Position numbers and translations under genes: made by a program. From contig RDXM01000101.1 in assembly GCA_004292595.1 (NCBI GenBank), positions 1-64,000 on the forward strand: 64,000 nucleotides of DNA, given 5' to 3'. The notes under the pieces were generated by a model that made no database searches, was not told the origin of the DNA, and worked only from the letters and a program-made list of their open reading frames with translations. Below are positions 1 through 64,000 of the stretch, in pieces. Numbering within the stretch: position 1 is the first letter of the stretch; each line of letters starts with the position of its first letter. Origin of the DNA: Candidatus Kapaibacterium sp. (GTDB lineage: Bacteria > Bacteroidota > Ignavibacteria > Kapaibacteriales > UBA4661).

Positions 1-400
1 AACAGGGAAACAGTATCACCAAAGCACAGCGAATGGTAGCGAACAAAATTGACATACTGTTCGACTATTGTTCCAGTGCTTAGGATGCAACAGCCCTCCA
101 GGTAGAAGCTAAAAAATCTGCGTAAAATCTAGGCTCAATTTCTTCCATCCTGGTTCTTCCATAGTGGCACAGACATTCTTGTCTGTGAAAGTTAGTGCAG
201 GTTGCAAGCGACAAACACAGACAGGAATGTCTGTGCCACTGAAGCCTGATTTTATCAGGATTACAGGAATTTTACCAAGTACTGAGTTACAAAATTGGTT
301 TCATCCTTTGCTAATGTCTGTGCTGCTGCACTCGCACGTTTACACGCTGTTGTAAGCACGGGCAGCAACACAGACATTTTCTTTACAACGACAAAAAATA
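1..400. other. Left-edge stretch without a confident gene
   Basis: No complete gene is visible. Bases 163-240 are a copy of the 78-bp nested palindrome. At the extreme left, the minus strand has an ATG at 55 followed by 18 hydrophobic codons (MSILFATIRCALVILFPC) running off the edge. This could be the start of a signal peptide of a leftward gene, but the piece is too short to decide. A plus-strand frame open from base 3 to a TAG at about 79-81 could instead be the tail of an upstream gene. Confidence 0.3.
163..240. repeat. 78-bp nested palindromic repeat, copy 1 of 6
   Basis: Two 25-base arms, 163-187 and 216-240, are near-perfect reverse complements of each other (AGTGGCACAGACATTC... and ...GAATGTCTGTGCCACT). 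Each arm is also its own small hairpin, since ACAGACA pairs with TGTCTGT around a 4-base loop. The 28-base spacer (GTTAGTGCAGGTTGCAAGCG within it) is conserved in other copies. Related copies: 5835-5912, 22776-22849, 40553-40630, 44574-44665 and 52971-53048. All six lie between genes. The family is unnamed here; REP/MITE-like behaviour is inferred. Confidence 0.9.
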
Positions 401-1525
401 ATGGCACAACAACATCAAAGAGAGCAGCAACCATCAGCAATGCAGCCTTCCTCAGACGAAACACCGAAAAAAAACACCACGCTCCAAACCATTGTGCGGA
501 CGTTCCTGAGTGTTGGTTTGCTCGTGGGTTCGATGTGGTTTGCGCTGAAGGATGTGAAAAATCTGGATAGTCTCTGGGGCGCATTCCAACACGCAAACTA
601 CGCTTGGGTGCTGGCGACAATTCCCGTGATGCTGCTCTCGCACTATCTTCGTGCTTTGCGGTGGATAACGATGATGAAGCCTATTCAAGACGGCATTCAC
701 ATTACCAATGCGTTTTCGGGCGTGATGATTGGCTACATGATGAACAATCTCACACCGCGTGGGGGCGAAGTAGCGCGACCCTTTATTTTAAGCCGCCGCG
801 AGAATGTGCGCTTTTCTACCGCGATTGCCACCATCCTCGTCGAGCGCGTGATTGATATTCTCAGCCTCAGCGTTTTTATTTTGATAACGTTCTACTATCT
901 GCACGGAAAAATCGCAAGCGTTTTTCCGCAAATTAACGCGCAAGCCCTCATCAAAGCACTCGTGGTGCCACTTGTGGGCTTTATGACGTTTATCGTTTTG
1001 CTCATCACCACGAACATTGGCGAATGGCTTTTGCGCATGACGGTAAAACGCTACTCGGAGCCGCTCTACACCAAGCTGCACAGTTACCTAGAAGCATTTA
1101 TCAATGGTTTCAGCATTTTCAAGTCGCCCGGGCTGTATTGGCGCGTTCTCTTGGAAACTGCGCTGATTTGGGGTTTGTACCTCGTGCCATTGTACATGAT
1201 GTTTCTCGCTTTCAACTTCGATACTCGCTACGGTTTTAGCTGGTTCGATGCCAATGTGTTACTTACGATGACGACGATTGGCATTACCATTGCTCCAACG
1301 CCGGGCGCGTGGGGGATTTACCACAGCTTTGCGCAAATCACGCTCACACGATTTTACGGCGTTCCGAGCGAAGAAGCACTTGCGTTTGCATTTCTTGCGC
1401 ATGGTGTGGGCTATTTTCTGAACATCATCGTTGGAGCAATATTCGCTCTCCGCGAGCAGGCACTTGGGCTTTCGTGGAAAGCAGTTTCTCATGCGAGCGA
1501 GGAAGTTGCGACAAAAAATTCGTAG
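401..1525 (+). CDS. Flippase-like integral membrane protein (YbhN/AglD/MprF-TM family)
   Basis: A 374-residue polytopic inner-membrane protein. The first 30 residues are hydrophilic (Gln-rich), followed by about eight hydrophobic segments. Family-typical sequences are the SHYLRALRW segment near residue 85, MNNLTPRGGEVARPF near 115, and the late TPGAWGIYHSFAQ segment near 305. This matches the lysylphosphatidylglycerol synthase transmembrane (UPF0104/PF03706) superfamily, whose members are linked to lipid or lipid-linked sugar translocation. It lacks the C-terminal synthetase domain of MprF, so the substrate cannot be named. The downstream RNA methyltransferase starts 22 bases after its stop, so the two may be co-transcribed. 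No Shine-Dalgarno sequence is evident before the chosen ATG. Confidence 0.8.
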   Translation: MAQQHQREQQPSAMQPSSDETPKKNTTLQTIVRTFLSVGLLVGSMWFALKDVKNLDSLWGAFQHANYAWVLATIPVMLLSHYLRALRWITMMKPIQDGIHITNAFSGVMIGYMMNNLTPRGGEVARPFILSRRENVRFSTAIATILVERVIDILSLSVFILITFYYLHGKIASVFPQINAQALIKALVVPLVGFMTFIVLLITTNIGEWLLRMTVKRYSEPLYTKLHSYLEAFINGFSIFKSPGLYWRVLLETALIWGLYLVPLYMMFLAFNFDTRYGFSWFDANVLLTMTTIGITIAPTPGAWGIYHSFAQITLTRFYGVPSEEALAFAFLAHGVGYFLNIIVGAIFALREQALGLSWKAVSHASEEVATKNS

Positions 1526-1547
1526 GAAGAGCGTCAAATCTACATCT

Positions 1548-2156
1548 ATGCCTGAACCCACACCACCAGTATTCATCACGCCAGAGCGCAACGAGAAATT
1601 GCAGCGCGTCTTGGCAAAAAAACAGCCGTCGCTCACAATTGTGCTGGAAAACGTCCACGACCCGCACAACGTCTCGGCTGTGCTGCGCTCCTGCGATGCC
1701 GTTGGTGTGGTGGAAGCATTCTTGATTTACAACGGCAAGCAGGAATTTCCCGAACTTGGGCGCAAAAGCTCTGGCAGCGCAAAAAAGTGGATAGACTTGC
1801 ATCAATTCAGCACCGCAACCGAGTGTTTTGCGGCGTTGAGGGCGCGTGGTTACGCCATTTACACAACCAATATGGCAAATGATGCCGTTTCGCTCTACGC
1901 GCTGAATCTCACGCAGCCCGTCGCGCTGGTCTTTGGCAACGAACATAGCGGCGTGAGCGATGAAGCACTGGCGTTGGCAGATGGAAATTTTCTTATTCCG
2001 CAAGTTGGGATGATTCAAAGCCTGAATATCTCGGTTGCGTGTGCGGTGAGTTTGTTCGAGGCGTATAGGCAGCGCGATTTGGCGGGAATGTACATTGAGG
2101 CACAGTTTACGGCAGAAGAATTTGCAACGAAGTTGCTGGATTGGCAACAACGCTAA
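1548..2156 (+). CDS. SpoU/TrmH-family RNA 2'-O-methyltransferase
   Basis: A 202-residue protein predicted to transfer a methyl group from S-adenosylmethionine to a ribose 2'-OH of tRNA or rRNA. All three SPOUT (alpha/beta knot) motifs are visible: motif 1 NVHDPHNVSAVLRSCDAVG near residues 33-51, motif 2 FGNEHSGVS near 127-135, and motif 3 QSLNISVACAVSLFE near 151-165. The conserved Arg of motif 1 and the Asn of NEHSG, used for catalysis and cofactor binding, are present. The ATG at 1548 was chosen because it gives the usual TrmH N-terminus. The frame is open further upstream but would overlap the preceding gene. TrmH (tRNA Gm18) is the best guess by length and motif 1; an rRNA target cannot be excluded. 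Confidence 0.85.
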   Translation: MPEPTPPVFITPERNEKLQRVLAKKQPSLTIVLENVHDPHNVSAVLRSCDAVGVVEAFLIYNGKQEFPELGRKSSGSAKKWIDLHQFSTATECFAALRARGYAIYTTNMANDAVSLYALNLTQPVALVFGNEHSGVSDEALALADGNFLIPQVGMIQSLNISVACAVSLFEAYRQRDLAGMYIEAQFTAEEFATKLLDWQQR

Positions 2157-2305
2157 GAATGCTTGCATTTTCATTTTGTGAACAACGTCGCCGTTTTGTG
2201 AGTTTTTTATTGATGGAAGGTTTGGGCATTGCACAGAAAGTTTGTACATTGCTCAAATCTATTCGGGTCGAAGCCACGACAACGACAACATTACTTCAGA
2301 AAACT

Positions 2306-3691
2306 ATGCCCTTTATCCGTTCTATTTCGGGAGTTCGCGCCACCTTGGGCGATGCACTGACCCCTTTCATTGTTGCTGAGTACGCTGCGGCGTTTGCTGC
2401 CTATTTGCCGCCTGGCATTGTTGCTGTGGGGCGCGATGGTCGCCCGTCAGGGGAATGGATTGAGCAGATTGTTTCGGCAACGCTTTCCTCCTGCGGACGC
2501 GATATTTTGGAGCTTGGTGTTGTTCCCACGCCAACGGTGCAGCTTTTTTCCGAGCATCAAGCCGTCGCGGGCGGCATTTCGATTACCGCCTCGCACAATC
2601 CCGCCGAATGGAACGGTATGAAATTTTTGAACGGCGAAGGTGTATTTCTTGATGCAACGGAAAATGAAGCCTTCTGGAAAATTGTCGATGAACGTGCGTT
2701 TTCGTTTGTCCGCGAGCAGCATGGCGGTAGTGCGACATTTCACCAAAATCCAGCAGCGCACCACACAGAATCTATCATGCTCTTGCCGCTTTTCTCGAAC
2801 TCTGGCAACGTCGAACTCGTGCGCAAACAAAAGTTTCGCGTGGTGGTCGATGCGGTTAATTCTTCTGGCTCGACCTTTTTGCCGTATTTGCTGAAATCCT
2901 TTGAATGCGAGGTAATTCCTCTCTATTGCGATTCTTCGGGCAATTTCCCTCACGCGCCAGAGCCTATTCCTGCGCATCTTGGCGACCTCGCCAAAGCAGT
3001 GCTGGAGCATCGTGCAGACTTCGGTATTGCGGTGGACCCCGATGCAGACCGCCTTGTCTTGGTGGACGAGCGCGGACACGTGGTGATGGAAGAAAATACG
3101 ATTGTTTTGGCAACGCTATCGGCACTGCGCAATAAACAATTTTTTGGCGAACAAGCAAATGCGCCTGTCGTCATCAATCTCTCCACAACACAAGCAGTGG
3201 AGGACGTGGCAGCCAAATACGGCATCAAAACAGTGCGCACACCCGTTGGCGAAATCAACGTTGTAAAAAAAATGCTCGAACTCGGCTCTATTATTGGCGG
3301 CGAAGGCAGTGGTGGCGTGATTTTACCTGCCTGCCACGCTGGACGCGATTCGATGGTCGGCGTTGCGCTTGTTCTCTTGCTTTTGGCGCAAGTGCGTCAG
3401 GAACGCCCAAAAATGACGCTTTCCAATGCCGTTGCTGCCTTGCCGCACTACGCAATGGTAAAACGAAAAAAAGAATTTAGCGGCGATACAAAAAAAATCT
3501 TCAAAGCCGCACAAAAGCTCTTCCCTGCGGCAGAAGTAAATACCGACGACGGTTTGCGTTTGTCCTTTGGCACGGGCTGGCTGCACCTCCGCACCTCGAA
3601 TACCGAGCCGATTATTCGCGTGATTGCCGAAGCAGCAACAGAAGCAGAAGCAGAAGCCCTTACCGATAAGTGCATGGAAATTATTACCTAA
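2306..3691 (+). CDS. Phosphohexomutase (phosphoglucosamine/phosphomanno-mutase family)
   Basis: A 461-residue alpha-D-phosphohexomutase that moves phosphate between C1 and C6 of a hexose phosphate through a phosphoserine. The active-site loop TASHNP contains the serine at residue 96, the metal-binding loop DPDADR is at residues 244-249, the sugar-binding loop GEGSGGV follows near 333, and the C-terminal phosphate-binding loop RTSNTEP is near 432. In this bacterial group single-copy members of this shape usually act as GlmM, making glucosamine-1-phosphate for peptidoglycan and LPS. PMM/PGM activity is not excluded. The ATG at 2306 begins the canonical first strand (MPFIRSISGVRA); the frame extends upstream to 2141 but that part has no family similarity. 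There are 149 bases to the preceding methyltransferase gene. Confidence 0.88.
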   Translation: MPFIRSISGVRATLGDALTPFIVAEYAAAFAAYLPPGIVAVGRDGRPSGEWIEQIVSATLSSCGRDILELGVVPTPTVQLFSEHQAVAGGISITASHNPAEWNGMKFLNGEGVFLDATENEAFWKIVDERAFSFVREQHGGSATFHQNPAAHHTESIMLLPLFSNSGNVELVRKQKFRVVVDAVNSSGSTFLPYLLKSFECEVIPLYCDSSGNFPHAPEPIPAHLGDLAKAVLEHRADFGIAVDPDADRLVLVDERGHVVMEENTIVLATLSALRNKQFFGEQANAPVVINLSTTQAVEDVAAKYGIKTVRTPVGEINVVKKMLELGSIIGGEGSGGVILPACHAGRDSMVGVALVLLLLAQVRQERPKMTLSNAVAALPHYAMVKRKKEFSGDTKKIFKAAQKLFPAAEVNTDDGLRLSFGTGWLHLRTSNTEPIIRVIAEAATEAEAEALTDKCMEIIT

Positions 3692-3876
3692 GAGCACGGT
3701 CGTGCAAGAAAAATACCCTTTCGGATAATTCCCCGTTCTTTCCATGAAAATTTCTCTGTGCGATTCCAATTTTTTTGTATATTGCGCCTCGTTTCTGGGG
3801 GTATTCCTAGATTACCACCGCAGTAATTCAACACAGCAAATGATTCTTTAATTCTCACACTTTTTGCGGATAGGTT

Positions 3877-4359
3877 ATGAAGCCACTTGCGCTCGTCGTG
3901 GATGATAATAAAATTACCACCAAACTTTTGAACCGCTATCTTACGCCGGCGGGTTACAACGTCAAAGAAGCGTACGACGGGATTGAATGTTTGGAAAAAG
4001 TTCAAGAAGAAATACCCGATGCTATCGTCCTTGATGTGATGATGCCTCGCTTGGACGGGTACGAAACAGTAAAACGCCTCAAAGCCGACCCAAAAACTGC
4101 TCGTATTCCCGTCGTGATTGTAACCGCGCTCAACGACGTTTCTAATCAGGTAAAAGCGATTGAATCTGGCGCGGACGACTTCCTTTCCAAGCCGATTGAA
4201 GATAAACTCCTCATCGCAAAAGTAAAACTTCTCTCGTCGCTCAGTGTTGCTCAACGCCGCGTGGACGCACTCACCGAACTTCTTGGGAAATCCTTGAAGG
4301 GCGAGGCTTCGCAAGATGAAGTAAACAGCAAACTTTCACAGCTCGACATTACCTTGTAA
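3877..4359 (+). CDS. Single-domain response regulator
   Basis: A 160-residue cytoplasmic receiver protein. The acidic pair DD near residues 9-10, the phospho-acceptor Asp53 in VLDVMMP, the switch Thr in IVTAL and Lys105 in LSKPIED are all present, so it should be phosphorylated normally. The receiver is followed by a short helical tail of about 35 residues with no DNA-binding or enzymatic output domain, so it likely acts by protein-protein contact or as a phosphate shuttle. It is a monocistronic unit: 185 bases separate it from the upstream mutase gene, and a strong terminator follows at 4381-4424. No cognate kinase is adjacent; the nearest kinases are at 14.4-18.1 kb. Confidence 0.9.
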   Translation: MKPLALVVDDNKITTKLLNRYLTPAGYNVKEAYDGIECLEKVQEEIPDAIVLDVMMPRLDGYETVKRLKADPKTARIPVVIVTALNDVSNQVKAIESGADDFLSKPIEDKLLIAKVKLLSSLSVAQRRVDALTELLGKSLKGEASQDEVNSKLSQLDITL

Positions 4360-4380
4360 GCGTTGAAGATGATGATAACG

Positions 4381-4424
4381 AAAGCACTTGTGCGGTGAGT
4401 ATTTCTCCCGCCAAGTGCTTTTTT
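4381..4424 (+). terminator. Rho-independent terminator after the response regulator
   Basis: AAAGCACTTG pairs with CAAGTGCTTT, extended inward by CGG/CCG. The hairpin is followed by a run of six T, 22 bases after the response-regulator stop codon. Confidence 0.85.
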
Positions 4425-4462
4425 GTTAGGTATGCGCTGTCCATTTTCTGTGGATTGTCGTA

Positions 4463-4508
4463 TGAAAATATTCTGGCGACGTAGAGACAAGGCATGCTTT
4501 ATCTCTAC
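4463..4508. repeat. GTAGAGACAAGGC hairpin repeat, copy A
   Basis: The sequence ATATTCTGGCGAC is followed by the imperfect palindrome GTAGAGACAAGGCATGC / TTTATCTCTAC. A second copy follows 28 bases later (4537-4581), with the same ATATTCTGGCGAC leader. A third, perfect version is at 50815-50842. The repeat is intergenic. Confidence 0.75.
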
Positions 4509-4536
4509 ACTTTGCACAGCAAAATATCTGCACAAA

Positions 4537-4581
4537 TGAAATATTCTGGCGACGTGGGGACAAGGTATGCCTTGGCTCTAC
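4537..4581. repeat. GTAGAGACAAGGC hairpin repeat, copy B
   Basis: This is a diverged direct duplicate of copy A: ATATTCTGGCGAC, then GTGGGGACAAGGTATGCC / TTGGCTCTAC. It ends 44 bases before the CNNM gene, so it lies in that gene's upstream region. Confidence 0.7.
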
Positions 4582-4625
4582 ATCTTGTACGGTAAACATC
4601 TGCAAAAAGAACCGCATAAAACCTC

Positions 4626-5804
4626 ATGTTTGAACTTCTTTTTATCTTCTTTCTCACGCTCGTCCTTACGGGCTTTGGCTCGTACTTATCCGCAAGTTTT
4701 ACGAGCGTGGCGCACCATATCTTGACGGAATTTGCCGACGCAGGTAGTTCACCTGCAGCCGCCCTGCTCGACATGAAGCGCGACAGCGACGAGCCGCGTT
4801 CCGCCTTGTTCCTCTTGGATACACTGTTCGGAACATTCGGCTGTATCGTGCTTGGTGGCTACGCAATGGCGCAATTTGGCGGTGTAGCGGCACTCGTCAT
4901 TTCCCTTGCCGCAACGCTCATTCTTTCGCTCTTCGGGCGCATGATTCCTCGTGCGCTGGGGCGACGCTTTGCTACTTCCAAAGCAAACGTCCACTTCACC
5001 GCCCGTACGCTGGATGTACTGCTCGTGCTGATGAAGCCCTTTGTCAGCACTGTTGATGTCTTTTTTGGCTGGTTTGCACCGACTACGCCACGCGACGAAG
5101 AAGAAGCTGTCCGCGAGGAATTGCGCGAAGAATTGGATGAAATCCTCGAAACCGCCCGGGATGACGGCTCGCTTGATGCTGGCGAATACAATCGTTTGAA
5201 AAATATCGTCCGCTTCAGCGATGTGCGCGTTTCTGACGTGATGACCCCACGCACCGTGATTTTCTGCGCTCCCTGCCACCTCACCGTCGAAGAGGCAGTG
5301 CAGATTCCCGAACTTTTGCAGTATTCACGCTTTCCTTTATTCGAGGAAGATTCGCTGGATTCCATTGTTGGCTACGTGCTGACGAAAGATATTCTCTGGG
5401 CAATCGTGAACAAGCAAGAAAACATCAAGCTCCGCGAACTTTCCCGCGAGGTGTATTTTATTCCCGACAACATCGACCTCGACCGCGCACTTGAGAATTT
5501 CTTGGAACGGCGCGAACACTTGTTTGTGGTCGTGGATGAATACGGCGGTGTCGAAGGCTTAATCACGATGGAAGACGTCATGGAGACGCTCTTGGGTGTA
5601 CAGATTCTCGACGAAGCCGACCAAGTAGATAATCTCCGCGAACTCGCCAAACAACGCCGCGACCAGCGTATTATCTCGCTTCGCGCCCAAAACTCGCAGG
5701 TAGATGAATCTTCGATTGATGAAATGATTGAAGAAGAGCAGCCCGCATCCAGCACCGATACTAGCGTTGAGAGCGAAGCCGAGCTTCCCCGCGAGCCAGA
5801 GTAA
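4626..5804 (+). CDS. CNNM/CBS-domain transporter-associated protein (CorC/HlyC-like)
   Basis: A 392-residue membrane protein with an N-terminal CNNM (DUF21) domain made of four hydrophobic segments (about residues 1-20, 60-85, 88-105 and 130-150). A charged linker with a Glu-rich segment (EEEAVREELREELDEI) follows, then a CBS pair at about 195-320 (DVMTPRTVIF, GYVLTKDIL, VVDEYGGVEGLITMEDV). The C-terminal 60 residues are acidic and probably disordered. The C-terminal CorC_HlyC domain of larger members is absent. Family members are linked to Mg2+/Co2+ export or to divalent-cation and nucleotide sensing through CBS. The gene stands alone, with repeats on both sides. Confidence 0.85.
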   Translation: MFELLFIFFLTLVLTGFGSYLSASFTSVAHHILTEFADAGSSPAAALLDMKRDSDEPRSALFLLDTLFGTFGCIVLGGYAMAQFGGVAALVISLAATLILSLFGRMIPRALGRRFATSKANVHFTARTLDVLLVLMKPFVSTVDVFFGWFAPTTPRDEEEAVREELREELDEILETARDDGSLDAGEYNRLKNIVRFSDVRVSDVMTPRTVIFCAPCHLTVEEAVQIPELLQYSRFPLFEEDSLDSIVGYVLTKDILWAIVNKQENIKLRELSREVYFIPDNIDLDRALENFLERREHLFVVVDEYGGVEGLITMEDVMETLLGVQILDEADQVDNLRELAKQRRDQRIISLRAQNSQVDESSIDEMIEEEQPASSTDTSVESEAELPREPE

Positions 5805-5834
5805 TAAAGGTAAAAGGATAAAGGTCTGCCCAAT

Positions 5835-5912
5835 AGTGGCACAGTTCATTGTTGTCTGTGAGTGTTGGTGCAGGTTTCAGGAGACAACACAGACAAGAAT
5901 GTCTGTGCCACT
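5835..5912. repeat. 78-bp nested palindromic repeat, copy 2 of 6
   Basis: The left arm (AGTGGCACAGTTCATTGTTG) is slightly degraded and the right arm (AAGAATGTCTGTGCCACT) is intact. The spacer GTTGGTGCAGGTTTCAGGAG matches other copies. It starts 31 bases after the CNNM stop codon. Confidence 0.85.
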
Positions 5913-5938
5913 AAATATTTTTTACCAATGTCATACCT

Positions 5939-6038
5939 TACCTCTATACTAAAAACGGGTAAAAATTGCATATCAAAAAGTGAAGGAGTGAGATGTAGTC
6001 CACCTTCAAGGTGGACTACATCTGAAGCAACAACCCTT
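5939..6038. repeat. Long palindrome-bearing repeat unit, copy 1 of 2
   Basis: About 100 bases recur in inverted orientation at 16774-16875. At the centre (5991-6023) is a 33-base perfect palindrome, AGATGTAGTCCACCTT-C-AAGGTGGACTACATCT. The flanks GGGTAAAAATTGCA and GAAGCAACAA are also conserved between the two copies, so the mobile or duplicated unit is larger than the hairpin. It ends 48 bases before the TonB receptor gene and could affect its transcript leader. Confidence 0.85.
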
Positions 6039-6085
6039 TGTCAGTATAACTACATCCAATAGGAATCCATTCTACACGCTTGTCT

Positions 6086-8092
6086 ATGAAACACCGCATA
6101 CTTCCTTCGTTCTACATATATTCTGGGTTTCACGCTCTTTTGTGTGCTTTGTTTTTCACGGTATCGGCAAATGTGCTTCTTGCCCAAAACCCTGATTCTA
6201 CGGTTCTCTCAAGCACAGTGCTTGATTCCGCCAAGCAAGCCCGCATGAAAAAATATCGTTCCGAGCAAATCACCGTAACGGGTAGCCGCATGGGCGACGA
6301 CGGCAGAACACCACGCTACACTATCGTAACGGTGCAGCGCACTGATATTGAGCAATCGCCCGCACGAAGCGTGGAAGAGCTTTTGCGCAACGTCGCAGGC
6401 GTGGACGTGCGCCAACGCGGTGCGCTCGGCGTACAAGCAGACATCAGCATTCGCGGCGGAACATTCGAGCAGACGCTGGTCTTGATTGACGGCATAAAAA
6501 TGCTCGACCCGCAAACAGGGCATCACGCCATGAACATTCCGCTTACGTTGGACGATATTGAGCGTATTGAAATTGTGAAAGGTCCCGTTTCGCATCAGTT
6601 TGGACCAAATGCGATGAACGGCGCAATCAACATCATCACGCGCAAGCATTCGCGCCCCTTTGCGCGTGTGCAAGGAATGGCGGGCGATTTCGGCTTGTGG
6701 GAAGCCTCATTTTCGGGTTCGCTGCCCTTGCAACTCAGCGAAAATCTCCGCTTACGCAACCGCTTTTCCTTCATGCGCCGCCGCTCCGATGGCTACTTGG
6801 CGCGTCCAAGCTGGACAGGCGAAGTGCGCACCATCAGCACCACAAATACGGTCAATAACACCGATTTCGATATTACCACGTTTGGTGGTTCGATTGAGTT
6901 GTTTTCCAACGACAAAACCTCGCTCGAACTCGCAGGAAGCTGGACAGGCAAGCAGTTTGGCGCGAATAGTTTTTACTCGAACCGCTTTCCCACGCAGTAC
7001 GAAGAAACCACAACCTCGCTTGTGAGCTTGATTGCGAACACCGAATTTACCTTGCCAACGATGACGCTGCCCTTTCGTCTTGTTGCATCGTGGCGGCGCA
7101 ACCAAGATTATTTCTTGCTTCGCCGTGAAAATCCCGCATTCTATCGCAATTTGCACACGTCGAACACCGTCAGCGTCGAAGCGCAAACAACAATTACCTT
7201 GCCGCGCTCAACCATGGTTCTGGGCGCAGAAGTGGCTGCCGATTATTTAGAAAGCAATAATCTTGGCTATCGTAATCGCACCCGTATTTCTGGCTTTGGC
7301 GAGGTGCGTACTCGTGTTTCCGACGCACTCACAGTAAGCGGAAGCGGCACGATACTGTACAATTCCGATTGGGGCTTGAACACCGCAACAGGAATGAATA
7401 TTGGCTGGCAAATCAATGAGCAATTTTCGCTCTACGGCACAATAGGACGCTCCTTCCGCGTACCGAGCTACACCGATTTATACTACAAAGATGCAGCAAC
7501 GGTCGGGGATTCCAGCCTCAAGCCCGAACGCTCGGAAACCTACGAAGTGGGACTGACCTACCGCGAAGGCATTGCCGATATTCGCGGAACGCTGTTTTAC
7601 CGCGCTGCCTCGAACTTGATTGATTACACGCGCACCTCGCCAACAGCACTCTGGAAAGCAACCAATCTTTCATCGGCAATTACAAGTGGCGCGGATGTGC
7701 ATTTTTCGCTTGTTACGAAAGAAATTATGCCGATTTTAGAGCGCGTAACAGGCAGCTACACCGCACTCAATCCCACGTTTGCCACCGAACCCGGCTCGCA
7801 GTCGCGCTACGCGCTCGACCAGCTTTTGCAGCAAGTGTCGCTGGTGTTGGATTTCCGCGTTGTGGAGCAAATCAGCCTCCAAACACGCTTCCGCTATGAA
7901 CAGCGTGTGAATTTTGCGAGTGATGCTTTTGTGAGCGATGTTCGTGTGGGCTGGAATTACAAGGGCTTTGAGGTATTTGCCGAAGCAACGAATGTTTTTA
8001 ATGTGTTGCAATTTGATTTCGCTGGCTTACCTTCGCCCGGACGCTGGATTCGTGCGGGCGCGGCGGTAAATGTGGCGGAAGTTCTGAAGTAA
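6086..8092 (+). CDS. TonB-dependent outer-membrane receptor
   Basis: A 668-residue outer-membrane transporter. Residues 1-35 form a signal peptide ending near VLLAQ. The plug domain (about 55-185) shows the usual landmarks ITVTGSRM, SVEELLRNVAGVDVRQRG, ISIRGGTFEQTLVLIDG and IERIEIVKGPVSHQFGPNA. The remainder is a 22-strand type barrel with the late motif FRVPSYTDLYYKD and a penultimate-strand pattern NVFNVLQFDFAG. It is BtuB/FepA-like in size, with no carboxypeptidase-like N-terminal extension, so it is not of the SusC class. The substrate is unknown. ATG 6086 is preferred over the in-frame TTG at 6080. The large TPR gene starts 53 bases downstream and is probably co-transcribed. Confidence 0.9.
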   Translation: MKHRILPSFYIYSGFHALLCALFFTVSANVLLAQNPDSTVLSSTVLDSAKQARMKKYRSEQITVTGSRMGDDGRTPRYTIVTVQRTDIEQSPARSVEELLRNVAGVDVRQRGALGVQADISIRGGTFEQTLVLIDGIKMLDPQTGHHAMNIPLTLDDIERIEIVKGPVSHQFGPNAMNGAINIITRKHSRPFARVQGMAGDFGLWEASFSGSLPLQLSENLRLRNRFSFMRRRSDGYLARPSWTGEVRTISTTNTVNNTDFDITTFGGSIELFSNDKTSLELAGSWTGKQFGANSFYSNRFPTQYEETTTSLVSLIANTEFTLPTMTLPFRLVASWRRNQDYFLLRRENPAFYRNLHTSNTVSVEAQTTITLPRSTMVLGAEVAADYLESNNLGYRNRTRISGFGEVRTRVSDALTVSGSGTILYNSDWGLNTATGMNIGWQINEQFSLYGTIGRSFRVPSYTDLYYKDAATVGDSSLKPERSETYEVGLTYREGIADIRGTLFYRAASNLIDYTRTSPTALWKATNLSSAITSGADVHFSLVTKEIMPILERVTGSYTALNPTFATEPGSQSRYALDQLLQQVSLVLDFRVVEQISLQTRFRYEQRVNFASDAFVSDVRVGWNYKGFEVFAEATNVFNVLQFDFAGLPSPGRWIRAGAAVNVAEVLK

Positions 8093-8145
8093 GAATATTT
8101 TGATGCCTGAATGTGAACGTCTTTTTCCGAGAATTTTTTACTGAT

Positions 8146-11100
8146 ATGCGTTTTTTTCTCTCTTTACCTCAGGTTTTGCACCGTCGCCGCGCAGCTATGT
8201 TTGCTGCGGTGTCTGCTGTTGTATTGCTTGGGTATAGCGAAACGCGGGTGTTTGCGCAAATCACTCCTGCACCCTTTGAGTACGGCTCGGCAATGCTGGA
8301 AACCGCTACAAGCGAGTTCCGACGCGACCTTCAGCAAGAAACGCAGCGACACTTGTTTTCGGCACTGCACCGCTTTCCAAATGCGCCCGCGTCCGACCAT
8401 GCCACGCTGTTGCTTGCGGAATCGCAATTTCGCGCAGGACGGCAAAACCCCGATGAATACACGCACGGCTGGCGCACACTCGATAGCTTCGCCCTGACGC
8501 GCCCGCAATCGCCGCTTCTGCCCTTTGCCTACGAGCTTTCGGCAAAGCGTTCGATTGAGCAACGCCGTTTTGCCACTGCCCGCAAAGCCTTTCAGAATGC
8601 GGCTTGGCTTGCCGAAGCGCGTGCCGCTCTCAGCAACGATTCTACCGAAAAAGCAGATTTTATGCGCCTTGTGGGCGATTCCTATTTTTGGCGAGCGATT
8701 GCTTTTGGCGAAGAAATCCGCTATGACAGTGCGCAATACTACTTTGTGCGACTTTCTGCCCGCTTTCCCAAACACGCCCTTGCTGACGATGCGCTGTTCC
8801 TGAACGCTCGATTTGATGAGCTTTCCCGCAATTATGAGCAAGCTCTTTCTGCCTACGAGCGCATTATCAAAAATTATCCTTTTGCCAATACGCGCGTAGC
8901 TGCACACTTGCGCTCGGCACAGTGTCATTTGCAATTTCGCCGTGCAACCCGCGCCATTTCTGAGCTTGAGCAAGCAAGTTCTATTCTTGCCGACCTTGGG
9001 AACACAACGCCATCTCGCACCTCTCGCTACGAAACGCAAGATTTTGTGCCAGATGCCGACGTGCAACTGCTCTACTTGCGCGGCGAAGCGTATTTGGCAG
9101 CAAAGCAGTACGACGCAGCCCTGAAAGCATTTAACGCTATCATCCAACTTCCCAGCAATACCGCACCAATGCTTGCTTTGCGCTCGCGTTTGGGCAAAGG
9201 TTTTGCGTTGCTCAATACGCCTGTTGTTGCAGGAAATAGCATTGGAAGCCGCATAGATAGTGCGATTGCTGAATACGATACGGTGCTGACAGCAGATGCA
9301 CAACAAGGACTTTCCGCCGCAAACCCAGAATATACGCGCCTTGCAAGCATGGCGCGTCTTTACCGCACGATTGCCCTGAAGCGCAAAGGCGAGCGCGAGG
9401 CGGCACGCAAGGAATTAAGCGCACTTGCGGTGCAGTCTGATTTCCCCTATTCTGCACAAGCCTTGCTGGAACTTGGCGAACTGTATTACGCCGACGGCAA
9501 ACCCGACGAAGCCCGCAAAACGCTGGAACGCGCCGCCCGCGAAGCTCCCGACCTCGCCACACAAGCCCGCGTGAATCTGCTTTTGGGCGAAAATGCGCTG
9601 GAATACCGCCAATACGCGCTTGCCATTCGTGCCTTCGAGCGCACCGAGCAGAACATCAAGCAAACATCGGCATTTCAGCTTGGCAACCGCGAAGATATTC
9701 TTGCAGAAGCAGTATTGAAGCGCGGTGTGGCTCTTGTTGGCGCGAAAGAATACCGCGAGGCAATGGCCGTACTGACGCGCTTTTTGAATGATAATCCCGA
9801 CCGTACCGAAGCTCCCGAAGCCGCATTCTGGCTGGTGGAAGCAGAATTTCATGCAGATTTATTGCAAAACGCCGCGCAAAATTATCAAGCATTTCTTGCC
9901 AAATACGCCTCGCATGAACGCAGCGAGGAAGCCATGTACGGCTTGGGGTGGTCGCAATTTCGCTTGCGGCAATTTGGTGAATCTGCCATGACCTTCACGC
10001 GGCTCTTGCGCGAGTTCCCCGAAAGCCGCTTTGCGCTAGACGTTCTGGTGCGCAAGGGCGATGGTTTGTATTTGAGCAAAAATTATCGCGCCGCCGCCGA
10101 AGCCTATCGCCAAGCCTTGAAGATGCCGACAAATACTGATGTTGCAGCAAATAACGACGAAGAAGGAAGCCCAAAATCTCGTAAAAATGCGCCCGACAAA
10201 ACAAACGCCGAACAGCGCGAATATGCGGCGTTTCAGCTTGGGCAATCGCTCTATCGCTTGCAAGAATTTGAGGCGGCAATCGCGGCAATGAAGGACTTTG
10301 CCACGCGCTATGCCGCTTCGCCGCTCGCCGACGACGCGCTCTACGGTGCGGCATGGATGCTCTTTCAAGAGCGCAAATACGACCAAGCTGCGCAAGAATT
10401 TACGAAGCTCGTCGAGGCATATCCGCTTGCGTCGGCATCTCCACGAGCCTATTACGCGCTGGGCGATTCCTACTTTAACCTGATGAATTACGATGCAGCA
10501 ATCAAGTCCTACCGCGCTGTTGCGGATATTTTTCCCTTGAGCGAATACGCCGCCGATGCCGTGAGCGCGATGCAATATGCCTACATGATGCAAGGAAAAG
10601 ACGATTCTGCCTCGCTTGCGGCGGATAGATACATCAATGCAAATCCAGGTTCGAGTCTTTCGCAAGAAGTGAAATTCAAAAAAGCAGAAATGCTCTTCAA
10701 TGCGGGAAAATTTATGAATGCAGCAAGCGAATACGAGGATTTTATTGCCAAGAACCGCCAAAATCCACGCTCTGCCGAAGCCTTATTCCAACTTGGGCGC
10801 AGCTATGCCGCTATCAACGACACCAGCAAGGCACTGAGCGCGTTTCGGCGGGTGCGCGAGGACTATGCGCAAGGAAATTTTGCTGCTCCTGCACTGCTGG
10901 AAACCGCATTAATCCGCCTTTCGCAGCAAAAATTCACCGAAGCCGATACGCTGTTTGCCACGCTTGAACGCACCTATCCGACCGACGATGCCGCAGTCCG
11001 CGCCGCTTTCGAGCGAGCAAATATGCAGGAATCGCGCGGCGACACCACCGAAGCCTTGCGGCAATATCGCACCATTGCAGACAAATACGCTGGCACCGAC

Positions 11101-11481
11101 TACGGCGACCGATGCCGCTTCCGCGTGGGAATGTACTTCCGCCAAAACAACTTCACCGACAGCGCACGGGCGCAATTTCTCGTGCTGGCAAGCTCGCGCA
11201 ATGACGAACTCGGCGCAGAGGCGCAATATCGCACTGGCGAGCTTTTCCAACGCGACAAACGTTTCCGAGAAGCAATAGAAGCATTCCTCAAAACCACGAC
11301 CGCGTTTGCTGGACAAGAGGACTGGCACACGCTCGCGCTTTTGAATGCAGGTGCTTGCTATGAAGCACTCAAGCAAAATGATTTGGCAAAAGAAACGTAT
11401 CGCCTTGTTCTGATGCGTCGTCCAGACGATGATTTTGGAAAAACAGCCCAGCAGCGTTTAGAAAAATTGGAGAAAATGTAG
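8146..11481 (+). CDS. Large exported TPR protein
   Basis: A 1111-residue protein built almost entirely of tetratricopeptide-like helical pairs after an N-terminal signal sequence (basic RRRAA, hydrophobic stretch, VFAQ cleavage site). Repeat hallmarks recur every 34-40 residues, for example YEQALSAYERIIKNYP, AAYYALGDSYFNLMNYDAAI and AEALFQLGRSYAAI. No enzymatic domain is recognisable. It resembles the YbgF/BamD-like and gliding-associated TPR scaffolds of this phylum, which act in the periplasm or at the outer membrane. ATG 8146 was selected because it starts directly at the signal peptide; an in-frame GTG lies at 8113. It follows the TonB receptor by 53 bases, suggesting a functional link in the envelope. 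No clear terminator follows. Confidence 0.85.
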   Translation: MRFFLSLPQVLHRRRAAMFAAVSAVVLLGYSETRVFAQITPAPFEYGSAMLETATSEFRRDLQQETQRHLFSALHRFPNAPASDHATLLLAESQFRAGRQNPDEYTHGWRTLDSFALTRPQSPLLPFAYELSAKRSIEQRRFATARKAFQNAAWLAEARAALSNDSTEKADFMRLVGDSYFWRAIAFGEEIRYDSAQYYFVRLSARFPKHALADDALFLNARFDELSRNYEQALSAYERIIKNYPFANTRVAAHLRSAQCHLQFRRATRAISELEQASSILADLGNTTPSRTSRYETQDFVPDADVQLLYLRGEAYLAAKQYDAALKAFNAIIQLPSNTAPMLALRSRLGKGFALLNTPVVAGNSIGSRIDSAIAEYDTVLTADAQQGLSAANPEYTRLASMARLYRTIALKRKGEREAARKELSALAVQSDFPYSAQALLELGELYYADGKPDEARKTLERAAREAPDLATQARVNLLLGENALEYRQYALAIRAFERTEQNIKQTSAFQLGNREDILAEAVLKRGVALVGAKEYREAMAVLTRFLNDNPDRTEAPEAAFWLVEAEFHADLLQNAAQNYQAFLAKYASHERSEEAMYGLGWSQFRLRQFGESAMTFTRLLREFPESRFALDVLVRKGDGLYLSKNYRAAAEAYRQALKMPTNTDVAANNDEEGSPKSRKNAPDKTNAEQREYAAFQLGQSLYRLQEFEAAIAAMKDFATRYAASPLADDALYGAAWMLFQERKYDQAAQEFTKLVEAYPLASASPRAYYALGDSYFNLMNYDAAIKSYRAVADIFPLSEYAADAVSAMQYAYMMQGKDDSASLAADRYINANPGSSLSQEVKFKKAEMLFNAGKFMNAASEYEDFIAKNRQNPRSAEALFQLGRSYAAINDTSKALSAFRRVREDYAQGNFAAPALLETALIRLSQQKFTEADTLFATLERTYPTDDAAVRAAFERANMQESRGDTTEALRQYRTIADKYAGTDYGDRCRFRVGMYFRQNNFTDSARAQFLVLASSRNDELGAEAQYRTGELFQRDKRFREAIEAFLKTTTAFAGQEDWHTLALLNAGACYEALKQNDLAKETYRLVLMRRPDDDFGKTAQQRLEKLEKM

Positions 11482-11645
11482 GGAGAAATGCTGACAGTAC
11501 ATAATCTTCTCTCTTTTTCTTCGTCTTTACTCTTGATGTTCAATACTCAATATTCGATACTCAATTTCTACCAAGCGGCGTATTACCTTGCCTTTGAAGC
11601 AGGCTTTGCCGCATTATTTTTTTTCATATTCAAAGGATTATTCTC

Positions 11646-12077
11646 ATGCCTTACGACCCGCTTCTTGTCAAGCCAATGCGCGAAGAACTCACCCGCATTG
11701 GTGTTGCAGAAATGACGACCCCCGCCGATGTGGACGCTACCATCGGTCAAGACGGAACAACATTTGTTGTGATTAACTCTGTGTGCGGCTGCGCGGCTGG
11801 CTCTGCTCGCCCCGCCGTTGCAATGGCAATGAAAAATGAAGCACTTCCCGACCGCGTAGCAACGGTGTTTGCAGGACAAGACACCGAAGCAACGCAACAT
11901 TTGCGCTCAAAGTTTTTGGCAAATATCCCACCTTCTTCGCCCGCAATGGCTCTCTTCCGCGATGGAAAGCCAGTGGCAATGATTCATCGTCATCACATCG
12001 AAGGACGTATGCCCGAAACTATCGCCGATGCTATCAAAAATATGTTCGATGAATTTTGCGTAAAAGAAGTTGCGTAA
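11646..12077 (+). CDS. Bacilliredoxin, BrxA/BrxB (YphP/YqiW) family
   Basis: A 143-residue thioredoxin-fold protein. The CGC redox motif is at residues 47-49 (VCGCAAGSARP), and the conserved central segment PPSSPAMALFRDGKPV follows near 98-113. Bacilliredoxins remove bacillithiol from S-bacillithiolated proteins in Firmicutes, and homologues are common in Bacteroidota and Chlorobi relatives, including bacillithiol producers. No bacillithiol synthesis gene is present in the window. The length matches the family. The gene is flanked by a long AT-rich leader (11482-11645) and followed by a strong two-way terminator shared with the convergent nucleoside phosphorylase gene. Confidence 0.92.
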   Translation: MPYDPLLVKPMREELTRIGVAEMTTPADVDATIGQDGTTFVVINSVCGCAAGSARPAVAMAMKNEALPDRVATVFAGQDTEATQHLRSKFLANIPPSSPAMALFRDGKPVAMIHRHHIEGRMPETIADAIKNMFDEFCVKEVA

Positions 12078-12126
12078 AAAAGAGAGCATGAAATCGGAAG
12101 TGTGAGGAATGAAGCGCAGATGAAAC

Positions 12127-12184
12127 GCGGCGTTTGGGCTGGTACGATTGTAGAATATCACAATCACACCAGCCCAAACGCCGC
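12127..12184. terminator. Bidirectional terminator between bacilliredoxin and PNP
   Basis: A 17-base perfect stem, GCGGCGTTTGGGCTGGT paired with ACCAGCCCAAACGCCGC, surrounds a 24-base loop and is followed by TTCTTTTTT on the plus strand. It sits between two convergent genes. Confidence 0.9.
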
Positions 12185-12195
12185 TTCTTTTTTCT

Positions 12196-13056
12196 TCACG
12201 CTGTTTTGCAGGCAGCAGCAATAAACTCCGCCACACGCGGTGCGCCCACAGATGCCGACGACAACACTGTATCGTGCGAGACCGTAACCGCCGCACTTTC
12301 GGGCAGCATATTGGTAATCATCGAACAGGCTGCCACGCTCATTCCGCAGAGATTCGCAAATTCTGCTTCGTGCGCAGTGGACATTCCAATGGCTTGACCG
12401 CCCAAATATCGGTACATTCGCGCTTCGGCGGGCGTTTCAAAGGTTGGACCCGTAACGGCAACGTAGGTGCCTTGATGAAAGGGAACAGAACGCGCCGCAA
12501 GCTCAGGAATGATGCGCTTTCGCCATGATTGAGAGATAATCGTTTCGCCAGATGCACGGCGCGAATAATCGTGCTTTTCGGGCGCATTTTCGGACAGCCA
12601 AGCACGTTGCACGGGACGAGACATGAGATTGAGCGTATCTTCGATAAGCATAATATCGCCGGGCGTGTAGGTGTGGAACATTCCGCCTGCTGAATTGGTA
12701 ATCACCGCAAACCGTGCGCCCAGAAGCCGCCCCAATGCTATTTGCGCAAGCGATTCCTGCATTGTCCAGCCTTCGTATAAATGGCAGCGTCCAGTGAAAT
12801 GCGCCACGTGCTTGCCTTCAATGGTAATGATGCGAATAGACGAAGAATGCCCCTGCACCGTTGGCGAAGGAAAACCCGCAATGTCGTGTGCATGAACAAC
12901 TTCCGATGCTGGATAATGCTCCAACGCCTGATTCAGTCCGCTTCCGCTAATGACAACGCCTTCTATTTCGGCAGTGCTTTTTTGCCGAAATGCCTTCAAA
13001 AATGCACCGTAGTGCTGTTCGAGTGTGCTGTGGATGTGTGCTGGGATGGTATGCAT
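12196..13056 (-). CDS. Purine nucleoside phosphorylase (trimeric class)
   Basis: A 286-residue cytosolic enzyme that splits purine nucleosides with phosphate to the base plus ribose-1-phosphate. Family signatures are GSGLN (phosphate loop, about 38-42), GRCHLYEG (about 88-95), ITNSAGG (about 119-125), the substrate segment YVAVTGPTFETPAEARM (about 198-214), GMSTAHEAEFAN (about 223-234) and MITN near 245. The catalytic pattern fits the PNP/MTAP superfamily of about 275-290 residues. The long motif with Glu (TFETPAEARM) and Asn in MITN points to guanosine/inosine phosphorylase rather than methylthioadenosine phosphorylase. It converges on the bacilliredoxin gene and is followed upstream by an insertion element. 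Confidence 0.92.
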   Translation of the reverse strand: MHTIPAHIHSTLEQHYGAFLKAFRQKSTAEIEGVVISGSGLNQALEHYPASEVVHAHDIAGFPSPTVQGHSSSIRIITIEGKHVAHFTGRCHLYEGWTMQESLAQIALGRLLGARFAVITNSAGGMFHTYTPGDIMLIEDTLNLMSRPVQRAWLSENAPEKHDYSRRASGETIISQSWRKRIIPELAARSVPFHQGTYVAVTGPTFETPAEARMYRYLGGQAIGMSTAHEAEFANLCGMSVAACSMITNMLPESAAVTVSHDTVLSSASVGAPRVAEFIAAACKTA

Positions 13057-13084
13057 AAAAATAAGAGCATTATTTTGTAGTCAA

Positions 13085-14352
13085 ATACCCCATGACTGAA
13101 GTCATGGGGCTTGTTACTGGACAATAGCAGTGGCGTATGCACTGTCCGCAACTATGGGCGCTTTGAGGAAGCCCTTTAATCCGAATGACCACAGGCTACA
13201 CATACAAACTGACTCTGACTTTTACGGCTTGCTTTATCGCAATGCCCGCAATCGTTACACGTGCGGCTGGTATTACGTGGGTCAATAGTTATCAATGGCA
13301 CTCAGGCGCGTTTTGCCTTGTATGCCACAAATTGCTTCAACTGAAAGAACGCCCAATTAGAATGTTTCGCTCGTTGCTCATGCCGTATTGTTTCCGTAGT
13401 CCGCTTGCGAATGCCCGTCAAATCTTCGAGGGCAAGCGCTCGCTTCGTGCCTTTAGCTTTTGCAACCAGCGTTTTGGCAATGATATGATTTTCGTTTTGC
13501 TGGAATCGTTTTTGTCTGCCCGAAAGTTGTTTCAAACGGCGTTTCGCAGACTTCGTACCGACGCTTTGCAGCGCAGCACGTCTTTCGGCGTACCACTGAC
13601 GGTTTGTTTCAAGGCGCTCGCCCGAAAACGTGTTGCCATCGGAATCAGAAGCAATGTTCACAATGCCGAAATCTACGCCAAGAATATCGTTAAACTCGTG
13701 TGGTGGTGGCTCTTCGACGTTGCAGGTGGCAAACAAAAAGAAATTGCCGTTGCGGTACACCAAGTCGCTTTCGCCTTGTTGCGTTTCCATAAGTTTGGCG
13801 TTATGCTCATTGACGATGTACGGAATTTTCATACGCCCCTTAGTTGTCCAAATAGAAACGAAGTGCTTTTCGGTGTAGTAGCGCAAAATGCGAGAATCGT
13901 AGCCAATAGCACCGTGTTTGCGAAAGGTACGCATAGTTTTTTTGTCAAGCGTGTAGGCATCGGCAACCTTCGCAATGAGGCGAATAATCATTTGCGCCGT
14001 TATCGGAAACAAGGTTTTGACGGGATGATAGACAATCTTTTGCAGTTTGAACGGCGTAAAGACTTGCTCACTCCACGCTTTTTCGGAAATGTGATCGCAA
14101 ATTTTGTTGCCGAGTTCAAGTGTTTGGCGCAAGGCTTTAGCTTGTTCGGGTGTAGTTTGAAGCAGTATTTTTGCGGTTATTTTCATAGCCCCAAAATACA
14201 CATTTTTCAAATATATGACAATAATTATCGCACAATTTCAAACAAATCCTCCCGCACCACTAATCGCCGCCGCGAAGACGCGACCAGCTCATGGTGGACA
14301 CGGGAAGGGGCAATTCCTCCTACGGCTAAAGCACGTAGGCTTCCTTGCCCCA
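13085..14352 (-). mobile_element. IS200/IS605-family tnpB-only element (IS1341-like), decayed
   Basis: An element of about 1.27 kb holds a broken tnpB and no tnpA. Both ends carry subterminal hairpins expected for this family. At 13088-13109 CCCCATGAC pairs with GTCATGGGG (downstream of tnpB). At 14307-14351 GGGGCAA pairs with TTGCCCC and encloses a second stem, CCTACG/CGTAGG (upstream of tnpB). No terminal inverted repeats or target-site duplication are apparent, as expected for single-strand transposition. The exact ends are uncertain by some tens of bases. It lies between the nucleoside phosphorylase gene and a sensor kinase gene, 31 bases from the latter's stop. Confidence 0.8.
13176..14186 (-). 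pseudogene. tnpB: TnpB/OrfB nuclease gene with an in-frame nonsense codon
   Basis: The coding frame starts at ATG 14186 (MKITAKILLQTTPEQAKALR), as in OrfB/TnpB proteins. RuvC-type residues are visible: the first Asp in LGVDFGIVNIA and the Glu in LALEDLTGIRKR. An in-frame TGA at 13302-13304 falls after YKAKRA, exactly where related proteins have a Gly, so a GGA-to-TGA change would explain it. Beyond it the same frame continues with PRNTSRTCNDCG and FVCVACGHSD, the four-Cys zinc ribbon, then TAA at 13176-13178. The final segment that normally carries the third catalytic Asp (NADxNAA) is missing. The element is therefore probably unable to make active nuclease. Confidence 0.85.
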
Positions 14353-14382
14353 ATTCTCGTGAAGTTTTCTTGGAACATCAGA

Positions 14383-16596
14383 TTATGCGGCATTTTCCTC
14401 TGCAATGGGCTGTACGACTGGTGGTGTGGGTTTTTCTAGGAGTATCGGAACAGAAACAAAAAAGGTTGTGCCTTTGCCAACTTCAGATTCCAACCAAATT
14501 TGCCCACTGTGCTTTTCAACGATTTTTTTGACAATATCTAAGCCAAGCCCAGAGCCTTCGCCGGCGGCTTTGGTGGTGAAAAAAGGCTGAAAAATTTTCT
14601 CACGGATTTCTTCGGGAATGCCTTTGCCTGTGTCGCCGACAGAGACAACAATAGCATTGCTCTCGTTGTCTTGCCTCACGCCAACGGTGAGTGTTCCTTC
14701 GTAATTCATTGCTTGAAGCGCGTTGTGGACAAGATTTGTCCAGACTTGGTTCAGTTCATCGGGGAAGCAGTACACGCTTGGCACGTCGTCGTACTTGCGC
14801 ACCAGAAGAGTATTTCTCTTGATTTGATTGTGATAAATCGTCAGTACAGTTTCGACGGTTTCGGTAATATTTGCTTGGATTTTTTCGCCCGAATGGTCGA
14901 AGCGGGCAAAGTTTTTCAAAGCAAAGACAATTTTTGAAGCTCGCTCGACAGCAGTGCTAATGGTCTGACTGGAGCGTTTCATCATGGAAAGTTTATTAGC
15001 GGCATCGAAAATAATACTGACTTCGGCGTGCTTGAGAAGCGGCAAGAACATCTCTACGTTGTGGTACACACCCATATTCACCATTGTTTCGGCAACCTTT
15101 CGTGCGTTTGGCACACTGTATTGCTCAAGCGATTTCATGAGCGTATTTCGCACGTCGCGCTTTTCCGCCATGGAGAGTTTTTGGTCGGCGGTGAGGGCGG
15201 TATCAACCATAATGAAGAAGAGTTTTTGCTCGTCATCGGTGAGAAACTTGAAAAGCTGCGGAAATTGCTCAACGGTAAAGCGCAAAGAGTTCTCGACCGT
15301 TCCAGCGGCGGAGTTGATTGCCCCAAGCGGTGTATTGATTTCGTGCGCAATTCCAGCCACAAGCTGCCCAAGCGTGGCTATTTTTTCGGATTCAATGAGC
15401 TTTGCTTGTGTGGTCTCCATTTCCGCCATTTTCTGAAGGAGCTGCTCGTTCATAAAGCTAATACTACTTGATTGTTGCTCAATCACATCGCGTTGGCTTT
15501 GGAGTTCGTTGCGTTGTTGCTCAAGTTCGCTGCGCTGAAGTTCGGTACGCTCTTGCACAACTCTCATTTGCTCGACTGCTTCTTGCAATTCTGTATTTTT
15601 AATCTCAATTTCGGCACCCTGCTCTTCCAAAATGCGGCTTTGGCGGGTAAGCTCGGACTTTTGCTCTTCAAGCTGTAATTTCGACATTTCCGCGTCGTCT
15701 AATGCCTGTATGAGTTTGCTATTGGCAAGTTCGGTTTCGCGGGCTTGCTCATCGAGAATGGTGCTTTGTCGGCGTAGTTCGTCGTTTTGCTGGGCAGTCT
15801 CTTCATACATTTGGTGAATAGTGCGTAGCATCTGCATAAAAGAGCGCGTGAGCGAGCCAATTTCATCGCGGCTGTAGTTTTCCACCACGACTTGCAAGTT
15901 GCCTGCTGCAGCCGCACGGGCAGCTGCTTCGAGGTCTTGCACGGGGCGCGTAATGACAAAGGCAATCGCCACGCTCACACCCACAAAGCCCATTATCGCA
16001 AACACACCAATAAACATTTGCAAAACAATGGTATTTCGGTAGGTGTCGAGGCTTTGTTTTTTTGCATCAGTCGCACCTTGTAGGTTCAGAGACAACAATA
16101 CTTCCAAGCGTTGTCGCGCCATATCATAGACTTGCTTTGAGTCGCTCCGCAGGAGATTAAACGCTTTCTCTTTCACACCTGCACGAGAATACACTATCAT
16201 TTGTTTGCTGATGCTCCGATATTCTGCCAGAACTTTTTTGAAATCATCGTAGTTTTCTCTTTCCTGCTCCAGCGTGATAAGTGGTTCGTAGCGCACACGA
16301 TAGAACTCAAAACGCCGCAGTTCTACCTCTATCAAAAAGTCGGTAAATGCCATTTCGGAGGAGTCTGGTGTGCCGATGTGCCGATACAAATAAACGCGCT
16401 CATCGGCAAGGGCGTATTTCATGCCCGCAAGATTATTGATGCTCGGCAGCCAGTTCTCGGCGATTTCATTGGTGCTGAGAGTAACTTTATTCGTTTGATA
16501 AATACCAAATACCGTTACGCCCATCAAAGCAAGTGTTGCTAATACGGCGATAGCGAGAATTTTTTTGCGAATACTTAAATGCTTAAACCACATCAT
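14383..16596 (-). CDS. Membrane sensor histidine kinase with 4-helix sensor, HAMP and long coiled coil
   Basis: A 737-residue inner-membrane kinase. TM1 is at about residues 13-30. A helical periplasmic region (about 31-190) resembles the four-helix-bundle sensor of chemoreceptors. TM2 is at about 190-214, followed by HAMP (about 215-268, ITRPVQDLEAAARAAAAGNL). A coiled coil of about 130 residues with repeated L(D/E)EQ...E(T/I)E units leads to the kinase core. The phospho-acceptor is His418 in GIAHEINTPLG. The N box (NQVWTNLVHNALQAM), G1 (VGDTGKGIP) and G2 (GEGSGLGLDIV) are intact, so it should be active. The DHp/linker region between the H and N boxes is unusually long. No receiver domain is fused or adjacent. 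Four 12-base repeats lie just upstream (16613-16660). Confidence 0.9.
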   Translation of the reverse strand: MMWFKHLSIRKKILAIAVLATLALMGVTVFGIYQTNKVTLSTNEIAENWLPSINNLAGMKYALADERVYLYRHIGTPDSSEMAFTDFLIEVELRRFEFYRVRYEPLITLEQERENYDDFKKVLAEYRSISKQMIVYSRAGVKEKAFNLLRSDSKQVYDMARQRLEVLLSLNLQGATDAKKQSLDTYRNTIVLQMFIGVFAIMGFVGVSVAIAFVITRPVQDLEAAARAAAAGNLQVVVENYSRDEIGSLTRSFMQMLRTIHQMYEETAQQNDELRRQSTILDEQARETELANSKLIQALDDAEMSKLQLEEQKSELTRQSRILEEQGAEIEIKNTELQEAVEQMRVVQERTELQRSELEQQRNELQSQRDVIEQQSSSISFMNEQLLQKMAEMETTQAKLIESEKIATLGQLVAGIAHEINTPLGAINSAAGTVENSLRFTVEQFPQLFKFLTDDEQKLFFIMVDTALTADQKLSMAEKRDVRNTLMKSLEQYSVPNARKVAETMVNMGVYHNVEMFLPLLKHAEVSIIFDAANKLSMMKRSSQTISTAVERASKIVFALKNFARFDHSGEKIQANITETVETVLTIYHNQIKRNTLLVRKYDDVPSVYCFPDELNQVWTNLVHNALQAMNYEGTLTVGVRQDNESNAIVVSVGDTGKGIPEEIREKIFQPFFTTKAAGEGSGLGLDIVKKIVEKHSGQIWLESEVGKGTTFFVSVPILLEKPTPPVVQPIAEENAA

Positions 16597-16612
16597 ACTA
16601 TGAGAAAAAAAA

Positions 16613-16660
16613 GTCGAAAACTGGGTCGAAAATTGAGTTGAAAACTGAGTTGAAAATTGC
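16613..16660. repeat. Four tandem 12-base repeats upstream of the sensor kinase
   Basis: The units are GTCGAAAACTGG, GTCGAAAATTGA, GTTGAAAACTGA and GTTGAAAATTGC, directly adjoining. They lie 17-64 bases upstream of the ATG at 16596 on the minus strand. Spacing near one helical turn suggests a possible operator or 5'-leader element; this is inference. Read on the minus strand they meet a stop codon before the gene start, so they are not an N-terminal extension. Confidence 0.6.
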
Positions 16661-16773
16661 CATATTGTTTGTGTTTGACTGCCATGATATTTTCGTATCT
16701 ACGGCGTTCGCAACATACTCATTTTTGCGGTCATTCCGACTCCTGTTGGAACGATAGCACAAATGATACTAAA

Positions 16774-16875
16774 AAAGGTTTGTTGCTTCAGATGTAGTCC
16801 ACCTCAAAGGTGGACTACATCTCAACTCCTTCACTTTTCGATGTGCAATTTTTACCCATTTTTAGTAGAGTATGG
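16774..16875. repeat. Long palindrome-bearing repeat unit, copy 2 of 2 (inverted)
   Basis: This is the reverse complement of the unit at 5939-6038. Its core at 16790-16822 is AGATGTAGTCCACCT-C-AAAGGTGGACTACATCT with one altered base at the centre. The flanks TTGTTGCTTC and TGCAATTTTTACCC are conserved. It ends 28 bases from the 3' end of the PAS-kinase gene, so it may also act as that gene's terminator. Confidence 0.85.
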
Positions 16876-16902
16876 TTCAAAAGTTCTCCTCGTTATCGCT
16901 TC

Positions 16903-18096
16903 TTATTTCACCGAAGGCAATTCCACAATAAACGTTGCGCCCTTGCCATACTCGGACTCTACCCAAATAGTCCCGCGCATTCGCTCGACGAGCTTTTTGA
17001 CGATTGCCAAGCCTAAGCCCACCGAATGCTCGCCGCCCGTCGGACGTGCCGACAAACGCCCGTACTTGCTGAAGATACGCTGTTTGTCGTCGTCTGTTAA
17101 GCCTTGTCCTTCGTCCTGCACTTGTACGCGCACATTCTCTCCAACAATGCCCACAAACAGGCGCACCGTTGTATGCAAGGGCGAGTATTTCAAGGCATTC
17201 GAGAGCAGATTATCCAGCACTTCATACACTGCCATTTCATCGCCAAGCGCAACACAGCCCTTACTGACGGTTTGCTCAATACGAATGCCTTTGACTTCAG
17301 CACGAAAAAAATAGGTTGTTGTTAAGGTTTCGGCGAGGTTGGAAATGTCAATCGGAACAAGATGAAACGGCGTAGGCTCATAGACGTTTAAGCGTCCTGT
17401 GTCCAGCAGTTGGCGCAGAAGCACCGTCATGCGCTCGGCGGTTTCATATGCAACTTCTCCAAAAAGCTGGCGGTCTTCTTCGGTCATGTCATGGGGATTG
17501 CGCATTGCTTCCACATAGCTCATAATTGCGCTCAGTGGGTTTTGCAGGTCGTGAGCAACAACTTGAATAAGCTCATTCCGCGAGTGATGAAGGTCTTGAA
17601 GCTCCTCGTGTCGCCGAGAAAGCTCGGTATTGATAAGCTCAATTTCTACGGTCTGCTCGGTAAGCTGTGCAATCTGCTCGCTGATGAGATTATACGCATT
17701 TTGAAGTTCATTGTATTGCTCTTGCAGCGTCATATCAACGTGAATAGCGATACAATGCGTTAATATTCTCTCCTCGTTTCTCACGGGTACAAGCGTTACT
17801 TCTGTCCAAAACATTTTATTGGTTTTGGTGTAATTGCGAATCACCGTGCGGCAGCCTTCGCCACGCGCTATTGCCTCGACAAGAATTTTCGCGCCGACTT
17901 GCCGCGTATCATGCGCAAGAAGGAGGTGAAAATCCTGACCTAAAATTTCGTTCGTGGCGTACTCCGTAAGGAGAAGAAAAGCGGGATTGACGTACACAAA
18001 TGGTGTGTTTGATTTTTGTACGTCAATAATACCAATAGCAAGAGGAGAATAATTCAAAATGTATTCTACCAAATGCTGTTTATTGGGAAAGGACAT
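16903..18096 (-). CDS. PAS-domain sensor histidine kinase (soluble)
   Basis: A 397-residue kinase without membrane segments. An N-terminal PAS domain (about 8-125) has the YVNPAFLLLTEYATNEILGQ pattern and a PAC tail WTEVTLVPV. It lacks the Cys of LOV domains, so a flavin photosensor is unlikely. A short coiled coil (about 130-170, EQTVEIELINTELSRR) connects to the HisKA domain with His182 in VVAHDLQNPLS. The N box (DNLLSNALKYSP), G1 (DEGQGL) and G2 (VGLGLAIVKKL) are intact. Its catalytic half is closely similar to that of the REC-kinase at 32015-33178 (shared RPTGGEHS / QPTGGEQS and KGATF), pointing to duplication within the lineage. The partner regulator is unknown. Confidence 0.9.
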   Translation of the reverse strand: MSFPNKQHLVEYILNYSPLAIGIIDVQKSNTPFVYVNPAFLLLTEYATNEILGQDFHLLLAHDTRQVGAKILVEAIARGEGCRTVIRNYTKTNKMFWTEVTLVPVRNEERILTHCIAIHVDMTLQEQYNELQNAYNLISEQIAQLTEQTVEIELINTELSRRHEELQDLHHSRNELIQVVAHDLQNPLSAIMSYVEAMRNPHDMTEEDRQLFGEVAYETAERMTVLLRQLLDTGRLNVYEPTPFHLVPIDISNLAETLTTTYFFRAEVKGIRIEQTVSKGCVALGDEMAVYEVLDNLLSNALKYSPLHTTVRLFVGIVGENVRVQVQDEGQGLTDDDKQRIFSKYGRLSARPTGGEHSVGLGLAIVKKLVERMRGTIWVESEYGKGATFIVELPSVK

Positions 18097-18523
18097 AGTA
18101 ATTCCTCCGAAAAGCTGTTACGTGTGAAAAAAAAATTCACGGCATAACTTACTCCCACGCAAAGAAACACGGTGCGTGGCGGGAAACTGAACAGAAACAG
18201 AGTGCTTTATCTGAAAAATAAAACGTATTCTCAACAATAATGCGTGAGAAAAAAACAATGTATTTCGTTAAAAAAACAAGGCATTCCAAGTTTGCAGAAG
18301 AGCGCACTTGTGGTGGGATGGTGAAAATGCCGAATAGCGTGTACTAATCAAGACGTGGACTACAAACCTCTTCCGTAAAGCTAGAATAAAGGTAAAATCT
18401 AGCTTTGCAAGTCAAACCGACCAACACAAAACTACGCAAAAGCACAACAGGAGGCAAGAAAATTTTTAGTATTTTGTCTGAAATGGTCTTTTTTTGGGTA
18501 TATTTTTGGGTCAAAAAAATGTC

Positions 18524-18610
18524 TCACTTTCCATGCGAAACAATCTGCCCATCCTGCATTTCAATCACTTTATCGGTCAGCGAGGCAAATTTTTGGTCGT
18601 GGGTAATAAG
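18524..18610 (-). pseudogene. C-terminal fragment of an ABC-transporter ATPase
   Basis: The minus strand reads LITHDQKFASLTDKV then IEMQDGQIVSHGK and a stop (TGA at 18526-18524). The THDQ switch histidine followed by a MxDGxIV tail is the usual ending of MacB/LolD-type ATP-binding subunits. Everything upstream (Walker A, signature, Walker B) is absent, and the fragment abuts the IS3 remnant, so the gene was truncated by insertion or deletion. Confidence 0.75.
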
Positions 18611-18890
18611 ATGTACCCATCAGGCGCATCAAACGGGCAATCTGTTTGTGATTGACGAGATGTCCCTGTGCCTGAAGATGTGCCGCCATTCGCCGTGAGC
18701 CGTAGAACGGTATTTCAAGGTACTGCTGCTCTATCAAATGCATCAAAGCGAGATTATCTGCGCTTTCCGCGCATACTTCATCGTAATACCTTGACCGAAC
18801 CTTGACCGAGAAAACTCCAAGAGTTCGGATTGTCGTGCAATGCTGATGCCTGAATGCTCTTATCTACACTACCTGTCCAAAAAATGGGCA
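18611..18890 (-). pseudogene. IS3-family transposase (OrfB) remnant
   Basis: The minus strand encodes SIARQSELLEFSRS, then after a frame change YYDEVCAESADNLALMHLIE and QQYLEIPFYGSRRMAAHL, continuing through VNHKQIARLMRLMG. This is the N-terminal HTH_21-type part of IS3 OrfB transposases. An 11-base tandem duplication at 18789-18810 (CCTTGACCGAA/CCTTGACCGAG) accounts for the frameshift. The stretch ACCTGTCCAAAAAATGGGCA at 18871-18890 resembles an IS3 terminal repeat. OrfA and the DDE catalytic core are missing. Confidence 0.8.
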
Positions 18891-19009
18891 ACTCAGGGAA
18901 TGAAGTGATGAGAATCTTAGACAAGGCGAGAATTAGACGTACAATAAAACTGCTGTAATTCGTCTATGATGATTAAATTAACATTCTTTTACTCTTTTCT
19001 ATTCGTATA

Positions 19010-19831
19010 ATGACTTTACCAGAAATTAGAAATCACTGGGAAAACTGGGCATCGGAATTTGGGACAGACCTCCGTGCAACAACCAAAACCCCAACGATTA
19101 AGCAGTTGGAAGTTGATGTTCTGCAACGTGCTATCAAAAAAACAGAACTCTGGTCAAGCCAGAAAAATTTGTCTATCCTCGACGTTGGTTGTGGTAATGG
19201 CTATAACTCATTTGCCATGAGTACATTCCTTCCAGAGTGCCATTTTACGGGCATTGACTACGTGCCAGCGATGATTGACAATGCCAAAATTATTCAGCAA
19301 AATAATCCCAAATACAAAGATATTTCCTTTTTTGTTGGCGACGCACTGGATTTGGTGTCGAATACCAATCTTGCTGAAGGCTATGACGTAATCTTCACAG
19401 ACCGTTGCGTAATTAACCTCAATCCGCTCGAAATGCAGCTCAAATCATTCGATGAAATGGTTGCAAAGACAAATAAGGGTGGCTATATTATGATTCTGGA
19501 AAACAGCGTCCAGACCCACGCTCGCCAAAATGATTTGCGCGTTGCCGTAGGTTTAGAGCCGCGTCCAGTGATGGAGTTTAATCTTTTCATTGATGAACCA
19601 GCGTTTATTGCTCATGCGGAAAAATCTACGAAACTTGTCCGCATTGACGACTTTGGAACACTCCATGATATTCTGCTGTATGTCATTACACCGATGCTGA
19701 ATAACGGCGTTGTTGATTATGACCACCCTGTCGTAAAGGCAGCAACAGAACTTTGCGTTGCGCTGCCAGAACAATACGAAAATCAGTTCGGAATCTTTGG
19801 TCAAAATCGCTTATGGATTTTCCAGAAGTAA
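19010..19831 (+). CDS. Class I SAM-dependent methyltransferase
   Basis: A 273-residue Rossmann-fold methyltransferase. The glycine loop ILDVGCGNGYNS (about residues 55-66) binds S-adenosylmethionine, and the acidic end of strand 2 is in FTGIDYVPAMID. VGDALDL marks the adenine contact, and YDVIFTDRCVINL is motif IV. The substrate cannot be told; the N-terminal NHWENWASEFG and the late DYDHPVVKAATELCVALP do not match a family known to me. A strong terminator follows at 19861-19904, so it is transcribed apart from the downstream HAD gene, although all four genes to 22739 share orientation. The base composition is slightly more AT-rich than in the housekeeping genes, and mobile-element debris precedes it, hinting at acquisition. 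Confidence 0.85.
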   Translation: MTLPEIRNHWENWASEFGTDLRATTKTPTIKQLEVDVLQRAIKKTELWSSQKNLSILDVGCGNGYNSFAMSTFLPECHFTGIDYVPAMIDNAKIIQQNNPKYKDISFFVGDALDLVSNTNLAEGYDVIFTDRCVINLNPLEMQLKSFDEMVAKTNKGGYIMILENSVQTHARQNDLRVAVGLEPRPVMEFNLFIDEPAFIAHAEKSTKLVRIDDFGTLHDILLYVITPMLNNGVVDYDHPVVKAATELCVALPEQYENQFGIFGQNRLWIFQK

Positions 19832-19860
19832 GAACGCAGGACAAAAATAATATTTTAAGC

Positions 19861-19904
19861 GCAACGCACAGATGTAGCACTAGGCAACTGTGCGTTGCTT
19901 TTTT
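19861..19904 (+). terminator. Rho-independent terminator after the methyltransferase
   Basis: A perfect 11-base stem (GCAACGCACAG / CTGTGCGTTGC) is followed directly by six T. Confidence 0.92.
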
Positions 19905-19947
19905 GTATAAGGCTTGCTCGGTATCTTTCCGATTCAGTCCTTTCATC

Positions 19948-20625
19948 ATGAACTCACGCATGATAAACACATATATTTTTTTCGACCTTGACGGTACTCT
20001 GGCAGATAATCTATCGGCTATGTATCAGATTTACGCTAATTTCCTCTCCGAGTTTTCACTTCAGGCAACCAAAGCAGAATTTGATAGCTTGAACGGACCG
20101 TCGCTTAGAGAAATTGTCGGTATTCTCAAGAAACGATATGGGCTAGAGCCAAGCGAAGAAGAATTGTATCAAATGTATGAAGAAAAGCTCGCCGATGGCT
20201 ACAAAACCCTGATTCCACCGATGCCTTTTGCCCAAGAAGTGCTGGAGCATTTCGCAGCACAGAAGGCAGTTGTCGTATTGGTAACATCGGCACCAGAGCC
20301 ATTAGCAAAAAGTTTTCTTCAGCGAATGCAGTGGGAAGGCTATTTCACGGCATTTGTGTTTGGTAATGAAGTGCAGCATTCTAAGCCCAATCCTGAAATT
20401 TATCAGCGAGCAATAGAAAAGATTGGCTCGCCGCAAACACGAATATTTGCCGTTGAAGACTCTCCAAGCGGCGTAAAAGCGGCGGCGGCGGCGGGGCTGC
20501 ACACAATAGCACTTGCCCAGCACTACACGCCAGAAAAATTACGCGAATCGGGTGCGCAGCATACCATCGCTCATCTTCAAGAAATTATCCCGCTTCTGGG
20601 TATCATTGCAGAGTCAGCATCATAA
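19948..20625 (+). CDS. HAD-superfamily hydrolase (phosphoglycolate phosphatase / beta-PGM-like)
   Basis: A 225-residue haloacid-dehalogenase phosphohydrolase. Motif I FFDLDGTLAD carries the nucleophile Asp13 and general acid Asp15. Motif II is VTSAPEP, motif III is the Lys in HSKPNPEIY, and motif IV is VEDSPSGVKAA. A helical type-1 cap (about residues 20-90) is inserted after motif I, as in PGMB and Gph proteins. Small-molecule phosphatase or mutase activity is expected; the substrate is unknown. The ATG at 19948 is chosen because upstream in-frame sequence overlaps the methyltransferase gene and its terminator. The next gene begins 10 bases after its stop, so the two form an operon. Confidence 0.85.
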   Translation: MNSRMINTYIFFDLDGTLADNLSAMYQIYANFLSEFSLQATKAEFDSLNGPSLREIVGILKKRYGLEPSEEELYQMYEEKLADGYKTLIPPMPFAQEVLEHFAAQKAVVVLVTSAPEPLAKSFLQRMQWEGYFTAFVFGNEVQHSKPNPEIYQRAIEKIGSPQTRIFAVEDSPSGVKAAAAAGLHTIALAQHYTPEKLRESGAQHTIAHLQEIIPLLGIIAESAS

Positions 20626-20635
20626 AGCAAAATGT

Positions 20636-21427
20636 ATGGAAACGAGAGAAAATGCTTTGCCAGCAAGTAACTGTGAGATTATTCTTGCGAAGAATATTTC
20701 TATTGAATTGGGTGAGCCGATAGTTTTGGAGGATTCCCTCCGCGCTGCAATGGAAAAAGAGTGGGCGAGAGCATTAGAGCGCAATCCAGAGGTATTTGAT
20801 GGTGAAATTTTACTGCTCAAAGGCTGGAAACGTGATGCAGAAGGCACTCTCAGGCTTTCGGTTGCATGGGGAACGTATAAAATGTTTGTAGCCTCTCGCG
20901 CCCTTCCGCTCATGCGTGAAATCGTGCGTCCTCTGGGAGTGAGCGGAATGATGCTGTGCCATGGGGAAGAGCAAAACGGCACCATATCACCAGCATCAGC
21001 AGTCGTCTTTGCTCGTCGTAGCGGGACGGTTGCAACGTATCCAAACTGCTGGGAACTTATGCCGTCGGGAAGTATTTCTCGTGATAGCGCAAGCGTGAAT
21101 CACAACACGATTGATTATATCTGCCAAATTCTCGAAGAGTTTGAGCAAGAAACTGGATTTAATGCCCAGATTATTCAACAGATAACACCGACCGCGCTTA
21201 TTTTTGATAAACAAGCAAACATTTACGATATTTGTGTGCGCTTGAATCTGTCAGTATCGCAAACGGTAGTGATGGAACAATTTCAGGGTAATGACGAATA
21301 TACGGAGATGCGCTGCGTTTCGCTCTTAGACATACCGCATTTTCTTCAGCATCATGCTTCCGATATTGTTCCTCCTTCCAAAGTATTGGCGGAAATGCTT
21401 TGTACGATGGTGTCAGAAGCAGCATAA
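20636..21427 (+). CDS. Nudix-like protein with a degenerate Nudix box
   Basis: A 263-residue protein. The C-terminal half resembles a Nudix hydrolase: YPNCWELMPSGSIS precedes a helix QILEEFEQETGF that aligns with the box REUxEExGU, and TALIFDKQANIYDICVRL follows as the usual strands. However, the Arg is Glu and the first Glu of the EExGU pair is Gln, so metal binding and catalysis are doubtful. The N-terminal half (GEILLLKGWKRDAEGTL, then VAWGTYKMFVASRA) looks like the small beta domain preceding Nudix cores in some eukaryote-like members. No signal peptide is present. ATG 20636 is chosen for the 10-base spacing from the HAD gene. The assignment to the fold is by motif reading only. Confidence 0.55.
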   Translation: METRENALPASNCEIILAKNISIELGEPIVLEDSLRAAMEKEWARALERNPEVFDGEILLLKGWKRDAEGTLRLSVAWGTYKMFVASRALPLMREIVRPLGVSGMMLCHGEEQNGTISPASAVVFARRSGTVATYPNCWELMPSGSISRDSASVNHNTIDYICQILEEFEQETGFNAQIIQQITPTALIFDKQANIYDICVRLNLSVSQTVVMEQFQGNDEYTEMRCVSLLDIPHFLQHHASDIVPPSKVLAEMLCTMVSEAA

Positions 21428-21527
21428 AAACGAGGCTCATTGAATAAACTCATTTCTGGAGTTCGATGAACAAGCGCGACCTCTCTCATTCTCACGGTTT
21501 CTACTTTTCTCTATTTTTACCTGAATC

Positions 21528-22739
21528 ATGATTGACCAAACTCTCAAGCGTTGTACACGCTGCGCACTTCCCGAAACCCACGAAACTATAACCTTCGACG
21601 AAGAAGGTGTCTGTAATATTTGTCGTGGGCAAGACATTAAGCAACAGCAAATTGATTGGGATGCAAAAAAACAAGAACTCTCCGCACTCATTGAGCAATA
21701 TCGCGGCAAATACGACTACGATTGTATTGTTCCGTGCAGTTTCGGCAAAGATAGCACCTGGACGCTCCGCTATTTGGTGAAAGAATATGGCTTGAAGCCG
21801 CTTGTTGTGCGCTTCGACCATGGTTTTTATCGTCCAAATATCAACGAAAATATGAAGCGTATTCAGCGCAAACTTGGCGTGGACGTTCACCAATTCACGC
21901 CGAATTGGAAAGTTGTCCAAAAGCTCATGTTGCAAACGTTTTTGGAAAAAGGTGATTTCTGCTGGCATTGCCACACGGGTATTTTTTCCTATCCAATGTG
22001 GGTCGCGCTTCGCTACAACGTACCGCTTATTTTCTGGGGCGAGCCGTCTGCCGAATACACCAACTATTACAGCTACGACCAGCCCGAAGAAGTGGATGAA
22101 AAACGCTTCAATCGCTTCGTAAATCTTGGTATCAACGCCGATGATATGTTTGTGCGTTTGGAAGGCAAAGTTGATAAGCGCGATTTGATGCCCTTCTCCT
22201 ATCCGCCGCTCAAGCAATTACGCCAGTTGCAGTACCGTTCTGTGTGCTTGGGTTCGTACATTCCTTGGGATGTGAAGCGTCAAGCAAAAATTATCCATGA
22301 CGAACTCGGCTGGCAAGGCGATGAAGTAGAAAACGTGCCGCCAGACTACAATTACGAAAAAATTGAATGCTATATGCAAGGCGTACGCGATTATATCAAA
22401 TACATCAAGCGCGGCTACACGCGCCCCACGCACTTGGCTTCGATTGACATTCGCAACAACCGCATGGAACGCTATCACGCACTGGATGTCATTGACAAAT
22501 ACGAAGGTAAACGCCCGCCAAGCCTTGATTTATTCTTGGAATTTGTTGGTTTGACCGAAGCAGAGTTTTTAGAAATTGCCATGCAGCACCAAGTGTCTCC
22601 CTACAAACACGACCCCGCGAAAATTACCGACGGCAAGACGCTCGCAGACTTCAATCAATGGTCGCGCGATGGCGCAATGCCACGTGAAGAGGCGGAATAC
22701 CAGCTTCGTCGCTGGCGCGAAAGCATGAAGCAGGAATAA
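21528..22739 (+). CDS. N-acetyl sugar amidotransferase (PseA/WbpG-type)
   Basis: A 403-residue PP-loop ATP pyrophosphatase. The PP-loop is CSFGKDSTW (about residues 70-78), replacing the more common SGGKDS. The N-terminal pairs CTRCALP and CNICRG form a probable zinc site, with CWHCHTG further on near 145. Family members (WbpG, LegN/PseA relatives) use ammonia from a partner glutaminase to convert an N-acetyl group on a sugar to an acetamidino group in O-antigen or nonulosonic-acid pathways. No HisH-like or HisF-like partner gene is adjacent. It is the last gene of the 19-22.7 kb accessory group and is followed by a copy of the 78-bp repeat. Confidence 0.85.
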   Translation: MIDQTLKRCTRCALPETHETITFDEEGVCNICRGQDIKQQQIDWDAKKQELSALIEQYRGKYDYDCIVPCSFGKDSTWTLRYLVKEYGLKPLVVRFDHGFYRPNINENMKRIQRKLGVDVHQFTPNWKVVQKLMLQTFLEKGDFCWHCHTGIFSYPMWVALRYNVPLIFWGEPSAEYTNYYSYDQPEEVDEKRFNRFVNLGINADDMFVRLEGKVDKRDLMPFSYPPLKQLRQLQYRSVCLGSYIPWDVKRQAKIIHDELGWQGDEVENVPPDYNYEKIECYMQGVRDYIKYIKRGYTRPTHLASIDIRNNRMERYHALDVIDKYEGKRPPSLDLFLEFVGLTEAEFLEIAMQHQVSPYKHDPAKITDGKTLADFNQWSRDGAMPREEAEYQLRRWRESMKQE

Positions 22740-22775
22740 ATTATTCCCAAAAAGAATTAGGACTTTCGCAAACCT

Positions 22776-22849
22776 CACAGGCAGGAATGCCTGTGCCACT
22801 ACAAAACTGATAGATACTGGCTTTGGTGGCACAGACATTCCTGTCTGTG
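22776..22849. repeat. 78-bp nested palindromic repeat, copy 3 of 6 (arms rearranged)
   Basis: The arm CACAGGCAGGAATGCCTGTG with GCCACT precedes the arm GTGGCACAGACATTCCTGTC, the opposite order to other copies. The normal spacer is replaced by an unrelated 25 bases. It looks like the junction of two copies, or an internal inversion. It sits between the amidotransferase and the giant secreted-protein gene. Confidence 0.75.
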
Positions 22850-22903
22850 AGCTTCGAAGTGTGCGAACGTCCTACACGTATCAAGTAACCGGAAAACTTT
22901 AGC

Positions 22904-25900
22904 ATGAAACTCGTTCTTTTTTCTCCTCTACGTCGGACTGCCGCTTTTGTTCTTGCGTTTCGCGGTATTTCCTTTGCCTTTGCGTTCTGCCTTTGTGCAA
23001 TGCTCCTTTTGAACCTTTACCTTCCCGCACAGGCGCAATTTCAGCGTTCCTACATCATCCCCGATGTGTGCGCTCCCGGCATGGCGACGTACATTGAAAT
23101 CATCGGGCAGCATGATGTGTTCGACAGTTTCGGCAAAGATAGCATCTATGCCAACAACCCAGGCGATTCCGTCCGCGTAGAACTTGAACGCCGCGAGGAT
23201 TCTGCTCGCGTGGTGGTGGGTCCGCTCACGGTCGCATGGAACGGGCGCATGATTTCCACGCATATTTTCGTCCTGCCGAATGTGCAGCCCAATGATAGCA
23301 TTTGGTCAAATCTGCGACCAGAATTTCGCATACCTCTGCGCGTGATTGTGCGCGGTCGGCAAGATTCCATCCGCATGACCGATACCGTCTATATTGTCCG
23401 TCCTTTTACCCGCGTAGAAAGCTATTCTCGCGCAATTACAGCAGATTCGATTGTCATTGGCGTAACTCTACCCGACACCACACGCAGCCTTCGTTCACGG
23501 CGCGGCGCGATTATCGCTGAAAGTGTGAGCCTGCAAGCGGGAAAAAAGTATAGCGTTTCGACCGTTGATACCGACCCTCCGCCATTGGGCGTACCCGGCA
23601 ATCAAGGTTATTTGCCCTTTGTATGGCTTGTGCGCGGCGTGTTTAATGGAAATGGCGCAAGTGTGAATGTCAATGGCGTTGGCAAAAATGCTGGACCGGG
23701 CGGTGGTGGCGGTGGTGGCACTGTCTGCGACGCAGGTATCGGCACAAGCGGTAATTCTCGGCTCAGTAGTGGTGGAGCGGGTTTCACCGGCGGCGCAGGC
23801 GGAGGTTTGAATAATGCAGGGTTTAATAGCCAGTCTTTCTGGGCAGACGGAGGCACGGGCAGCTTTTCTAACCAAGCCACTGGAGAACTGCCCACAGGTC
23901 GCCAAGCACAGCCCACCGATGGTGCTGCGAGTCTCAACGGCGTATATGGTGGGCTTTCGAGAAATGATCGCTCCGACCATCCGCAATCCACAGGCGGCGG
24001 CACGGGGCATCCTTTTGGACGGTCTGGGTTGGGTTGGGGCGGCAACGACGACCCACTAGTAACGGCAGGCGGCGGACACGGACGCAAAGAAGGCGACGCT
24101 GGCGACGCTGGCGGCTATGGGCGCGGTGGTTTTTCTAGCTCAAAAGGAAGCGGCACTGGCGGCGGCGGCGAACACGGAAATATCATGGTGATTCCGATAG
24201 CAGGCGGCTCAGGCGGTGCGAGCGGTAATCCTCAAGGTATTAACATTTGCGGTGGCGGCGGCGGCGGCGGCGGCGGCGCGTTGCGTATTGCGGGCGCGAC
24301 CGTGCGCAATGTCTCGCTCTTTGCTCGCGGCGCAGCACGAGAGCGCGGCACAATGAGCAGCATACTTTTTCTTACCTATCAAGGTCCTGACGGCGGCGAA
24401 GGTTCTGGCGGTCATGTCAGTGTGCAATCAAAAACCCGTGCAGATACCATCACGGCTGACGTGCGCGGCGGCGCAGACGACAACACAGGGTCGGGAATAA
24501 TGCGCTTCGACACACCGAATTCTATTCCCGCAAATGCTATTGCTCCGCAGCCACAACGACTTGGCGAAACGGGTTACCATTCCAGCATGACGCTTGACAC
24601 AATGGCAGCCGTGCGCAGTCCCTATTCTGCGCCTTTTTTTGTGCGGGGTTCTTCTGGTTTTTCCTCAAAATCGCTTCGGTTCTACACTCGCACAACAACA
24701 GGTACGTGGCAGCAAAAAGATACGGCGATTGGTGGGAAAGATGGATCGTTTGCTGCTGATGCCAATTTACCAGTCGCCTATCGTGGTATTTTTCCACCCA
24801 CCAATAGAACGCCTGGAACAGCGCAAGATTCCTTGTTGTTCATCGTTGGTGCAGAAGAATTATTTCCCAATTTCCCTGCTAATAATCCACCTTACACCAT
24901 CAATCCACCCTGGATTCTCGCTCAAGCAGCCGCAAATATCCTTCGCGTCCAGCCTTTACCACTTATTTCGGTCTCGGTCGCAGATATGCGCGATACCTCG
25001 TTTGTACCATTAACGCGCTGCCAGAACGATATGAGTTCTACCACTATCACGATTACCGTGCGCAATAATCGCGGTGGATTATTGGAGGTAAACAATATCA
25101 CCTTTCGGGGCGAAGCTGCGCCGTATCTGCGTGCCGAGCCAAGTAGCTTTGCGGTTGTGCAAGGTGCGTCGCGGCAAGTAACGGTGAGCTTTACGGGCAA
25201 TCCGTCGCTTCCAGCGAATATCAATTTTTTTAGAGCAGATATGCTCATTGCACACAACGACACCTTTCCCGATATTGGTTTTCCCACTGTCGCTGGCACG
25301 GCGCGTCCTGCTCCTTGGACAATACGGCTCACCGCTCCGGTGAACACGGTGCGCTACCAGATGAGCCTCACAAGTAACACACCAGGGCTGCTCCAAGTAG
25401 CACCACAGCGAGACACCGTGCTGGATTTCGGGCGCGTCGGTGTCGGCGGGCTTGGCGTAACGGAACGCTTGCAAGTTTTTAATATAGCACAAACGCCCAC
25501 TCTTCGCACTCCTCTTCGCTATTCCGTGCGCGGCGCACAAGCACTTGCTTCTACGCCATTTCAATTTGCCGAAATCACCGATGATGTCAGCCCGACGGGA
25601 ACCATTGCCTTTCCCATTACCTTCTCACCAATAAGGATTGGTGCGGCTACCGAGCAGCGCGTGATTGTGCAACTACGCAACACCGACGGAAACTGCCCTT
25701 TTTCCGCCACCTACACCGTGATTTTACGCGGCACTGGCGTACAGCCCCAACTCGACACAACGCGCTCAACGCGCTCGCTCGACTTCGGCACATTCACTGT
25801 TTGTGCGCCTTCGACGACCGCAAGCGCATTGCCGATTACTCTTTTCAATAGTGGCAACGACCCCGTTGAAGTGCGCAGTATTCGCCTTAGTTCGAGTGTA

Positions 25901-27280
25901 ATTTCTGGCACCAATGCAAGCGCAGCACCAGCATTTACGCCGACGGCGAGCAATCTCGTTATTCCCATTGGTGGAAGCCAGTCCTTCATGCTGCGCTATC
26001 AATCGCCGACCACAACCCGCGCCACACAAACCGTGCGCGATACAATCCTCCTCGAAACCAACGATGCGCGATTTGGAGCAACGAACCCGTATCGTATTCC
26101 TGTGAGTTTGACGCTGAATAGCTTCAATCCCTCACTGCGTCTTATTCCGTCCGATACGCTTGCCTTTGGTGCGACGCGCTATTTTGTGCGGCAACAGCGC
26201 ACGATTGTTTTGGCGAATAACGGCAATGTTAGCATGACCGTAACGCTCGACGCGAGTGCGCTCCCTGCGCTGTTTCGCCTCATTGCGCCCCAGCCGCCGC
26301 GTATTTCCTTGCTTCCGGGCGAGACCCAGCAAATCCGCCTTGAAGCATTTCCCACAGAAACTTTGCCAGAAAACGTGCTGGTGCGCGGCGTTGTGCGCTT
26401 TACTGCCATGCCGAGCGAGGGCGGGCAATGCCCTGTTTCGCCCGCGCCGCTTGTTGTAACGCTGCTTCCGCGCGGTCCCGCTTCCATGCAAGCCACACTC
26501 TGGCTCGACACTCTCAGCAATGTGGATATGCGCCGCGATACCGTGATTCGCCTTTGGGGGCGCGTGGCAACTGCCATACAGGGCAGAACCGACAATCTCC
26601 GCGCAGCAGTGCTGGTGCGCCGCAGTATGTTTTTCCCGAAGGCAGTGCGCTCGGCGTTTGGCGCGGCAAGTATTGAGATTTCGCAAGTCCGCGACCGCGA
26701 CCGTGCCGTGATTGTCAATGTGCCAAACGTTGCTCTCGGCGAAACACCAAGCGTGATTGCAGAGATTCAAGGCACACCAATTTTGACCGATACCGCATGG
26801 GCAAACGTAGAATGGCTGCCCGCCGAAACAGTATGGGCGCGGCGCGACAGCGTCTATTCGATAGACAGTCTGAGAAATGGCTTCATTGCTACCTTTGTGC
26901 CGCTTTTGCGCAATCAGCCCCGTCTCGTGAGCGGACCCGTGATTGGTCAAATGCCGCGCCAAATCGTGCTTGTGAGCATTACACCCAATCCCGCCCGCGA
27001 TGAAATACACCTTGAACTCCGCGCTACAACTGGAGGCGAATACGTTGTGCATATCGTCAATACGCTCGGACAGCGCGTAGCAAGCTACTCGTGGACGCAT
27101 GATGCGCAGAATCTCGCACAGAATCTCGCACAGAATCTTTCACAAAACGGAACACCTTCGGAAGCGCGTCTTTCCTTGCCTCTCGACCTCAAGGGCATTG
27201 CTGCAAGCGGCACATATTTCCTTCGCGTGATAACGCCGAAGGGCGAGAGTGAATCAGCTCTTGTGCGCATTGAGCGGTAA
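22904..27280 (+). CDS. Giant secreted choice-of-anchor D protein with T9SS sorting domain
   Basis: A 1458-residue exported protein. Residues 1-46 are a signal peptide (long hydrophobic stretch, cleavage near PAQAQ). Residues about 265-462 are extremely glycine-rich (runs such as GGGGGGG and SGGAGFTGGAGGGL), probably a flexible or silk-like segment. From about 680 to 1240 are at least three ASH/choice-of-anchor D beta-sandwiches, each opening with LDFG or LAFG (LDFGRVGVGG, LDFGTFTVC, LAFGATRYF). The last 110 residues (SITPNPARDEIHLEL... ASGTYFLRV) are a type A T9SS C-terminal sorting domain, so export through the type IX system to the cell surface or medium is expected. A 12-base repeat encodes AQNLAQNLAQNLSQN inside it. 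The role is probably adhesive or structural. Confidence 0.85.
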   Translation: MKLVLFSPLRRTAAFVLAFRGISFAFAFCLCAMLLLNLYLPAQAQFQRSYIIPDVCAPGMATYIEIIGQHDVFDSFGKDSIYANNPGDSVRVELERREDSARVVVGPLTVAWNGRMISTHIFVLPNVQPNDSIWSNLRPEFRIPLRVIVRGRQDSIRMTDTVYIVRPFTRVESYSRAITADSIVIGVTLPDTTRSLRSRRGAIIAESVSLQAGKKYSVSTVDTDPPPLGVPGNQGYLPFVWLVRGVFNGNGASVNVNGVGKNAGPGGGGGGGTVCDAGIGTSGNSRLSSGGAGFTGGAGGGLNNAGFNSQSFWADGGTGSFSNQATGELPTGRQAQPTDGAASLNGVYGGLSRNDRSDHPQSTGGGTGHPFGRSGLGWGGNDDPLVTAGGGHGRKEGDAGDAGGYGRGGFSSSKGSGTGGGGEHGNIMVIPIAGGSGGASGNPQGINICGGGGGGGGGALRIAGATVRNVSLFARGAARERGTMSSILFLTYQGPDGGEGSGGHVSVQSKTRADTITADVRGGADDNTGSGIMRFDTPNSIPANAIAPQPQRLGETGYHSSMTLDTMAAVRSPYSAPFFVRGSSGFSSKSLRFYTRTTTGTWQQKDTAIGGKDGSFAADANLPVAYRGIFPPTNRTPGTAQDSLLFIVGAEELFPNFPANNPPYTINPPWILAQAAANILRVQPLPLISVSVADMRDTSFVPLTRCQNDMSSTTITITVRNNRGGLLEVNNITFRGEAAPYLRAEPSSFAVVQGASRQVTVSFTGNPSLPANINFFRADMLIAHNDTFPDIGFPTVAGTARPAPWTIRLTAPVNTVRYQMSLTSNTPGLLQVAPQRDTVLDFGRVGVGGLGVTERLQVFNIAQTPTLRTPLRYSVRGAQALASTPFQFAEITDDVSPTGTIAFPITFSPIRIGAATEQRVIVQLRNTDGNCPFSATYTVILRGTGVQPQLDTTRSTRSLDFGTFTVCAPSTTASALPITLFNSGNDPVEVRSIRLSSSVISGTNASAAPAFTPTASNLVIPIGGSQSFMLRYQSPTTTRATQTVRDTILLETNDARFGATNPYRIPVSLTLNSFNPSLRLIPSDTLAFGATRYFVRQQRTIVLANNGNVSMTVTLDASALPALFRLIAPQPPRISLLPGETQQIRLEAFPTETLPENVLVRGVVRFTAMPSEGGQCPVSPAPLVVTLLPRGPASMQATLWLDTLSNVDMRRDTVIRLWGRVATAIQGRTDNLRAAVLVRRSMFFPKAVRSAFGAASIEISQVRDRDRAVIVNVPNVALGETPSVIAEIQGTPILTDTAWANVEWLPAETVWARRDSVYSIDSLRNGFIATFVPLLRNQPRLVSGPVIGQMPRQIVLVSITPNPARDEIHLELRATTGGEYVVHIVNTLGQRVASYSWTHDAQNLAQNLAQNLSQNGTPSEARLSLPLDLKGIAASGTYFLRVITPKGESESALVRIER

Positions 27281-27318
27281 AATTAAACAACGGAACTCAT
27301 TGAATTCAATGCACATAC

Positions 27319-27433
27319 AATTCCCTCACCCAACCCTCTCCCAGAGGGAGAGGGCTTCAGAGTCGGCTCTCCTTAACCCTCTCCCTTGCGCTTCGCGTGG
27401 AGAGGGTCGCTCGCAGAGCGGGGTGAGGGAAAT
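27319..27433. repeat. CCCTCTCCC-type inverted repeat overlapping a gene start
   Basis: The terminal arms TTCCCTCACCC (27321-27331) and GGGTGAGGGAA (27421-27431) are perfect complements. Inside are two smaller hairpins, CCCTCTCCCagaGGGAGAGGG (about 27336-27356) and CCCTCTCCCttgcgcttcgcgtggAGAGGG. Such units are scattered in many Gram-negative genomes. The right arm contains the GTG that is the likely start codon of the lipoprotein gene. Confidence 0.85.
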
Positions 27434-29672
27434 TCTTACAATATTGCTCCTAAGCCTGTTCCTGCTCCAAAGCTGCGCAAATCAAGTAGCTCCCTCAGGC
27501 GGACCACCAGACAAAACACCCCCACAAATCCTCGCTTCCGAGCCATTCCAACGCTCAATCAATGTCCACCCGACGGGGATTTCCCTGCTCTTCAACACCT
27601 ACATCGACCGCCGCGATGAATTTTACCGTTCTCTCACGCTCACACCGCCCTTAAAGACGGAGTATTCCTGGTTCGGCAAGCAATTTTTCCTCACCTTCAA
27701 AGAGCCACTTGATTCCAACATTACCGTCGCTCTCACGATTGGCACGGGCTATGCAAACTGGGATGGCAACAAGCCAGAAGCCGCATATACACTGGTCTTT
27801 GCGACAGGGAGCAAGTTGGATAGCGGCACAATTAAGGGAACGCTGGAGCGCACAAGCGCGGACGCAGCGAGCAATAAACTCCAAGCAGAAACCATTGCCG
27901 CCTTTCTCTACCCGCTACGCGGCATACAACCTGATACCTTGAACCCTGCCACCACCAAACCAAAATACATCATTCCGCTTGGCTCACGAGGCACATTCGA
28001 GTTTCCCGCACTCGCAGAGGGCGCGTACCGTCTCTTTTTGGTGAAAGATGAGTTTCGCAATGAGCGCATTGATACAGCAACGGACGCATTCGGTACGCCG
28101 ACGAGCGACGTTGTTGTGCCAGAAGGCGGAACGGTGGAAGTGCCAGTATTTATCTCGCCTGCACGGGATTTCCTCGCGCCGCAGCTTTCGGACGTGCGCC
28201 AAATTTCGCCGCTTCGTTTGGTCATTCGATGGAATAAGAAAATTGAACCGCAATCATTTACGCAACAGCTTACACAAAAAATTTTGCAAGATATTTTTCA
28301 AATAAACGATTCTTTGAAACTGCTGAAACGCGAGGAATTACCGCACATACAGGCGTTTCATGCAAATCCAAATAATGCCTCGCAAATGATGCTGTACCTT
28401 GATAAACCCTTCAATCCAGGATGGGAGCAAACATCATTGCAAAAAGATAACGACGGAGCAGACGCAAAACGCTACGTGCTTTCCGTGCAAGCAATGGTGC
28501 GGGATTCCGCAGGAAACGCCTTGCCAGATTCTGCCCGCACAAAAGCATTTTCGTTGAATCAGCGTCCTTCCGAGAGCGATACCGCCGCGCCCACGCTGCT
28601 CAAAACGGTTTTGCTCAATGCGCCCGAAGCGCGGCGATATTCCCCCAATGCACCGCCATTGCTGGATAGTACGCTTGCTGTGCCGTTGTTGCCGCGTGTG
28701 CAGTTTGTGTTTTCGTCGGCATTGTTGCATAATTTGACTAGCACAAATGCAAGTATTGAAGCGGCTTCTGGCGCAGGAACAGAGAATAACAGCATTCTAC
28801 AAGCTCTCCGCGAAGCAGAAGCAAACATCATTCTCGAAAATGCCAAACAGCAAGCCGTTCCTGTGCGCATTGTGCCTTCAACGCAAGCAAATATGCTGCT
28901 TGTAGAGCCTCGCGCTCCCTTGCAACCAAACTCATGGTATTCGCTTGGTGTACCGCTTCGGAGCATCAAAGCATGGAATAATGCGCCCTTGAAGGATTCC
29001 GTCGTTATTCTCCATTTCCAAACCGATGACCCGCGTGATGCTGGCGCGGTTTCAGGAACGCTGAAGGATTTGCTGCGCGATACGAGTTTGAAAGCAAGCA
29101 CCAATGGGGCTTTGAGTGCGAAAGTGCAAAGCTCCACACAAGCAACGGTGCGCTCGACAGGCGCGAATTTTTCCACAACCACAAACCTCTCTACAACCAC
29201 AAACCTCTCTACGCAAGCAAATACGCGCCTTACAAAGAACATTCTCCCACGCGCACCTTTTCGCCCAACAACAAACGGGCAGTACATTCTTGTTCTGGAA
29301 GCCGCATCAGGTCTTGCTTCTGGGCAAAATTCTTCACCGCAAAATTCTAATACGCAAACTTCACCAGCGCAAAATCCGCCGGCACAAAACTCCGCTTCCC
29401 AAGCACCATCGCGCTTTGCCGAGCGTCGCTTTGAAGTGCGCCTTTCTGCCCGCGAAAGTGCATCATTGCAGGATTCTTTCGCATGGACGTTTGAGAATAT
29501 TCCTGCTGGAAATTACAATTTGAGCGTTTTTTACGATGCAAATGGCAATGGCGTGTACGATTACGGTGCAGTCTTTCCCTACGCTCCAGCCGAGCGTCGG
29601 CATCAGCATCCAACGGAAATTCAAGTGCGCAAGCGGTGGACGGTGGAAAATGTGCGCTGCGAATTTCCATAA
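27423..29672 (+). CDS. Ig-like (Big_5) domain lipoprotein
   Basis: A 749-residue outer-membrane-type lipoprotein if started at GTG 27423. The signal is MREILTILLLSLFLLQSC, with the lipobox LLQSC and Cys18 as the lipidated residue. It is followed by the phylum-typical linker ANQVAPSGGPPDKTPPQI. An SbsA/Big_5 Ig-like domain spans about residues 30-130 (GISLLFNTYIDR), and a carboxypeptidase-like beta domain closes the protein (NYNLSVFYDANGNGVYDYG). Between them are low-complexity stretches: a duplicated STTTNL unit encoded by an 18-base tandem repeat near 29170-29215, and a Gln/Asn/Pro-rich stretch near 29320-29410. The frame is open back to 27249 through the inverted repeat, but that part is non-native. 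It lies between two T9SS proteins in the same orientation. Confidence 0.85.
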   Translation: MREILTILLLSLFLLQSCANQVAPSGGPPDKTPPQILASEPFQRSINVHPTGISLLFNTYIDRRDEFYRSLTLTPPLKTEYSWFGKQFFLTFKEPLDSNITVALTIGTGYANWDGNKPEAAYTLVFATGSKLDSGTIKGTLERTSADAASNKLQAETIAAFLYPLRGIQPDTLNPATTKPKYIIPLGSRGTFEFPALAEGAYRLFLVKDEFRNERIDTATDAFGTPTSDVVVPEGGTVEVPVFISPARDFLAPQLSDVRQISPLRLVIRWNKKIEPQSFTQQLTQKILQDIFQINDSLKLLKREELPHIQAFHANPNNASQMMLYLDKPFNPGWEQTSLQKDNDGADAKRYVLSVQAMVRDSAGNALPDSARTKAFSLNQRPSESDTAAPTLLKTVLLNAPEARRYSPNAPPLLDSTLAVPLLPRVQFVFSSALLHNLTSTNASIEAASGAGTENNSILQALREAEANIILENAKQQAVPVRIVPSTQANMLLVEPRAPLQPNSWYSLGVPLRSIKAWNNAPLKDSVVILHFQTDDPRDAGAVSGTLKDLLRDTSLKASTNGALSAKVQSSTQATVRSTGANFSTTTNLSTTTNLSTQANTRLTKNILPRAPFRPTTNGQYILVLEAASGLASGQNSSPQNSNTQTSPAQNPPAQNSASQAPSRFAERRFEVRLSARESASLQDSFAWTFENIPAGNYNLSVFYDANGNGVYDYGAVFPYAPAERRHQHPTEIQVRKRWTVENVRCEFP

Positions 29673-29789
29673 AATCAATTCGCCATCAATTCGCCACAAG
29701 CAGCGCAGAATCTTGGATTTCATGCAAAAAACAGCTATGTTGAAGAAAAAACAGACCTCTTTTCCTCTTTCTCGTTTTTGGAGACGACC

Positions 29790-31817
29790 ATGAAAAACGC
29801 CCTCACACGCCGCATACAATCAAGCGTTTTGGCAACACTCTTCTTCAGCATTATTGTTTGCAATTCTACGGCGCGTCTTGCCGCGCAAATGCCGCTTGCT
29901 CCCGAAGTGCAGCAAAACACCTTGTTTACGCCCATCCTCGAAACCCAGCACCTACGCCGTTTGCGCTTGGATTTGAGCGAATCTATCAAGGTGCAATATG
30001 CTCTGAAAACACAAGAAGTGATATTGAAGGATTTCACGCTTTTTACGCCTTCTGCGTCCAATCAAGCTGCTCAACAAGGCAATTCATCCAACGAAGCATT
30101 TGGGCAAATTACTTCGCAAAACGCAGTAATGATGCGGCGCGGTGGTGTGCTAGAATTTCCGAGCATAGCAGTTGGACTGCGCGAAGTAGAGCCGTTTTTG
30201 AGTTTTAGTGTGAAACTGTATTGCGAAAAGGCAAACGCTGCCAACGTGCAAGTATTTGTGCGCCCTCTGGACGAGAACGGCGCGGAACTTTCAGAACGCT
30301 TGGCAGTACAATTCGACCATCATTGCGAGGATATGTCCGAGAGCGAACAGGCTGCATTGCCGATGAAATCTCGCTTGGCATCGGGTACAACGCTCACAAC
30401 CAATCTTGCCTTTCTCCCGAAAGAAACACGCTTTGTGCATCTGCGCATAGAGTTTATGCGGACTGCGGAGTTTTCTGAGCCGATATTGCGCGGGATGGAA
30501 GTGTTTGCCCATAATCCAAAAGCCACCGATGCAGCAACCTTACAACGCTTTCAAAGTGGCGTAAATACTAGTGTTGTTGGAAATGTTGCTATTGGAAATC
30601 CTTCCAAGCAAATAACGTCGGAGGCGCATGGTTCCGCGCTTCCACGCCCTGCTTTTGTTACGCGCACCGATTGGGGCTGCCCTTGGGGACAAACAAGCGG
30701 TCCAAACACGCTTACGCCCACGCCTCCGACGCATTTAATTGTCCATCATTCCTTTTCGCCCGGCAACAACATCTCGGATTGGTCCGCAGCCGTGCGCAGC
30801 GTCTGGACGTTTCACGTGATGTCAAACGGTTGGTCGGATATTGGCTACAACTGGCTGATTGACCCGCAAGGCAATATCTATCAGGGTCGCGCGTGGGTTG
30901 GGGAGGATGACAACACGCAGGGAGCGCATTTCTGCGGCTTCAACCGCAACACGATGGGCGTGTGTATGCTTGGTGATTTTACCTCTATCACCCCCACCGA
31001 TGCAGCATTGAAGAGCCTTGTACGGATTTTGGGCTACCGCGCAAGCGCAAGCAATATCAATGTTCGCGGAACAAGCCCACACGCAAATTCTCAGCTGACG
31101 CTCAACAATATCTCTGGACACCGCGACGGTTGCAGCACGGAATGTCCAGGTGGCAGCTTGTATCCGTTGCTTCCAACCGTGCGCAATCGCGTCTTCGCGC
31201 TGATGAATCCACCAAGTATGCGTAGCCAAGCCATGCAGGGTGCGCCCTCGCGCGACGAAGCGCAGCTTTCCTGCCTTGTTCAGCCGAATGGTTCGGAAAC
31301 CGAAGTATTTATCGAATGGGCGGAAAGCAGCGCAGCAACACCAATACGCTTTACAAACCGTCGCTCGGTGCAGCGTTTGGCGGCGACGGCACCAGAAACA
31401 AGCATTTCTGCGGCGTTGAGCGGATTGCGTCCTGCGCTGCGCTATGCGTATCGTTTCGTGGCAGAGAACTCCGACACCAGCACGGTTGCGGCTCAAGGGG
31501 AATTTACCACGCTGAATACCAGCGTTCAAAACAGAGCAACGAATGCAGAAAACACGCTCCGCGTCCAGCCAAATCCGATAAGCGGCAACGGAGCAGACAT
31601 CAGCTATCGTCTGGAAAGCTCATCAAACCTTGAGTTGCAGATTGTTTCTTCCACAGGACAGGTTTTACGAACACTTGCGAAAGGCGTTCATGCGGCGGGC
31701 GAATATCGCGTGAAATTTGATGGTGCGAATTTGGCTTCGGGCGTGTATTATTGCCGCTTGCAGCTTGTTTCGCCCTCGACGCGACAAACAACCGTTCCCG
31801 TTGTGATTGCGCGATAA
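29790..31817 (+). CDS. Secreted N-acetylmuramoyl-L-alanine amidase with T9SS sorting domain
   Basis: A 675-residue exported protein. The signal peptide (about 1-33) ends near RLAAQ. Residues about 290-472 are a PGRP/Amidase_2 domain: RTDWGCPWG, the zinc His in LIVHHSF, YNWLIDPQGNIYQGR, GVCMLGDF, a second zinc His in ISGHRDG and the Cys ligand in TECPG. It should cleave the bond between MurNAc and L-Ala of peptidoglycan. The N-terminal 280 residues are a beta-rich domain I do not recognise. The C-terminal 85 residues (RVQPNPISGNGADISYRL ... LASGVYYCRL) are a T9SS sorting domain, so it is probably sent to the surface or medium, perhaps to act on other bacteria. ATG 29790 is preferred to an in-frame TTG at 29778. 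Confidence 0.9.
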   Translation: MKNALTRRIQSSVLATLFFSIIVCNSTARLAAQMPLAPEVQQNTLFTPILETQHLRRLRLDLSESIKVQYALKTQEVILKDFTLFTPSASNQAAQQGNSSNEAFGQITSQNAVMMRRGGVLEFPSIAVGLREVEPFLSFSVKLYCEKANAANVQVFVRPLDENGAELSERLAVQFDHHCEDMSESEQAALPMKSRLASGTTLTTNLAFLPKETRFVHLRIEFMRTAEFSEPILRGMEVFAHNPKATDAATLQRFQSGVNTSVVGNVAIGNPSKQITSEAHGSALPRPAFVTRTDWGCPWGQTSGPNTLTPTPPTHLIVHHSFSPGNNISDWSAAVRSVWTFHVMSNGWSDIGYNWLIDPQGNIYQGRAWVGEDDNTQGAHFCGFNRNTMGVCMLGDFTSITPTDAALKSLVRILGYRASASNINVRGTSPHANSQLTLNNISGHRDGCSTECPGGSLYPLLPTVRNRVFALMNPPSMRSQAMQGAPSRDEAQLSCLVQPNGSETEVFIEWAESSAATPIRFTNRRSVQRLAATAPETSISAALSGLRPALRYAYRFVAENSDTSTVAAQGEFTTLNTSVQNRATNAENTLRVQPNPISGNGADISYRLESSSNLELQIVSSTGQVLRTLAKGVHAAGEYRVKFDGANLASGVYYCRLQLVSPSTRQTTVPVVIAR

Positions 31818-32014
31818 TGGTGCGATAACAATGCGATAACAGCGCGATTATTGGCAATTTTCTCGTTTTTTACCCCGTCATAGTTTGTGAAGTCATTCAC
31901 AAAATGCGTATCTTTGACGTAATAGCTCAGAGCATTGAACGTACCACGCATCAATTCTTATTTTTTATCGCACTGACATAGTCAATAATATTTTACTTGA
32001 GAAGGGTAACCATC

Positions 32015-33178
32015 ATGGATTCGGCTTTCACTGCTACTTCCTCGCTTATTACACCGTCGGAAACAGTGATTCTCATTGCTGACGACTTGCAAGACAACCT
32101 CAACATCGTCAAGGCGGTGCTTGGCTACAAAGGCTATCAGGTTGATACAGCAAAAAATGGCAAACAGGTCTTGGAGCAGCTTGAGAAGCGTGTTCCCGAC
32201 CTTATTTTGCTGGATATTCAAATGCCAGAAATGAACGGTATCGAAGCCTGTCGAATCCTGAAAGCCGATGCGCGTTTTGCGGCTATTCCCGTTATTTTTC
32301 TCACCGCAAAAGCTGATAGCTATGATATTGTTGATGGCTTCAAAACAGGCGCGGTGGACTATATCACCAAGCCCTTCAATACAATGGAACTGCTTGCGCG
32401 AGTGCAAACGCACTTGGATTTGAAAAAATCACGCGACTTGCTCTCCGAGAAAAACCGCTACTTGGAAGTGATGAGTACAGGCTTGTCGCGCCTCAATCAC
32501 GAGAAGAATGATTTTATGGACATCGCCGCGCACGACCTGAAAAATCCACTCACGACTATCAAAGGCTTGGCGGATTTCCTGCGCCAAAACAACGATATTC
32601 CGCCCGAAAGCGTGAAAGCTATTTTGGAGAACATCATCAAATCGTCCGAGCGAATGTTTGCGATTGTGCGGAATTTGCTGGATGTCAATGCGATAGAATC
32701 AGGAAATTTCCATTTTACGCCGTCGCAGGTGGATATGGAGGAGATTGTCCGCGACCTCATGCAGCAATACGAGTATCAAGCATCGCAGAAAAAAATTCGC
32801 TTTGCTTTTACGCTTGAGGGCGGTAGCGCACTTGTGAGCGCGAATACGGATAGCATGACGCAAATTTTGGATAATGTCCTCTCTAATGCGCTTAAATACT
32901 CGCCTCACGATGCAGAAGTGCGTATTACGCTCACAAAGCAGAACGGCACGGTGCGCTGCGCCATTCAAGACGAAGGGCAAGGTTTGAGCGATGCCGATAA
33001 AGAAAAACTCTTCGGAAAATTTGCCCAGCTTTCTGCCCAGCCCACCGGAGGCGAGCAATCAACGGGCTTGGGGCTGTTTATTGTGAAAAAATTGGTGGAG
33101 GCAATGAACGGCAAGGTGTGGTGCGAATCGGTGCATGGCAAGGGCGCGACCTTTTTCCTAGAATTTCCTGCGGTGTAA
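32015..33178 (+). CDS. Receiver-histidine kinase (REC-HisKA-HATPase)
   Basis: A 387-residue cytoplasmic protein. An N-terminal receiver (about 15-135) has the DD pair, the phospho-acceptor Asp in ILLDIQMPEM, the Thr in FLTAKA and the Lys in ITKPFN. The DHp domain follows with the phospho-His in IAAHDLKNPLT, then the N box (DNVLSNALKYSP), G1 (DEGQGL) and G2 (TGLGLFIVKKL). Such REC-first kinases act inside phosphorelays, with an upstream kinase charging the receiver. The ATPase half is a close relative of the PAS-kinase at 16903-18096. ATG 32015 was chosen; an in-frame TTG lies 18 bases upstream. It has 197 bases of upstream spacer with no recognisable feature. Confidence 0.9.
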   Translation: MDSAFTATSSLITPSETVILIADDLQDNLNIVKAVLGYKGYQVDTAKNGKQVLEQLEKRVPDLILLDIQMPEMNGIEACRILKADARFAAIPVIFLTAKADSYDIVDGFKTGAVDYITKPFNTMELLARVQTHLDLKKSRDLLSEKNRYLEVMSTGLSRLNHEKNDFMDIAAHDLKNPLTTIKGLADFLRQNNDIPPESVKAILENIIKSSERMFAIVRNLLDVNAIESGNFHFTPSQVDMEEIVRDLMQQYEYQASQKKIRFAFTLEGGSALVSANTDSMTQILDNVLSNALKYSPHDAEVRITLTKQNGTVRCAIQDEGQGLSDADKEKLFGKFAQLSAQPTGGEQSTGLGLFIVKKLVEAMNGKVWCESVHGKGATFFLEFPAV

Positions 33179-33214
33179 TTTTGCCGAACAAACAACAATT
33201 CTAAAAAATACAAA

Positions 33215-33239
33215 GAGCGATTGCCGAAAGCAACCGCTC
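33215..33239 (+). terminator. Possible weak terminator after the REC-kinase
   Basis: GAGCG-A-TTGC pairs with GCAA-C-CGCTC around CGAAA. It is followed by CTTTG rather than a long T run, so termination strength is doubtful. Confidence 0.4.
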
Positions 33240-33340
33240 CTTTGTGGTGATGTTTTGGTGCGATACGGTCAGGAGCCGCATCACACCTCGCTGCTAGAGA
33301 TTCGATATTCCTGTTTTCCTTGAGCGGTGCGCTCATAATT

Positions 33341-33405
33341 TCATCCCTCAGATTTCAGATTTCATCCCTTCTTTATTTCATCCTTTCTTTATTTCATCCT
33401 TTCCT
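33341..33405. repeat. Short tandem repeat 3' of the serpin gene
   Basis: The unit CTTTATTTCATCCTTT is repeated directly, with looser TTTCATCCC units before it. It lies in the space between the convergent REC-kinase and serpin genes. The rest of 33240-33475 shows nothing. Confidence 0.6.
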
Positions 33406-33475
33406 CACGGCTCATACACTGCGCCTGCAAAGAGAATTAGGTTCTTGAGGCTTGTGAGAACACAAGACGTTTATT

Positions 33476-34747
33476 TTACACCTGCGGCTTGTACAGCGTT
33501 CCGGCAAACAAAATTACACCCGTACTTTTTTCACGAATGATAAAGGCAAAAGGGCGATCGAGGCGGAGTGCTTGTGGTGGTGGCGGTGCGCTTGTAACGC
33601 CAACACCGACTGCCGTTGCAGCCGCCGCTTCGGTGCCACGCTCATCTACTTGCAAAAAGGTTTGGTGAATCACAAAGCTGATGTTTGCTTGCAGGGGCGG
33701 CTTTACCATGCCCGAAAAATCTGCTTGTGGCGTGAAGGCGCGTCCCATTCCTAAGGCGTGCAGTTCGCGGGGCTGATTTGCTCGTTCTGTGTAGCGGGTT
33801 TGCATGGTGAATTTTGGCATTTCGACGAGCAAGGTACGTTCCTGTAAGGCGTTCACGGCTTGTTTCCACGCGCTTGGTGTGAGCGCGGCAATGACGGAAG
33901 CGAGTCGTCGTGCGCTGTCTGGCACAATGACCGTCATGCTGAATTGCCCGTTGCTGTACGGAATCTCAGCAATGTAGCTGTTTCCAGCGTTGGGAAGCAT
34001 GGCAAAGCGGATGTCGGTAGCTTTGGTGAGCTTCATCATTTTTACGGTTTGCTGCGAGCCGTCTTCATTTTTGAAGGGTTCATCTTTCGTGGAAGCCGCA
34101 TCAAACTTGGCTTTCCATTCCGCATTAAAATAGACAGCATTCACAAGGCACATCAAATCATTTGCGCTGAAGTTGTCGCGGATAAGGTCTTTAATGCGAT
34201 TGTTCGTTTTGCCTTCCACCCAGCGATTGATGTCGCTTTTCACGTCCTCGCGCTCGAAGTCCATTCCGCGCACTTCCGCGCCGAAATCATCGCGGACGGT
34301 GGTGAGGAAAGGCTGTTCAATGCTGAATTGCTTGTTGTACCAAATGCCATTTGCGGTGCGAAGTTCGATTTTGCGGTCAAGACCAAGCACGTACTCGGTG
34401 AGGCTCTTCATGCCGCTATTTATCTCGCTTTGCGGCACGCCAGCGAGTTGCAGAGCGCGGTTCATGGAATCACGGGTCGCATTTGCCGCACCGTTGCTCG
34501 TGAGTGCGAGTGCTTGCATATACGAAAAGGGCGACAAAAAGGAGTTCGTATTTGGCTCAAAACGTGCGTTTTGCTTCAGCATTTCGATAGCAAAATTGGT
34601 GTTCGCCTCCGCCACACGCGCCTCCGTGCTGGTGAGGGCGCGTGGTGGGGTGTCGGGAGGCGTAATGACGTTGCACGAAACGAGCAGGAAGGATACGAGC
34701 GTCGAAGCAAGGCTATACTTGCGAATAGCTTGAATACTGGTTTTCAT
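33476..34747 (-). CDS. Serpin-family protease inhibitor, lipoprotein
   Basis: A 423-residue lipoprotein serpin. The signal ends at LVSFLLVSC, where the Cys near residue 25 is the lipidation site. Serpin landmarks follow: the early helix SPFSYMQALALTSNGA, the shutter-region segment LVNAVYFNAEWKAKFD, the EIPYSNGQFSMTVIVPD strand, and the C-terminal RPFAFIIREKSTGVILFAG. The reactive-centre hinge VDERGTEAAAATA (Gly at about residue 371) has small residues at P12-P9, as in inhibitory serpins. Counting from the hinge puts P1-P1' near Thr-Ser, which is tentative. It is the last gene of a probable operon with the ECF sigma factor and the barrel-tailed regulator (56-base gap). It likely protects the cell surface from proteases. 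Confidence 0.9.
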   Translation of the reverse strand: MKTSIQAIRKYSLASTLVSFLLVSCNVITPPDTPPRALTSTEARVAEANTNFAIEMLKQNARFEPNTNSFLSPFSYMQALALTSNGAANATRDSMNRALQLAGVPQSEINSGMKSLTEYVLGLDRKIELRTANGIWYNKQFSIEQPFLTTVRDDFGAEVRGMDFEREDVKSDINRWVEGKTNNRIKDLIRDNFSANDLMCLVNAVYFNAEWKAKFDAASTKDEPFKNEDGSQQTVKMMKLTKATDIRFAMLPNAGNSYIAEIPYSNGQFSMTVIVPDSARRLASVIAALTPSAWKQAVNALQERTLLVEMPKFTMQTRYTERANQPRELHALGMGRAFTPQADFSGMVKPPLQANISFVIHQTFLQVDERGTEAAAATAVGVGVTSAPPPPQALRLDRPFAFIIREKSTGVILFAGTLYKPQV

Positions 34748-34803
34748 GGTTGTGTTGTACATGGTGAAAAAAAACAGGGTGTGAAAAAATACCAATACAT
34801 TTC

Positions 34804-36303
34804 TTAAAATTTTATGGCTATACCCAGCGTCATTCCTAGTCGCGGAGCAAATTCCCACGGAGCATTCGCAGTATTTTCCGACAAAATACTTTGCCGTGCA
34901 ATGCCCGTGCCTTCGCCTGCAAGCAGCACCGATACGTGGCTTTGCGGCAAAAAGCGCACACCGATAATGCCACGAGAAACCAAGCCAATTTCGCCACCGC
35001 CCACGCTCAGGCGAGCGAGCGGCTGCACACCACCAAGCACAGGAATAATGCTGAAACTGTACTGATACGATGCTCCAAACCACGCACGGTTTCTTGTTTC
35101 GGCGGAGATAGTGCGCTGCGCGGCATTGAATGGTGGAGCAGCAACAGGGTCAGTGCCACCGCCGCCACTACTTGGTCCGCGTGGTTGCGTTGATGGCGGG
35201 TCTATACTCGTAATTCCTACTTGAGGTCGCTCCTGTGGTGCATTGATAATTTCTATGCTGTTTGGGTTGTTTCGTTGCGCAAGCGAGAAGGTGCTTGTTG
35301 GGCGAAGTGCGCTCAAGAATGGCTCTGTGCCGCCTTCCAGACCGATGCTGTGATGTTCGTCCACTGCAAATTGTACGCCCAATGCGATATTTTGTAGTGG
35401 TGATGCGCTCTCTGCGGCAAATTGCTGTTGCGAAGCAGCATCCAACATGGTGTGATGCGAAGCATCCGTGCCAGCAGATGCAAGAGTAGAAGCTCCGTTA
35501 TTTCCTGTGTTGGTGGCAATGTCGGTGCGGCTTGCCAGACGCGCTTCTACGCTCAGGCGTTGCCAGAAAGAGGCTTCGGTGCTGGTGTTTGCGGGATTGC
35601 TTAGTGGTTGTGCTTTTGATTCATTTTCGTGAATATCATTTCTCAACACAAGCGATTTTTCTGAGGGTGATTTTTCTGAGGTTGAACGTTCTTGAAAGCG
35701 GCGTGTTTCCTCAGCGAGCGACGGATATGGATTTGTATTGGATTCGGATGCGAATGGCTCTGTTGCTGCGTTTGTAGATTGTGTGCTGGGTTCGTTATTT
35801 GGCGTATTCTTTGAAGTAAATGCGCTGTATGCCGCGTAATTGCTTGCTTTGCGGCTTGTGGTCGTGGTGCTTTTTGTGCGTACATTTTCTATCACCAATG
35901 CCGCCGTTGCTTGATGAGAAGTATTGTCAGGAAGAAGTTTGCGAAGGTGAATATCGTCCAAACGCATATCATCTGTGAGCGCGGGAAAGAGCATCAGCGC
36001 AAGCACGGCAAGCGACGCACCACGCAGAAGGTTCGTGGAGAGAGGGCTGAAGATGAAGATACCAGCATTGTTCACATTATCCAAAAAATTACCCACCAAG
36101 CTCTGCGCAGAGTTATGAACAGATTTCCACGCTGCATTCGGGAAGGCAAAGGCTCGCTCCCACAACCACGCAATGCCGCGCCGTTCCTGGCGTTTGGCTT
36201 CCAAGCGGGCAATCTGCTCGGCGGTGTCGGAAAAGGAAACCACAGGCGATTCCTCGCGGGCAGCGCGGAGAAGCTCTTCAAGAGTGTGGTTTTTCTTCTT
36301 CAT
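34804..36303 (-). CDS. Putative anti-sigma/membrane regulator with outer-membrane-like C-terminus
   Basis: A 499-residue protein not assignable to a named family. The N-terminal 45 residues (EELLRAAREES, then SFSDTAEQIARLEAKRQERR) are short helices resembling the start of anti-sigma proteins of this phylum. One membrane span is at about 92-109 (LLRGASLAVLALMLFPAL). A Ser/Thr/Asn-rich linker follows (about 115-260). The last 230 residues look like alternating beta strands with Gly turns and end in GIAIKF, as in outer-membrane barrel proteins. It starts 72 bases downstream of the ECF sigma gene and ends 56 bases before the serpin. The position and N-terminus suggest it holds the sigma factor; the joining of an anti-sigma-like head to a barrel-like tail is unusual. 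There is no direct evidence of function. Confidence 0.6.
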   Translation of the reverse strand: MKKKNHTLEELLRAAREESPVVSFSDTAEQIARLEAKRQERRGIAWLWERAFAFPNAAWKSVHNSAQSLVGNFLDNVNNAGIFIFSPLSTNLLRGASLAVLALMLFPALTDDMRLDDIHLRKLLPDNTSHQATAALVIENVRTKSTTTTSRKASNYAAYSAFTSKNTPNNEPSTQSTNAATEPFASESNTNPYPSLAEETRRFQERSTSEKSPSEKSLVLRNDIHENESKAQPLSNPANTSTEASFWQRLSVEARLASRTDIATNTGNNGASTLASAGTDASHHTMLDAASQQQFAAESASPLQNIALGVQFAVDEHHSIGLEGGTEPFLSALRPTSTFSLAQRNNPNSIEIINAPQERPQVGITSIDPPSTQPRGPSSGGGGTDPVAAPPFNAAQRTISAETRNRAWFGASYQYSFSIIPVLGGVQPLARLSVGGGEIGLVSRGIIGVRFLPQSHVSVLLAGEGTGIARQSILSENTANAPWEFAPRLGMTLGIAIKF

Positions 36304-36375
36304 GGCGAAACCTTTGAAAAAAGAGAAGTGTGTGCAAAGGAAATGAAACGTTGTATTTTTTTGACCAATTCGCTA

Positions 36376-37005
36376 TCACAAGCGGCGCAGAGAGCTGATT
36401 CTTGCTTGCGTCGCGCCTGTCGGCGGTGAAGACGGCGGATTGGTAAGATGATGAATTTTCGCTTTCGGTTGCTCGTCGGAAGTGCCAGATGAAATGCCCT
36501 TCGCTTCGAGCATCCTGCGCAAGGTTTCTCTGGCTCGCACGAGGCGCATTTTCACGGCAGAGAGCGAATCGCCTTGCTGCTCTTGAATTTCCTGCAAGGA
36601 AAAGCCTGAAATTTCAAAGAGGACAAATGCTTCGCGTTGTTTGTGCGGCAAGTGTTCAAGCGCGTCGTAGAGGATTTGTGTATCAACGTAGTTTTCTGGC
36701 GAAAGCTCTGCGTGTGCGTCGGTGAGGTCGTTATCATCGCGTGCTTCAAAGCGGTCAAAAATGCTCATGCGCCAGCGTCGGCGGTTCTGAATGCGCCGAG
36801 CAATCGTGAACAGCCAACTCAAAAATGCTTCTTCGCTCTGTAATTTATCAAAGTGCTTGTAGGCTTGCTCAATCGTATCGGCAACGAGGTCTTGTGCGTC
36901 CTCGCGGGTTTTTGTCATGGCACGAGCAAACCGCGCCAAACGCTCATGGTTTGGCTCAAGCAAGGCGCAAAAACGCTGTTGTTTATCGGTCTGTTCGGGT
37001 TTCAT
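36376..37005 (-). CDS. ECF-type RNA polymerase sigma factor
   Basis: A 209-residue sigma-70-family factor. Region 2 (about 20-90) includes LARFARAMTKTREDAQDLVADTIEQAY and the -10 contacting segment FLSWLFTIARRIQNRRRW. Region 4 (about 130-180) has LEHLPHKQREAFVLFEISGF, then a helix-turn-helix QEIQEQQGDSLSAVKMRLVRAR. There is no region 1.1 or 3, typical of extracytoplasmic-function sigmas. The C-terminal 30 residues are a disordered tail. The ATG at 37005 is preferred because upstream in-frame codons to 37269 would run into the end of the flippase gene and lack sigma similarity. It heads the operon with the regulator at 34804 and the serpin. Confidence 0.9.
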   Translation of the reverse strand: MKPEQTDKQQRFCALLEPNHERLARFARAMTKTREDAQDLVADTIEQAYKHFDKLQSEEAFLSWLFTIARRIQNRRRWRMSIFDRFEARDDNDLTDAHAELSPENYVDTQILYDALEHLPHKQREAFVLFEISGFSLQEIQEQQGDSLSAVKMRLVRARETLRRMLEAKGISSGTSDEQPKAKIHHLTNPPSSPPTGATQARISSLRRL

Positions 37006-37103
37006 TTGCTGTCGGACAAAATATTGCGCATCAAGTAAGTATGTTGCTGCATCTACGAGAGAAGAAACGTACGCAGGAAAAAAGTCACACAACGAAGATA
37101 TTT

Positions 37104-38663
37104 TTACGCATTTTTTTGGAGCAAGGAACGAAGAAAGTGGATGCGCTCTTTGGAAAGAATGCCGAGCATAAAGCACACGACGACAAATGCCGCAGAAATA
37201 CTTATTCCTAACAAAAATACGTGGAATGCTCTGGGCAGGGAAAGCAGAAAAGAAGCGCGTTCGGTACAATATTGCATAAGCAGAGATAAAGAAAGCATGA
37301 CGCAGAAAACAACGCTCAGGCGCGTAAGTGCTTGCCCAAAAGCCTTTTCGCCCATAAACCGATGCAGAACGCGAATGCCTAAGATAGCACCCATAGCATT
37401 GGCAAGAATTTTACAGGCAAGCGCACCTGATGTTCCCCAGTGTGGCGTAATTGCGAGGTTGCAGAGAAGAGAAGTGATGCAGAGTCCCCAAAACATTCCC
37501 AAGAGTTTACGCTGCTCACCCAGTGCAATACCGAGCGCGAGCGTGTAGGCAACAATCATGCTCAGGGGAATTGACCACGCAGAGAGCGTGAACTCAAGGA
37601 CGTTGTGCGTATATTTTGCCCCTGCTGTCATAAAAATAACAAATGGTATCAGCACCGTAATGCCGCTTGCAATCAGCGTCGCCACAAGAATCGTCAGCGA
37701 AAATCCTTCCAGCACATAGCGTTTGCATTGCGCCAGATTCGAGGTTTGAAGCGCACTTGCGACGGGTGCAATCACGGTGGGGAGAATCATTAGCAGCGTC
37801 GCACTTTGCGCTGCAACCCGCACCGATGCGCCATAGATGCCCACGGCTTCCTTGCCATAAAAAAAATCCAGCATAAATGTATCGGCTTTATCTTGGATTT
37901 GCAGCAGAAGTGCCGTTGAAAAAATTGGTAATGCTTCGCGGACAAGCTCGCGGGCAATCGCCCATTCAAACGGGATATTCCAGAGCATTTTCCATTGCTG
38001 CCGCGCAAGCAGCATCACCAGAAAGCCCGGAAGCGAGGAACAAAAGAGCCAAAACATCACGCGAAGCGGCGTGAGCGACGCACGGTCGGCAGCAACAAAC
38101 GCCGCAAAAAGAACGGTATCAAGGACGGTGGTAAAGGCGGGCAAAAGCTGAAAATTTTGCGCTCGGTGCTGCAATTCCAACACCGAGCGCAGCATCAAAG
38201 AACGCGCCGAAAACAAGGACGAAAGCGCGTACACGAACATTTGCTGCACTGCCATTGGCACAAACAGTGCGGTATAGCCGAGAAGCAGCAGCGTTGCGGC
38301 GCAGAACAGCAGAAAACGCAGCTTGAAAAAACTCGTGATAATGCGCTCGCGGCGATTATCTGCCTCGTGCGCCACCACGACGAGGCGCGTGGCGACGGCA
38401 TTCATGCCGATTTCCACAAAAATAAAATAAACGAACATACTGACTTGCTGCACCCAGAAAAACTCACCATTGGCGGACTTCGAGAGTGCATCTTGGACGG
38501 TGCGCAGCGAGAAGAGTTGCAAAACTGCGCCGAGTATTTGCGCAGCAAGCAGAATACCTGTTGCTCCGGCTAAGTGCTGGAGGCGGCTTGGGGTGCTGAT
38601 GGCGGCTTTTTCTTTGTGGGCGGCGGTTTTTTTACGCACAAACGGCTCTGAAACTAGTGGCAC
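37104..38663 (-). CDS. Polysaccharide/lipid-linked sugar flippase (Wzx/MATE-like)
   Basis: A 519-residue polytopic membrane protein with 12-14 hydrophobic helices. The pattern is of the MOP superfamily: a long first helix (LAGATGILLAAQILGAVLQL), the central IQDKADTFMLDFFYGKEAVG loop linking two halves, and VSALQTS-type segment SAWSIPLSMIVAYTLALGIALG. It would move undecaprenyl-linked repeat units or similar lipids across the inner membrane. No glycosyltransferase genes are adjacent, so the cargo is unknown. The likely start is a GTG at 38663, since no suitable ATG precedes the first helix. The stop lies 98 bases before the sigma factor start, so the sigma operon may have its own promoter at or within the end of this gene. 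Confidence 0.82.
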   Translation of the reverse strand: MPLVSEPFVRKKTAAHKEKAAISTPSRLQHLAGATGILLAAQILGAVLQLFSLRTVQDALSKSANGEFFWVQQVSMFVYFIFVEIGMNAVATRLVVVAHEADNRRERIITSFFKLRFLLFCAATLLLLGYTALFVPMAVQQMFVYALSSLFSARSLMLRSVLELQHRAQNFQLLPAFTTVLDTVLFAAFVAADRASLTPLRVMFWLFCSSLPGFLVMLLARQQWKMLWNIPFEWAIARELVREALPIFSTALLLQIQDKADTFMLDFFYGKEAVGIYGASVRVAAQSATLLMILPTVIAPVASALQTSNLAQCKRYVLEGFSLTILVATLIASGITVLIPFVIFMTAGAKYTHNVLEFTLSAWSIPLSMIVAYTLALGIALGEQRKLLGMFWGLCITSLLCNLAITPHWGTSGALACKILANAMGAILGIRVLHRFMGEKAFGQALTRLSVVFCVMLSLSLLMQYCTERASFLLSLPRAFHVFLLGISISAAFVVVCFMLGILSKERIHFLRSLLQKNA

Positions 38664-38747
38664 AACCTCATCATGCTGAAGTCTTGGACGTGAACAGCAT
38701 CAACGATTTGCTTCCATGAACACTGCTCTCTGTTCGACACGACCCGC

Positions 38748-39809
38748 TTATTTTCGCGCACCAGCAATGAGCTTGAAAATTTCGGGGTCTTCCTGTCCCA
38801 AACGCCATGCGCAGATGCCGCGCAAATTATACTTCTTTGCAAGTTCCAATCGGGCTTGGAAGGATTGTGCATTTTCAAAAAACATATATTCGTACAAAGT
38901 ATCGCGCTCGAACATCGTGAAATGCACCTTGTCGCGCTCGTACCATTGCAGCGTTCCGCCGTTTGCTTCCATGATAGCAAGCGCGTCGGGGTAGGTCAAG
39001 GAACGCCCTGCTGCTGAGATTTGCTGCGGGCTTTGGAAAGTTTGCTGCCAATAATACGAGTACAAAGCGATGCCAAGCGAAATTTTCTCACGCGGAACGT
39101 ACTGCAAAACATATTTCAAACAGTCTTCGACCCACGTAAAACCTGCCGTTGGACCGGGTGTCGTGCGGCGTGTATGCTGGTCGTAACTCATAAAGGAGAC
39201 GAAATCCGCAATTTTTCCGAGAGCTTTGTAGTCGTAGCCACCGCGCCAATACTCGTACATATATTTTTGGTAATCGCCCGCGCCAGCAGATTCGCTGGAG
39301 CGCGGCACAACGGCAATGCTGATGCCGTAACCGTATTTCCGCAAGCTATCTGCCGCTTTTTTGAAAAAGCCTGTAAACAAGTCGCGGTCGGCGATGTGGA
39401 TATTTTCAAAATCGAACTGAATGCCGTGCAGAGCATTCACGCGGCATACGTCCAGCATCCCAGCAACGGCGCGTTCTTGCGCTGCGGGCGAGAGCAACAG
39501 TTTGTGCAAGGTTTCCTGATTAAATCCTGGATTGACAATCAGCGCAATGACCTTGATTTTTTTCTTTGCCGCCACCGCCAAAACCCGCTTATCTACTGCT
39601 CCCCAGACGATACCGTTTTCATCCACCTTCAAGCATTGCGGTCCAATCATGTCGATATTATCGGCATTGCGCTCGAAACTTCGGTAGGAATCTTCGGAAT
39701 CAATCATATAAAAAATACGCTCCATGCCGCTTGATTGCTGGGCAAGAGCAATATTGTTGCTGCGTACAAAACTTGCAGCAATCAAACAGAAGAACAAAAT
39801 GCAGCGCAT
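38748..39809 (-). CDS. Secreted glycoside hydrolase family 18-like protein
   Basis: A 353-residue exported protein. The signal peptide is residues 1-24 (cleavage near IALAQ). The TIM-barrel has the GH18 catalytic strand HGIQFDFENI, where the Glu of FDFE is the proton donor, and later strands ADFVSFMSYDQH and LRGICAWRLGQED match chitinase/SleL-YaaH-type enzymes. These hydrolyse beta-1,4-linked N-acetylglucosamine polymers, either chitin or peptidoglycan-derived. No carbohydrate-binding or LysM domain is attached, and there is no T9SS tail, so periplasmic action is plausible. It lies 84 bases upstream of the flippase gene in the same orientation. Confidence 0.85.
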   Translation of the reverse strand: MRCILFFCLIAASFVRSNNIALAQQSSGMERIFYMIDSEDSYRSFERNADNIDMIGPQCLKVDENGIVWGAVDKRVLAVAAKKKIKVIALIVNPGFNQETLHKLLLSPAAQERAVAGMLDVCRVNALHGIQFDFENIHIADRDLFTGFFKKAADSLRKYGYGISIAVVPRSSESAGAGDYQKYMYEYWRGGYDYKALGKIADFVSFMSYDQHTRRTTPGPTAGFTWVEDCLKYVLQYVPREKISLGIALYSYYWQQTFQSPQQISAAGRSLTYPDALAIMEANGGTLQWYERDKVHFTMFERDTLYEYMFFENAQSFQARLELAKKYNLRGICAWRLGQEDPEIFKLIAGARK

Positions 39810-39875
39810 AGTCAGTTCTAAAAAGAGTGAGAAAGAATAAGTACAAAGAATGAGGACAAAGAATGAGGACTTGAA

Positions 39876-40499
39876 TCACAAACCTTGTGCGTCGTATTCC
39901 ATATATTCCGCCGTTGCGCGAGCCTTGTCGCGCCCTAAGAGCTTGCCAACAAGATACAGCGACATATCAATTCCTGCCGAAATACCGCCCGCCGTGATGA
40001 TTTTTCCTGTATCTACAAAGCGTGTTTCCCGCCAATCGCCGTCGGCACGCCATTCTACCTGCGGTGTGAGTTCGCGGACGCTCTCCAGTGCCTCGTGGTG
40101 CGTAGTTGCGGGCAAGCCGTCCAGCAAGCCCGCTTTGGCGAGAATCCGTGCGCCCGTGCAGACCGACAGCACGTACTCCGCTTCCACCGCCATTTTCTGT
40201 ACCCACTGAATAACGCGCTCGTCCTGCATGGCTTGTTTCGAGCCGATTCCGCCCGGAATCACGACAATTTCTGCCGTTGGATTGCTATTTAAAGCGTGTT
40301 CTGGATTCAGCGACAAGCCATTTTTTGCCACCACCACGCGCTTTTCTGGCGCGACGGTCATCACGCGAAACGGCTTGTATTCATTGAGTTCGGAGGCAAC
40401 GGAGAATACTTCAAATGGTCCAGCGAAGTCCAGCACTTCTACGTCGTCGAAGAGTAAAATAGCAACGTTGCGTAAAATCATTTTATTTTTTGCTTCCAT
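39876..40499 (-). CDS. DJ-1/PfpI-family protein (ThiJ/isonitrile hydratase-like)
   Basis: A 207-residue flavodoxin-like protein of the class I glutaminase superfamily. Characteristic segments are LLFDDVEVLDFAGPFEVFS, VVIPGGIGS, the nucleophile elbow SVCTGARILAKAGLLDG with its Cys, TTHHE, and the closing ITAGGISAGIDMSLYLV. This set fits the DJ-1/PfpI subgroup that includes isonitrile hydratase and the sensor part of AraC-type regulators; no DNA-binding domain is attached. The activity could be hydratase, glyoxalase or deglycase; the sequence does not decide. ATG 40499 is used. The frame stays open to 40604, but the upstream codons come from the 78-bp repeat. Confidence 0.85.
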   Translation of the reverse strand: MEAKNKMILRNVAILLFDDVEVLDFAGPFEVFSVASELNEYKPFRVMTVAPEKRVVVAKNGLSLNPEHALNSNPTAEIVVIPGGIGSKQAMQDERVIQWVQKMAVEAEYVLSVCTGARILAKAGLLDGLPATTHHEALESVRELTPQVEWRADGDWRETRFVDTGKIITAGGISAGIDMSLYLVGKLLGRDKARATAEYMEYDAQGL

Positions 40500-40552
40500 A
40501 ATTTTTGAGAAACTGTTTCTAAATGTTCTAAATGAAATCAATACAACCAAAC

Positions 40553-40630
40553 AGTGGCACAGGCATTCTTGCCTGTGAGTGTTAGTGCGGGATTCAGGCG
40601 ACAAACACAGACAAGAAGTCTCAAGCCACT
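40553..40630. repeat. 78-bp nested palindromic repeat, copy 4 of 6
   Basis: The left arm AGTGGCACAGGCATTCTTGC is intact. The right arm (ACAAGAAGTCTCAAGCCACT) is damaged and no longer fully pairs. The spacer GTTAGTGCGGGATTCAGGCG is conserved. It sits between the PfpI start and the M61 peptidase 3' end. Confidence 0.85.
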
Positions 40631-40659
40631 ATTAATTTGTATATCAAGACTGAGAAAAA

Positions 40660-42477
40660 TCACAAATTTTTCAACCACACCTCGCGCAGCATCACTTGTC
40701 TGCGATACGCATTCGGATTCACCTCGAAGATGTATTGCTGCTCTTTTTGCTGCGAGAGAATTGGCACCGAAAGCTCTACTTCGCTGCCCTCGCGGAATAC
40801 CGTGAGCGTGTAGGTGCTGCCCGCCGCCATTTTGCTGACCATTGCCAGAAAAGCGCGTGATTCCTGCGCTCCAAGGCGTTGCTTGTTTACCGCCACAATC
40901 ACATCACCAAAGCGCAGCCCAGTGCTGGTGAGGTTTTCACGGAAATCATGCACGATAAGTTTTCCATTTTCAGCACGTGTTCGTATGCCGATGTCTGCTG
41001 AAAGCGTGTCGGAAAGCCGCTTTTCGTGGTAGTTGATGCCAATTTTTGCGTAGTAATCTTTCAGCGGCAAGGGCGTTGCTTTTTTGATGTAGAGTTCGAT
41101 AAAATCAGCAATTTCGGGATAGGTCAGCTTCACCACCGTTTGGAAAAACTCTTTTTCGGAAAAAGATTTATTCGGTCCGTAGAGCGTTGCAAGCTGGCGG
41201 ACAAGTTCGCGCAAACCGCGCTTGCCGTCGGACAACTCAAGGAGGCGAATATCCAGCAAGCCCGCCACGAGTGCGCCCCGATAGTAAATGTTGGAATATT
41301 GCTTTTGTCCTGAGTCGGAAAAGCAGGTCAGACTGAGCTTGCTGAGGCTGTAATCTTTGTCGAAATAGGAATTGTCCACCAGCACTTTATTGGAAAGGTC
41401 GGCGCAATATTGCGGTAAAGATTTGATGCCGCCGCGCAGTTGCATGGCGTGGGAAGCCCATTCCGTCGTGCCTTCGTAGAGCCAGAGATGCTCGGAGGCG
41501 GTTGGTTTGACGAAGTTAAATTTTTCAATGAGTTCGCTGTGAATATTGAGCGGCGTAACGACGTGAAAAAACTCATGCGCGGCAATATCCGTGATGTATT
41601 GCCCATATTCCTCCGAGTACGGACGCTCCTCCAGCACATAGCCTGAACTGTAGGAATGCTCCCACGCGCCCGCGCCAATGTCCTCCAAATGAAACAAAAA
41701 CGTATAGCGTTTCACAGGCAATTCCACGAGAAATTCTCCTGCGGCGGTCAGCATTTTGCTCATCGCACCCAAAAGCTGCTCGGACTGGATTGCGCCCGAA
41801 ACCGAGTACGTGTAAATTTCAATTTGCGCCCCGCGTACCGTCGTTGCTGCTTTGGTGATATTTCCCAGCAAGATGGGCGAATCCACCGCGAAATCGTAGG
41901 TTTTTGCAAAAAACGCGCCCGCGCTATCTTGCTCCAATGGCGTACCAATGCTCCATTCTTTTGGATGCAAAAACGAGAGCCGAAGCGGTCTGGACTGCAT
42001 TCCCGTTGGAAAACCGATAGCGGTGTGCGGATTAAAAAGCGCGTGGTCATTTTCAATGGACGAGCCGCACATACGATAGATTTCATCCCGCGTAACGGGC
42101 GTATCGAAGGTTTCCGCAATCGCGTAACGAATTTCCGCAACCTTCTCTGGCTTGGAAATACGCCATTGGTTGGTAGAGATTTGCTTGGTGGGAATTTCTT
42201 TTCCGCTTTGGTCGAGAGCTTGGAATTTCCGCACAAATCGCCCAATATCCATGACTTGGTACGTGCCAGGAGCCGTCGCCGCGAACTGATACACGGCGTT
42301 TTCCGCTTTCAAGTCGCGCACCGAAAGGCGCACCTTGAAGGTATCATCCGAGCGGTCGTTCAGATTGATTTCATACAAAAGCGGCGCGGGATTATTCACC
42401 AAAGCAAGCAACGATGCGGCGTTGAAGACGCTACAATACAACACGGCAACCAACAAAAAACAACGACGAACATTCAT
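40660..42477 (-). CDS. M61-family (glycyl aminopeptidase) metallopeptidase with PDZ domain
   Basis: A 605-residue exported peptidase. A signal peptide occupies about residues 1-26. An N-terminal beta domain (about 30-190) precedes the thermolysin-like catalytic domain with the zinc motif HEFFH starting at His301; the third ligand Glu lies in LYEGTTEW near 335. The C-terminal PDZ domain (about 500-590: LRFGDVIVAVNKQRL) is complete. M61 enzymes cleave N-terminal Gly or Ala and are periplasmic in many Bacteroidota. ATG 42477 is chosen since it opens directly on the signal peptide. It is transcribed divergently from dnaX across a 200-base interval. Confidence 0.9.
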   Translation of the reverse strand: MNVRRCFLLVAVLYCSVFNAASLLALVNNPAPLLYEINLNDRSDDTFKVRLSVRDLKAENAVYQFAATAPGTYQVMDIGRFVRKFQALDQSGKEIPTKQISTNQWRISKPEKVAEIRYAIAETFDTPVTRDEIYRMCGSSIENDHALFNPHTAIGFPTGMQSRPLRLSFLHPKEWSIGTPLEQDSAGAFFAKTYDFAVDSPILLGNITKAATTVRGAQIEIYTYSVSGAIQSEQLLGAMSKMLTAAGEFLVELPVKRYTFLFHLEDIGAGAWEHSYSSGYVLEERPYSEEYGQYITDIAAHEFFHVVTPLNIHSELIEKFNFVKPTASEHLWLYEGTTEWASHAMQLRGGIKSLPQYCADLSNKVLVDNSYFDKDYSLSKLSLTCFSDSGQKQYSNIYYRGALVAGLLDIRLLELSDGKRGLRELVRQLATLYGPNKSFSEKEFFQTVVKLTYPEIADFIELYIKKATPLPLKDYYAKIGINYHEKRLSDTLSADIGIRTRAENGKLIVHDFRENLTSTGLRFGDVIVAVNKQRLGAQESRAFLAMVSKMAAGSTYTLTVFREGSEVELSVPILSQQKEQQYIFEVNPNAYRRQVMLREVWLKNL

Positions 42478-42677
42478 GGAAGGCGCGAAAATACTGGTAA
42501 AGAAAGGGAATTGTGGTGCTGCGCGGGCGAGTCCTTGCACAAGTACCATCTGCAATATAGCATTTGCACTCAGCATTCTCGCCCTTTTTTCCATGTTCTG
42601 CGCGGAAAATTCTGTATTTTGCGTCGCATTTTTTATGGTCAATTGCCCCAAATTCTCGCTCAACACCATCCACGACT

Positions 42678-44540
42678 ATGGCTGAACATCTTACAAATAC
42701 TGACTCCGAGCAATACATCGTTACCGCCCGCAAATGGCGACCACAGCGTTTTGCCGATGTAGTCGGGCAGGAACACGTTTCGCGGACGCTGCGCAATGCG
42801 GTAGAATCGAAGCGGATTCACCATGCGTATATTTTCAATGGTCCGCGTGGCGTGGGCAAGACGACAACGGCGCGGATTCTGGCGAAAGCGGTGAATTGCG
42901 AAAATCCGAGTGCGGAATTTGAGCCGTGCAACGTGTGTGCGTCCTGCACGGACATCAACACCGGGCGGTCAATGGATGTGATTGAAATTGACGGCGCGTC
43001 CAACAACAGCGTGGACGACATCCGCAAGCTCCGCGAAAATGCGAAGTATCCGCCCGTCAAGGGGCAGTATAAAATGTACATCATTGATGAAATCCATATG
43101 TTGTCGAGTTCGGCGTTCAACGCGCTCTTGAAAACGCTCGAAGAACCGCCTCGCCACTTGCTGTTCGTCTTTGCCACGACCGAGCCGCATAAAATCCCCG
43201 CCACGATTTTAAGCCGTTGTCAGCGATTCGATTTTCGCCGAATGCAGATAGACGAAATTGCCGCACAACTGCGCCACATCTCGCAGCAAGAAGGTGTTTC
43301 GATTGACGATGAAACGCTTGCTATTATTGGCAAAAAGGGCGACGGCTCCATGCGCGACGCACAAAGTATTTTCGACCAAGTGCTGGCATTTTGCGGAAAA
43401 AATGTGGAATATGCTCGCGTGAACGAGGCATTAAACCTCATTGATACGGAATTTTACTTCACGCTGGGGCGGGCTATTCGTGAGCATGATGTGGCGAAAA
43501 TTTTGGAAATTGCCCGCGAAGTATTCATGCGCGGCTACGACCTGCAAGAGTGTCTGCATGGGCTTGCCGAGCATTTTCGCAATTTGCTCACCGTGCTGGC
43601 AACCCAAAGCGCGAGCCTGATTGAGGCTTCCAAGCTGCACCGCGAGCAGTACATGAGCGAATCCACCTACTTCACCCAAGCCGACGTGCTGCAATACATG
43701 ACCATCATCATGAACACCGAGCAGCAGCTTCGCTATGCCCCGCAGCCGCGTCTGCGCTTCGAGTTTGCGCTCGTGCAGATGGCAAAACTTGATTCCGCCG
43801 TGCTTCTCTCAGAACTTCTCGCTGAACTTGCCGAGCTAAAAAAAAAACTCCCTGAACTGAGGGAAGGGATAAAGGAAAAGGGCAAAGGGATAAAGGGGGA
43901 AGAGCAGAAAGAAAAGGATAACGTAGAAAGCTCGTCAATACTTGATTCTTCGCTTGTGGATGTTGCGCCAAATGATGGGCGGGAAGAGCTTTCTACGAAA
44001 CACATTTCATCAGAAAATCTGGTGGAATTAGCAGGAAAAATTCCGCTGCCGCAAGCACCAAAAGCCGCTCCGCGACGCATCACCGCAGCAATCCTGCAAG
44101 CAGAATGGCGCGAGGCACTGGAAGAACACGAAAAGTTGGATGCTGCAATACGAACCTACCTTCAAACACCAGCAATGGTCGGGGTTCAGTGCAACGACGG
44201 CGAACTTATTTTTTCGGTAAAGTCATACCTTATTGCCGATAAATTTGTAGAATGCAAGCAGCACTTGAGCGAGATTCTGAGCGCGGTGCTGGGAGGCGAG
44301 GTGCGTATTCGTGTGCTGGGTGCTTCGGACGGAGGCGGCGCAGCATCTGCTTTCCAAGATTTTGTGCAGAAGAACGACGAAGAAAGCACACCCCCAGAAA
44401 GCGCACCAGAACTTGCTGTGCAGGAACAAAAGCACATTTCTCCTTCGCTGGTAACAACACCTTCCGCCGCAGAACTGTACGAACTTGACCGCGCAATTAT
44501 TGAGCATTTTGGAGCAACGGAAATTCCTGTGCGGACGTAA
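42678..44540 (+). CDS. dnaX: DNA polymerase III subunit gamma/tau
   Basis: A 620-residue clamp-loader ATPase. Walker A is GPRGVGKTT (about residue 54), the zinc module has CNVCASC near 83, Walker B is IIDEIHM (about 135), and SRC with sensor 1 (FATTEPHKIP) follows. Domain III ends near 385. The region after it, about 388-450, is Lys/Glu-rich linker; then a C-terminal tau-like domain (about 455-560: AEWREALEEHEKLD) typical of tau tails. At 43838-43864 an A10 run and hairpin occur at the junction, where slippage would produce a 392-residue gamma-like form. ATG 42678 gives the canonical start, and upstream in-frame codons are not conserved. It is divergent from the M61 gene and convergent with fmt. 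Confidence 0.95.
   Translation: MAEHLTNTDSEQYIVTARKWRPQRFADVVGQEHVSRTLRNAVESKRIHHAYIFNGPRGVGKTTTARILAKAVNCENPSAEFEPCNVCASCTDINTGRSMDVIEIDGASNNSVDDIRKLRENAKYPPVKGQYKMYIIDEIHMLSSSAFNALLKTLEEPPRHLLFVFATTEPHKIPATILSRCQRFDFRRMQIDEIAAQLRHISQQEGVSIDDETLAIIGKKGDGSMRDAQSIFDQVLAFCGKNVEYARVNEALNLIDTEFYFTLGRAIREHDVAKILEIAREVFMRGYDLQECLHGLAEHFRNLLTVLATQSASLIEASKLHREQYMSESTYFTQADVLQYMTIIMNTEQQLRYAPQPRLRFEFALVQMAKLDSAVLLSELLAELAELKKKLPELREGIKEKGKGIKGEEQKEKDNVESSSILDSSLVDVAPNDGREELSTKHISSENLVELAGKIPLPQAPKAAPRRITAAILQAEWREALEEHEKLDAAIRTYLQTPAMVGVQCNDGELIFSVKSYLIADKFVECKQHLSEILSAVLGGEVRIRVLGASDGGGAASAFQDFVQKNDEESTPPESAPELAVQEQKHISPSLVTTPSAAELYELDRAIIEHFGATEIPVRT
43838..43864 (+). promoter_or_regulatory. dnaX: Probable frameshift/slippage site in dnaX
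   Basis: Ten consecutive A (43838-43847; zero frame CTA AAA AAA AAA CTC) are followed one base later by a hairpin, TCCCT (43849-43853) with AGGGA (43860-43864). A -1 shift gives ACT CCC TGA and stops at 43855. A +1 shift gives TCC CTG AAC TGA and stops at 43860. E. coli makes gamma by -1 frameshifting at A AAA AAG plus a hairpin, and Thermus thermophilus by transcriptional slippage at an A run. The placement here, directly after the ATPase/collar domains, is the same. Confidence 0.7.
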
Positions 44541-44573
44541 GAGGAAATCAAAGTATCTAAAAAACTCTGTATT

Positions 44574-44665
44574 AGTGGCACAGACATTCTTGTCTGTGTT
44601 TCTAGCCTGAAGCCCGCATAAAGACTCACAGACAAGCTGAGGAAAGCCATCAGGTCTGTGGCACT
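44574..44665. repeat. 78-bp nested palindromic repeat, copy 5 of 6 (rearranged centre)
   Basis: The left arm AGTGGCACAGACATTCTTGT is intact. The centre differs from other copies (TAGCCTGAAGCCCGCATAAA), and the right arm is broken by an extra 14 bases before AGGTCTGTGGCACT. It lies between the convergent dnaX and fmt genes, where a hairpin could serve both as terminator. Confidence 0.75.
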
Positions 44666-44698
44666 AATGAAGCCAAAACAAGCTACTACGCAGAAAGT

Positions 44699-45649
44699 CT
44701 ATTCTCCACCAAATTTTCCTGCGCTTTCGCCCCGATACCCGCGCAAATACTCGTGTACATCCATCACGCGCTTGCCTTCTGCTTGAATACTGGTTAATTG
44801 CAGCACTCCAGCATCTTCACAGCCGACAAACCATTCTCCGTGCTGAATGCGGAACGCGCCTTGCTCCAAAGGTGGCGTAAAATCGTGCTTCTGTGAGGGA
44901 GCGATTGCACAGCGCAGAATTTTCATTGTCTTACCATCAGGCATTTGCGTCCACGCGCCCGGATGCGGCGACATCCCATGAATGAAGTTCCGAAGCGGCA
45001 TTGCGGCTTTCGACCAATCAATGCGGCAGGTTTCGCGGAAAATTTTCGGAGCTTTTGTCGCTTCGGTATCGTTTTGCGGAAGCGGCGTAATTGCCCCAGA
45101 AGCAAGCATTGAACAGGTTTCTACGGCAAGTTCCGCGCCAAGCGGCATGAGTGCGTCGTGGAGTTCGCCAGCCGTCATGCCGTCCGCAATAGCAATGGTG
45201 CGCGTTCCGAGCATTGCGCCCGTATCAACGCTTTCCGCGAGCAAGAACGACGTAACGCCAGAAACCGCATCACCACTCACGATTGCCCAGTTTATCGGCG
45301 CAGCACCGCGATATTTTGGTAACAAACTTCCGTGAATGTTGAACGCGCCAAGTCGCGCCAGCGTATAGACGTCGCGGGGTAAAATCCGAAACGCGACGAC
45401 GGCTATAATGTCAGGCGCGATTTCGTCCAAAGCTCTGATAAAATCTGGGTCGCGGAGGGATTCTGGCTGCAAAATGGTGGAAATTCCGAGTTCCAATGCG
45501 ACTTTTTTCACGGCGGAGGCTTGCACCTCTAAGCCGCGTCCTTTGGGCTTGTCGGGGACAGTTACGACCGCCGCGATAGGGAATTGCGCATGAATGGCGC
45601 GAAGCGAAGCAACGGCAAAATCGGGCGTTCCCATAAAAACGATGTTCAT
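44699..45649 (-). CDS. fmt: Methionyl-tRNA formyltransferase
   Basis: A 316-residue enzyme that formylates Met-tRNA(fMet) with 10-formyltetrahydrofolate for translation initiation. The N-terminal NIVFMGTPDFAV, the catalytic/folate segment FNIHGSLLPKYRGAAPINWAI (Asn, His and later Asp in AESVDTGAM), and the C-terminal OB-like domain (MSPHPGAWT, then FRIQHGEWFVGCEDAGVLQL) are all present. ATG 45649 gives the canonical start; upstream in-frame codons to 45688 are not family-like. No def (deformylase) gene is adjacent. It converges on dnaX with a repeat copy between them. Confidence 0.95.
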   Translation of the reverse strand: MNIVFMGTPDFAVASLRAIHAQFPIAAVVTVPDKPKGRGLEVQASAVKKVALELGISTILQPESLRDPDFIRALDEIAPDIIAVVAFRILPRDVYTLARLGAFNIHGSLLPKYRGAAPINWAIVSGDAVSGVTSFLLAESVDTGAMLGTRTIAIADGMTAGELHDALMPLGAELAVETCSMLASGAITPLPQNDTEATKAPKIFRETCRIDWSKAAMPLRNFIHGMSPHPGAWTQMPDGKTMKILRCAIAPSQKHDFTPPLEQGAFRIQHGEWFVGCEDAGVLQLTSIQAEGKRVMDVHEYLRGYRGESAGKFGGE

Positions 45650-45678
45650 ATTCACAAAGCAAAACGTAGAGAAAAACA

Positions 45679-45737
45679 GCAAAAGCATTTACCACGAAAG
45701 CGAGATTGGACGCGCTTTTCACGATAAATGCTTTTGC
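45679..45737 (-). terminator. Terminator after the cytochrome c gene
   Basis: A perfect 13-base stem, GCAAAAGCATTTA (45679-45691) with TAAATGCTTTTGC (45725-45737), is reinforced by inner GAAA/TTTC pairing. It is followed on the minus strand by TGTTTTTCTC. It separates the cytochrome gene from fmt. Confidence 0.85.
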
Positions 45738-45764
45738 AAATTACGAATAAGTTGGAACTTCTGC

Positions 45765-46208
45765 TTACTTCTTCCGTGCCGCTTTTACTTCTGCAGCACT
45801 GACCACACCGCCCGGATTGCCCCAGCTATTCAGCACATAAGTAATTGCTGCTGCTGCATCTTCATCGGTGTAATTTTTTGGAAGTGCCACCATTACGCCA
45901 TTGAATTTTTTGCCATTCACAGTAATTTCGCCTTTCAAGCCATTGACCACGCTGCTGATAATTTCTTTTTTGGGTTTGCTTTTGATGTAATCCGAGCCAG
46001 CCAGCGGCGGATACACGGTGGATAAACCCTGACCATTGGCTTGGTGGCAGGTTTGGCAATAGCCTTTATAGACGGTTTCGCCTTTTTTCATCAGTGCCGC
46101 TTTGTCTTGCGCCATTGCGGGCATTGTGGCGAATATCATTGCAAGAGCAAATAACGTCGTAAGCACGCTACAAAGCGGGTTTGCGGGTGTTTGTCTGTTG
46201 GTGTTCAT
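45765..46208 (-). CDS. Small exported c-type cytochrome
   Basis: A 147-residue periplasmic monohaem cytochrome c. The signal peptide is about residues 1-34 (cleavage MPAMAQ), the haem site is CQTCH at residues 51-55 with His as proximal ligand, and a Met in FNGVMVALP is the likely distal ligand. The fold-terminal helix DEDAAAAITYVLNSWGN is typical of class I cytochromes such as those joined to alternative respiratory oxidases. It is an electron carrier between respiratory complexes. No oxidase or reductase gene is adjacent, so the partner is unknown. ATG 46208 is preferred because it begins at a normal signal peptide. Confidence 0.9.
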   Translation of the reverse strand: MNTNRQTPANPLCSVLTTLFALAMIFATMPAMAQDKAALMKKGETVYKGYCQTCHQANGQGLSTVYPPLAGSDYIKSKPKKEIISSVVNGLKGEITVNGKKFNGVMVALPKNYTDEDAAAAITYVLNSWGNPGGVVSAAEVKAARKK

Positions 46209-46329
46209 AGTGAGTATGTGTAGTGAAAAGTGAATAAAAATGCGGTGAAACATGATGTTGTTCGTGAGTTCGTCCTTCGTGATGCATCACTTTTTAGAGC
46301 ATCAATCTTTCTGAAAAGGTTTACGCTCG

Positions 46330-46779
46330 TCAAGAACTTTTGCGCGGCAAACGCACCGCGAGAACCGAACATGGTGCTGTTCGCAAGACTTTTTCGGTGG
46401 TGCTGCCGAAGAGAATATACTCCAAGCCGCGCCGTCCGTGCGTTCCCATGCAGATAATGTTGATGTCGTGGTGTGCGGCATACTCATTCAGCATCAAATC
46501 GGGATGTCCTTGCAAGACACTAATATGCGTTACGCAATCCGTATTTGCAAGTTCTCCCGCCATTTTTTGCAATTTCTTTTCCGATTCTTCCATCGCTTTA
46601 CTCGTCAAGTCCGTCATTGGCAAGCCTTCCCACGCACCGTATTGCGTCATTGGTTCTAAAACATGAACCAAGTGCAAGTGAGCTTTTATCGGGCTTCCAA
46701 GCTCTTTTGCGTATTGCAAAGCGTAGTCCGAATGCTCCGAAAAGTCAATCGGAATCAAGATGTTTTGTATTGGTAACAT
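46330..46779 (-). CDS. Universal stress protein (UspA family)
   Basis: A 149-residue cytoplasmic single-domain Usp. The N-terminal strand is NILIPIDFSEHS, and the ATP-binding signature near the C-terminus is MGTHGRRGLEYILFGSTTEK, with G-x2-G-x9-G-S spacing. It is therefore of the ATP-binding subclass. Family members respond to starvation and oxidative or respiratory stress. It lies upstream of the cytochrome c gene in the same orientation (121-base gap), which may mean shared regulation in respiratory stress; that link is inferred. The upstream 46780-47068 is AT-rich and appears non-coding. Confidence 0.92.
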   Translation of the reverse strand: MLPIQNILIPIDFSEHSDYALQYAKELGSPIKAHLHLVHVLEPMTQYGAWEGLPMTDLTSKAMEESEKKLQKMAGELANTDCVTHISVLQGHPDLMLNEYAAHHDINIICMGTHGRRGLEYILFGSTTEKVLRTAPCSVLAVRLPRKSS

Positions 46780-47068
46780 GGTAATTCAGCGAAAGTTTTA
46801 AGATAAATTACTCTTAATACCAAATTACAACATCTTTGCATAAATGCAAAAGAAAAATAATTCTTACGTGAATATTTTGTCTCAGGCAAGAGGAAAACTT
46901 GTAACGAAGAGGGGTGCAGCATCCTTGCAGGTAAAAAAGCCTGAACACGAGATATTACCGTGCTTTCAAGGGAATATACGTCAAAGTGTAAAAATCAAAA
47001 AACACGTCTGTACACCTGATAAAATCTTGCGTAGAAGCACTTCAAAGAGGATGTATTTTGCATAGTTC
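46780..47068. other. Non-coding interval upstream of uspA-like gene
   Basis: A 289-base AT-rich interval between the cyclase stop and the Usp start. A 73-codon open frame on the plus strand (46844-47065) has no recognisable similarity, and its Lys-rich composition looks like chance. Nothing else is seen. Confidence 0.5.
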
Positions 47069-50000
47069 TTATTTCTTCCGTTCCAAAAGAAAATATGTCG
47101 GCATTACGCCTTTGCCTTTTATCTCTATGCCTCCGCGCTCTTCAAAGAGAAATGTCTCTTTCAACAGCGCATACACTTCGGCGGTGCAATGAATTTTATT
47201 TGCCTCGCCGTGAGATTCCATGCGGCTTGCAGTGTTTACAGTATCGCCCCAAAGGTCGTAGGAAAATTTCTTCTGCCCGATAATTCCTGCCACAACCGGA
47301 CCAGTACTTATGCCGATGCGCACCCGCACGTTTGCTTTCATTGTGTAGCGCAGAATTTCGAGCGTTTGGAGCATTTCGAGTGCCATATCAGCAACGGCTT
47401 CGGCGTGGTGTTCGTGCGGATTGGGAACGCCGCCGACAATCATGTACGCATCGCCAATGGTCTTGATTTTTTCGAGTTTGTAGCGTTCCGAGAAAATATC
47501 AAACGCGGAAAAAATCGTATTCAAAATATCAACAACTTCTTCTGGAGACCGCTCTGCTGCTAGTTCGGTGAATCCAACAATATCGGCAAACAAAACGCTG
47601 ACGTTCTCAAACCGCTCGGCAATCGTGCTTTCGCCTGCTTTCAAGCGCTCGGCAATTTTCGGCGGCAAGACGTTCAAAAGCAACGCATCGGTTTTTTCGC
47701 GTTCTTTCTCAATTTCCAAATTCTTTTCCTGCAACGTAGCATTTGCCAGTTCGGTTTCGCGGCTTTGTTCGTCGAGCAATTCCACCTGACGCTGGATTTC
47801 TTCATTCGCCGTCTGTAATTGCGCATAGCTTTCGCGCAGCTCTACGGTGCGCTTATTTACTTGTTCTTCGAGTGTTTGTGTGCGAAGTTTCAGGAGGCGC
47901 ACCCGCGCTCGGTATCCCGCCACAATCAGCAATGCACCCATGACACCCACGCCAAGCCGAAACCACCATCGTTGCCAAAAAGGTGGCGTAACGATAACAC
48001 GTAATGCCCGCCCTTCGGTGTTCCACACGCCATCGTTATTGCTGGCTTTCACGCGAAAAACGTAGTCGCCGCCTTCTAAATTCGTATAACGCACTTCGTG
48101 GCGCGAACCAGCCTGAATCCACTTCGTATCAAAGCCTTCGAGCATATATTTGAAGCGGTTTTTGTCGCTTTGCACAAAACTGAGTGCGGAAAATTCGAGC
48201 GAGAAAAAATTATCTTTGTAGGAAATACACAGCGTGTCGAGCAAGGAAATATCGCGCTCCAAGCGCACTTCTTCGCCAAATCGTTTGAAGGAGGTTATCA
48301 CAACTGGCGGAATAAAGCTATTTTCCTTGATGCTATCGGGATAAAACTCGTTCACGCCTTGAATGCCGCCAAAATACACACGCCCATCTGCACCGCGTGT
48401 GTACGCGCCTGCATTGAACTCGTTGTTTTGCAAACCGTCGCGCCAATCGTAGTTTTTGAACTTTGTCAATGCCGTGCTGTTCGGCATAAAGCGCGATAAA
48501 CCTTGATGCGTACTCATCCAGAGCGCACCACGCTCATCCTCGACGATTCCATAGACAACATTATTTGCCAAACCCTGCTCTTCTTTCCACGTGTAAAATT
48601 CGACAGAATCAGCTTTACCGCGTGTGTTTGCATCGAGAGTACGTGTATTGAGTTTGCACAAACCGCCGCCTTGTGTGCCAATCCACAAGACGTGATTGCG
48701 GTCGCAGTGGAGGCTAAAAATTGCATCATAACTCAAGGTTTTTGGGCGTTCATCGTCGTGGCGGAACACTCGCCACGCCTTGCTATTGTTTGATTCTGAG
48801 GGATGGAATCGGCACAAGCCGCCGCCGCGCGTTCCCAGCCAAAGATTTCCTACGCTGTCTTCGGCGATTGCTCGCACGGTATTATGCGACAAGCCAGAAT
48901 TGTATGTGGTGAAATGCCCAGTAAATATGCCCTTTTGCGGGTTAAATCGTCGTAGTCCGCCGCCGAGCGTTCCCAGCCAAAGGTCGCCTTGTGCGCTTTC
49001 GTGCAGTGTAAAAATGCGGTTTTCGTTGGTGCGAATATTCGCTGGAAAAGCCGTTGGCGCGGTTTCACTTTCGGCAGTGGCATAGCTTGTAAAGCGCATT
49101 GTTGCTGGGTTGAGCTTGAACAAACCTTTTGCCGAGCCAATCCAGAGCATTCCGTCGCGGGTTTGGCGAATGGCATAGATGAAGAAATTATCGTTGTTTT
49201 CTGGGCTTGCCGCTTGCCCAAGTCGCGGGAAGCGTTCCACCGCGCCATTTGTGCGGTTCATGCGCACCAGACCGCTTTCTGTGCCAATCCAGAGAATGCC
49301 TTGTTTGTCCTCCGAGAGTGCGTACACGCCGTTGAGGGTGATATTGCTGGGATTGAGCGCGTCGCAGAGATAAGCGCGAAAGGCGCGAGAGGCATCGGAG
49401 CAAACATTCAAGCCATTACCAAATGTGCCAACCCAAAACGCACCCGAGCGGTCTTGAAAAAAAGCAAAGACAATATTCCCGCTCACGCTGCGTGGGTTCG
49501 CGCCTTCGTAGCGATAAGCGCGGAATCTTCCTTGCGCTTTGTCGAAAACCAACGCGCCATTGCCCTGCGTTCCCACCCAAATATTGCCCATGCCATCGGC
49601 GGTAACGACGCGAAGATTATTATCCACCATGCCGTGTTTGCGGGAGTGTTTTTCCTCAAAGCGTTCCATGATGCGGGATTGCGCTTGGAGGCGGTTCAGT
49701 CCGTGCGCACTGGTGGCAATCCACAAGGTTCGGTCGGCTTCTTGGTAGAGAGAAATAACATCGTTCCCGCTCAAGGTCGAGGAATCAAGCGGGTTGTGGC
49801 GGAATGCTTGCACAATGCTTGCTGTACGCGGATTCCACAAGAGCAAGCCTTTATCAGTGCCGATCCAGAGCAATCCGCTTGCGTCGTTGATGAGTGCGGT
49901 AATGTTTGTGCCAGCGAGAAAGCGCGTACACACGCCCGTTTGCGCATTCAGCAGATTCAAGCCGTCTTCGGTGCCAACCCAGAGCCTTTTTTCAGTGTCT

Positions 50001-50584
50001 TCGGCAAAGGAGGTAACAAAATTATGGCTCAAACTCTGCGCGTTATCTGCTTTGTGCTTGAAGTGTGTGAAGGTGCTTTGTATGGGGTTGTAGCGATTCA
50101 ATCCGCCATCGCGTGTACCAATCCAAAGTGTGCCTTGGCTGTCGGAAAAGAGTTTAATAACAAAATTATCAGACAAGGACGTTCTATCGCCAGCAATACG
50201 TCGAAAAATCTTGAACGTAGAGCCGTCGTAGCGATTGAGTCCGTCGGCAGTTGCCACCCAAAGAAAACCCGCGCGGTCCTGCGCAATCGAATACACATTT
50301 GGTTGCGATAGTCCCTGCTCAACGGAAATATGCTGAAAGGACAAATCCCCGCCAAGCCTCGTTGTTACTTGCCTTTGGCGAGTTGTTGTTGTATTGTTGG
50401 GCAAGGATACGTGTTCAGTTTGATTCTGTCCATGAAGAGACGTGCGCAAGAAAAAAGAAGCAAGGAGAATCAGTATGCTGGATTGGAAGGTCAGCAGCCA
50501 TGAGCGTTTTCGGGCATATCGCCCCAGCGATTGCTGCATCTGTTTTCGTATTTCCGTTGGAAGTATGTCTGCCGTATGTGCCAT
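47069..50584 (-). CDS. Two-component-propeller sensor fused to class III adenylate cyclase
   Basis: A membrane protein of about 1171 residues. After an N-terminal signal/anchor (LLTFQSSILILLASFFL) come many Reg_prop repeats (about residues 70-750; units such as LWIGTRDGGLNRYNP), forming one or two periplasmic beta-propellers. A Y_Y_Y domain follows (about 765-845; YTNLEGGDYVFRVKASNNDG), then a TM span (about 853-875), a coiled coil (about 880-975, with LDEQSRETELAN) and a class III cyclase domain (about 980-1171). Metal-binding Asp residues are in LFADIVGFTE and IGDAYM. Lys in EKIKTIGD and Asp in YDLWGD indicate ATP rather than GTP; the transition-state Asn/Arg are in NTASRME. So a ligand in the periplasm probably controls cAMP synthesis. 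ATG 50629 is an alternative start. Confidence 0.88.
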   Translation of the reverse strand: MAHTADILPTEIRKQMQQSLGRYARKRSWLLTFQSSILILLASFFLRTSLHGQNQTEHVSLPNNTTTTRQRQVTTRLGGDLSFQHISVEQGLSQPNVYSIAQDRAGFLWVATADGLNRYDGSTFKIFRRIAGDRTSLSDNFVIKLFSDSQGTLWIGTRDGGLNRYNPIQSTFTHFKHKADNAQSLSHNFVTSFAEDTEKRLWVGTEDGLNLLNAQTGVCTRFLAGTNITALINDASGLLWIGTDKGLLLWNPRTASIVQAFRHNPLDSSTLSGNDVISLYQEADRTLWIATSAHGLNRLQAQSRIMERFEEKHSRKHGMVDNNLRVVTADGMGNIWVGTQGNGALVFDKAQGRFRAYRYEGANPRSVSGNIVFAFFQDRSGAFWVGTFGNGLNVCSDASRAFRAYLCDALNPSNITLNGVYALSEDKQGILWIGTESGLVRMNRTNGAVERFPRLGQAASPENNDNFFIYAIRQTRDGMLWIGSAKGLFKLNPATMRFTSYATAESETAPTAFPANIRTNENRIFTLHESAQGDLWLGTLGGGLRRFNPQKGIFTGHFTTYNSGLSHNTVRAIAEDSVGNLWLGTRGGGLCRFHPSESNNSKAWRVFRHDDERPKTLSYDAIFSLHCDRNHVLWIGTQGGGLCKLNTRTLDANTRGKADSVEFYTWKEEQGLANNVVYGIVEDERGALWMSTHQGLSRFMPNSTALTKFKNYDWRDGLQNNEFNAGAYTRGADGRVYFGGIQGVNEFYPDSIKENSFIPPVVITSFKRFGEEVRLERDISLLDTLCISYKDNFFSLEFSALSFVQSDKNRFKYMLEGFDTKWIQAGSRHEVRYTNLEGGDYVFRVKASNNDGVWNTEGRALRVIVTPPFWQRWWFRLGVGVMGALLIVAGYRARVRLLKLRTQTLEEQVNKRTVELRESYAQLQTANEEIQRQVELLDEQSRETELANATLQEKNLEIEKEREKTDALLLNVLPPKIAERLKAGESTIAERFENVSVLFADIVGFTELAAERSPEEVVDILNTIFSAFDIFSERYKLEKIKTIGDAYMIVGGVPNPHEHHAEAVADMALEMLQTLEILRYTMKANVRVRIGISTGPVVAGIIGQKKFSYDLWGDTVNTASRMESHGEANKIHCTAEVYALLKETFLFEERGGIEIKGKGVMPTYFLLERKK

Positions 50585-50922
50585 GAAAAATACCTTCAAG
50601 AACCTCTGCGCACTGTGGGAGACGTGCATTGCGTTCGGTGTGGTTGGGTGTCGAAGTGAATGCGCTGCTTATGCTACCACAGGAGACGTATCTCGCACCA
50701 ATATCAATCGTGCGTTCAAGGAGGTTCGTGTCATCAAAAGGAGGGCGTTCACAATATGTTTCATGTTTATTGCGCGGCACAGCCATTCTCTTTTGTGCGA
50801 GACATTCCGTCGTAGTAGAGACAAGGCTTGCCTTGTCTCTACGTTCCAGTCATCAAACATCTACGTGTCTTGTCCGTCCTCAAGAGCTGGGATGCAGATA
50901 TTGCCGTGCGCACAACAGCAAT
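50585..50922. other. Interval between cyclase and nuoL
   Basis: It contains the third copy of the GTAGAGACAAGGC hairpin (50815-50842). Nothing else is recognisable apart from the possible extended N-terminus of the cyclase gene (to 50629). Confidence 0.55.
50815..50842. repeat. GTAGAGACAAGGC hairpin repeat, copy C
   Basis: A perfect 13-base palindrome, GTAGAGACAAGGC-TT-GCCTTGTCTCTAC. It is the cleanest copy of the family found at 4463-4508 and 4537-4581, without their ATATTCTGGCGAC leader, although CCGTCGTA precedes it. It lies downstream of nuoL on the minus strand and could terminate it. Confidence 0.8.
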
Positions 50923-52914
50923 CTACAAAAACATCAACCACGCCATAACCGCCACAATGCCTACAACCAGCACCAATGCGTAGTTCTGCACCACGCCTGA
51001 TTGGAGGCGGCGCAAAATCTCGGCAATGGTCATCGTGCTTGTGCCTAAGCGGTTCACAGTGCGGTCAATGAAGTACGTTTCCAAGCCCTTGGCAACAAAC
51101 AAATCAGAAATTTTGTGCAAGGGATTGACAATTAAACCGTAGTAAATTTCATCAATAAAATACTTGTTCCAAAGCAGATTGTACGCGCCTTTCAAGCGAT
51201 TTGCAATGCCATCTGCTTTCTCGCTCGCGTTTTTGTAAAAGCTCGTTGCAATGAAAATTCCCGCCAGCGCAATGAGCAATGAAGCCAGCATCAGCACGTA
51301 TTCAATGGAATGAATTTCGTGTGCTTCGCCACGCTTCAGCACCTCGTTCGCGGTTGCGAAAACGGGTGCGAGCCAGTGTTCAATCCAGTTTCCGATGTGC
51401 AAGGGTGCGCCGAGCGCGTGAGGAATGCCCAAGAAGCCGCCCACAATCGAAAGCGCAGCCAGCACAACAAGCGGAATCGTCATCGTTGCGGGCGATTCGT
51501 GCGGATGAACGTGGTGATGGTCGAAACGCTCCGCGCCGCTAAAGGTGAGATGCACAAGGCGGAACATATAAAACGCCGTGCAGAATGCCGCCAAAAGCAG
51601 CACAAACCACGCAACGGGGCTGCCATGATGGAACACATTCCACATAATTTCATCTTTCGAGAAAAAGCCTGCAAACGGCACAATTCCTGCAATCGCAATC
51701 GAAGCAATGAGGAAGGTGCGGTGCGTAATCGGCATATATTTCGACAAACCGCCCATTTTCTGAATGTCCTGCTCTTCGTGCATTCCGTGAATTACCGAAC
51801 CCGAACCCAAGAACAAACAGGCTTTGAAAAATGCGTGTGTCATTACGTGAAAAACAGCCGCCGTGTAAGCTCCCACGCCGAGTGCAGCGAACATAAATCC
51901 AAGCTGACTGACGGTGGAATACGCGAGAACTTTTTTAATATCATTTTGTACCAAGCCCATCGTTGCGGCAAGAATCGCCGTAAGTACGCCAATGACAAGC
52001 ACAACGTTCATGGCATCGGGCGAGAGCGCGAAAATAGGCGCGGTGCGGGCAATAAGGAAAATGCCAGAAGTAACCATCGTCGCGGCGTGGATGAGTGCGG
52101 AAACAGGCGTTGGACCCGCCATAGCGTCGGGAAGCCAGACGAAAAGCGGCATTTGGGCAGATTTACCCGTGCAACCCAAAAACAGCAATAATGCCGCAAG
52201 CGTGATAATACCTGCGTTGTAGGCAGTTCCATTGGCAAACACGCCTTTCACGGATGCAGCAACGGTAAGCGTATTTACGTCGTCGTAGCGCAGCGAACCG
52301 CATAAAACATAGAGGATGAACATTGCAATCAGCATTCCGAAGTCGCCGATGCGATTGACGATGAAGGCTTTTTTTGCTGCGTCGCCTGTCCAGACGATGT
52401 TTGTGCCAGCAAATTTGCGGTCGTACCAAAAGCCGATAAGGAGGAATGAAGCTAGTCCTACGCCTTCCCAGCCCAGAAATGTTACGACGTAATTATCTGC
52501 CAACACAAGATTCAGCATCATGAAAATAAACAGATTCAAATACGTGAAAAACCGCGTAAAACCTGTGTCGTGTTCCATGTAGCCGATGGAATACACGTGA
52601 ATCAAAAAGCCAACGCCCGTGATGATGAGCGTAAAGAGCAGCGAGAGTTGGTCGAGCTTGTACGCCATATCTATCGAAAATTGTCCTGCTTGAAACCACG
52701 TAAAAAGTTTCACGGTTTGCGGAGCAAGACTGCCGCCGTGCATTTGCGCAAAGAGGCTACACGCCAGCAAAAACGGGATGCCCACCATTGCGGAGGCGAA
52801 TGCACCAACAGCATATTTTGATTTTTCAAAATACGCCAAACGCGAACCGAAGAGCCCAAGCAGCACAAAGCCAAGAAGCGGCAATCCGGGAATCAAGTAA
52901 ACAAGTGTATTCAT
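50923..52914 (-). CDS. nuoL: NADH-quinone oxidoreductase subunit L
   Basis: A 663-residue membrane subunit of respiratory complex I, with about 16 transmembrane helices. It belongs to the antiporter-like group that pumps protons. Landmarks are FLGWEGVGLASFLLIGFWY, the PTPVSALIHAATMV helix, the KKVLAYSTVSQLG segment with its conserved Lys, and the long C-terminal amphipathic lateral helix region (about 540-620) that binds along the other antiporter subunits. Length is normal and the reading frame is intact. No nuoK, nuoM or nuoN is adjacent in this window: upstream is a Uma2 protein and downstream the cyclase. Either the complex I genes are dispersed, or this subunit has a separate partner. 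Confidence 0.95.
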   Translation of the reverse strand: MNTLVYLIPGLPLLGFVLLGLFGSRLAYFEKSKYAVGAFASAMVGIPFLLACSLFAQMHGGSLAPQTVKLFTWFQAGQFSIDMAYKLDQLSLLFTLIITGVGFLIHVYSIGYMEHDTGFTRFFTYLNLFIFMMLNLVLADNYVVTFLGWEGVGLASFLLIGFWYDRKFAGTNIVWTGDAAKKAFIVNRIGDFGMLIAMFILYVLCGSLRYDDVNTLTVAASVKGVFANGTAYNAGIITLAALLLFLGCTGKSAQMPLFVWLPDAMAGPTPVSALIHAATMVTSGIFLIARTAPIFALSPDAMNVVLVIGVLTAILAATMGLVQNDIKKVLAYSTVSQLGFMFAALGVGAYTAAVFHVMTHAFFKACLFLGSGSVIHGMHEEQDIQKMGGLSKYMPITHRTFLIASIAIAGIVPFAGFFSKDEIMWNVFHHGSPVAWFVLLLAAFCTAFYMFRLVHLTFSGAERFDHHHVHPHESPATMTIPLVVLAALSIVGGFLGIPHALGAPLHIGNWIEHWLAPVFATANEVLKRGEAHEIHSIEYVLMLASLLIALAGIFIATSFYKNASEKADGIANRLKGAYNLLWNKYFIDEIYYGLIVNPLHKISDLFVAKGLETYFIDRTVNRLGTSTMTIAEILRRLQSGVVQNYALVLVVGIVAVMAWLMFL

Positions 52915-52970
52915 GCGGGGTTGGAAGGAATTTTGAAAGAATTATTTTTATGGTGCAAAATGTTTTCAAT

Positions 52971-53048
52971 AGTGGCACAGACATTCTTGTCTGTGAGTAT
53001 TGGTGCGGGTTTTCGGTGAATAACACAGACAGGAATGTCTGTGCCACT
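52971..53048. repeat. 78-bp nested palindromic repeat, copy 6 of 6
   Basis: This copy is nearly identical to copy 1. The arms AGTGGCACAGACATTCTTGT and AGGAATGTCTGTGCCACT are intact, and the following GAAGCCTAATTTTATC is also shared with copy 1, so the repeat may extend to about 53063. It lies 56 bases upstream of nuoL. Confidence 0.9.
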
Positions 53049-53098
53049 GAAGCCTAATTTTATCTATTTTTCAGAAATCTTGTTCTAAAAACATTCAA

Positions 53099-53698
53099 TC
53101 ACTCAAACACAGCATCAATGCTCGTTTCAAAGCCACTCAAAACAGATGATTGTAGTGTGCCTTGCTTCACCGCTTGCGAGTGCAATATAAACCCGTTGGC
53201 GGAATTGACATACACCTCCACGCGGCGTTCTTCGGGATAGACAAGCCAGTATTCGCGCACACCTTCTTGCTCATAGACAAACTTTTTGTGCGTAAGGTCG
53301 TAGTAGCCTGTGCTTGGCGACAGAACTTCTACAACAAGGTCTGGTGCGCCTTTGATATTCTTACGATTTTGTAAAATGCTGCTGCGCTCGTTTGAAACAA
53401 AGGCAAGGTCTGGCTGAAAATAGTCTGTATCCGTAAAATAAACATCAACAGGAGCTGGAAAAACAGTTCCTGCTATCTGGTGTTGCTTCAAAAATAACTT
53501 GAAATAAAAGTTCAGATTACTGATGACTTGCTGATGAATCAGTATTGGTGCGGGCATATCAACAACCTCTCCGTTAATAAACTGAAAATACGGCGCACCT
53601 TCGGGCATAGTCAAGTACTCTTGCGCCGTGCGAGGGCGCATAGTTCCTTGTTCTTGAAGCGTTATCGCTTCAAGCTCGTATTCCAAAAGTTCATCCAT
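53099..53698 (-). CDS. Uma2-family (DUF820) putative endonuclease
   Basis: A 199-residue protein with the PD-(D/E)xK nuclease pattern. FINGEVVDMPAP provides the first Glu, QPDLAFVSNE has PD, and GAPDLVVEVLSPST carries the D...ExL core. The late WLVYPEERRVEVY is also typical. The family is abundant in cyanobacteria and present in Bacteroidota, with no settled biological function. The catalytic residues look intact. The stop of the preceding (upstream) amidotransferase gene is 13 bases away, so the two are probably co-transcribed, although a functional link is not evident. Confidence 0.85.
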   Translation of the reverse strand: MDELLEYELEAITLQEQGTMRPRTAQEYLTMPEGAPYFQFINGEVVDMPAPILIHQQVISNLNFYFKLFLKQHQIAGTVFPAPVDVYFTDTDYFQPDLAFVSNERSSILQNRKNIKGAPDLVVEVLSPSTGYYDLTHKKFVYEQEGVREYWLVYPEERRVEVYVNSANGFILHSQAVKQGTLQSSVLSGFETSIDAVFE

Positions 53699-53711
53699 AA
53701 TATTCAGGAAA

Positions 53712-54614
53712 TTACGGCGTATAGGCTGCTTCCTGCTCTAATTCTTCAATCGGCAAGCGAATACTTTGAAACTTGATGTTTTTATTTTCATCCACAATCA
53801 TCATCACATTGCGCTCAACTTTCATCCAATCCGAGCGGCGCAAGGTAAATGGCTCGGAGGCGAGAATTACCGCCTGCGGACGACCTGCGCCTGGCTCCAT
53901 TTGGCAATTCCCATCGCGGCAATGATACTCGCTGCCGTACATATAATACAGCGTCGAGGGCTGTACGAGCGGGTTTGTGGTGTAGCGTGTTGCGACGAAG
54001 GATTTACCATTGGTGACACAGAAATTTAAGTATGAATGCTTTTTCAAGCCTAATTCTATGTACAATGCGCAGTAATCATCCAGCATTTTGTTCATCGCAT
54101 AGACCATATCATCGGTTGTAATCTCACCATTTGGGTCTTCGATGTGATTCAAAAACAAACCAAACATATGCTCAGAATCCGTCGAACCCATGATAGATTC
54201 ATACGCAACGTCGTTCAAACGGCGCAGAAGCGGGCGGCGGAGCTTGTTGAATTCCCCCACCATGCCGTTGTGCATGAATACGAGTTTTCCGCATTGGAAC
54301 GGGTGCGAATTCACTTCCTCCACCGACGAACCAGGCGATGCGGCACGGACGTGCGCAATAAATAAGGGCGAATGAATTTTCTTAGAAAGATTTTTCAAAT
54401 TCATATCGCTCCATGCGGGCTTGACGCTCCGAAACACGCATGGATACTCGTCGAGTCTGGGTTCGTACCACGCAACACCAAAACCATCACCGTTCACGGC
54501 AACAGACATTTCCTCCGCTTGCATACTTTGAGCAACAATCAAGGAAAATCGAGGGTTGTACAATAAATCTTCTGCCAAGACTGGTGGTCCGCTGTATGCG
54601 AGAAATCTACACAT
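53712..54614 (-). CDS. Class II glutamine amidotransferase (YafJ/EgtC-like)
   Basis: A 300-residue Ntn-type glutaminase. The catalytic Cys2 follows the initiator Met (MCRFLAYSGPPV), so Met removal would expose it. Other family segments are NGDGFGVAWYE, IAHVRAASPGSSVEEVNSHPF and FMHNGMVGEF. No synthase domain is fused. Homologues include YafJ and EgtC (ergothioneine pathway), but no egt genes are near, so only a glutamine-hydrolysing or amide-cleaving activity can be proposed. It is followed by the Uma2 gene at 13 bases. Confidence 0.88.
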   Translation of the reverse strand: MCRFLAYSGPPVLAEDLLYNPRFSLIVAQSMQAEEMSVAVNGDGFGVAWYEPRLDEYPCVFRSVKPAWSDMNLKNLSKKIHSPLFIAHVRAASPGSSVEEVNSHPFQCGKLVFMHNGMVGEFNKLRRPLLRRLNDVAYESIMGSTDSEHMFGLFLNHIEDPNGEITTDDMVYAMNKMLDDYCALYIELGLKKHSYLNFCVTNGKSFVATRYTTNPLVQPSTLYYMYGSEYHCRDGNCQMEPGAGRPQAVILASEPFTLRRSDWMKVERNVMMIVDENKNIKFQSIRLPIEELEQEAAYTP

Positions 54615-54618
54615 AGTG

Positions 54619-54745
54619 TTTTAGTAAAAAGTGTTAAGTTTTGAGTAATAAATTTTAAGTGATAAATTTTAAGTGAACGTATATCTTGAAGCTAGTTTTT
54701 ATGAGCTATACAGCACTTAAAACTCAGCACTCAACACTTAAAACG
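54619..54745. repeat. Degenerate repeat-rich spacer
   Basis: A 14-base tandem (TAAATTTTAAGTGA twice) and related GTGTTAAGTTTTGAGT are followed at about 54711-54743 by the inverse CACTTAAAACTCAGCACTCAACACTTAAAAC. The two halves can pair loosely. No gene is seen; it may terminate ribD. Confidence 0.6.
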
Positions 54746-55864
54746 TTATTTTCCATCATGACGGCGCACTGCGATTGCGTGCATATCAATTCCGCAGGGC
54801 GTGATGCTTTTGAACGTGAATTTTTTTGACAGTTGCAACGACGGCGTAGAAAGCGATGAAAACGAGTGTAAGCCGCTTCCGACCAGCATCGGTGCAATAA
54901 AAATATGCAATTCGTCAATCAAGTTTTCTTGCGCAAAGCTCGAAAAAATACGCGCTCCGCCTTCGACCATGACCGAAGAAATATTTTTTGAAGCAAGCTG
55001 CTCCAAAATTGCACGAAGATTCAAGTAATCACCATTGCCTGCACCTGCTGGAAACACATTCACGCCGCTTATTTTCAGCGCAGTAGCTTTCTGCTTTGCC
55101 ATTGCTGAGGGCGAGCAAAAAACAAACGTATTTTGTCGGTCTTCGGCGGCAAATACTTTCGATTTTAACGACGTAGAGAGGTCAGAATCAAGGATAATTC
55201 GCTTGGGGTCGCGTCCGCGCACGTGGCGTACATTCAGCTCGGGGTCGTCTTTGCTGACTGTTACCGCGCCAATCAGCACAGCATCTACTTCGGCACGAAG
55301 AGCATGGGTCGTTTTGCGACTTTCTTCACCAGTAATCCACTTCGATTGCCCATAAACGGTTGCAATACAACCGTCGAGCGATTGCGCTATCTTGGCAATA
55401 ATATACGGCTGACCAGTGGTGATATACTTCGTGAAAAACCGATTTAACCACTGGCATTCTTCCGCCAGAACGCCAACCGTTACTTCGATTCCAGCCTCCT
55501 GTAAACGTGCAAGCCCTCTGCCAGAAACTTCAGGATTTGGGTCAATCATGCCAATAACAACACGCCCAATTTTTTTCTCAATCAAAAAATCTACACAGGG
55601 CGGCTGCTTGCCGTGATGGCTACACGGTTCGAGATTCACATACAGCGTCGCGCCTTCGACCGAGCGCGAGGCACGCCGCACAGCATCTACTTCTGCATGA
55701 ATGTCGCCATGCTGGCGATGCCAGCCCTCACCGATAATTTCCCCTTGCTGCACCAAAAGCGCACCAACACGAGGATTCGGGCTAACGTAACCTGTGCCTC
55801 GCTCGGCAATTTGAAGAGTATGCCGCATCGCTTGTTCATCAGTCATAAATGTTTGCTCCAGCAA
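54746..55864 (-). CDS. ribD: Bifunctional riboflavin biosynthesis deaminase/reductase
   Basis: A 372-residue two-domain enzyme acting early in riboflavin synthesis. It deaminates the pyrimidine ring and then reduces the ribose side chain with NADPH. The N-terminal deaminase domain (about 1-145) has the zinc motifs HAEVDAV and PCSHHGKQPPC. The C-terminal DHFR-like reductase (about 150-370) has IIAKIAQSLDGCIA, GAVTVSKDDPELNVR and the VEGGARIFSSF NADPH-binding loop. All residues of both sites appear intact. The other rib genes are not in the window. The first Met (55864) is used; the Met six residues later could also serve. Confidence 0.95.
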   Translation of the reverse strand: MLEQTFMTDEQAMRHTLQIAERGTGYVSPNPRVGALLVQQGEIIGEGWHRQHGDIHAEVDAVRRASRSVEGATLYVNLEPCSHHGKQPPCVDFLIEKKIGRVVIGMIDPNPEVSGRGLARLQEAGIEVTVGVLAEECQWLNRFFTKYITTGQPYIIAKIAQSLDGCIATVYGQSKWITGEESRKTTHALRAEVDAVLIGAVTVSKDDPELNVRHVRGRDPKRIILDSDLSTSLKSKVFAAEDRQNTFVFCSPSAMAKQKATALKISGVNVFPAGAGNGDYLNLRAILEQLASKNISSVMVEGGARIFSSFAQENLIDELHIFIAPMLVGSGLHSFSSLSTPSLQLSKKFTFKSITPCGIDMHAIAVRRHDGK

Positions 55865-56058
55865 AAGTGATTGACAGTGAAAAGTACTGAAATATTCAGT
55901 CGCAAATTACACAGATAAGAAATACGGACAAGAAATTACGAACTACCTATCTTTTTTCCCAAAAAAACTTCACTGCTTGTGATGATAATACGGCGAGGCT
56001 TGCAGTAAGGCGTTGTAGAGCATACAACGGTATTTCCGAAGTCCCCAGTTCAAAATAC

Positions 56059-56102
56059 AAAAGCTGCTTTTCCTTGTGTGCAGTTGTGGAAAAGCAGCTT
56101 TT
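56059..56102 (-). terminator. Terminator after the carboxylate-amine ligase
   Basis: A perfect 15-base stem, AAAAGCTGCTTTTCC (56059-56073) with GGAAAAGCAGCTTTT (56088-56102). On the minus strand it is followed by TTTTGTATTTTG. It is positioned 57 bases after the ligase stop. Confidence 0.88.
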
Positions 56103-56158
56103 GCGGGAATGATGCGAAAAAAAATACAACCTCAACCGTATGCAACGCTTTACTCTGA

Positions 56159-57409
56159 TTACTCTGATACTGTTGTGAGCGACGAGGCTTTTTCTACGAT
56201 AGAATCTTTCGAGGGCGGACGGAACTCGTTGAGGAACGGCGTTACGTCGTCAATTAAGCCCACACACGTCTCTTTGTTGATGTATTCCACCACTGCTTCC
56301 ATGCTGCCCGTTTGCTCGTAAACGCGAAGCTGACGGTCAGCACCAGTGCCGTTTTCAAGGATAGTGTGAATGTAATTGATTTCATTGCGCGAGCCTAAAT
56401 CATCCACAACATCGTCAATGAAATACAGCAATTCATGGATAAGTTGGCGCGTGGGGATTTCGCGTTGCTTGCCGAAATCAATCAATTTTCCATCCAAGCC
56501 GTAGCGCACGGCACGCCATTTGTTTTCCATGAGCAATGCTCTGTGATACAGGCGGTAGCTGAGATTGCGCGTGTAGAGCTTGTACAATTTCGCTGCAATG
56601 GCTTGGCAAAGAGCCGCAATGGCAATGGTTTCGTCAATGCGCATCGGAAGGTCGCAAATGCGGATTTCGAGCGTTGGAAAATTCGGATGAGGCCGGATGT
56701 CCCACCATATTTTTTTTGCGTTGTCAATACAGCCCGTTTTCACAAGCAAATCCACGTAGCCTTGATACTCGCCCCATGAGGTGTAGTAGTCTGGCAAGTT
56801 CGTGCGCGGGAAGCGTTCAAATACTTTTGAGCGATAGGATTTCAAGCCCGTTTTGATGCCCGTCCAGAAGGGAGAATTGGTCGTGAGCGCGAGAATATGC
56901 GGCAGCAAATAGCGAATCTCGTTCATAATCTGGATTTGCAGCTCGCGGTTTTCGATGCCGATGTGAATGTGCATCCCGAAAATAAGCAGCGACCGCGCCA
57001 GCATCTGCATATCTTCCACGAGAATTTTGTAGCGTTCATCGGGGAAAATTTCTTGGTCTTTCCAGTGCGAGAAGGGGTGCGTACTTGCTGCGCCCAAGAG
57101 CAAACCGTTTTGCTTGGAAATGTGATTGACCACCGAGCGGATTTTGGTGATTTCCGAGCGTGCTTGTTGGATATTTTTGCACACGCCCGTCCCGATTTCC
57201 AGCATCGAGCCAATCATTTCTGGCTTGATATGCTCATGCAGAATCATTTGACCTTTCGAGAGCAACTCAATGTCAATATGCGACTTGAGTTCAAAGGTTT
57301 TGGGGTCAAGCACCATGTACTCTTCCTCGATGCCGAGCGAAAAAGCTGGCTTTTCCACGTCCTGAATCGCGTGGCGCGAAGGAATATCTGTTGGAGTCAT
57401 AGACAACAA
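56159..57409 (-). CDS. Carboxylate-amine ligase, YbdK/GCS2 family
   Basis: A 416-residue ATP-dependent ligase of the glutamate-cysteine ligase 2 superfamily. Family segments are FSLGIEEEYMVLDP, the metal-binding HIHIGIENRE and the EIRICDLPMRIDE strand. The substrate-binding GSMLEIGTGV is also present. YbdK-type proteins have weak gamma-glutamylcysteine synthetase activity, and their physiological product is unclear. This organism also has a bacilliredoxin, so a low-molecular-weight thiol role is tempting but not shown. It is transcribed alone, with a strong terminator. A second Met is three codons into the protein. Confidence 0.88.
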   Translation of the reverse strand: MLSMTPTDIPSRHAIQDVEKPAFSLGIEEEYMVLDPKTFELKSHIDIELLSKGQMILHEHIKPEMIGSMLEIGTGVCKNIQQARSEITKIRSVVNHISKQNGLLLGAASTHPFSHWKDQEIFPDERYKILVEDMQMLARSLLIFGMHIHIGIENRELQIQIMNEIRYLLPHILALTTNSPFWTGIKTGLKSYRSKVFERFPRTNLPDYYTSWGEYQGYVDLLVKTGCIDNAKKIWWDIRPHPNFPTLEIRICDLPMRIDETIAIAALCQAIAAKLYKLYTRNLSYRLYHRALLMENKWRAVRYGLDGKLIDFGKQREIPTRQLIHELLYFIDDVVDDLGSRNEINYIHTILENGTGADRQLRVYEQTGSMEAVVEYINKETCVGLIDDVTPFLNEFRPPSKDSIVEKASSLTTVSE

Positions 57410-57777
57410 AGGTTAAAGTGAGATGAACAGAAGATTAACTAGCAAATGGTCGTTTGTCGTGCTTTCAAGAATGCTCAGACAATTAAACATGAATGAATTA
57501 TGATGAACATTTTTTCATTTTCACAAGCCCGTAAGAATAGGAAATTTATTTGCTATTGTCAAGATAATTATTGCCGAAGGCAAGGAAAAATTTGGATGCA
57601 GATGATACGCCACGAAAAAACGTCTGCTATTCCCGCAATTTCTCTGGTCGCACTCTGCGAGAAATTCCGTAAATTGACGCTCTTTTGAAGACTTCCATTC
57701 AAGAGTCTTTCCTGAAAAGTCTCCCGTAATAACAGCCTTGAACTCAAGAGCTACACAACATCGCAAACTTTCCGTTT
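57410..57777. other. Divergent intergenic region
   Basis: A 368-base AT-rich interval between the divergent ligase and phosphatase-like genes. It must hold both promoters, but no consensus element can be named. Two small open frames (57500-57688 plus, 57521-57766 minus) show no similarity. Confidence 0.5.
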
Positions 57778-60609
57778 ATGAACTCCGAACAACAGTCCCC
57801 AAGCGACGTACACATCGCTTCTGGCAATACCACACACGACCAGACTGGCACTCGCTCTGCGAGTAAAAATGCGGTCTTTGCGGCAGCAGAAAAAATCTCT
57901 ATGCCGCAAGTATTAGTCTGCCATGTTGCAGCGATGGATGTATCGAACGGGAAAGAAGCACGGTTCTTTGACCACTGGATGCCACCCGAAACGAATAATC
58001 ACATTCTTGGTGCGCTGGGGCGGCGCCTGTGCTTGGTGGATGAGCGTTTTTCGCGCGGCGAGGAATTGAAAGCACTTATTCATTCCTTCGAGATGCAGCA
58101 TGAATACGACTCCGACACAACGCTTCGCCTGTGGTATGAAAGCATCAAAGAGTGGTTCAATGCGCAGGAATGGTCGGAGGAAGATGTAGAGCATTTTAAC
58201 GTCATCGTAACGTTATTGCGCCGCGATGCCGTGCAGGTGCTAGAGTTCGGGCAGGCACAAATGCGGATTTCCTTGAATCGCTTGCGCTTGAAAAACGTTG
58301 TTTCGATTGATGGCGCACGAGAGTTTTTCCAAGACCGCATCAAAGCTCGCTTGCAGAAAAGAATAACCGGCAAAGAACTCTTTACGCGCCAGCAGTGGTC
58401 GTGGACGACGGGCGAACACCAGATTTCGTGCCGTTTTGAAGAGACCGTTTTGCAAGGTGTTACGCGCTGTTTGGGCTTGGCAAGCGATATTTGGCTGCCC
58501 AACGAAGTAGAAACGCTCGTGCGGGCAGGCAGCGAGGCAACGGGATCTCGGAAAAACGTCTGCGAAGAAACACGCCAAGCCTTTGGTATTATTGGACAGC
58601 GACCGCGTGGCAGCGTCATGGTGGTGGATGTTCTTCCGCAGGAACTCGACACGCCAGACTTAGACGAAATTGTGAAGGCAGTGAAAAATGCTCGTCGTGC
58701 CTCGCAGGTCGGCAAGGGAGTAAAAGGCGCGAAAATGGCTTCCAATTACGCCAAAGGAACAGTTGGGTTTACGGGCAAAGTCATTGCGGGATTGATGCTG
58801 GTAGGCGCAATCATAGCTGGTGCAGCAGTAGTGAAAGCAATCTATGACCGATACCATGCGCCACAGCGCGACCGCGCCGCATTTGAAGAAGAAGAGCGCA
58901 GACGACAAGCAGAAAACCAAGAAAATACGGGCTTGCCAGAGAATACACCTACCAACGACGCTTCGCTGCTCGACACCGCAAGCCTTGCTAATCCTTTGTC
59001 CGCCGCCGATACGCTTGGCTTGAAACCAAGTATGACACCGCCGACGGGCAAAGAAGTGTGGTTCAATGAGGATTTTTACCGTCGAAATCGAGAAACGCTT
59101 CTGCGTGGCGGTTTCAAGGAAGTTCCGTTTGTGGTGAAAGAATTTCCTGGGCGATTTATCAGCTTTGCTGCGCAACAAACCACATTTATTCCGATTGCAC
59201 TTATTCGCTCTAGCCTCTTTCGGGCGGAAAATATTCGAGTGGAAGTGCTGCCCTACTCTGTGGCAGCACTTGCCTTGGCAACAACACCAACTTCTTCAAA
59301 AGCCCCTCCACAACTTGCTTCTGCAAACAATACCGCGATGAATACTGCGATTGCTGCAAAGAATATAAAAAATATTGCACTGAAAAACGCTGCGATAGCA
59401 AAACTACCAACCTTGAAAAAATCACCCTTCGAGGGGCTTTTTCGCATTGACAAACAGCCCCAAGCGACCACTGCGACGCAGAATTTCGGGCGAAATAATG
59501 GTCGTGGTCTGAAGGACAGCAAAGAAACTCAATACGGAAAAGATAGCTCAGGAGGCGCACCGTTGCTTGCGAACAAACAACTTGCTTCCAAAGAAGCTGC
59601 CGTCCCGAAAAGCACAATGCCGAAACCGCCCCAAGTCCAGCAAGTAACACGCTATGGCATTTTGTTCGATAAGCCATTGCCGATTGGTCGCTACATTGTG
59701 AAGCTCTATCACATCGAAAAAGGACAGCCCGACACCTCTCTTTGCGAGTGGCGTGTGATTGAAAGCCCCTTCACAAAGCCATCCTTGAAGTCAATGCAGT
59801 CCACGAAATTTTATTACGGAAAGCCATTATCGCTCAGAGCAAAGCTCGTTCCGGAGTTGCTGGACTTCTACACAAGCGGCACAAATAATTTCCGTGTGCG
59901 CTATCAGTTTGGTGTAGAAAGTCCGCATTCTACGGGCTTTACGCCCAATACATGGACGGGTCCGTTTATTCCTGCATTTGCAAAAAAAATGAATCTGGAA
60001 GTGGTTTGGGTGGATACTCTGAGCAATTATTCTATTCCGCTGTTTACCCGCGAAGTTATTCCAGAACAAACGCCACCCGACATTCTCTGCACCGAAGCCC
60101 GTGCCGAATCTGACGACGCAGAGAAGCTCCGCAAAACGCCAAGCAGCAAAAAAGCAATACCGCCACCGAATTTTAATATCGAACTCAAAGGCATCGGTGT
60201 TGATTTTGAAGTGCCGATGGATGCAGACAATAAAGACCCGAAAAAGAGTAAAGCAGTGAAAGCAACGCTGAATGATATTGAAGCAGAAACGCCCGCGAGC
60301 ATTGATTTTACTGCACCAGAGACAAAACTCAGTATTTACAACGGCGAAGAACCCGACCCCAAAGTAACATGGGACGCAAATGCAACAAATTTCAAAGTCA
60401 TCAATGGCGCGTTCGACCCGAAAACTGGTACGTTTCCCATCACAATTTTGGTGAGTAATTTACCGCCCAAGCCGCCCGCCGAAACGCGCATCTTACGCGG
60501 CACGGTCGCCATAAATGCCTCGGCGAAAATTGTGAACAGACTCGCTGGTGCAGCGGCAAAGTCGGCATCTCCGCCCTGCATCGTACCGATTAACATTACC
60601 TACAAGTAG
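57778..60609 (+). CDS. Single-span membrane protein with degenerate PP2C-like N-terminal domain
   Basis: A 943-residue protein with no family I can name with certainty. Residues about 40-290 have the secondary-structure order of a PP2C phosphatase: long helices, then a strand pair FNVIVTLLRRDAVQVLEFG, later LGLASDIWLPNEVETLV (Asp237; compare the PP2C CSDGLWD...DEE motif), and the ending RPRGSVMVVDVLP (compare RDNVTVVVVR). The early metal-binding Asp/Gly motifs (RxxNED, DGxGG) are not found, so it is probably inactive. One TM helix is at about 335-355 (VIAGLMLVGAIIAGAAVVK). The C-terminal 590 residues are beta-rich with low-complexity linkers and would face the periplasm. The kinase-like/WD40 gene follows after 241 bases in the same orientation. 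Confidence 0.6.
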   Translation: MNSEQQSPSDVHIASGNTTHDQTGTRSASKNAVFAAAEKISMPQVLVCHVAAMDVSNGKEARFFDHWMPPETNNHILGALGRRLCLVDERFSRGEELKALIHSFEMQHEYDSDTTLRLWYESIKEWFNAQEWSEEDVEHFNVIVTLLRRDAVQVLEFGQAQMRISLNRLRLKNVVSIDGAREFFQDRIKARLQKRITGKELFTRQQWSWTTGEHQISCRFEETVLQGVTRCLGLASDIWLPNEVETLVRAGSEATGSRKNVCEETRQAFGIIGQRPRGSVMVVDVLPQELDTPDLDEIVKAVKNARRASQVGKGVKGAKMASNYAKGTVGFTGKVIAGLMLVGAIIAGAAVVKAIYDRYHAPQRDRAAFEEEERRRQAENQENTGLPENTPTNDASLLDTASLANPLSAADTLGLKPSMTPPTGKEVWFNEDFYRRNRETLLRGGFKEVPFVVKEFPGRFISFAAQQTTFIPIALIRSSLFRAENIRVEVLPYSVAALALATTPTSSKAPPQLASANNTAMNTAIAAKNIKNIALKNAAIAKLPTLKKSPFEGLFRIDKQPQATTATQNFGRNNGRGLKDSKETQYGKDSSGGAPLLANKQLASKEAAVPKSTMPKPPQVQQVTRYGILFDKPLPIGRYIVKLYHIEKGQPDTSLCEWRVIESPFTKPSLKSMQSTKFYYGKPLSLRAKLVPELLDFYTSGTNNFRVRYQFGVESPHSTGFTPNTWTGPFIPAFAKKMNLEVVWVDTLSNYSIPLFTREVIPEQTPPDILCTEARAESDDAEKLRKTPSSKKAIPPPNFNIELKGIGVDFEVPMDADNKDPKKSKAVKATLNDIEAETPASIDFTAPETKLSIYNGEEPDPKVTWDANATNFKVINGAFDPKTGTFPITILVSNLPPKPPAETRILRGTVAINASAKIVNRLAGAAAKSASPPCIVPINITYK

Positions 60610-60850
60610 TGCATTATGCAAGGCTGCTCTGGAAAGCGATGTTTGGCGAAGCAAGGTTTGATGCGGCTTGGAGCAATGAAGCGAAATTCTTCACAATAAT
60701 CCCAAGATAAGCGTATTTTCGGGTGCGCTTGGTCTCGGCAAGCAGATATAAAATACGCAGACCAGCACACCATCAGCATCCAACGAGCGATATGAAGTTT
60801 GAATAACAACGACGCACCACATTCACGATATATTTTTCAGCAACTCAACT

Positions 60851-63800
60851 ATGGCAGATAAAGTACAACATTACACCCTCGGAGAACGCATCGGAACTGG
60901 CGGCACAGGTACGGTGCGCCGCGCCCGTTTCACGGGGGAGCGCGAACAAGAACGCGAAAAAAGCGCACCTGATAGCAAAAAACAGGATGTAAAAAAACAG
61001 GATGTAAAAAAACAACCAGAAAAAATCTCAGCAAAAGAGAAACTCGCAAAGGAAAAGCTCGCAAAAGAGAAATCAGCTTTGGAGAGGATGACCGCGCCAA
61101 AAGGCGAAATTGCTATCAAAACCTTGCAGCCCGATATTGCCCGCGACCCCGTAACACGCAAGCGGCTTCTCGCCTCGCGCAAGCAGCTTCAGTCGGTGCA
61201 GCCGCAGGAAAACTTGGCGCGGGTGCTGGATATTGTCGAGCAGGGCGATACGCTTCATATTTTGATGGAATATGCACCCGGAAAGTCGCTTGAAAGCTCG
61301 CTTGGGCGCAAATCTCGCCCGATGCCACAAGAAACTGCCGTGCAGATTTTGAATCAAGTTTTGCGTGCTGCCGTCGCCGCGCATAGCAAGGGCGTATTGC
61401 ATGGAAATCTCAAGCCAAGTGATGTTCTTTTTCAACAATCCCTTTCTCAGCAAAGTGGCGCAGAACTAAGCGTGAAAGTCTCTGGTTTTGGGCTGGCGCA
61501 GCACTTCAGCAATACCGCTCTCTTGCGTGCTGCTGGGCGCACTCACACCTTGCCGTATCTCGCGCCAGAGCAGGTGCGCGGCGAGATTGCCGACGAGCGC
61601 ACCGACGTGTACAGTGCAGGAATGATGCTCTATCGAATGCTGACGGGAAAACTTCCCTACACAAGCACCGAGCGCGGTGCAGAGGTACGTATTCGCCATG
61701 CTATTTTGAATGAGCCGTTGCCCGATATTGCGCAGTTTTTGCCAGAGGGCAATGTTTCTCCGCAACTTCAAGCCATTGTCCGTCGGGCTTTAGCGAAAGA
61801 CCGACGCGAACGCATTCCAACAATGCGAGATTTTTCGCGCCTTGTACAAAAACTACACGGAGAATTTCCTACAGTTCCGTCGCAAGCAATCACAGCCACC
61901 ACCACACAACAACAGGATTCGTCGTCGTCGTTATCGTCTCGTGCTGCGGTTGTTGGTGCGCTTGCTGGTACTCCTGCGCTTGCCAGTGCAGTGCTACAAT
62001 TTCCGCCACCCTCAACGCCCATAGAGCAACAAGTTTCTCTCATGGAGCCAGTTCGTAGTTTTACGCCCTCGGAACAAACTCTTTCTGCGCCCAGCACAAG
62101 CAGTGGAGAGGCTTCAACGGCAGGAGCAACGGCGGCTGCGGCATCCCAAGCTCCGTCAGCTCCGTCAGTGGCAGAGAATCCTTCGACAACGGCTGCAGGA
62201 GCAAAAGAAAAATCGCTGTGGAATATTCTCACCAATCCAGGCGACATCACCACACCAGCCGCCACTGGCGCACCAACACTCGTAAAATCGGCGGCGGAAC
62301 TCGAAGTAGAACGCCGAATGCAAGCACTTCGCGCACATACGTCGTCTGCTGAAGGCAGCACCGCGACAATGGCTTCAGCACTACCCGCTTCAGCTTTTTC
62401 CTCTACGTTTTCTCCTGCTGCTGCTCAGGATTCTTCTTTGCAAGAATCAAATATTCAGCAAACTGTGCCGCGTCCGATTGCGTCAAGCATTCCAGCACCA
62501 GTTGCTGCTGCTGCCAGCGCACAAGCACCATTGTACGCGCCTGAGGAAAAAAAGAAACGCTCGGTTGTGCCGTGGCTCGTTGTGGGCGCATTGGCACTCG
62601 GCGGCGGGGTGTATTACGTTGCGCTGAAAAATAAAATACCTCTTGGCGCAGGTCTCGCAAAAGGTCTGGGAAGTTCATCGCAACAAGCCTTGAGCAAAGA
62701 AGAGCTTGAGCGGCAATATGACTCGCTTTCTCAAGTCGCTCCCCCTACCAGCAGTTCAAATACTGGCACTGCGGATGCGGCGGATAATAGCACTCCAGAG
62801 AGCAGCACTGCTTCAAACACCAGTAATGATGAGGCTCTTCCTGCAATCTCAGGCACGGTAGCGCAAGAAAAACCCGCCAGCACAGCATTATCCCAAGAAA
62901 CAAAAGAAACAAAAGAACAGGCTGCCCCACGTGCTTCCACGCCCGCTCCCAAGCCAGCACAGGCTGAAAAAACATCAAGCGTGAAATCGGCATTGACGGA
63001 TGCACCGAAGGCTTCTGCTGCAAAAAGCTCTTCCTCCAAAGACGCACCAAATATTGTTTCCGAGAAGCAAACGGCGCAACAACCGAGCAAGCAACAAGTG
63101 AGTAATCAACGCTCGCAGAGTGCATCTTTGCCTGAAAAGCCAGCATCTACGCTCTCTTCACGTGGAAACGATAAAAAACGTTCCGATGCGCCAAGCGATG
63201 TACCATCATCTGTATCATCGTCTCCAACATTACCCGAAGAACGTAGACCAGCACCGCGCAGAACAGAGAAACGTGCCGAAAAACGTACAGAAAAACGCAC
63301 CGAAAAAACACCGACGCTTGCATCTTCTCCAACAAGTACCGATGCTGCCAATAACACTGCCGACACGAAGGAAAGAGCAAAAAAAGTCTCGAAAAAAATG
63401 ACGAAAGACTCTTCCAGCCAAGCATCATCGAAAAGCGGTTCGCTTGCTGCCTATACTGCGGCGCAGGATGCCGAGCGCGAGGCTGCACGAAGGAAAATTA
63501 AAGAAAAATATGCAACGCATTTGAACAAAACCAAACGCACTGCTGAAGCGCAGAAGCTCGCTGTCAATGATGCCAAAACAGAGGAAAAAAGCGGCGGCAA
63601 GAGCATCCCGACTGCACTAAAGAATCTCAATGCGCAAAATCCTCCTGCACAAAATTCTACGGCGCAAGGCAAGACGCACGGCGCACGCACCAACCGTGAG
63701 GACAACTACACGCCCGCGCAAAATCCCGTTGAAGTAACGAATGAAATTGACTCCAGCACAACAGTCTTAGAAAGTGCATCGCGCAAGGCAAAAGGCACAG

Positions 63801-64000
63801 AGCCGTACCTGATTTTGCGTGGACACGTTGGCACGGTGCGCTCAGTTTCTTTCAGTCCCGATGGAAAGCTGATTGTAAGCGGTAGCGAGGACAAAACGGT
63901 GAAAATTTGGGATGCGGCAACAGGCACGATTTTGCGGTCCTTGCGCGGGCATGGAAACTCCGTTACGTCCGTCTTTTTCAGTCCTGACAGCAAATTTGTG
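60851..64000 (+). CDS. Membrane pseudokinase with WD40 propeller (cut by the window edge)
   Basis: An open frame of 1050 codons with no stop at the right edge. Residues 8-330 form a Ser/Thr-kinase fold: glycine loop IGTGGTGTV (14-22), a Lys/Glu-rich insert of about 60 residues, Lys90 in IAIK, and YLAPEQVRGE with DVYSAGMMLYRMLTGKLPY. The catalytic residues are changed: HRD is H184-G185-N186, the KPxN Asn is Asp (KPSD), DFG is G212-F213-G214, and the alpha-C Glu is not evident. This predicts a pseudokinase. Residues 330-570 are Ser/Ala/Thr-rich, TM is at about 573-592 (SVVPWLVVGALALGGGVYYV), then a linker of nearly 400 residues with RTEKR repeats. WD40 repeats begin at about 988 (GHVGTVRSVSFSPDGK). 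ATG 60851 starts the fold directly. Confidence 0.85.
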   Translation, partial: MADKVQHYTLGERIGTGGTGTVRRARFTGEREQEREKSAPDSKKQDVKKQDVKKQPEKISAKEKLAKEKLAKEKSALERMTAPKGEIAIKTLQPDIARDPVTRKRLLASRKQLQSVQPQENLARVLDIVEQGDTLHILMEYAPGKSLESSLGRKSRPMPQETAVQILNQVLRAAVAAHSKGVLHGNLKPSDVLFQQSLSQQSGAELSVKVSGFGLAQHFSNTALLRAAGRTHTLPYLAPEQVRGEIADERTDVYSAGMMLYRMLTGKLPYTSTERGAEVRIRHAILNEPLPDIAQFLPEGNVSPQLQAIVRRALAKDRRERIPTMRDFSRLVQKLHGEFPTVPSQAITATTTQQQDSSSSLSSRAAVVGALAGTPALASAVLQFPPPSTPIEQQVSLMEPVRSFTPSEQTLSAPSTSSGEASTAGATAAAASQAPSAPSVAENPSTTAAGAKEKSLWNILTNPGDITTPAATGAPTLVKSAAELEVERRMQALRAHTSSAEGSTATMASALPASAFSSTFSPAAAQDSSLQESNIQQTVPRPIASSIPAPVAAAASAQAPLYAPEEKKKRSVVPWLVVGALALGGGVYYVALKNKIPLGAGLAKGLGSSSQQALSKEELERQYDSLSQVAPPTSSSNTGTADAADNSTPESSTASNTSNDEALPAISGTVAQEKPASTALSQETKETKEQAAPRASTPAPKPAQAEKTSSVKSALTDAPKASAAKSSSSKDAPNIVSEKQTAQQPSKQQVSNQRSQSASLPEKPASTLSSRGNDKKRSDAPSDVPSSVSSSPTLPEERRPAPRRTEKRAEKRTEKRTEKTPTLASSPTSTDAANNTADTKERAKKVSKKMTKDSSSQASSKSGSLAAYTAAQDAEREAARRKIKEKYATHLNKTKRTAEAQKLAVNDAKTEEKSGGKSIPTALKNLNAQNPPAQNSTAQGKTHGARTNREDNYTPAQNPVEVTNEIDSSTTVLESASRKAKGTEPYLILRGHVGTVRSVSFSPDGKLIVSGSEDKTVKIWDAATGTILRSLRGHGNSVTSVFFSPDSKFV

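Follow-up and report, generated by a model that had tools for sequence, protein, structure and literature searches.

A probable Thermus-type transcriptional slippage site in dnaX of a Candidatus Kapaibacterium genome

Known dnaX recoding sites and the window

Production of gamma, the short form of DnaX, has been demonstrated in few bacteria, and the role of gamma is disputed. The closest described system is that of Thermus thermophilus, for which transcriptional slippage on a run of nine A's in dnaX is described (Larsen 2000, via PMC1088944 and PMC5009743). Tau is encoded there in one frame, the run is placed late, at seven-eighths of the gene, close stops follow it in both other frames, and any slip that is not a triplet yields gamma. 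A site of this type is characterized by mRNAs that differ in A-run length and by gamma and tau in a ratio of about 1:1. In E. coli dnaX, A_AAA_AAG serves as a strongly preferred -1 site (PMC5009743) and is accompanied by an upstream Shine-Dalgarno (SD) element and a stem-loop. Another arrangement was reported in the GeneTack study, in which 17 dnaX genes, including those of Chlorobi, had a two-ORF layout with runs of A7 to A10; A10 was the commonest, and transcriptional realignment was proposed (PMC3711429). Poly-A transcriptional slippage also gives two length variants of tssM in Citrobacter rodentium, where it is reported to rescue an interrupted gene (PMC4256274).

We analyzed a stretch of 64,000 nucleotides from Candidatus Kapaibacterium sp. 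(contig RDXM01000101.1, positions 1 to 64,000), referred to below as the window; it belongs to a metagenome-assembled genome from the Kapabacteria/Ignavibacteria side of Bacteroidota. Its dnaX gene has the layout described for Thermus: tau occupies a single frame, a run of at least nine A's lies past domain III, and close stops in both other frames are conserved, such that any non-triplet slip would likewise lead to gamma. The two differ in that the window has A10 rather than A9 and carries it at residue 387 of 620, which is 62% of the way along the gene; the lineage also belongs to a phylum other than that of Thermus, and slippage is here predicted from sequence. With E. coli, the window shares the gene, the junction past domain III and a -1 stop right after the site, whereas a longer pure A run takes the place of A_AAA_AAG, without an upstream SD or a stable and conserved stem-loop, and a +1 stop is close by as well. 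The two-ORF genes of the Chlorobi type are alike in having a poly-A run at the gamma/tau junction, but in these gamma is the default product and tau needs a slip, whereas tau is the default in the window and no zero-frame stop is found at the run. The tssM gene resembles the window in its poly-A run with two length variants, but is a different gene. Our literature search found no description of such a dnaX site in the lineage of the window. The kind of site is already known, and the lineage of the window is a well-supported new bearer of it.

The dnaX gene and its A10 run

All features described here are on the forward strand. The gene at 42678..44540 was identified as dnaX by TIGR02397, which it matched with 466 bits where the cut-off is 250. 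It encodes full-length tau in 620 codons of one frame, its orthologs in relatives are intact ORFs, and DnaX of the closest named relative (L083) is 98% identical. Pfam matches to PF13177 (delta2/AAA), PF22608 (lid) and PF12169 (domain III) place the ATPase, lid and domain III within residues 1-375 (42678..43802), with the last one stopping at residue 375; this portion would be retained in a gamma form. The A10 run occupies 43838..43847, exactly where the earlier note had located it. It begins in codon 387 and spans residues 387-390, just past domain III, in the frame CT[A AAA AAA AAA], which contains A_AAA_AAA heptamers, and CTC follows directly 3' of it. A plasmid origin of the region was considered and rejected, as no match was found.

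Stops in both shifted frames had also been described, and both are present: a TGA in the -1 frame at 43853..43855, 8 nt past the run, and a TGA in the +1 frame at 43858..43860, 13 nt past it. The positions previously assigned to them, 43855 and 43860, are those of their last bases. The zero frame remains open for 690 nt beyond the run. The -1 frame would be entered by one extra A in the RNA or by a -1 ribosome shift, giving a product of 392 aa that ends in LKKKTP, and the +1 frame by losing one A or gaining two, giving a product of about 393 aa that ends in LKKNSLN. This codon reading agrees with the size of about 392 residues predicted earlier.

The A-run in the window dnaX exceeds chance. 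Counted over long ORFs in the window, 1.9% of Leu codons are CTA and 69% of Lys codons are AAA, and by this usage the probability of CTA AAA AAA AAA given LKKK is 0.006. Only 15 distinct A/T runs of at least 10 occur in the 4.6 Mb genome, and the dnaX stop pair (8 and 13 nt) is the tightest found at any coding A-run of A10 or longer in it.

Among near relatives, a run of A10 or A11 was kept in all 11 genomes compared, which comprised eight species of the genus, two other family members and G018 from another family, and it stayed in place despite strong divergence of the adjoining downstream sequence. The coding varied around it. In 9 of the 11 genomes CTA or ATA was followed by three AAA codons, the next base being C, G, T, or the A of ATT (which makes A11); in two genomes CTG or CTC preceded three AAA codons and ATT, and the tenth A was supplied by ATT. 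The rare CTA codon was retained in 8 of 11. Across all family members and G018, the distance from the run was 4-8 nt for the -1 stop and 4-25 nt for the +1 stop. Larger distances, which count against the proposed reading, were seen in one relative with the -1 stop at 21 nt (L042) and another with the +1 stop at 63 nt (L195). An alignment with relatives had been proposed as a check; run and stops proved to be kept throughout the family, and the loss in close relatives that had been named as a refutation was not seen there.

We then compared 112 dnaX genes of the order with a null in which the synonymous codons of each gene were shuffled. A linker run of 9-11 A's was present in 47 of the 112 genes (21.5 expected) and, counting one genome per genus, which lessens the effect of shared ancestry and leaves it partly present, in 20.6 of 48 (9.5 expected). 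The distribution of run lengths was bimodal: 62 genes had runs of six or fewer, 3 had runs of 7-8 and 47 had runs of 9-11, with the 7-8 class depleted relative to the 16.8 expected. Stops were scored as counts within 24 nt of the run; 39 of 46 genes had them in both shifted frames, where synonymous resampling predicts 16.5. With one genome per genus the figures were 20.1 of 24 against 8.7, a value reached in no simulation, and a second set of named genomes, among them Kiritimatiellota and a Lentisphaerae bin, gave 14 of 21 against 3.1. Amino-acid composition accounts for part of the stops (the 8.7 of 24 genera expected). The +1 stop was enriched by itself as well (21.1 of 24 genera, 13.5 expected). 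The run occupies all three phases across genera and varies in position between residues 384 and 420, and the zero frame in the DNA is open beyond it in 46 of the 47 run-bearing genes. This comparison supports the view that selection has acted on both run and stops. The earlier suggestion that slippage in either direction would yield a truncated gamma is strengthened by it, as dozens of genera show more runs and more both-frame stops than synonymous codon choice would produce.

Proposed transcriptional slippage and alternative explanations

We consider it probable that the A10 run in dnaX serves for programmed slippage of the Thermus type, through which one gene would supply both long and short DnaX. 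RNA polymerase would realign on the A-run and generate dnaX transcripts that differ in run length. Transcripts with 10 (or 10 ± 3n) A's would be translated into tau of 620 aa. In all others, translation in either wrong frame would end at a stop within 13 nt and yield a gamma-like protein of 392-393 aa, which comprises the clamp-loader module and lacks both the linker and the C-terminal domain. From the genomic pattern we infer that slippage takes place, that its route would be mainly transcriptional, and that gamma may accumulate and be used. Three observations favor the transcriptional route: the length threshold at 9, the enriched +1 stops and the lack of ribosomal stimulators. A mechanism working in the -1 direction only has no need of the +1 stop. 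With regard to length, A7 already supplies A_AAA_AAA to ribosomes, and nine is the length at which selection on slippage shows up in many bacteria (PMC1088944). A length threshold at 9 and two-frame stops may serve as sequence criteria for telling transcriptional from ribosomal recoding.

It is improbable, in our estimate, that gamma is instead made by E. coli-like -1 programmed ribosomal frameshifting on A_AAA_AAA, with the +1 stop being incidental. The heptamer is in frame and is a legitimate -1 site, the -1 stop follows the run at short distance family-wide, and dnaX of E. coli is laid out in the same way, the first stop past its site being at 5 nt in the -1 frame and at 37 nt in the +1 frame. 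However, A_AAA_AAG is absent from the window dnaX, where C follows the run, the threshold lies at 9 and not at 7, the +1 stops are enriched, and the usual stimulators were missing. No SD-like element was found in the 25 nt upstream of the run in the window or its family, and across the order an SD-like motif preceded the run in 5 of the 47 run-bearing genes; an upstream SD as stimulator was rejected. Downstream structure was neither conserved nor unusually stable, with a mean folding z of -0.14 among run-bearing genes. The 5-bp hairpin TCCCT-GAACTG-AGGGA to which the earlier note had pointed does exist (43849..43864, arms 43849-43853 and 43860-43864), but its standing as a component of the site was not upheld: its energy of -7.7 kcal/mol is ordinary (z = -0.07; 88 of 200 dinucleotide shuffles fold equally well), and its fold is common to the nearest species only (L004), other relatives having a different fold or none. 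It was therefore rejected as a stimulator and judged incidental. Ribosomes could still contribute, by shifting on A_AAA_AAA or by slow sliding on poly-A.

A second alternative, that the A-run is nothing but code for a lysine-rich linker, with run and stops as by-products of AT-rich codons and with no gamma, appears quite unlikely. It would fit the lack of the run in about half of the order's genera and the fact that AAA is the commoner Lys codon. It does not fit the rare CTA codon in most near relatives, the retention of A10 across phase shifts, or the results of synonymous shuffling, under which runs of at least 9 and two-frame stops are in excess and runs of 7-8 in deficit. Finally, a replication-slippage (phase-variable) site switching tau on and off between cells can be practically dismissed, for even though A10 tracts are mutable and one genome (G011) carries the other frame, dnaX is essential in the bacteria studied, so tau off-variants should be lost, the DNA frame is almost always open past the run, and run length is confined to 9-11.

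Gain, loss and reversal of the site, and other poly-A runs in the genus

Runs of at least 9 A's are missing from dnaX in about half of the genera of the order (the GC-rich families f2, f5 and f6, and others), which suggests that the device is dispensable. Parsimony on the DnaX tree required at least 17 changes in presence of the run, and 12 changes of phase were counted among run-bearing genes; these numbers suggest that the device was often gained, lost and re-placed. A_AAA_AAR sites occurred in just 2 of 65 run-less relatives, both as A7/A8, which indicates that run-less genes do not simply adopt the E. coli device in the linker. We also searched 395 Bacteroidota genomes with a pattern in which A9 was placed 60-90 nt past a conserved dnaX motif. 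It matched 12 genomes, of which six belong to the order and five to other parts of the class, while the twelfth, a candidate match, falls outside; a reversed control pattern gave chance matches in six other genomes of the 395. Beyond these, dnaX genes with A9 or A10 and nearby stops in both other frames were observed in Lentisphaerae and Kiritimatiellota bins (L131, L135, L156).

A reversed arrangement was found in G011 (L059, also L113), where A10 is followed by a zero-frame TAA that starts 9 nt and ends 12 nt past the run. No stop interrupts the -1 frame for about 215 codons more, and this stretch matches the C-terminal part of tau from the sister genome G091 (6e-10). This dnaX would accordingly make gamma by default and tau after a -1 shift at A10, whereas tau lies in the zero frame in the sister; the layout of G011 is the two-ORF type reported in Chlorobi. 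With its many gains, losses, moves and phase changes of the slip site, and the occasional reversal of the default product, this clade would represent a natural experiment on the retention of the short subunit.

Other poly-A runs were examined by listing all A/T runs of at least 9 genome-wide. In the genome of the window, 33 sense-A runs of this length fall within ORFs of at least 200 codons. Interior runs of A10 or longer were largely common to species: those of dnaX and of a GAF-domain protein were present in 3 of 3 genomes, and that of an amidase in 2 of 3. In ftsK (G000:C178:5558-5567; L075, L235; relatives L236-L240), an A9/A10 run lies in the linker between a 4TM anchor and the motor domain; six species of the genus retain it, in one or other of two phases, and a -1 stop invariably follows after 6 nt. 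The GAF-domain protein (G000:C190:4259-4272; L078, L251; relatives L252-L255) has A10-A14 ahead of its GAF domains in five species, which between them use all three phases, and a stop in the -1 frame follows after 3-8 nt. For an N-acetylmuramoyl-L-alanine amidase (G000:C32:8084-8339; L060, L359), the gene is split into two frames that overlap across A10 in the genome of the window; its relatives (L360-L365) mostly have one ORF, and several species retain A10 just ahead of the amidase domain.

These runs raise the possibility, which we regard as doubtful, that the genus uses poly-A slippage generally to release N-terminal modules (dnaX, ftsK, the GAF sensor and the cell-wall amidase) from linker runs of A9-A14. 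If true, the balance of short and long forms in several machines together would depend on the slipperiness of one RNA polymerase. The -1 stops of ftsK and the GAF-domain protein had synonymous P values of 0.45-0.86 and were mostly due to Asp-Glu or Asp-Lys after the lysines. Because acidic residues mostly explain these stops, the multi-gene idea is a lead only, and our literature search found no paper tying ftsK to slippage. Two histidine kinases also carried long runs: a receiver-histidine kinase (L378 in G004 and L397 in G006) had A11 at the receiver/HisKA junction with a +1 stop 7 nt on, and a 7TMR-DISM histidine kinase ORF (G000:C34:9505-9518, L062) had a T14 run in its 7TM part.
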